Of a stretch of DNA of 21,720 nt, positions 1 through 21,720 are shown piece after piece. Position numbers and translations under genes: made by a program. The DNA is from Acidobacteriaceae bacterium. GTDB lineage: Bacteria; Acidobacteriota; Terriglobia; Terriglobales; SbA1. The stretch lies in the NCBI GenBank assembly GCA_003136335.1, contig PLEA01000306.1, positions 1 to 21,720 on the forward strand, in the 5' to 3' direction. A model generated the notes under the pieces. It worked only from the letters and a program-made list of their open reading frames with translations, did not search any database and was not told the DNA's origin. Every line of letters starts with the position of its first letter. Within the stretch, counting starts at the first letter, position 1.

Positions 1-920
1 GCCATCATCAGGTAGACAGGGATCAACAGCACGGAACCGAACATCATCAGCAGGGCGCGCTTGCCGATCCGGTCGACCCAGAGGCCGAACAGGGGAGTAG
101 CGATCATGGCAAATAGAGTCAGAGTGCTGGACAGAAATCCTCCGAACTCTCGCGAGGTCCCGTGCGCCTCGATGAAGAATTTCACAGCGAAGGTCTGGAA
201 GGGGAAGATGGCTGAGTAGAAAGTGACGCAGAGGGCGACGATGTACCAGTAGCTGACGCCAAACTTGAACAGATCAGCAAAGACAACTTTGTCGGTGGAG
301 GCTTCGCCGAGGTGGAAGTTTTTCTCGGCTTGCACTTCCATCATCCAGTAGATGATTGCGCCCACGACGCAAAATGCGGAAAGGCCGAGGGCAATTAGAA
401 ACGGCCAGCGCCAGTTGGCATATGCAGCGCGCGCCCAGGTCGGGGAGTTCAGCGCGGCGAACGAGCCCAGGCGACAGATGGTGAGGTTGATGCCGAAAGC
501 GAAACTCAGCTCTTTGCCTTTGAACCAGCGGGCGAGCGCGGCGGTGACCGCGACATTCAGAGATTCCGCTCCCATGCCGAAGATGAGGCGTCCCGCGGCC
601 ATTACAGAAAGGTGACCCGAGGTAGCGGTGATGGCAGGGCCGATGAAGCAGAGCACGCCGAAAATCATCAGAGATTTTCGCAGACCGAGGCGATCGATGA
701 TGAAGCCGCCGATGACGACGGTGAAGATGTTTGGGAAACTGTAGATCGCCTGGAGCAGGCCGATATTTTCGTCCGTGAAGCCCAGTTGTTGCTTTAAGAC
801 GTCGGCGAGGGGGCTGAGCGCGTCATAGGCATAATAGCTGCCGAACATGGCCAGGCTCAGAAAGATCAGCACCATCCAGCGATAGAGGCGGGTGGGCTCA
901 GGACGGAGGGTTTCGTGCAT
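1..920 (-). CDS. MFS transporter, MFSD1-like (3' end cut by window edge)
   Basis: Integral inner-membrane transporter of the major facilitator superfamily. Reading the minus strand from the ATG at 920 gives at least 306 open codons that run off the window. Visible marks are a first transmembrane segment containing FGSYYAYDALSPL, then a GGFIIDRLGLRKS loop (the MFS motif between TM2 and TM3), GRLIFGMGAESLNVA in TM4, WFKGKELSFAFGINL, and a mid-protein FGLWVDRIGKR loop repeating the loop motif. From memory, this order (FGSYxxYD, GGFxIDR, GRxxFGxGxESL, WFKGKEL, FPF, FGLxVDxxGK) matches animal MFSD1, a lysosomal dipeptide transporter, better than sugar or drug MFS families. The substrate is therefore possibly small peptides, but that is inference. 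Only a weak AAGAG ribosome site precedes the start. It is divergent from the lipoprotein gene at 1303. Confidence 0.85.
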   Translation of the reverse strand, partial: MHETLRPEPTRLYRWMVLIFLSLAMFGSYYAYDALSPLADVLKQQLGFTDENIGLLQAIYSFPNIFTVVIGGFIIDRLGLRKSLMIFGVLCFIGPAITATSGHLSVMAAGRLIFGMGAESLNVAVTAALARWFKGKELSFAFGINLTICRLGSFAALNSPTWARAAYANWRWPFLIALGLSAFCVVGAIIYWMMEVQAEKNFHLGEASTDKVVFADLFKFGVSYWYIVALCVTFYSAIFPFQTFAVKFFIEAHGTSREFGGFLSSTLTLFAMIATPLFGLWVDRIGKRALLMMFGSVLLIPVYLMM

Positions 921-1302
921 CAGTGCTCTTTTCCGAGCAGATTGAACTCCGGGAAATTCACGAGCAGAGAGAGATTAGCAGAGTGTGCCGACGGCTTCTA
1001 GCCGCTCAAACGCGTTTGATTGTCGAATTCTTGACCGCCGAATTTTGCCGGACAGGTTGGCCACGCCTGGCCGAGAACCACCACCTCTGGTGGAACTGGG
1101 CCAGCAGAGCGGCGAGTGACGAGTCGTCGAATCGGCTCTCTCTTTCTTAAACCGCTAAAAACAATGCAATTAAGAAATGCCGGCGCTCGCTCGGCATTGG
1201 CATTCGGGCTGCACGCTGCCGGAACAACGAGTTCGGCCCCGGACCAGGCTGTTTGTGCTCAAACAGCTGGACGGGGGACACCATCCTAAAGGAGTATCTC
1301 CC
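921..1302. other. intergenic region between divergent genes
   Basis: This 382-base gap lies between the divergent MFS and lipoprotein starts, so it should hold both promoters. I could not identify a convincing -35/-10 pair for either. Two small symmetric motifs are visible: CCACC-TCT-GGTGG at 1081-1093 and the odd-centred palindrome GACGA-G-TCGTC at 1118-1128. No RNA gene or repeat-family member was recognised, and the short open frames here look like noise. Confidence 0.4.
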
Positions 1303-1707
1303 ATGCGTTTCCGAACGTACGGTCTGTCCTTTGCCTGCCTGTTGGCTCTCGCTCTCTCGACCCTTGGCTGCAACAACACCCTAAACCCTTTGTGCGGTAG
1401 TGCCAGGCCGGCGCCGCTTATCGGCTCATTGTCGCCAAGCATACTGACTTTTGCGCAAGTGCAAGACGGCCCGATCCTCGTCGTGAATGGCAGCCACTTT
1501 GTTTCGGCTTCGGAAGTAGTGATTAACGGAACGCCGTTGGCGACGACCGTGCTCAGCGATCAGCAGTTGCAAGTGAAACTCTCAAGCGATGTGATATCGG
1601 GCTCCGGAACGGTGAAGGTGATGGTGCAGACACCGAGCGGGAATTCCGGAAACGTGGGCTGCACTAGCGGAGGCAACAGCAGCATACTCGATTTAGTCGT
1701 CAACTAA
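1303..1707 (+). CDS. IPT/TIG-domain putative lipoprotein
   Basis: Small exported protein of 134 residues. The ATG at 1303 is chosen because a strong AAAGGAG ribosome site sits at 1288-1294 and the resulting N-terminus (MRFR, then a hydrophobic stretch to residue 22) is a clean signal peptide. A longer upstream extension in the same frame from 1177 lacks both. The signal ends in LSTLGC, a slightly imperfect lipobox with Cys23 as the likely lipidated residue. Residues ~39-118 form an IPT/TIG immunoglobulin-like fold: PxIxSLSPS start, LVVNGSHF, VVINGTPL, and a final strand VKVMVQTPSGNSG. TIG domains of this type are common in acidobacterial surface proteins and mediate adhesion or structural roles. 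No catalytic residues are visible, and the specific function is unknown. Confidence 0.75.
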   Translation: MRFRTYGLSFACLLALALSTLGCNNTLNPLCGSARPAPLIGSLSPSILTFAQVQDGPILVVNGSHFVSASEVVINGTPLATTVLSDQQLQVKLSSDVISGSGTVKVMVQTPSGNSGNVGCTSGGNSSILDLVVN

Positions 1708-1765
1708 GCTCGGTCTAGAAAAAGATCGATGATCGGGAAACATCTCGTAATAAATGGAGACTCAG

Positions 1766-1911
1766 GGGCTTGAAGCCCAGCATCTTTTGAGACTGCGAGG
1801 GGCACGGCCGGGGTGGTTGCGGAAGAACGCTTCCGCGAGGTTGATGTTATCCTCAGCGGCTAAAGCCGTCATTCATTTTGCACGACTTGCGGCGCGGCTA
1901 GAAGCCGCGCC
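1766..1911. repeat. cluster of short palindromic repeats
   Basis: Four perfect hairpin-forming palindromes lie in the gap between two genes. They are GGGCT-TGA-AGCCC (1766-1778), GCGGAAG-AACG-CTTCCGC (1819-1836), CGGCT-AA-AGCCG (1857-1868) and a 9-bp stem with loop AGA (1891-1911, core CGGCT/AGCCG). Three of the four share a GGCT...AGCC core with a 2-3 nt purine-rich loop, so they look like diverged members of one interspersed palindromic family. No open reading frame of note overlaps them. Confidence 0.6.
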
Positions 1912-2003
1912 CTTTCAAAACTGAGCCGCAGGCCGAGCTTTTCAGCAGTCTGTGAAGCCGTGCCGTTGCCAAGACCATTTATGAGATTACTTCCAGCGAC
2001 CGC

Positions 2004-3068
2004 CTAGCTTCCGATGTAGCGTGCATACAGAGTGCGCGCGACGGCCGTGTCGGTGGTGCCTTTGATGATGGCGCGGCCGTCAGGGAAGAGCGTCATCTCG
2101 TAAGGGTCGTGCCAGAACTTCAGGACGAAATCGTTGTGGCGGACTGTGCCGTGGGGCTGGAGGCGGCGGTTCATCTCGGCGAAATCGATGGGGCGCTGGC
2201 GCTCATGGATTTGCACGGAATTTCTGCCGCACAGCGTAATGTGCGGGCGGCCTTCGCCCGCGAGATGCACGAGATCGCGCTCGCCGCAGGCGCGGCAACC
2301 GTGGCGTGGCGTGGCGGCGGAGATTTCGGCGTGCTGGTTGGTCCAGACGTCGAACGAAAACAGTGTGCGCCGCAGGTGGGGAGCGCTCGGGCCAGCGATC
2401 AGGAATTTGAGCGCCTCGGTGGCGGCGATCGAGGCTACGAGATTTACTGCCGAGTTGAGGATGCCGGAGGTCTCGCAAGTCTCGACCATGCCTCGTGGCG
2501 AGTCCGGGAAAAGGCAGGCTAGACAGGCGGTTTGACCGGGCAGGATGTTCAAGGTGACGGCATAGCTTCCAACCGCGGCAGAATAGATCCAGGGAAGGGA
2601 GCGATCCACGGCGTAGTCATTGATCAAGTAACGGGTTTCGAAGTTGTCGGTGCCGTCGAGGATCAGCGACATTCCTGCGAGCAAGAGTTCAATATTTGCG
2701 GGGACTAGATCTTCAACCTTTGGCTCAATGCCGATCTCAGAGTTGAAGGCGGCGATCTTACGGGCGGCGGCAATGGCTTTGGGAAGAGACTGCTCCGCGT
2801 CCCTTTCATCGAAGAGCGATTGGCGCTGCAGATTGCTGGGCTCGACGTAATCACGATCGATGATGCGCAGAGTTCCCACGCCAGCCCGGGCCAGCAGTCC
2901 GGCGAGGGCGGAGCCGGTGGCGCCGCATCCGACGATCGCGACTCGGGCGGCTGCCAGCTTTTGCTGGCCTTCTGCGCCGATGCCAGGGAACAGGATTTGC
3001 CGAGAGTAGCGTTCGTCCACGGCGGAATTACGCTGCGAAATTTGCGATTGCTGTGCCAAAGAGGTCAC
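2004..3068 (-). CDS. thiF: ThiF/MoeB/HesA-family E1-like adenylyltransferase
   Basis: Cytoplasmic enzyme that adenylates the C-terminal Gly-Gly of a sulfur carrier (ThiS for thiamine or MoaD for molybdopterin). The 354-residue protein shows YSRQILFPGIG (21-31), the nucleotide-binding loop VGCGATGS (47-53), DRDYVEPSNLQRQ (71-83), the ATP-contacting Lys97, DGTDNFETRYLIND (138-151), and a candidate conserved cysteine in ETCETSG (Cys198). Zinc is probably held by Cys182/185 (CLAC) and Cys258/261 (CRAC). The C-terminal ~75 residues begin with ITLCGRNSVQI, an extension I associate with ThiF-type rather than classical MoeB proteins, so thiamine synthesis is favoured but not proven. No carrier-protein gene lies next to it. 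The start is GTG at 3068, and a GTG at 3020 is an alternative. It is divergent from the Omp85 gene. Confidence 0.85.
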   Translation of the reverse strand: MTSLAQQSQISQRNSAVDERYSRQILFPGIGAEGQQKLAAARVAIVGCGATGSALAGLLARAGVGTLRIIDRDYVEPSNLQRQSLFDERDAEQSLPKAIAAARKIAAFNSEIGIEPKVEDLVPANIELLLAGMSLILDGTDNFETRYLINDYAVDRSLPWIYSAAVGSYAVTLNILPGQTACLACLFPDSPRGMVETCETSGILNSAVNLVASIAATEALKFLIAGPSAPHLRRTLFSFDVWTNQHAEISAATPRHGCRACGERDLVHLAGEGRPHITLCGRNSVQIHERQRPIDFAEMNRRLQPHGTVRHNDFVLKFWHDPYEMTLFPDGRAIIKGTTDTAVARTLYARYIGS

Positions 3069-3091
3069 CAGTGTCAGGCTCTAAAACCTTT

Positions 3092-3097
3092 ATTATA
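3092..3097 (-). promoter_or_regulatory. possible -10 element upstream of thiF
   Basis: Read on the minus strand this is a perfect TATAAT, placed 24 bases upstream of the GTG start at 3068. No good -35 hexamer is seen at 16-18 bases spacing, so this is only a candidate. Confidence 0.3.
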
Positions 3098-3227
3098 AGG
3101 GGCTGGCTTGCGGTGGATGATTGCCAATGCCGGGCTCTTCTTGGAAGCCCGGGCCAGAACCGTTCGAACAACGGCCGCTGGGCGCATTCCATCGAATTGA
3201 AATAGCGCCTGGGCCTGAGGACACTGT

Positions 3228-6200
3228 TTGCTGAAACGGTACGCGACACTTCGGACTGCGATGGTCCTGCTGTGCTCTGCGGTCGTCGCGTCGGAGAATG
3301 CGTCGGGGACTGCGGCGCAGGCGGGAGGTTCCTCGGTGTCTCAAGGGAACAAGTCGGAAAGTTCTTCTCAGCCGAGTGAAACCCGATCGAGTGTGACCCA
3401 ATCGAACGCTACGCAATCCAGTGCATCTCCCTCGAGTCCGTCCGAGCCGAAGTCTGAGCCCACAGGTCAGCAAGAGACACAACTGCCTTCCCAAAGTGAG
3501 GTTGCCGGGTATGAAGGGAAGCTTGTCCAATCCATCGAGATTCCCGGCACGACGGAAAGCGATCGTGAGCACATGCTGCAGTTGGTGCCGCAGAAAGTAG
3601 GAGAACCGTTGGATCGCGGGCGGGTCCGCGACAGCATTCGCGCGCTGTATGCGACCGGGCGCTTTGCCGACATCCAAGCGGAAGTCGCGCCCTCGGGCGA
3701 TGGAGTTGCGCTCGTTTTCACGACCTTAGCTAACTTTTTTGTGGGCGCGGTCGAAGTGGAGGGCGCTCCGACCCATCCCAATTCGAATCAGATCGTCAAC
3801 GCGTCGAAGCTGCAGTTGGGAGAACTGTATACGCAGGAGAAGTTGCAGCGCGCGCTGGAGAACGTTCGGCAACTCATGCAGGAGAACGGTTACTACCGGG
3901 CGCGGGTGACCGCCGAGAGCGTGTCGAACCCGGCCAACCAGCAGGTAAACATTCTCTTCCACATCAGCCGAGGGGAGCAGGCGCGCGTAGGAGAAGTGAA
4001 AGTCACAGGCACATCGGTCATGTCTTCTTTAGAAGTGCAGGATATCGCGCACCTGAATCGCGGTGACCGGGTTACCGCCGAGCGGGTGAGGAGTTCACTG
4101 CAACGGCTGCGCAAGAAATTTCAGAAGCAAAATCGCGCATTGGCGCAGGCCTCCATTGCGGAGCAGCTATCCCACCCAGAAACGAATCGGGTCGATTTCA
4201 CGTTCCAGCTCGATCCGGGTCCGGTGGTGGTGATTTACGCCCGCGGTTACCATATCAGCCGCGGCGTCTTGAAGAGGGAGATTCCGGTCTACGAAGAGAA
4301 CGCGGTGGACGACGATCTGCTGAATGAGGGAAAGCGGAACCTGACCGACTATCTGCAGACGCGCGGCCACTTCGATGCCAAGGTCGACATCCTGAAAGAA
4401 AGTGACGCCAAGACCATGCGGGTGATCTACCAGATCGATCCCGGGGCCGTGCACAAGCTGGTCCTGGTGGAGATCAGCGGCAACAAGGATTTTCTGGACA
4501 CGGCGAAGCTGCGATCCTACCTGCAGATTCAGCAGGCTAGCCGCTTTGTGAGCCACGGACGCTATAGCCAAGCCCTGCTAAAGAGTGATGTCGCGACTTT
4601 GGAAGGGTTGTACCGGTCCAGCGGATTCCGCCAGGTTCAGATTCAAACCAAAGTTGACGACAACTACCGCGGGGCGGAAAACAAGCTGGCGGTCCACATT
4701 CATATTGAAGAAGGAGTCCGGACGCGGGTAGGGGAGTTGCACGTTCTGGGTACCCAAAAGGTCGCGGCCAGCAAACTCCCCGAACTGGCCACGCAACCGG
4801 GCCAGGCTTATTCCGAACAGGATCTGGCGAACGATCGGGAGAGAATCCTTAATTTTTATTTCGACCACGGGTTTCCCAATGCGACGCTTGAGATCACCAC
4901 GAAGGCTACGGAACATGAGCCCAATCGCGAAGACGTGACGTTCACGATTCAGGAGGGAGAGCGCTTCACGGTGAATCGCGTGATGGTTGCGGGAACCGAA
5001 CATACGCGCGATTACGTGGTGCAACGAGAGTTGCAGGTTCACGAGGGAGAAGCACTGAGCCAGCAGGATCTCCTTAATACTCAGACCCGGCTGTATGACC
5101 TGAGCATCTTCAGCCAGGTGGACACGGCGGTGCAGAACCCGGAGGGAACCGATCCGCAGAAAAATGTCCTGGTACAGGTGCAGGAGGCGAAGCGCTACAC
5201 CTTTACTTATGGAATTGGATTGGAGTTCGAGACGGGTCTGCCAGCGGGGACGACCGCACCGCAAGGGACCACAGGAGTGAGCCCCAGAGTTGAGTTCGAT
5301 GTGACGAGGCTGAACGTTGGCGGGCGCAACCAGACCCTGACGTTCCAGTCCCATGTGGGACGATTGCAGCAGCGCGGGCTGGTAAGTTACGCCATCCCGA
5401 AGCTGTTCGACAACGACAAGTTCAAGCTGATCTACACCGCTTTTTACGACAACAGTCTGGATGTGGCTACGTTCACTTCGCAGCGGCTGGAGGGGAAAAT
5501 TGACCTGCGGCAACAGTTTGGAAACTCCGGGAATGAGCCGGGAACTCGGGCGGGCCCGAATGCGATAACTTACCGGTACGATTTTCGCCTGGTGAAAGCT
5601 GGCCATTTCGCGAATAATTTTAGTGAAATTGCGCTGTTGTCTCTTCCCGCGCGAGTGGGCGGCCCAGGCTTCACTTTTATTCACGACAAGCGGGACAACC
5701 CATTGGAAAGCACCAAGGGAGACTACTCTACTCTGGATGGCTTTGCCTCTTCCACGCACTTCGGGTCGGAAAGCGATTTCGGTCGCGCTCTGGGACAGAA
5801 TTCAACCTATTATGCGTTTGGAGGAAAGGGTAGGGCCGGACGGCAATTCGTGTTTGCCCGTTCCACGAGCCTTGGCCTGCAACAGCCCTTTGGAGGCACC
5901 AAGGTTGTTCCTCCGGGAGCCTGCCCCACTGATCCCAATACTCACGAGTCGACCTGCCAGGGGATTTCACTGATACCGCTGCCTGAACAATTCTTCGCCG
6001 GTGGCGGCAACTCTCATCGCGGATTCGGGTTAAATCAGGCAGGTCCTCGAGATCCGGGCTCAGGTTTTCCTGTCGGCGGTACGGCGCTGTTCGTTAACAA
6101 CCTGGAACTACGCTTTCCCCAGACCACCCTGCCCTATCTGGGGGAAGGATTCGGCTTTGCCATTTTTCACGATATGGGGAACGTGTTCACGGCGGGGCAT

Positions 6201-6518
6201 GACATGTTGAAGGGGCTGATGCGCTGGCACCAGCCTAATCCCAGTCAATGCCTGTCCGGTGGTACAACGAACTCACAGTGCTATACCCAATTCAATAACT
6301 CCGGTTATGATTACACTTCGCATGCGGTCGGAGTGGGGGTACGGTACAAGACTCCAATTGGACCCTTGCGTTTTGACTTTGGCTACAATCTGAATCCGAC
6401 CAGCTACTTCCAGACGGTTACGGTTACAGATCCAATCACCAAGCAAACGACAAGTGTACTGGAGACCCAGCGGTTGCGGCATTTCAACGTATTTTTCAGC
6501 ATAGGCCAGCCATTCTGA
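3228..6518 (+). CDS. Omp85/BamA-family outer-membrane assembly protein with about seven POTRA domains
   Basis: Outer-membrane beta-barrel insertase/translocase of 1096 residues. The TTG at 3228 is preferred because GAGG lies 7 bases upstream and it gives a signal peptide (to about residue 27); the next ATG is at 3261. Residues ~28-92 are a Ser/Gln/Pro-rich linker. POTRA-like units, each starting with a strand of the form xVxVxG and ending in a second strand pair, can be read at about 98-168, 169-250, 251-331, 332-407, 408-497, 498-578 and 579-656. The barrel runs from 657 to the terminal Phe1096. It contains the Omp85 loop-6 signature RGF at 931-933 (GNSHRGFGL). Classical BamA has five POTRAs and about 800 residues, TamA three. 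The stop shares one base with the next ATG (TGATG), and the downstream genes are SurA-like and TamB-like. It could act as the BamA or as a TamA partner of TamB. Confidence 0.92.
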   Translation: MLKRYATLRTAMVLLCSAVVASENASGTAAQAGGSSVSQGNKSESSSQPSETRSSVTQSNATQSSASPSSPSEPKSEPTGQQETQLPSQSEVAGYEGKLVQSIEIPGTTESDREHMLQLVPQKVGEPLDRGRVRDSIRALYATGRFADIQAEVAPSGDGVALVFTTLANFFVGAVEVEGAPTHPNSNQIVNASKLQLGELYTQEKLQRALENVRQLMQENGYYRARVTAESVSNPANQQVNILFHISRGEQARVGEVKVTGTSVMSSLEVQDIAHLNRGDRVTAERVRSSLQRLRKKFQKQNRALAQASIAEQLSHPETNRVDFTFQLDPGPVVVIYARGYHISRGVLKREIPVYEENAVDDDLLNEGKRNLTDYLQTRGHFDAKVDILKESDAKTMRVIYQIDPGAVHKLVLVEISGNKDFLDTAKLRSYLQIQQASRFVSHGRYSQALLKSDVATLEGLYRSSGFRQVQIQTKVDDNYRGAENKLAVHIHIEEGVRTRVGELHVLGTQKVAASKLPELATQPGQAYSEQDLANDRERILNFYFDHGFPNATLEITTKATEHEPNREDVTFTIQEGERFTVNRVMVAGTEHTRDYVVQRELQVHEGEALSQQDLLNTQTRLYDLSIFSQVDTAVQNPEGTDPQKNVLVQVQEAKRYTFTYGIGLEFETGLPAGTTAPQGTTGVSPRVEFDVTRLNVGGRNQTLTFQSHVGRLQQRGLVSYAIPKLFDNDKFKLIYTAFYDNSLDVATFTSQRLEGKIDLRQQFGNSGNEPGTRAGPNAITYRYDFRLVKAGHFANNFSEIALLSLPARVGGPGFTFIHDKRDNPLESTKGDYSTLDGFASSTHFGSESDFGRALGQNSTYYAFGGKGRAGRQFVFARSTSLGLQQPFGGTKVVPPGACPTDPNTHESTCQGISLIPLPEQFFAGGGNSHRGFGLNQAGPRDPGSGFPVGGTALFVNNLELRFPQTTLPYLGEGFGFAIFHDMGNVFTAGHDMLKGLMRWHQPNPSQCLSGGTTNSQCYTQFNNSGYDYTSHAVGVGVRYKTPIGPLRFDFGYNLNPTSYFQTVTVTDPITKQTTSVLETQRLRHFNVFFSIGQPF

Positions 6519-7228
6519 TGGATAGAGTTTGTACAAAGAAAATGGTCGCAGCGGTGGCGCTCGCCTTATTTGTGAGCGCTCTGTTGCTGCCTGCGGCCTG
6601 GGCCGGCCAGGTGATCGACCGCATCGTAGCCACGGTGAACGGGCACATTATTCTGCAGAGCGACTGGGACGAAGCGCTACGCTACGAGGCCCTGCTCAAC
6701 GGCCGCGCGTTCAACCAATTCAGTGACGAGGATCGCCGGGCTGTCCTCGACCGGCTGATCGATCAAGAACTGCTGGGGGAGCAGATGAAGTCTGCGTCTT
6801 TCGAGCATGCCTCGGAGGCTGAGGCGGCCGCTCGTGTGGCGGAGGCGCGGAAGCAGTATCGGGAGGCGGCGACTGATGAGGGCTGGCATTTGGTGCTGAG
6901 CAGGTTCGGGTTGTCGGAAAAAGATCTGGTGGCGCACGTGCAGCAGCAAATCGATCTCATGCGTCTGGTGGATGCTCACCTTCGTCCAGCGGTGCAGATT
7001 GATTCCAAAACCATCGAAGCCTATTACCGGGAGAAATTTGTCCCACAGTTGAAACAATCCATCGTCGCCGAGGTGCCCTCGGCCGACGTCGCCGCCAAGA
7101 TACGCGAGTTGCTTACTCAAGAGAAGGTCAATGAGATGATGATTTCCTGGCTGCAGTCCCTACGCTCGGAGAGCAAAGTGAGCGTGCCCGGCATGGCCGG
7201 CGCCGGGGACGGGGTACAGACGCGGTGA
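6518..7228 (+). CDS. SurA-like periplasmic chaperone lacking a PPIase domain
   Basis: Periplasmic protein of 236 residues. A signal peptide (hydrophobic 9-26) probably ends AWA at residue 29. It is followed by VIDRIVATVNGHIILQSD (32-49), the hallmark start of SurA-type chaperones, which bind unfolded outer-membrane proteins. The helical N-domain continues to about residue 180. A C-terminal helix (192-217: KIRELLTQEKVNEMMISWLQ) resembles the last helix of SurA, which folds back onto the N-domain. The ~100-residue parvulin domains that normally lie between these parts (SurA is ~430 residues in E. coli) are absent, leaving a chaperone core alone. The start codon shares one base with the Omp85 stop and the stop overlaps the TamB GTG by four bases (GTGA), so translation should be coupled. 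Its likely clients are proteins for the adjacent Omp85. Confidence 0.82.
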   Translation: MDRVCTKKMVAAVALALFVSALLLPAAWAGQVIDRIVATVNGHIILQSDWDEALRYEALLNGRAFNQFSDEDRRAVLDRLIDQELLGEQMKSASFEHASEAEAAARVAEARKQYREAATDEGWHLVLSRFGLSEKDLVAHVQQQIDLMRLVDAHLRPAVQIDSKTIEAYYREKFVPQLKQSIVAEVPSADVAAKIRELLTQEKVNEMMISWLQSLRSESKVSVPGMAGAGDGVQTR

Positions 7229-10200
7229 CGGATCCCGCCGCCAGTCCGCGACGCTGGTGGAAATATCTGCTCCTTACCACTGGTGTCATCGTCGTTGCCG
7301 TGCTGGCCGCACTCTGGTACACCACCACCAATTCTTTTCAAGCCTATGTGCGCAGGCGCGTGGTCGCCGAGATGGAGAGGATTACGGGAGGCCGCGCGGA
7401 AATTGGCAGCTTCCACGTTGTCCCTTTCCACCTGCAGGTAGAAGTGCGAAACATTACCGTGCATGGGAGGGAATCTCCAAGCGACGTTCCGCTCGCGCAC
7501 GCCGACAGCCTGGTCGCGCATTTGAAAGTTATCTCGTTTTTGCGCACCGAGTTCGGCTTCCACTCGGTGACTCTCGAACATCCGGTTATTCACATTGCCA
7601 TTGGGCCTGATGGCGGCACGAATGTTCCGACTCCCAAGGGGATGGGAACGCCTTCTTCGCAGAACACTCCGATTGAGCAGCTGTTTGCGCTGTCCATTGA
7701 TCACCTATTGATGCGGAACGGCGAACTGCTGTGGGCGGACCGGAAAATTCCGCTGAACTTTGCCGTTCATGGCACCGACTTGAAGATGGATTACTCGTTT
7801 CTGCGCGGCCGTTATGAAGGCCATCTCACGGTGGGCAAAGTGGATAGTGCGGTCGAGGAGTTCCGTCCATTCGCCTGGATGACTACAGTCGAGTTCAGCC
7901 TGGGGACGACCTTCGCTGAAGTGAAATCGTTGCGGTGGAACTCCGGCCGGTCGTCTCTGCAGGCGAACGGTCGCATCAGCGATTTCCGCGATCTCCACCT
8001 GGACGGAAGCTATGACGCTCACCTCGATCTTGCAGAGGCTGCGGCGATTGCTCGGCGGCACGACCTGCGCGAAGGTAGCGCCGAGTTCAAAGGCAGCGGC
8101 CAATGGTCGCTCAAGGAGTTCAGTAGTTCGGGAAGTTTGGCGTTGCGCGAGATAGGCTGGCAGAACGATCAGATTACGCTCAAGAGGGCGAGTGCGACTT
8201 CGGAATACTCGGTGACGGATGAGCAGATCAAGCTGTGGAAGCTGCAGGGAAAGTTGTTTAGCGGGAGTTTCACGGGCGATGCCCAGGTGGACAACTGGCT
8301 GCACAGCATTCCGCTGCCGCCGGGAAGAGCGAAGAAGGGCAGGGAAGATCTTGCGGTAATTAGCGCAGTTCGGCCTCTCGCCAAGAAGGGCGAGCGAGCG
8401 AAGGTGCCGGGAGTGCAAAGTGGGGCGGTACATCTTCGTCTGCGAGATATTTCCACCAGCGAGATGGCGGCGGCCTTGGATGTGCCTGCGCATCCTCTGC
8501 GCCGGTTTCGCCCGGCAGGATTGGCCACTGGCGCCGTAGACGCGTTTTGGAGAGGATCGGCCAAGGACGCTGATGTGGGATTTGCTGTGGACGTGAATCC
8601 GCCGCCGCAGCCCGCCGCGGGCGAATTGCCGCTGACGGCCCATATTCAAGGTAAGTATCGCGGCAGCAGCGACTCGCTGGAACTAGGTCGGTTCAACTTG
8701 TCGACGCCCGCGTCGCGAGTGCAGGCTTCAGGGATTTTGGCGGCGACATCGACGCTGCACATTTCCGTTTCGACTTCCAACGTGGGAGAGTGGCGGCCGC
8801 TGGTGACGGCGCTGGGCGGGCCCGCCAACTTGCCGTTTCGGGTGGCGGGCAATGCGGCGTTTAACGGCGTGGCCGAAGGCACGTTTTCGGAACCGACGGT
8901 GGCGGGAACGCTGGTTGCGGAAGACTTCGAATTCACGATGCCGGCGACGGCGCGCACATCGGTGCAACCGGTGCATTGGGATTCCCTTGCCGCCAGTATT
9001 CAATTTTCCTCGCATGAGCTTGCGCTTCGGGGGGGCAGCCTGCGGCGGGGCGACACGAGCGCCGACTTCGAGGTCAGCGCCGTCCTGGAAAATGGGCAAT
9101 TCAGCGAAAACAGTCCCTACACGGCACGCGTGAACCTGCACAATGTGGACGTGGCGTCGACAGCGGCGTTGGCCGGGTTCAACTATCCGGTCTCCGGGAC
9201 GGCGGACGTGTCGGTGCAGATTGCGGGCACGCGGGCGCATCCCCGGGCGCAGGGTCACATTCACGCGGCGAATGCCTCGGCGTATGGGGAAGCGATCGAG
9301 AAGTTCGATGCGGACCTTCGCATTGCGAGGAGTGAAACTGCGCTCAACAATATTCACCTCACCCATGAGGATGCCTCGGTTTCCGGCAGTGCCGCCTATA
9401 CACCGGCGACGCGCGGCTTCCGGCTCGATCTGATCGGAAAAAATTTCGACGTATCGCGCATTCGCCAGATTCACCTGGACCGCTTGCCGATGGAGGGCCG
9501 CGCCGACTTTACGCTGCAGGGGTCGGGCACGCTGGGTGCACCGGTGATCGACGCATCCGTTCACATAAATAATCTCACGCTCGATCACGAACTTACCGGT
9601 GGACTCGATCTTGAGGCCATGACGAAGAATGGCCAACTGAGTGTGAGCGGGCACTCCGAATTTCCCCAGGGCACGCTTTCGATTGGGGGCAGCGTGGGGA
9701 TGCGCGGTGGGTATCCTGCGAACATCACTGCGCAATTGGATCATGTCGATCTTGACGCCTTGTGGCGCGCCTATTTGGGCAAACAACTTACGGGACACTC
9801 CGCGTTTGCCGGTACGGTGACGATGAAGGGGCCTCTGCTCCATCCGCGGCAATGGACCCTGGACGGAAGCGCGAGCGACGTTGCGGTCGACGTGGAATAT
9901 GCCAAGCTGCACAATCAGGGTCCGATGAGGTTTACGTATGCGGACCAGACAATTCATATTGAACCGGGGCATCTGGTGGGCGAGGGGACGGACGTCGTCG
10001 GACATGGTTCTATCCACTTCGTGGGGGCGCAGGAACTCGATCTGTCCGCCGACGGGCAAGCTGACCTCAAGCTGCTGGGCAGCATGGCTCCAGATCTCAC
10101 CGCTTCGGGGCTGACGATGATCCATATGACGTTGGGAGGTACGCTGAGGGAGCCGCTTCCACAAGGCAGCATCGAGGTTAAGAACGGCACCGTCAACTAT

Positions 10201-11325
10201 GCAGGGTTGCCGAGCGGGCTGAGCGAGATGAACGGCTCACTGTCTTTCACGCGGGATCGCCTCCACATTGATCAGCTCACGGCGCGCACGGGCAGCGGAA
10301 CGCTGGACTTGAAAGGCGACGTTACCAACTACAACCGGCAACTCAATTTCAACCTCACGGCCGTGGGCAAAGATGTGCGGCTGCGCTATCCGCCAGGCGT
10401 CAGTTCGACGGCGACCGCTGAATTGCATTGGGTGGGAAGCCGTTCCGCCTCGATGGTTTCCGGGGATGTGCTGGTCACGAAGCTGGCGGTGACGCCGGGT
10501 TTTGATTTTGGGTCGTACCTGGAGCGCAGTCGGCAGTCGGCGGCGATCACGCCGGCGAATTCGCCGCTGTACAACGTGAAGCTGGATGTGGCCGTGCGGA
10601 CTGCGCCCGAACTTCAGATGAAGACTGCGGTAGCGCGGTTGTCAGGCGACGCCGATCTGCGTCTGCGGGGGTCGGCGGCGCGTCCCAGCGTTCTCGGCCG
10701 GGCTGACATTCTAGAAGGGGACGCAACGTTCAACGGCATCAAGTTTCGGCTGGAGCGCGGCGACATTACGTTTGCGAATCCGGTAGCGATTGAACCCCAG
10801 GTTAACTTGCAGGCTACAACTCACGTACGCAATTACGATCTTGACGTTACCGTGACGGGGACGCCCGAGAGGCTGGCGGTCAACTATCGTTCGGAGCCGC
10901 CTTTGCCGAAGTCGGACATTATTGCGCTGCTGGCGCTGGGCCGCACCAGCGAGGAGTCGGAGCAGTTGCAGCAGCAATCGGGCCAGGGCGTGTTCACTGA
11001 CGAGGCCACCAACCTGATCATCAGTCAGGCGATCAACTCGACGGTCAGCAGTCGCATGCAAAAGCTGTTCGGAGTCAGCCGAATCAAGATCGATCCGCAG
11101 GGCCTTACTACGGAAACCAACCCGACGGCGCGGGGTCCACAGGTCACCATTGAGCAGCAATTCGCCAATAACGTTTCTCTTACGTACAGCACTAACGTGT
11201 CGCAGAGTTCGCAGCAGATCATTCAGGGCGAATACTACGTCAATCGTAATATTTCGGTAGTGGGCACGCGCGATCAGAACGGTGTGGTCAGCTTCGATGT
11301 TCGCGTTCGGCAGCGCAAGAAATAG
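7225..11325 (+). CDS. tamB: TamB-like translocation/assembly module protein (AsmA superfamily, DUF490)
   Basis: Very large periplasm-spanning protein of 1366 residues, anchored by one N-terminal transmembrane helix (about residues 13-32). The middle is a long run of beta-strand repeats such as GSLALREIGW and ADFTLQGSGTLGAPVIDASV, with the pattern expected of the beta-taco bridge of AsmA/TamB proteins. The C-terminal TamB domain is clear: GRADILEGDATFNGIKFRL, FANPVAIEPQVNLQA, the LPKSDIIALLALGRTSEE segment, and a final stretch of short strands ending VSFDVRVRQRKK. Family members work with an Omp85 partner (TamA or BamA) and have been linked to phospholipid transport to the outer membrane. The GTG start overlaps the previous stop by four bases, consistent with one operon with the Omp85 gene two positions upstream. 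Confidence 0.9.
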   Translation: MTDPAASPRRWWKYLLLTTGVIVVAVLAALWYTTTNSFQAYVRRRVVAEMERITGGRAEIGSFHVVPFHLQVEVRNITVHGRESPSDVPLAHADSLVAHLKVISFLRTEFGFHSVTLEHPVIHIAIGPDGGTNVPTPKGMGTPSSQNTPIEQLFALSIDHLLMRNGELLWADRKIPLNFAVHGTDLKMDYSFLRGRYEGHLTVGKVDSAVEEFRPFAWMTTVEFSLGTTFAEVKSLRWNSGRSSLQANGRISDFRDLHLDGSYDAHLDLAEAAAIARRHDLREGSAEFKGSGQWSLKEFSSSGSLALREIGWQNDQITLKRASATSEYSVTDEQIKLWKLQGKLFSGSFTGDAQVDNWLHSIPLPPGRAKKGREDLAVISAVRPLAKKGERAKVPGVQSGAVHLRLRDISTSEMAAALDVPAHPLRRFRPAGLATGAVDAFWRGSAKDADVGFAVDVNPPPQPAAGELPLTAHIQGKYRGSSDSLELGRFNLSTPASRVQASGILAATSTLHISVSTSNVGEWRPLVTALGGPANLPFRVAGNAAFNGVAEGTFSEPTVAGTLVAEDFEFTMPATARTSVQPVHWDSLAASIQFSSHELALRGGSLRRGDTSADFEVSAVLENGQFSENSPYTARVNLHNVDVASTAALAGFNYPVSGTADVSVQIAGTRAHPRAQGHIHAANASAYGEAIEKFDADLRIARSETALNNIHLTHEDASVSGSAAYTPATRGFRLDLIGKNFDVSRIRQIHLDRLPMEGRADFTLQGSGTLGAPVIDASVHINNLTLDHELTGGLDLEAMTKNGQLSVSGHSEFPQGTLSIGGSVGMRGGYPANITAQLDHVDLDALWRAYLGKQLTGHSAFAGTVTMKGPLLHPRQWTLDGSASDVAVDVEYAKLHNQGPMRFTYADQTIHIEPGHLVGEGTDVVGHGSIHFVGAQELDLSADGQADLKLLGSMAPDLTASGLTMIHMTLGGTLREPLPQGSIEVKNGTVNYAGLPSGLSEMNGSLSFTRDRLHIDQLTARTGSGTLDLKGDVTNYNRQLNFNLTAVGKDVRLRYPPGVSSTATAELHWVGSRSASMVSGDVLVTKLAVTPGFDFGSYLERSRQSAAITPANSPLYNVKLDVAVRTAPELQMKTAVARLSGDADLRLRGSAARPSVLGRADILEGDATFNGIKFRLERGDITFANPVAIEPQVNLQATTHVRNYDLDVTVTGTPERLAVNYRSEPPLPKSDIIALLALGRTSEESEQLQQQSGQGVFTDEATNLIISQAINSTVSSRMQKLFGVSRIKIDPQGLTTETNPTARGPQVTIEQQFANNVSLTYSTNVSQSSQQIIQGEYYVNRNISVVGTRDQNGVVSFDVRVRQRKK

Positions 11326-11332
11326 AATTGTT

Positions 11333-12019
11333 ATGACGGGATGCAGATCCCCGAAGCTGCGCATGAATTCCTCTGGCGAAAGCGCCGCATTCTTGAATTT
11401 GCGGCTGCGCATGGTCGATTCCCAACTGCGGGCGCGCGGGGTTTGTGACCCACGTGTGCTCGACGCCATGTTGCGAGTGCCGCGTCACGCGTTCGCGCCT
11501 GGACGTTTGCGAGATCAAGCCTACGAAGATCATCCGTTGCCCATTGGCGAAGGACAAACGATCTCTCAACCTTACATTGTTGCGCGCATGTTGGAAGCTT
11601 TGGAGCTTTCGCCCACCGACCGAGTACTCGAGGTTGGTACTGGATCGGGCTATTTGACGGCATTGCTCGCCGAACTGGCGGCGCAGGTTTTTTCGGTGGA
11701 GCGCCATGCCGCGCTGGCGGATGCGGCCAGAGAGTTGCTCGCTCGCATGGGCTACGCCAACGTGAGAGTGATTGTGGGCGATGGAAGTCGGGGTTTTGCG
11801 GAGGGTGCGCCCTACGACGCGATCATTGTTTCTGCGGCGGCTGCCGAGGTGCCGCGCGCGCTGGTCGAACAACTGGCCGAAGGCGGACGGATGATGATTC
11901 CGGTCGGTCCGGTTGATTCTCAGCAGTTACAGTTGATCCGCGTGGAAAAGGGGCAGCCGCGGGTTAGCTTGCGTGAACTGTGCCGGTTTGTGCCATTGGT
12001 TTGCGGGCCGGTGTCTTAG
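11333..12019 (+). CDS. pcm: protein-L-isoaspartate O-methyltransferase
   Basis: Cytosolic SAM-dependent repair enzyme that methylates isoaspartyl residues in aged proteins. With the ATG at 11333 the protein has 228 residues, close to the family norm. Motifs are MVDSQLRARGV with DPRVLDAMLRVPRHAF near the N-terminus, PLPIGEGQTISQPY (the substrate loop with the conserved Ser78), SAM motif I VLEVGTGSGY (98-107), the acidic end of motif II (VERH), VIVGDGSRGF, and the post-motif region YDAIIVSAAAAEVPRALVEQL with GGRMMIPVG. In-frame ATGs at 11363 and 11411 are alternative starts; none has a strong ribosome site, and the 5' residues before MVDSQL are not conserved. It lies 7 bases after the TamB stop, so co-transcription with the envelope operon is likely. 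Confidence 0.9.
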   Translation: MTGCRSPKLRMNSSGESAAFLNLRLRMVDSQLRARGVCDPRVLDAMLRVPRHAFAPGRLRDQAYEDHPLPIGEGQTISQPYIVARMLEALELSPTDRVLEVGTGSGYLTALLAELAAQVFSVERHAALADAARELLARMGYANVRVIVGDGSRGFAEGAPYDAIIVSAAAAEVPRALVEQLAEGGRMMIPVGPVDSQQLQLIRVEKGQPRVSLRELCRFVPLVCGPVS

Positions 12020-12082
12020 GTTTTGGGTCTTATTATAGGTGTTAGGCATCGGACTTTAGAGTGTGCGTGAGAAACCTGTTCC

Positions 12083-12163
12083 GTCCCTGCGGGACTCGTT
12101 CAATACTTCCGCTTCGACCCCGGCACTTCCGTGCCGGGCTTTCGCATGCCGCCGCTTCGCGGC
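12083..12163. repeat. mosaic of palindromic repeat units
   Basis: Within the 342-base gene-free stretch from 12020 to 12361 are three closely spaced perfect hairpins: GTCCC-TGC-GGGAC (12083-12095), CCCGGCAC-TTCC-GTGCCGGG (12119-12138) and GCCGC-TTC-GCGGC (12151-12163). All have 3-4 nt pyrimidine-rich loops, unlike the purine loops at 1766-1911. The 8-bp element is followed by CTTTCG and is not a typical terminator, since there is no T tract. I read this as an interspersed mosaic palindromic element of a sort often seen in Acidobacteria. The rest of the gap carries A/C-rich direct repeats GACCCAACGC at 12273-12282 and 12294-12303. Confidence 0.6.
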
Positions 12164-12313
12164 TGTAGGTTGGCAGTTTTCGTTGCATCGCTCTCACAGG
12201 GATTCAGTTTTCCCGCACGCACGTAGGACTCAGTGGAACTCTGGAGGTCTTGCTCGCTAACCTGATACCTCAGACCCAACGCTCAAGACCCAAGACCCAA
12301 CGCCTACCGGACT

Positions 12314-12335
12314 GCCGCCGAGACGGCGGCGCTAC
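12314..12335. repeat. palindromic repeat GCCGCCG-AGA-CGGCGGC with GCTAC tail
   Basis: A perfect 7-bp stem with AGA loop (12314-12330), followed by GCTAC. The reverse complement of 12322-12335 (GTAGCGCCGCCGTC) recurs exactly at 21611-21624, so this is a dispersed repeat family and not a gene-specific hairpin. It lies immediately before the first possible start of the prenyltransferase gene. Confidence 0.6.
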
Positions 12336-12361
12336 TCTTGACCCTGCATTACAATTTACTT

Positions 12362-13225
12362 GTGCCCGTGTTGCACAACTTGCGCGTTACGTTGGAGATG
12401 ATCAAGTGGGAGCACTCCATCTTCGCGCTGCCGTTTGCGCTCTGCGGAGCTATGCTTGCGGCCGGAGGATTTCCTTCGGTGCATCAGTTGGTATGGATTG
12501 TGGTTGCCATGGTCGCGGCACGGTCCGCTGCTATGGCGTTCAACCGATGGGCCGATGCTGCCATCGACGCGGCCAACCCGCGCACTAGCGCCCGCGCATT
12601 GCCCGCGGGACACCTCACGCCCGCGTTTGTGGCTACGTTTGTTGTTGTTTCCAGCGGCATTTTCATTCTCGCCGCGAGCCAACTCAATCGGCTTGCTTTG
12701 GAGCTTTCTCCAGTCGCACTTGCCGTGCTGCTGCTTTACTCTTACACGAAGCGGGTGACGCGCTGGTCGCATCTGGCGCTGGGATTCGCGCTGGGTATTG
12801 CGCCTTCGGCGGCATGGATCGCGGTGCGGGGCTCGCTGGATCCACGGATCCTGCTGCTCACAGCTGCCGTGACTTTCTGGGTGGGCGGCTTCGACGTTCT
12901 TTACGCCTGCCAGGATTTCGATTTCGACCGTCAAAGCGGGCTGCATTCCATTCCGCGATACGTTGGGATTCGCGCGGCGTTGTGGATCGCGCGCGGTTTC
13001 CACCTGGTGATGGTGGGCCTGCTGGTAGCTCTGCTAGTCGTATTCGGGATGGGGAAGTTGGCGGCTTGCGGTGTTCTGGCGGTGATCTTGCTGCTGCTCT
13101 ATGAACATTCTCTGGTGCGGGCTGACGATCTGTCGAAATTGAACGCTGCGTTCTTTACTATGAATGGCGTCATTTCGGTGCTGTTCTTTGTATTCGTCGC
13201 GGGGGATTTACTGCTGCGGAAATAA
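12362..13225 (+). CDS. mqnP: UbiA-family prenyltransferase (probable MqnP, futalosine menaquinone pathway)
   Basis: Multi-pass membrane enzyme that attaches a polyprenyl chain to an aromatic acid. From the GTG at 12362 it has 287 residues. The first Asp-rich motif reads NRWADAAIDAANPRTSAR (Asn61, Asp65, Asp69) and the second DVLYACQDFDFDRQ (Asp178, 185, 187, 189). Both bind the prenyl diphosphate through magnesium. YSYTKRVTRWSH and about eight hydrophobic segments complete the fold. The N-terminal TLEMIKWEHSIFALPFAL is typical of the UbiA-like group found in futalosine-pathway genomes, and mqnE lies 1.2 kb downstream, so MqnP is favoured over ubiquinone UbiA. Start choice is uncertain: an in-frame TTG at 12338 abuts the palindromic repeat, GTG 12368 is possible, and none has a clear ribosome site. 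Confidence 0.85.
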   Translation: MPVLHNLRVTLEMIKWEHSIFALPFALCGAMLAAGGFPSVHQLVWIVVAMVAARSAAMAFNRWADAAIDAANPRTSARALPAGHLTPAFVATFVVVSSGIFILAASQLNRLALELSPVALAVLLLYSYTKRVTRWSHLALGFALGIAPSAAWIAVRGSLDPRILLLTAAVTFWVGGFDVLYACQDFDFDRQSGLHSIPRYVGIRAALWIARGFHLVMVGLLVALLVVFGMGKLAACGVLAVILLLLYEHSLVRADDLSKLNAAFFTMNGVISVLFFVFVAGDLLLRK

Positions 13226-13274
13226 CTGGGCGGGGCGCCGCTCTACGATCTCGGCGGCTCGAGAACTAACATAC

Positions 13275-13362
13275 TTCACCACAGAGGCACAGAGCCACAG
13301 AGCCACAGAGAAAATCAATTTCTTGATTGTTCTTCTCTGTGGCTCTGTGACTCTGTGGTGAA
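13275..13362. repeat. CACAGAG-type long inverted repeat between convergent genes
   Basis: Left arm 13275-13302 and right arm 13335-13362 are reverse complements at 27 of 28 positions. The left arm is followed by one extra CCACAGAG unit, so CACAGAG recurs several times with 7-8 base spacing. The loop is AT-rich (13311-13334). It sits between the end of the prenyltransferase gene and the end of the convergent secreted-protein gene. The flanking TTCACC and GGTGAAAAAA give a T/A tract on each side, so a bidirectional transcription terminator role is plausible. Similar elements occur scattered in many genomes, so a mobile or repeat origin is also likely. Confidence 0.65.
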
Positions 13363-13372
13363 AAAACAACGG

Positions 13373-14221
13373 TTATTGGTTGACCCGTAGCAGCATGAAC
13401 GTGCCGCTTTCGACCTTGACGTTGTTTTTCTCCGAACTCAACACCGAGCCTTGTGCCGTACTCTGTGCGGGTTCAAGCTTCAGATTCGGGATTCCCACAA
13501 CGCCCTGCGTGCTGCCGTTGATACTAGGACGCGCGCTGCCTTCTGGCGAAGCGTTCGTACCTTCAGTCCCGGCAACGTTCGGGGAAGGATTCGATGGCGG
13601 AGTTTGCCCCGCATTGCCCGTGCCGCTGCGTCCAGCGCCCATCGACGATGCGGCAGTACTGCCACCGGTAGCGGACGCGCCCTGATCAGAGGCGCCGGCC
13701 TTGTTCGAATTGTTGGTTGGAGGAGCAATGACGGCTTGGATTGACATCGGCAGAGACATTTCTCCGTCCTTCAATTCCGCGCGGTCAAAAGCGATTCCGA
13801 GCTGAGACTCTTTCTGTTCTTTATTACGGGCCTGCGCCTCGGTCACGTGTCCCATGACCTTCGTGTCCTTGGGCACAATCACTTCTCCGCTATTTGTTTT
13901 CAGATCCACGGTGACCCTGGCCACCACTTCGTCCCCTGGCTTGGCCTTCTTGGCGTCAATGGTTCTTGTCAACTCGACCGGGATGACGCTTCCTGGGGCA
14001 ACTCTAGGAGTACCTGCGGCTTGTGCCTGATTCGCGCTCGTTGGAGCGGACTTCGGCGTCTGAGTCGCCTGCGGTTGCTGCGCTTGAGGCGGGGCCGGTT
14101 GCGCCTCAGGCTGGGTCGGAGGAGCGCTCGGGTTCTGAGCGGACGGCGACGCGCTTTGGGCGAACGAAGCGGCGCAGAGCAATGCTCCAGCTAGTAAGGC
14201 AGTGGAAAGAATGTTCTTCAT
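13373..14221 (-). CDS. secreted Pro/Gln/Ala-rich protein of unknown function
   Basis: I do not recognise a named family. The 282-residue protein has a signal peptide (MKNILSTALLAGALLCAASFA, cut near residue 21) and a low-complexity Pro/Gln/Ala segment (22-72). A compact conserved-looking block at 75-165 follows: GSVIPVELTRTIDAKKAKPGDEV, then a VPKDTKVMGHVTEAQAR segment, and a strand-rich stretch to about 165. A Gly/Ser/Asn-rich linker (166-250) leads to a short C-terminal strand GTFMLLRVNQ. The 75-130 block recalls the beta-rich domain of VirB10/TrbI-type or SLH-like export proteins that control surface 'kept below a threshold' properties, but this is only resemblance. A strong AAGGAG site lies 6 bases before the ATG. 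It is divergent from mqnE. Confidence 0.8.
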   Translation of the reverse strand: MKNILSTALLAGALLCAASFAQSASPSAQNPSAPPTQPEAQPAPPQAQQPQATQTPKSAPTSANQAQAAGTPRVAPGSVIPVELTRTIDAKKAKPGDEVVARVTVDLKTNSGEVIVPKDTKVMGHVTEAQARNKEQKESQLGIAFDRAELKDGEMSLPMSIQAVIAPPTNNSNKAGASDQGASATGGSTAASSMGAGRSGTGNAGQTPPSNPSPNVAGTEGTNASPEGSARPSINGSTQGVVGIPNLKLEPAQSTAQGSVLSSEKNNVKVESGTFMLLRVNQ

Positions 14222-14435
14222 CGGGAATCTCCTTCGTTTGCAGTTCCGAGAAGGCGCGCAAGAAAATTGATGTCATTGTGTAGATGCAGTTTCCGGAGAA
14301 GGGGTAGACGGGAATCTTCGCGGTGCGACGATTACGGGCGACTTTCCTGCTCGAACGGATGTTCGTATCTGCGGAATCAGCTCTTGTTGTGGCGAATCGT
14401 GGTCTTTGGCATCGTCCTGCGATATCATCAAAAGG

Positions 14436-15575
14436 ATGTCTGCCACACATTTATCCCATGCCTTCCAGACTGACGATCTTCGTCTAGCGCCGATTTATAA
14501 GAAAGTCCTTGCCTGCGAGAGGCTGGACGCCGACGATGCCCTCGCTCTGTACCGCACCGGCGACATTCTTGCCGTGGGCTGGATGGCCAACTCCGTGCGC
14601 GAGCGCATGCACGGCGACAAGACGTACTTCAACGTCAACCGGCATATCAATCCGACGAATGTGTGCGTGGCGGCGTGCCGGCTGTGCGCGTTCGGTCGAA
14701 AGAAGGACGCGCCCGGCGCTTACACCATGGCGCTTGAAGAGGCTTTCGAAACTGCGGCCTCCGGATATTCCGAGGCGGTCACGGAATTCCACATCGTGGG
14801 CGGATTGCATCCCGACCTGCCGTTTCAATATTTCCTGGATTTGTGTTCTGGTCTGAAGCAACGCTTTCCGCAAGTACATCTCAAGGCCTTCACCATGGTC
14901 GAGGTCGCTTATCTGTCGAAGCGGGCCAAGCTCTCGATCCGCGAGACGCTGGAACAATTGAAGGCTTCCGGCGTGGACTCGCTGCCCGGGGGCGGAGCTG
15001 AGATTTTTGCCGACCGCGTGCGACATATTATTTGCGATCACAAGATTGATGGCAGCCAGTGGCTGGAAACCGCTAAGCTGGCGCATCAGATCGGACTCAA
15101 GTCGAATGCGACCATGCTTTATGGACACGTCGAAAACGATGAAGACCGCGTCGACCATCTGTGGAAGCTGCGCGCGCTGCAGGACGAGACTGGCGGCTTC
15201 CAGACGTTTATTCCACTGGCCTTCCATCCCGACAACACGCCGCTGCAGCACCTGCCGAAAACCACCGGAATGCTGGACATCAAGCAGATCGCCGTGAGCC
15301 GGCTCGTGCTCGACAACTTCCCGCACATCAAATCGTACTGGCAGATGATGACCGCGAAGATCGCGCAAATTTCGCTGCGCTTCGGCGCCGACGATATGGA
15401 CGGAACCGTGATCGAAGAGAAGATTTACCACGACGCCGGTGCTACCACTCCACAGGGAATGCGCCGCGAAGAGTTGGAGCGGCTAATCCGCGCCGCCGGG
15501 CGCGAGCCGATTGAGCGCGACACGCTTTACAGGCCGGTCACAAGGACCGAGACGTCGGTGACGGTCGCAGTGTGA
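14436..15575 (+). CDS. mqnE: aminofutalosine synthase (radical SAM)
   Basis: Radical SAM enzyme of 379 residues that joins the enolpyruvyl benzoate made by MqnA to SAM-derived adenosine, forming aminofutalosine in the alternative menaquinone route. The iron-sulfur cluster motif is C77-x3-C81-x2-C84, preceded by YFNVNRHINPTNV, the signature I associate with MqnE rather than MqnC. Other marks are EFHIVGGLHPDLPF, a SLPGGGAEIF segment, the MLYGHVEN segment, FIPLAFHPDNTPL, and a C-terminal LIRAAGREPIERDTLY typical of MqnE. The ATG at 14436 is chosen; AAAGG directly abuts it, so the ribosome site is poor. A TTG at 14406 would add ten unlikely residues. No other mqn genes except the prenyltransferase are in the window. 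Confidence 0.92.
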   Translation: MSATHLSHAFQTDDLRLAPIYKKVLACERLDADDALALYRTGDILAVGWMANSVRERMHGDKTYFNVNRHINPTNVCVAACRLCAFGRKKDAPGAYTMALEEAFETAASGYSEAVTEFHIVGGLHPDLPFQYFLDLCSGLKQRFPQVHLKAFTMVEVAYLSKRAKLSIRETLEQLKASGVDSLPGGGAEIFADRVRHIICDHKIDGSQWLETAKLAHQIGLKSNATMLYGHVENDEDRVDHLWKLRALQDETGGFQTFIPLAFHPDNTPLQHLPKTTGMLDIKQIAVSRLVLDNFPHIKSYWQMMTAKIAQISLRFGADDMDGTVIEEKIYHDAGATTPQGMRREELERLIRAAGREPIERDTLYRPVTRTETSVTVAV

Positions 15576-15586
15576 ACCGTTAGGCC

Positions 15587-15919
15587 TCAACCAGAGGCGT
15601 GAACTCGGCGGGCTTTTTTCCCTCGTGCTCCTGGCCGATTCCCCGATGCATTTCTTTCTTCGGAACTGGTCATGGCGTGTCGCAACAGCCAGTTGGCCCT
15701 GGTCTGGTATCCCTTGCCATATCCCTTTAGCCATTCAAGAACGTCGGCATCCAAGCGCATCGTTACGGCCTGCTTTGGCGGGCGATAGAACTTGCCCACC
15801 TCGGCCCGGCTCCAATCCAGAACAAGGGCAATGTCCGAAAAATCAATATCTTCGTCTTTGTCTTTCATGGCCGCGATGGCGGCGATATTTTTTTTTTGCT
15901 CTTTGGTGAGCTTCCTCAT
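15587..15919 (-). CDS. brnA: BrnA-type antitoxin (ribbon-helix-helix)
   Basis: Antitoxin of 110 residues that binds and neutralises BrnT and, in known systems, represses the brnTA promoter. It has its own start: the ATG at 15919 follows AAAGGAG with 6 bases spacing, so it can be made independently of the upstream frame. MRKLTKEQKK leads to a charged segment with DIDFSDIALVLDWSRAEVGKFYRP. The DNA-binding ribbon-helix-helix is VTMRLDADVLEWLKGYGKGY followed by QTRANWLLRHAM. A run of ten A (minus strand) at 15888-15897 lies at codons 8-11. The C-terminal Arg/Lys/Gly-rich tail beyond about residue 88 is longer than in typical BrnA (~85-95 residues). Confidence 0.85.
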   Translation of the reverse strand: MRKLTKEQKKNIAAIAAMKDKDEDIDFSDIALVLDWSRAEVGKFYRPPKQAVTMRLDADVLEWLKGYGKGYQTRANWLLRHAMTSSEERNASGNRPGARGKKARRVHASG

Positions 15920-16186
15920 AAGCTCTCCTTTCGTGCGACTCCGCGGTCCGGGCAGAGATGTCCGGGTCACGTCCTCACCTTCCACTGCCATCCATGTATG
16001 AACGACCACAAGGATCGCTCCTGGATCAATCGCTCCTAGAGTGATGCAGCGTTCTTCCTCCTCTGATGATTCATCACGTTGCGTTACGGCGTAGGGATCA
16101 TCGAAGGCCAAGGCAGCGGTCTCGAAGCGAATTCCATGCTTGCGTAGATTCTGGTGGTTCTTTTGGTCGTTCCATTCGCAATGCAT
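15587..16186 (-). CDS. brnT: BrnT-type RNase toxin, apparently frameshifted and reading in frame into BrnA
   Basis: The N-terminal ~85 residues are a BrnT toxin, a RelE-like fold ribonuclease of type II toxin-antitoxin systems. They show CEWNDQKNHQNLRKHGIRFE, then FDDPYAVTQRDES, and the ILVVVHTWM strand. BrnT normally ends near RIISARxAxxxERRxYEE. Here the frame changes after EDVTR, and the expected SARTAESHERRAYEEAH tail is encoded in the other frame from about 15957 downward. A one-base deletion near 15960-15962 would explain this. As a result the ORF lacks a stop and continues into BrnA as a 199-residue fusion. Restoring the frame gives a BrnT ending at 15843 that overlaps brnA, the usual arrangement apart from a longer tail. 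The toxin is probably inactive as read, unless this is a sequencing error. Confidence 0.72.
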   Translation of the reverse strand: MHCEWNDQKNHQNLRKHGIRFETAALAFDDPYAVTQRDESSEEEERCITLGAIDPGAILVVVHTWMAVEGEDVTRTSLPGPRSRTKGELMRKLTKEQKKNIAAIAAMKDKDEDIDFSDIALVLDWSRAEVGKFYRPPKQAVTMRLDADVLEWLKGYGKGYQTRANWLLRHAMTSSEERNASGNRPGARGKKARRVHASG

Positions 16187-16230
16187 GGGCGTTTCCGGCG
16201 CCGCACTATTTCCAGCATGGTGATTCTGCC

Positions 16231-16255
16231 TGACGTCAATCCATCTGTACGTACA
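16231..16255. promoter_or_regulatory. candidate operator for the brnTA promoter
   Basis: Two palindromes, TGACGTCA (16231-16238) and TGTACGTACA (16246-16255), share a central ACGT and are 16 bases centre to centre. They lie 45-70 bases upstream of the brnT start. On the minus strand TTGACG, a good -35 match, overlaps the first palindrome. The -10 is not clear. BrnA ribbon-helix-helix proteins bind inverted repeats, so a self-repression site is plausible. Confidence 0.35.
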
Positions 16256-16290
16256 TCAGTGCTTTTTTCGGGGTGGCTCCGAAGAAGGTT

Positions 16291-17628
16291 TTACCGAGGC
16301 GATTGTTCGGTAGTCAACTTGTGCAGTTCGTCCGGCGACGCGCTCAGCAGATTGCGGAGCACGGCAACTTCGGCGATGATTCCGGCGTGCAGCGCGGGGT
16401 CAACATCGGGGGCGAACAGAGGGGAATGATTCGAAGGAAGCATGGTTCCCGCGGCCTTGGCTTGCGCGAACTTTTCAGGGTCGGCTCCGCCGAGGCTGAA
16501 ATAGAAACCGGGAACACCCTGCTCGATGAAGTAGGAGAAGTCTTCGGAGGGCGTGATCGGCTCGCCGGTCACAACTTTGTCTTTTCCCAGCGCAGCTTCC
16601 AGAGGCGCTCTGAGGCGCTCCGCCAGCGCTGGATTGTTGTAGACCAAGTCCGTACCTTCGTAGCGTTCCACCAGCGGTTCCTTCTGGGCCCCGGCTGCGG
16701 CGGCTTCGGCCCGGGCGATGCGGTTGATGGCGGCAAGAATCTGCTTTCGCACCTCCGGCTTGAAGGTCCGCACCGTCAGCCCCATTTCCGCATGGTCCGG
16801 GATAATGTTGTTCTTCGTTCCGGCTTGGACGTAGCCGATCGTTACCACGGCCATTTCGCCGGGTTTGACTTCGCGGGAGACGATGGTCTGCAGCGCGAGA
16901 ATTGTACGCGCCGCGATCACGATGGGATCGATCGCTGTGTGCGGAGCAGAGCCATGTCCGCCTTTGCCATAAATCGTGATGCGTATGGAATCGGAATTGG
17001 TGTTGTAGACGCCGGGAGTGATCGATGCCATCCCTGCGGGCAGTTCGTTGCCGACATGCAAAGCCACGGCCACGTCCGGCTTGGGGAAGCGCAGGAACAG
17101 GCCGTCGCGGATCATTCCATCGGCGCCACCGATGGTTTCTTCGGCGGGCTGGCCAATGAGGATGAGCGTTCCGTGCCAGGTATTCTTGCTGTGCGCCATG
17201 ATCTCGGCGGTGCCGAGAATCGCAGCCATGTGCAGGTCGTGTCCGCAGGCATGCATCACCGGAACGTCGCGTCCGGCGTCGTCCTTTGCGCGAACCTTGC
17301 TGGCATAGGGAAGACCGGTTTTTTCTTCCACGGGAAGCGCATCCAGTTCCGTGCGCAGCATGATAGTGGGGCCGGGTCCGTTCTTGAGGATGGCGACTAC
17401 TCCGGTACCGCCTACGTGCTCGGTTAGGTCATACCCTGCGCTGCGCAGGCGCGCTGCAAGCTTCGCCGCGGTTTGGGTTTCATGCGCCGAAAGTTCGGGG
17501 TTCTGGTGCAGATCAAGGTAGAGCGCGTGCGCGTCGGGATAGACGCTTTCAACTTCTTTCGACGAGGGAGCCTGCGCGCAGGCTAGGGCGGTGAGCAGTC
17601 CCAACAGCGGGAGTTTGTGCCAGGTCAT
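16291..17628 (-). CDS. exported M20D-family amidohydrolase / aminoacyl peptidase
   Basis: Di-zinc or di-manganese hydrolase of N-acyl amino acids or small peptides, 445 residues. An N-terminal signal (hydrophobic 7-16) ends at either an LAC lipobox-like site or AQA at residue 20, so the protein is probably periplasmic or lipid-anchored. Visible M20 residues: MHACGHDLHMA (Cys128, His130), GQPAEETIGGADGM (Glu163/Glu164), ALHVGN (His191) and SNHSPLFAPD (His401). The lid-domain motif GKGGHGSAPH (221-230) and a PSEDFSYF segment are also present. The Cys-Gly-His-Asp ligand pattern is the M20D (AbgB, hippurate hydrolase, IAA-amino acid hydrolase) type. An ATG at 17628 starts it, with only weak GGGG upstream. 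The substrate cannot be told from sequence. Divergent from the HPF-sigma gene. Confidence 0.9.
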   Translation of the reverse strand: MTWHKLPLLGLLTALACAQAPSSKEVESVYPDAHALYLDLHQNPELSAHETQTAAKLAARLRSAGYDLTEHVGGTGVVAILKNGPGPTIMLRTELDALPVEEKTGLPYASKVRAKDDAGRDVPVMHACGHDLHMAAILGTAEIMAHSKNTWHGTLILIGQPAEETIGGADGMIRDGLFLRFPKPDVAVALHVGNELPAGMASITPGVYNTNSDSIRITIYGKGGHGSAPHTAIDPIVIAARTILALQTIVSREVKPGEMAVVTIGYVQAGTKNNIIPDHAEMGLTVRTFKPEVRKQILAAINRIARAEAAAAGAQKEPLVERYEGTDLVYNNPALAERLRAPLEAALGKDKVVTGEPITPSEDFSYFIEQGVPGFYFSLGGADPEKFAQAKAAGTMLPSNHSPLFAPDVDPALHAGIIAEVAVLRNLLSASPDELHKLTTEQSPR

Positions 17629-17767
17629 GGTCCCCGGATCATACCTGCCCGTTCTGAAGTCTGCAAACCATCCGCGACAAAATTATTTTGCTGCAACGAT
17701 TTCCAGAATGAGACCATCTTAATTCGTCAGCAGGTTTATTCTCGATTATCCTTCTTTCCACCGGGTG

Positions 17768-17773
17768 TACAAT
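17768..17773 (+). promoter_or_regulatory. possible -10 element for the HPF-sigma/eRF1-like operon
   Basis: TACAAT, one mismatch from the sigma-70 -10 consensus, 52 bases upstream of the ATG at 17825. No convincing -35 hexamer is seen at normal spacing. Confidence 0.3.
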
Positions 17774-17824
17774 CGGCTTAAGAAAGCACTTGGTTGCGCA
17801 CTTCGTCAGCAAAGCCGAGCCGCT

Positions 17825-18877
17825 ATGAACGTTCACATCAGTTACCGTCTTCACAAAATTCCTGCCGTAGAAAAAGACATTCAACATCAGATCGAAAAAC
17901 TGCAAAAACGTTTGCAGGTTTTCCGTCCCGAACTCATTCACTTGAAGGGCGTGGTGGAGGAGATCTCGCCGCGCGAGGGGACCAGTGTTTCGCTGAACTT
18001 GCGATTGCCGTCGGGTCAAATGGCGGTGCAGGCCTCGGCTCCTACGGCTGCGGCTGCGGTGAAGAGTGCGTTTGAGGATCTGCTGCAGCAGGTCAACAAG
18101 CATAAAGAAATCCTGCGCGCGTCGCATAAGTGGCAGCGCGGAAGGCGGGGAGACAGCGCCCGGCCTGGTGCCGCGGTGCGGGAGGTTCCATTCGAAGAGA
18201 CGTTGGCGGCCGTTTTTGCGCCGACGATTTCCGGGGACGACATTCGTTCTTATGTGAACGTCAATCTGGGGCGGCTCGAGCGGTTTGTGGAGCGCGAAAT
18301 CTACTTCCGCGAGGCGCAAGATTCGATTGCTGCGGACAGCATTTCGAAGGAAGAAGTAATCGATGAAACCATTGCGGCCGCCCTGGGTGACGGCCAGGAG
18401 AAGCCGGAACGCCTGGCGCTTGAACCCTGGCTGTATCGGCTGGCCCTGCAAGCTTTGAACGACCTCTCGCGCACCGACGAGAGCCATAGAAACGCCAGAC
18501 CTTTGGAAGATTCCGCGCGTCGGCCCAATGTGAAGGCCAGCGACGAACCACAGCTGCAATTTCATCAGCCCGATGAATCCATGACGGGGGCGACGGTGAT
18601 TCCCGATGCGCGCGTCGCCACGCCGGAGCAGATCCTGGCCTCAGACGAACTATTGCGGCTGATTGCGTCGGCGCTGCGCGATCTGGGGTCGGGGCCGCGC
18701 GAAGCCTTTATTCTGCACGCGATCGAAGGCTTTAGCGTGGATGAGATTGTGGCGATTACCGGCCTTCCAGCTGAGAGGGTACTCGCCTTCGTTTCTGCCG
18801 CACGCGACCACTTACGCAAAGCGCCAGGACTGGCCAAGCAGTTTTCAGGCCGGTTCGCTCCGCCCGGAGCGGCTTAG
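17825..18877 (+). CDS. ribosome hibernation factor (HPF/RaiA) domain fused to a sigma-70-like module
   Basis: The 350-residue protein has two parts. Residues 1-100 are an HPF/RaiA (S30EA) domain: MNVHISYRLHKI, a helix DIQHQIEKLQKRL, four strands and the second helix AAVKSAFEDLLQQVNKHKEIL; such domains sit in the decoding centre of idle ribosomes. After a basic linker (101-120), residues 123-220 resemble ECF sigma region 2 (SKEEVIDETIAAAL and PWLYRLALQALNDL). Residues 266-335 are a region-4 helix-turn-helix: ILASDELLRLIASALRDL, PREAFILHAIEGFSVDEI, AITGLPAERVLAFVSAARD. The linker between is disordered. Normal HPF is ~100-190 residues with no DNA-binding part. The ATG at 17825 is chosen because the HPF homology starts exactly there; a longer start at 17765 adds 20 unlike residues. 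The next gene starts 28 bases after the stop, implying an operon. Confidence 0.78.
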   Translation: MNVHISYRLHKIPAVEKDIQHQIEKLQKRLQVFRPELIHLKGVVEEISPREGTSVSLNLRLPSGQMAVQASAPTAAAAVKSAFEDLLQQVNKHKEILRASHKWQRGRRGDSARPGAAVREVPFEETLAAVFAPTISGDDIRSYVNVNLGRLERFVEREIYFREAQDSIAADSISKEEVIDETIAAALGDGQEKPERLALEPWLYRLALQALNDLSRTDESHRNARPLEDSARRPNVKASDEPQLQFHQPDESMTGATVIPDARVATPEQILASDELLRLIASALRDLGSGPREAFILHAIEGFSVDEIVAITGLPAERVLAFVSAARDHLRKAPGLAKQFSGRFAPPGAA

Positions 18878-18905
18878 TCCAATCTCAATTTCTGGGAGAT
18901 CATTC

Positions 18906-20138
18906 ATGAGTATTACCCGCGAACAACTCCGAGAGTTAGCTGAATTTCAGGATCAACAATCGTGCGCTCTCAGTTTTTATTTCCAGCCATCCACACCGCG
19001 CAACAAGGCGCACAAGGAGGACATAATTCTCATCAAGGACCTGGCGCGCGAAGCATTGCGCAGCCTGGAAAGCCAAGGCAGGAAGGAGTGCGCCCGCGCT
19101 GATATGGATCGTATCTTGCGCCTGTCGGGCGAATTGCTTCGCAACGGAACGCACGGCAAGGCCGTGTTCGCCTGCGCCGCGCAAAACATCTGGCGCGAGT
19201 ATGACTTGCCTGCCAGCCTTCCGGGTTCGCAGCTTTTTGTGGACCGCCATTTCCATCTCAAGCCGCTGGCACACCTGCTGGGAGCTCTCCCGCTGCTGGG
19301 CGTGGTTCTGATCGACCGTCATCGGACTCGCATCTTCGATCTTCGGCTCGGCGAGCTGACTGAGCGCGAAGACTTGTTCCATCCAGTGCCTCGCAGAGGC
19401 CGCAGCGACGGGTTTGCCGGCTATGACGGAGGCCACGCACAGCGCCGGGTGGAAGACGAGACTCGCCAACACTTCAAGAATGTGGCTGAGTCGCTAAAGG
19501 CGCTGCTGGAAAAAGGTGTGTTCGAGAAATGGATTCTCGCCTGCCAGGACGTTCACCTCTCGCTGCTGGAGCCGCAACTACACTCCTATGTGAGTCAGGC
19601 ACTCATTGGCCGCTTTCATGCGGATGTGGGCCACACTACTCGCGATGAGATCCGCAGCCACGCGCAACAGATTGTGGAACGGTGGCAAAGCGATCGCCGT
19701 CACGAATTAGTGGACCAGGTGCTGGCACAGGCGCGCGGCAACGGACGCGGCGTTACGGGACTACGCCGAGTGTTGCGATCTCTGGAACTGGGAGAAGTGC
19801 AGACTCTTTTGCTGGGCGAAGGCCTTCAGGGGCATGCCGTGGAATGTTTCGGATGCGGGCACATTGACGCCCACCTCGTCAGCTCATGCCCGGCTTGTGG
19901 CAAGGCAACGCAGGAAATCGTCGATGTCGCCGAAGCCATTGTGCCGTGGATAATTCGCCGTGACATTGAAACGATCTACGTTAAGGATGATCCGGAATTC
20001 GACGAGGTGGGCAATATTGCCGCCCTGCTGCGGTTCCGGTCGGAAAATGTGCAGCCGATCTCGACGGCTGTGGCGGACGAACTAGGAAGGGCGGGTGCCG
20101 CGTATCCGGGCCGATTACGGAGGTTTGCGAGCCGGTGA
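18906..20138 (+). CDS. bacterial eRF1-like protein (baeRF family), GGH in place of GGQ
   Basis: A 410-residue relative of archaeal/eukaryotic release factor 1. The start ATG at 18906 follows GGGAG by 7 bases. Residues 1-125 match the position of the eRF1 N-domain. The middle domain starts at LGVVLIDRHRTRIFDL, followed by YDGGHAQRRVEDETRQHF (173-190), which aligns with the GGQ loop and helix GGQSxxRFxR; here GGH replaces GGQ. The final domain has a zinc-ribbon pair (Cys314, 317, 328, 331) and ends with GNIAALLRF, matching the eRF1 GGIxAxLRY motif. Bacterial eRF1 homologues are thought to act in ribosome rescue or inactivation, a role supported here by the upstream HPF-sigma gene. With Gln missing, peptide release may be lost or altered. 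The gene ends before an intrinsic terminator. Confidence 0.8.
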   Translation: MSITREQLRELAEFQDQQSCALSFYFQPSTPRNKAHKEDIILIKDLAREALRSLESQGRKECARADMDRILRLSGELLRNGTHGKAVFACAAQNIWREYDLPASLPGSQLFVDRHFHLKPLAHLLGALPLLGVVLIDRHRTRIFDLRLGELTEREDLFHPVPRRGRSDGFAGYDGGHAQRRVEDETRQHFKNVAESLKALLEKGVFEKWILACQDVHLSLLEPQLHSYVSQALIGRFHADVGHTTRDEIRSHAQQIVERWQSDRRHELVDQVLAQARGNGRGVTGLRRVLRSLELGEVQTLLLGEGLQGHAVECFGCGHIDAHLVSSCPACGKATQEIVDVAEAIVPWIIRRDIETIYVKDDPEFDEVGNIAALLRFRSENVQPISTAVADELGRAGAAYPGRLRRFASR

Positions 20139-20186
20139 AGATGCTGGATGATGTGAGCTAGTATCAGCGCTGTATTTGTATGGTCG

Positions 20187-20220
20187 AAGGGCGTGGAGTT
20201 ATCCAGGCCCTTATTTTTTT
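20187..20220 (+). terminator. intrinsic terminator after the HPF-sigma/eRF1-like operon
   Basis: AAGGGC (20187-20192) pairs with GCCCTT (20207-20212), and inside it TGGA (20094+100, i.e. 20194-20197) pairs with TCCA (20202-20205) around a GTTA loop; a single G/G mismatch separates the two stems. The hairpin is followed by ATTTTTTT (20213-20220). It lies 49 bases after the eRF1-like stop codon. Confidence 0.85.
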
Positions 20221-20344
20221 GCCTGCTATGGATTGAATCAACCAGAATGTAAATCCCTGGCGCGACATGGTATGCTTCCCGCTTCGCCTGGAAGGTTCAC
20301 CGGGCCGTCAGTGGAACCGTTGCAAGTAGCGATCGGGAGGATTC

Positions 20345-21604
20345 GTGACCGTCTCGCGCCGTGATTTCGTGAAGACGTCAGTGCTCGGAGCGGTCGCCGC
20401 CGGAGTAGGGCAGCGGGCTGCAGGTACCCAAGCGCTCGCGGAAAAAAGCCAGCAGGGGCGTGCGTCGCAATCGGATTCCGCAAAGCGCCCGATCATCATT
20501 TGTGCGAACAACGGCTACGCTTATGTGGAGGCGGCGTACGTCTTTCTCAAAGGTGGTGGCGATACGCTCGAGGCTGGCATTCGCGTGGTGAAGGGGCCGG
20601 AGGATGATCCCAATGACGATTCGGTCGGCTTGGGCGGCTTGCCCAACGAGGAAGGCGTGGTCGAACTGGACTCGTGTTGCATGCACGGACCCACGCGGCG
20701 CGCCGGATCGGTGGGCGCGGTGCGAAATATCAAGAATGTGTCGATGGCAGGGAAGGCGGTAATGGAGCACACCGGACACGTCATGCTGGTGGGCGAAGGC
20801 GCGGAACGATTTGCGGTGGCGATGGGGTTGCCGCGCGAGAACTTGTTGACCGACCGCTCGCGCAAGATCTGGCTGCTGTGGAAGCAATTTAATTCCGACC
20901 GCGACTGGTGGGGGCCGGGAATTGCCGATCCGCACTGGCATCCGCCGGCACCGGAGTCTAAACCGCAGGCCGAACTTTGGCAGGGACGCATTCGGCAATT
21001 GCAGCAGCGCGCTGCCGATCTCGGCATTGAGCCCGAGTTTCAGTGGGCGGCGGTGCGGCGAGTCTTATTTCCGCCCACTGGTACCATTCACTGCTCGGTT
21101 TTGAACGAGAAAGGCGAGATGTCGGGCATCACCACCACCAGCGGGTTGGCTTTCAAACTGCCCGGGCGTTGCGGCGATTCGCCCATCATCGGAGCGGGCT
21201 GTTACACCGACCAGGACGTGGGGTCGGCTGGGGCTACCGGCGCCGGGGAAGAAAATATCAAGGTCGCGGGTGCTCACACAATCGTCGAGAATATGCGTCA
21301 TGGCATGTCTCCGCAGGAAGCGGGCATGGATGCGCTCAAACGCATTGTGCGCAATTACAACGGCGACATGAACAAGCTGCGTTTCGTTGATATGACCTAT
21401 TACGTGTTGCGTAAAGATGGCGCGTACGCGAGCGTGTGCCTTTGGCAAGGGTATTCTTCGGGTCACCAGCATAAGTTCACGGTGCATGACGGGACGCTGC
21501 GGTCGGAAGTTGCGACTCCTCTGCTCCGGGGATACTCGCAGGAATGGCCGCCGTTTCCACCCATCCCGGAGGAATTGAAGAAGGATTCGTATTACCTGAA
21601 ATAG
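20345..21604 (+). CDS. Tat-exported Ntn-hydrolase, glycosylasparaginase / isoaspartyl peptidase family
   Basis: N-terminal-nucleophile amidohydrolase of 419 residues cleaving asparagine-linked or isoaspartyl bonds. The GTG at 20345 follows GGGAGG by 4 bases. SRRDFVK (4-10) plus a hydrophobic stretch is a twin-arginine export signal, so it folds in the cytoplasm and acts outside. The alpha subunit carries VGLGGLPNEEGVVELDSC (94-111) and GSVGAVRNIKN with MEHTGHVMLVGEGA. The nucleophile is probably Thr247 in PPTGTIHCSVLNEKGEMSG, with TTTSGLAFKLPGRCGDSP then IIGAGCYTDQDVGSAGATG after it; the family autocleaves before this Thr. The residue before Thr is Gly, as in isoaspartyl peptidases, not the Asp of classical glycosylasparaginase. 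A Trp/Pro-rich linker (171-245) precedes the cleavage site. It follows the terminator and so is transcribed separately. Confidence 0.9.
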   Translation: MTVSRRDFVKTSVLGAVAAGVGQRAAGTQALAEKSQQGRASQSDSAKRPIIICANNGYAYVEAAYVFLKGGGDTLEAGIRVVKGPEDDPNDDSVGLGGLPNEEGVVELDSCCMHGPTRRAGSVGAVRNIKNVSMAGKAVMEHTGHVMLVGEGAERFAVAMGLPRENLLTDRSRKIWLLWKQFNSDRDWWGPGIADPHWHPPAPESKPQAELWQGRIRQLQQRAADLGIEPEFQWAAVRRVLFPPTGTIHCSVLNEKGEMSGITTTSGLAFKLPGRCGDSPIIGAGCYTDQDVGSAGATGAGEENIKVAGAHTIVENMRHGMSPQEAGMDALKRIVRNYNGDMNKLRFVDMTYYVLRKDGAYASVCLWQGYSSGHQHKFTVHDGTLRSEVATPLLRGYSQEWPPFPPIPEELKKDSYYLK

Positions 21605-21610
21605 CACCAC

Positions 21611-21705
21611 GTAGCGCCGCCGTCCCGGGAGCGGCGGGCCTGCCCTGAGCGAAGCCGCGGGGGCGGGTGTGTTTGCCCGCGCCGCCGAGGGCAAGATGCC
21701 CTCGG
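21611..21705. repeat. palindromic repeats at the window end
   Basis: 21611-21624 is GTAGCGCCGCCGTC, an exact inverted copy of 12322-12335. Then come GCGGG...CCCGC (21663-21680, loop TGTGTTTG) and CCGAGGGC-AAGAT-GCCCTCGG (21685-21705), and the window stops inside what looks like the next unit (GCCGGCAAGAT). The array probably continues beyond the edge. Confidence 0.6.
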
Positions 21706-21720
21706 GACAGCCGGCAAGAT

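Follow-up and report, generated by a model that had tools for sequence, protein, structure and literature searches.

A ribosome hibernation domain joined to a sigma-derived module, encoded beside a Balon-like gene in acidobacteria

Background

Dormancy requires that ribosomes and RNA polymerase are shut down together; to our knowledge, no single protein has been established to touch both. PhyR exemplifies how a sigma fold can be turned into a mimic.

Genes of the hibernation factor Balon most often adjoin raiA, and alternative sigma-70 factors are among the members of their operons (PMC10901736). In archaea, HibA joins an HPF domain to a CBS module that also binds the ribosome (PMC13324472). 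Some ECF sigma factors, e.g. ECF41 and ECF42, bear regulatory extensions at the N or C terminus, and functional linker motifs have been described as well (PMC8999054). In the gene order of the stress island tLST1, orf11 occupies the interval between hdeD-GI and trx-GI; for one island a sigma-24-like factor is listed, and the excerpts of that article make no mention of an HPF domain there (PMC8290217). Deletion of orf11 in E. coli left lipid-oxidation ratios unchanged (PMC8407380).

A fusion of HPF with a sigma-derived half was not found described in the literature searched, figures and supplements being outside that scope. Within this literature the fusion, its pairing with a Balon-like gene and its kinship to tLST orf11 appear to be new; the kinds of components are already known. 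The alternative sigma-70 factors in Fig. 2c of PMC10901736 could include an HPF-sigma protein under a sigma annotation.

Results

Domain architecture of the fusion protein

The window, i.e. the whole analysed stretch of 21,720 nucleotides, contains an open reading frame which starts with ATG at 17825, ends with the stop codon at 18875-18877 and encodes 350 residues. Its parts are the following:

17825..18877, + strand: HPF-sigma fusion gene of 350 codons and a stop codon (open reading frame listing, sequence, full-length homologues)
17825..18124, + strand: HPF/RaiA (S30AE) domain, residues 1-100
18125..18229, + strand: basic variable linker, residues 101-135 (low model confidence)
18230..18475, + strand: sigma-2-like three-helix domain, residues 136-217 (model helices, hhalign against the ECF set)
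18362..18364, + strand: codon of Asp180, region 2.2 (family alignment against ECF controls)
18476..18619, + strand: acidic conserved linker between the sigma-2-like and sigma-4-like domains, residues 218-265
18560..18577, + strand: FHQPDE, residues 246-251, matching the family signature [FYW][HYWF]QPD[ED]
18620..18823, + strand: sigma-4-like helix-turn-helix with altered recognition helix, residues 266-333 (PF22233, PF08281, model helices)

An earlier note, made from the sequence, had proposed that one frame links an HPF domain, through a basic linker and without sign of a frameshift, with regions 2 and 4 of an ECF sigma factor. Pfam, profile-profile comparison and the structure model agree on this architecture: the profiles yielded sigma matches, and the model gave no unrelated fold, so neither outcome that the note had named as refuting it came up. 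The gene is intact, with zero internal stops, and the net charge of residues 99-122 in the N-terminal linker is +4.

Above their Pfam cut-offs are S30AE (PF02482; residues 13-97, 31.6 bits, cut-off 23.7) and PhyR_sigma-like (PF22233; residues 285-328, 29.1 bits, cut-off 27). Sigma70_r4_2 (PF08281; residues 278-330) reached 24.7 against 25.7 with the whole protein and 27.2 with the isolated C-terminal piece. NCBIfam ECF models cover residues 168-333 below their own cut-offs (TIGR02937: 36.6 versus 42.9), and the fusion also stays under the YfiA equivalog cut-off (TIGR00741: 19.2 versus 40.9 bits). At E-values up to 1, Pfam detected neither the long-HPF dimerisation domain PF16321 nor a receiver domain. 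Because the Pfam models of sigma region 2 gave zero matches in the window fusion, the sigma-2 assignment needed other evidence: the segment scored 82.8 against the ECF set in hhalign, and W202, R205, A207 and the acidic residues of region 2.2 line up with those of ECFs.

In the structure model, helices were predicted at residues 137-164, 175-187 and 199-217 for the sigma-2-like domain and at 267-284, 289-300, 305-312 and 316-332 for the sigma-4-like domain. According to the model and the profile-profile comparison, one chain thus contains both sigma folds, sigma-2 followed by sigma-4. The HPF part adopts a beta-alpha-beta-beta-beta-alpha fold, whose closest structure is RaiA of 8rd8, a Balon-RaiA complex. 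The pLDDT is below 50 at residues 103-133 and low also at 219-227, 229-232 and 234-245; with a pTM of 0.44, the relative placement of the domains is unsure.

The sigma-derived half is altered and kept under selection

For a comparison with ordinary sigma factors, 386 family sequences were aligned: the window fusion, 20 acidobacterial loci, 358 of 360 listed matches and seven plasmid proteins, the rest being identical to rows already included. These sequences were chosen by similarity and are not independent; L104, L116, L117, L120-L123, L125 and L126 were left out. As controls we used 19 ECFs, i.e. the 21 reading frames of L057-L077 minus L065, which belongs to the fusion L104, and L076, which is of another sigma class. 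Sixteen of the controls are acidobacterial and three stem from an actinobacterial genome; they were picked by likeness to the family, and some are near-copies.

The sigma positions considered here ordinarily touch core polymerase and DNA. At the region 2.2 position, which we take to be a contact with core RNA polymerase, all 386 members have an aspartate, whereas all 19 controls have a glutamine. The adjoining Glu181 is kept in 381/386 and W202 in 383/386 members. The triplet [KR]SR of the -35 helix occurs in none of the 386 members and in 9/19 controls; as the exact triplet is missing in the other 10 controls too, it is common in ECFs and not defining for them. The recognition helix is variable (mean entropy 1.81 versus 1.10 for the HPF domain). 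The family is also more acidic than the controls, with median net charges of -7 versus +1 for sigma-2, -4 versus 0 for sigma-4 and -6 versus -2 for the linker at residues 219-265. This linker carries the motif [FYW][HYWF]QPD[ED] in 384/386 members (Q248 and D250 in 386, P249 in 384) and in 0/19 controls. A divergent fusion from genome G152 (L104:106-1092), which matches the family profile with E 1e-52 and S30AE above the cut-off, has a linker free of the QPD motif.

Every domain of the fusion is under purifying selection: the median dN/dS is 0.10-0.16 for the sigma half and 0.27 for the basic linker (residues 101-135), synonymous sites being near saturation. These values are based on 28 of 29 prepared sequences, one having been dropped for stops or unknown bases; of the 378 pairs, only those with dS between 0.05 and 1.5 were used, that is, 114-250 per domain.

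Judged by these alignments, the family retains the sigma fold under selection but not the residues with which sigma factors usually contact DNA, and it has gained a new conserved motif. The sigma half thus looks repurposed, with the proviso that ECF groups vary in these residues. The earlier note had considered that this half might still bind RNA polymerase and report ribosome occupancy to transcription. Action as a sigma factor is not supported by the sequences, as the altered residues argue against promoter reading. The retained acidic pair Asp180-Glu181 and the new QPD motif of the linker point to a protein as the partner.

Distribution of the fusion

A genome scan gave 38 loci. In 37 of these, all acidobacterial, the fusion layout was found, a few copies being cut or broken; relatives with the same domain order, for which the earlier note had suggested a search, are thus widespread. 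The remaining locus, L038 from Frankiaceae, was discarded as a family member, being an ordinary sigma factor. Beyond Acidobacteriota and plasmids, the search covered the genome of L038, which is actinobacterial, and matches there were confined to the sigma part.

In the order of the carrier genome G003, a match taking in the HPF part was obtained in 73 of 200 genomes, compared with 22 of 396 across the phylum. Both numbers may be lower bounds, since scoring was restricted to 5 to 10 candidates from each genome; they were counted by eye, a match being accepted if it started no later than profile position 11 and extended past 170. The remaining matching genomes (14 of 87 in the order and 41 of 63 in the phylum) gave sigma-only, HPF-only or C-half-only matches. 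The layout is held even in members that are only 26-27% identical to the window fusion. Four phylum genomes (L128-L131) encode stand-alone HPFs in frames of 113-133 codons (112-114 codons as read for three of the four), which are like the N half of the family and have no sigma part; the frame of L129 is S30AE according to Pfam. These short proteins possibly represent an ancestor of the fusion or a loss.

The idea that the fusion results from chance joining, a frameshift or an assembly artefact was rejected and can be regarded as practically nil in probability. The layout or full-length similarity is found in 37 of the 38 loci, in the 73 genomes of the order and in 19 proteobacterial plasmids with a coverage of at least 80%, purifying selection acts throughout the fusion, and nothing was found in favour of an artefact. 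A role in a defence system was likewise dismissed after an empty PADLOC search, in which neither the fusion nor its Balon-like neighbour was matched at E-values up to 0.01.

The Balon-like neighbour and separate HPF genes

Directly downstream of the fusion lies a second gene:

18906..20138, + strand: Balon-like gene of the aeRF1 type (baeRF), separated from the stop codon of the fusion by 28 bp and probably its partner in an operon

Its product matches baeRF_family10 over the Pfam cut-off (E 3.5e-18) and the NCBIfam models of ribosome hibernation factors with E-values of 4.6e-14 to 3.4e-12, although the scores are far under the equivalog cut-offs (52.2 bits versus 480, 49.6 versus 320 and 46.5 versus 330). 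GGQ occurs nowhere in the 19 aligned Balon-like neighbours; the corresponding place reads GGH in the window and GGH, GGR, AGH or AGR in the aligned set. With the single sequence, the solved Rv2629 Balon was found at E 1.1e-3, beside an archaeal release factor; at E 0.001, the profile of the 19 neighbours matched structures of release factor and pelota but none of Balon. The AlphaFold2 model of the neighbour is poor (pLDDT 50.2). These sequence comparisons indicate a similarity to hibernation factors of the Balon type that is weak yet consistent, the link to Balon being one of family.

Of the 37 Terriglobia-type loci, 34 have a Balon-like homologue directly after the fusion, and the three without it (L021, L032, L035) lie on contigs that end about 320 bases or less from the fusion. 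Among the 27 sequences with a counted start, the gap is 28-35 bp in 21 and ranges from -23 to 69 in the others; starts were found by script, which located none in one of 29 sequences. Among 11 regions from more distant acidobacterial genomes, four (L079-L082) keep the Balon-like gene, and phmmer did not find it in the other seven (L078, L083-L088); the pairing is therefore not universal. In genome G536, which belongs to a far-off clade, a Balon-like gene stands again by the fusion (L122/L135; baeRF_family10, E 1.9e-43). This genome has two fusion copies, L135 and L136, one of which adjoins the Balon-like gene and the other a STAS gene.

A STAS-domain gene (PF01740, anti-anti-sigma type) adjoins the fusion in two distant acidobacterial genomes, at L088:5099-5437 and, in G536, at L136:5396-5734.

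A separate HPF gene was found in 12 of 15 genomes searched and not seen in the other three (G013, G176, G184). In G003, this gene (L097) follows an rpoN-like frame, as judged by eye, and carries the long-HPF domain PF16321; the fusion is thus an extra paralogue there. The Balon-like gene directly downstream, which is absent from the earlier note, ties the fusion to ribosome hibernation.

Relatives on proteobacterial plasmids

Using a divergent acidobacterial member as query, tblastn found relatives on 22 proteobacterial plasmids, 19 of which covered at least 80% of the query. Seven of eight fetched relatives lie near genes for Hsp20, FtsH, HdeD, YfdX, GroEL/DnaK or thioredoxin; the record of L095 is almost unannotated, and YfdX is close to its fusion relative. 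These surroundings place the divergent relatives in heat or stress islands. The relative on an E. coli plasmid (L093:5926-7071) is located between hdeD-GI and trx-GI, the place of orf11. Among 5426 complete E. coli genomes, 152 have a near-identical gene, 144 of them with at least 80% of it, and relatives were found in 301 plasmid records, 278 of them at an identity of at least 80%. In the stretch read around the E. coli copy, no Balon-like gene is annotated.

The E. coli copy matches the family profile with E 1.1e-33 at profile positions 1-334 and keeps FYQPDD. When its halves were compared separately, the C half reached a probability of 98.4 and the N half only 54.9; the latter value, with E 1.2e-4, refers to the HPF profile of the acidobacterial fusions, and against canonical HPFs the N half reached 0.3. 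The N halves of the eight plasmid proteins taken together gave 99.3 versus the acidobacterial fusions and 1.4 versus canonical HPFs. According to these profiles, the proteobacterial N half is linked to HPF via the acidobacterial fusions and not directly to canonical HPFs. Pfam finds a weak sigma-4 alone in the E. coli copy, leaving the HPF part unrecognised, and S30AE is above the cut-off in one of four plasmid proteins scanned (L089). The plasmid proteins cluster with the acidobacterial L122 in a tree of 35 proteins, at a support of 86/88, which is below the starred level; the branch of L093 is very long.

Upstream leader and other features of the window

The alignment of 27-28 sequences contains a conserved element ahead of the fusion:

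17763..17827, + strand: conserved upstream element with GGGTGTACAAT (-10-like) and a strongly conserved leader reaching the start codon

By eye, GGGTGTACAAT looks like a housekeeping -10 element rather than an ECF promoter. The leader could hold a promoter and, tentatively, a hairpin over the ribosome-binding site. This hairpin folds in single sequences, not clearly better than in shuffles (z from 0.37 to -1.42, n=7), and the RNAalifold consensus is a different structure in which none of 10 pairs is changed on both sides. The alignment gave no covariation support for an RNA thermometer, and no known RNA element was found at the leader at Rfam gathering thresholds.

Two further observations concern other parts of the window. 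At 15587-16186 (- strand), a single frame of 199 codons encodes a BrnT toxin-like part (residues 5-66) and a BrnA antitoxin-like part (residues 110-172), both above Pfam cut-offs; BrnT and BrnA are normally encoded by separate genes. At 12119-12164 (+ strand) lies an Acido-Lenti-1 RNA (51.4 bits, gathering threshold 37), the sole match to Rfam in the window at gathering thresholds.

Discussion

We consider it probable that the fusion is a second ribosome-hibernation factor, one that would act together with the Balon-like protein and use its sigma-derived module to dock on a protein rather than to read promoters. A module descended from ECF sigma factors would replace the usual dimerisation domain behind the HPF/RaiA domain. 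Under starvation or stress, the HPF domain would occupy the decoding channel of the small subunit in the manner of RaiA, and the Balon-like operon partner would fill the A site alongside; both steps are suggested by the kinds of protein involved and by their common operon. Promoters would no longer be read by the sigma-derived module, and the two sigma folds together with the near-invariant QPD linker would form a surface for protein docking. The most likely target would be the sigma site of the RNA polymerase core, through which idle ribosomes would retain or obstruct polymerase; only slightly less likely is that the module touches the ribosome at a second site. Judged separately from the confidence in the explanation as a whole, the core enzyme is a tentative choice of partner and the ribosome a possible, somewhat doubtful one, while an anti-sigma factor is improbable, as is promoter DNA bound by a working sigma factor. 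Weighing against the preferred explanation are the variation of the sigma residues among ECF groups, the incomplete pairing with the Balon-like gene, the three genomes in which no separate HPF was seen, the linker of L104, the family-level link of the neighbour to Balon, the unchanged lipid-oxidation ratios after deletion of orf11 and the unsure domain placement in the model.

A stronger version of the argument appears rather doubtful to us: one protein might couple the hibernation of ribosome and polymerase, with the HPF end on a Balon-filled ribosome and the sigma end on the sigma site of the core. The acidic QPD linker would then lie in the polymerase channel, dormant cells would store ribosomes and polymerases together, and proteobacteria would have received the same device by way of mobile stress islands. 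As the earlier note had envisaged, idle ribosomes and transcription may be linked; such a link would more probably depend on binding to RNA polymerase or to an anti-sigma factor, with no promoter being read.

The operon context and the fold argue for ribosome hibernation, and a purely ribosomal function is one version of the preferred hibernation reading, so that the confidences in the two overlap. In this version, which we regard as unlikely in itself albeit worth serious consideration, the sigma-derived helices would contact the ribosome or a ribosome dimer a second time, and no link to transcription would exist. It is consistent with the example of HibA, with the Balon-like operon partner and with the position of the module, which stands where a long HPF has the dimerisation domain that is absent here and present in the G003 sibling (PF16321). 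Against it speaks the acidic charge of the module (-7 for sigma-2, -6 for the linker), which would be unusual for an RNA-binding surface; in addition, we recognised no known ribosome-binding motif in the linker.

Two readings that place the module in transcription control are each given a low probability. If the protein were a true alternative sigma factor under HPF control, a ribosome-free HPF domain would release or block the sigma part, and ribosome occupancy would set the regulon. The preservation of both sigma folds, of W202 and of Glu181 fits this, as do the regulatory extensions of ECF41 and ECF42; the replacement of the region 2.2 glutamine in every member, the variable recognition helix, the complete absence of [KR]SR, the more acidic sigma domains and the upstream element argue against it. 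If, on the other hand, the protein were a mimic of the PhyR type, its sigma-like part would bind an anti-sigma factor and free a real ECF, the HPF domain adding dependence on the state of the ribosome. Against this, ordinary ECFs match the structure model as well, the receiver domain is absent, and reading the neighbours of the fusions in the window, L078 and L083-L088 by eye revealed no gene recognisable as coding for an anti-sigma factor, short NepR-like genes aside.

A family that combines HPF with a sigma-derived module and stands, in close relatives, mostly beside a Balon-like gene makes a link between ribosome and transcription testable. If the hibernation reading is true, some database entries named 'RNA polymerase sigma factor (sigma-70 family)' are hibernation factors.

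Comparison with known systems

With HPF, RaiA and YfiA the fusion shares the N-terminal fold, as is evident from RaiA of 8rd8 being its best match and from the S30AE score; it differs in its sigma-derived C half, in the absence of PF16321 and in a score under the YfiA equivalog cut-off. Like ECF sigma-70 factors, it has sigma-2 and sigma-4 folds in the same order; in contrast to them, it has an aspartate in place of the glutamine, no [KR]SR, more acidic residues, the QPD linker and an N-terminal HPF domain. The profile of the sigma-like domain of PhyR (PF22233) is matched as well, but HPF takes the place of the receiver domain. Archaeal HibA (PMC13324472) resembles the fusion in adding a second module to HPF, this module being CBS and not sigma. 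The gene product of tLST orf11 is a homologue over the whole length with a shared linker motif, although its HPF part is not recognised by Pfam. Finally, the neighbouring protein shares with Balon the aeRF1-type family, matches to hibernation models with E-values of 1e-12 to 1e-14 and the lack of GGQ; it differs in scores far below the equivalog cut-offs and in a 19-row profile that favours structures of release factors and pelota.
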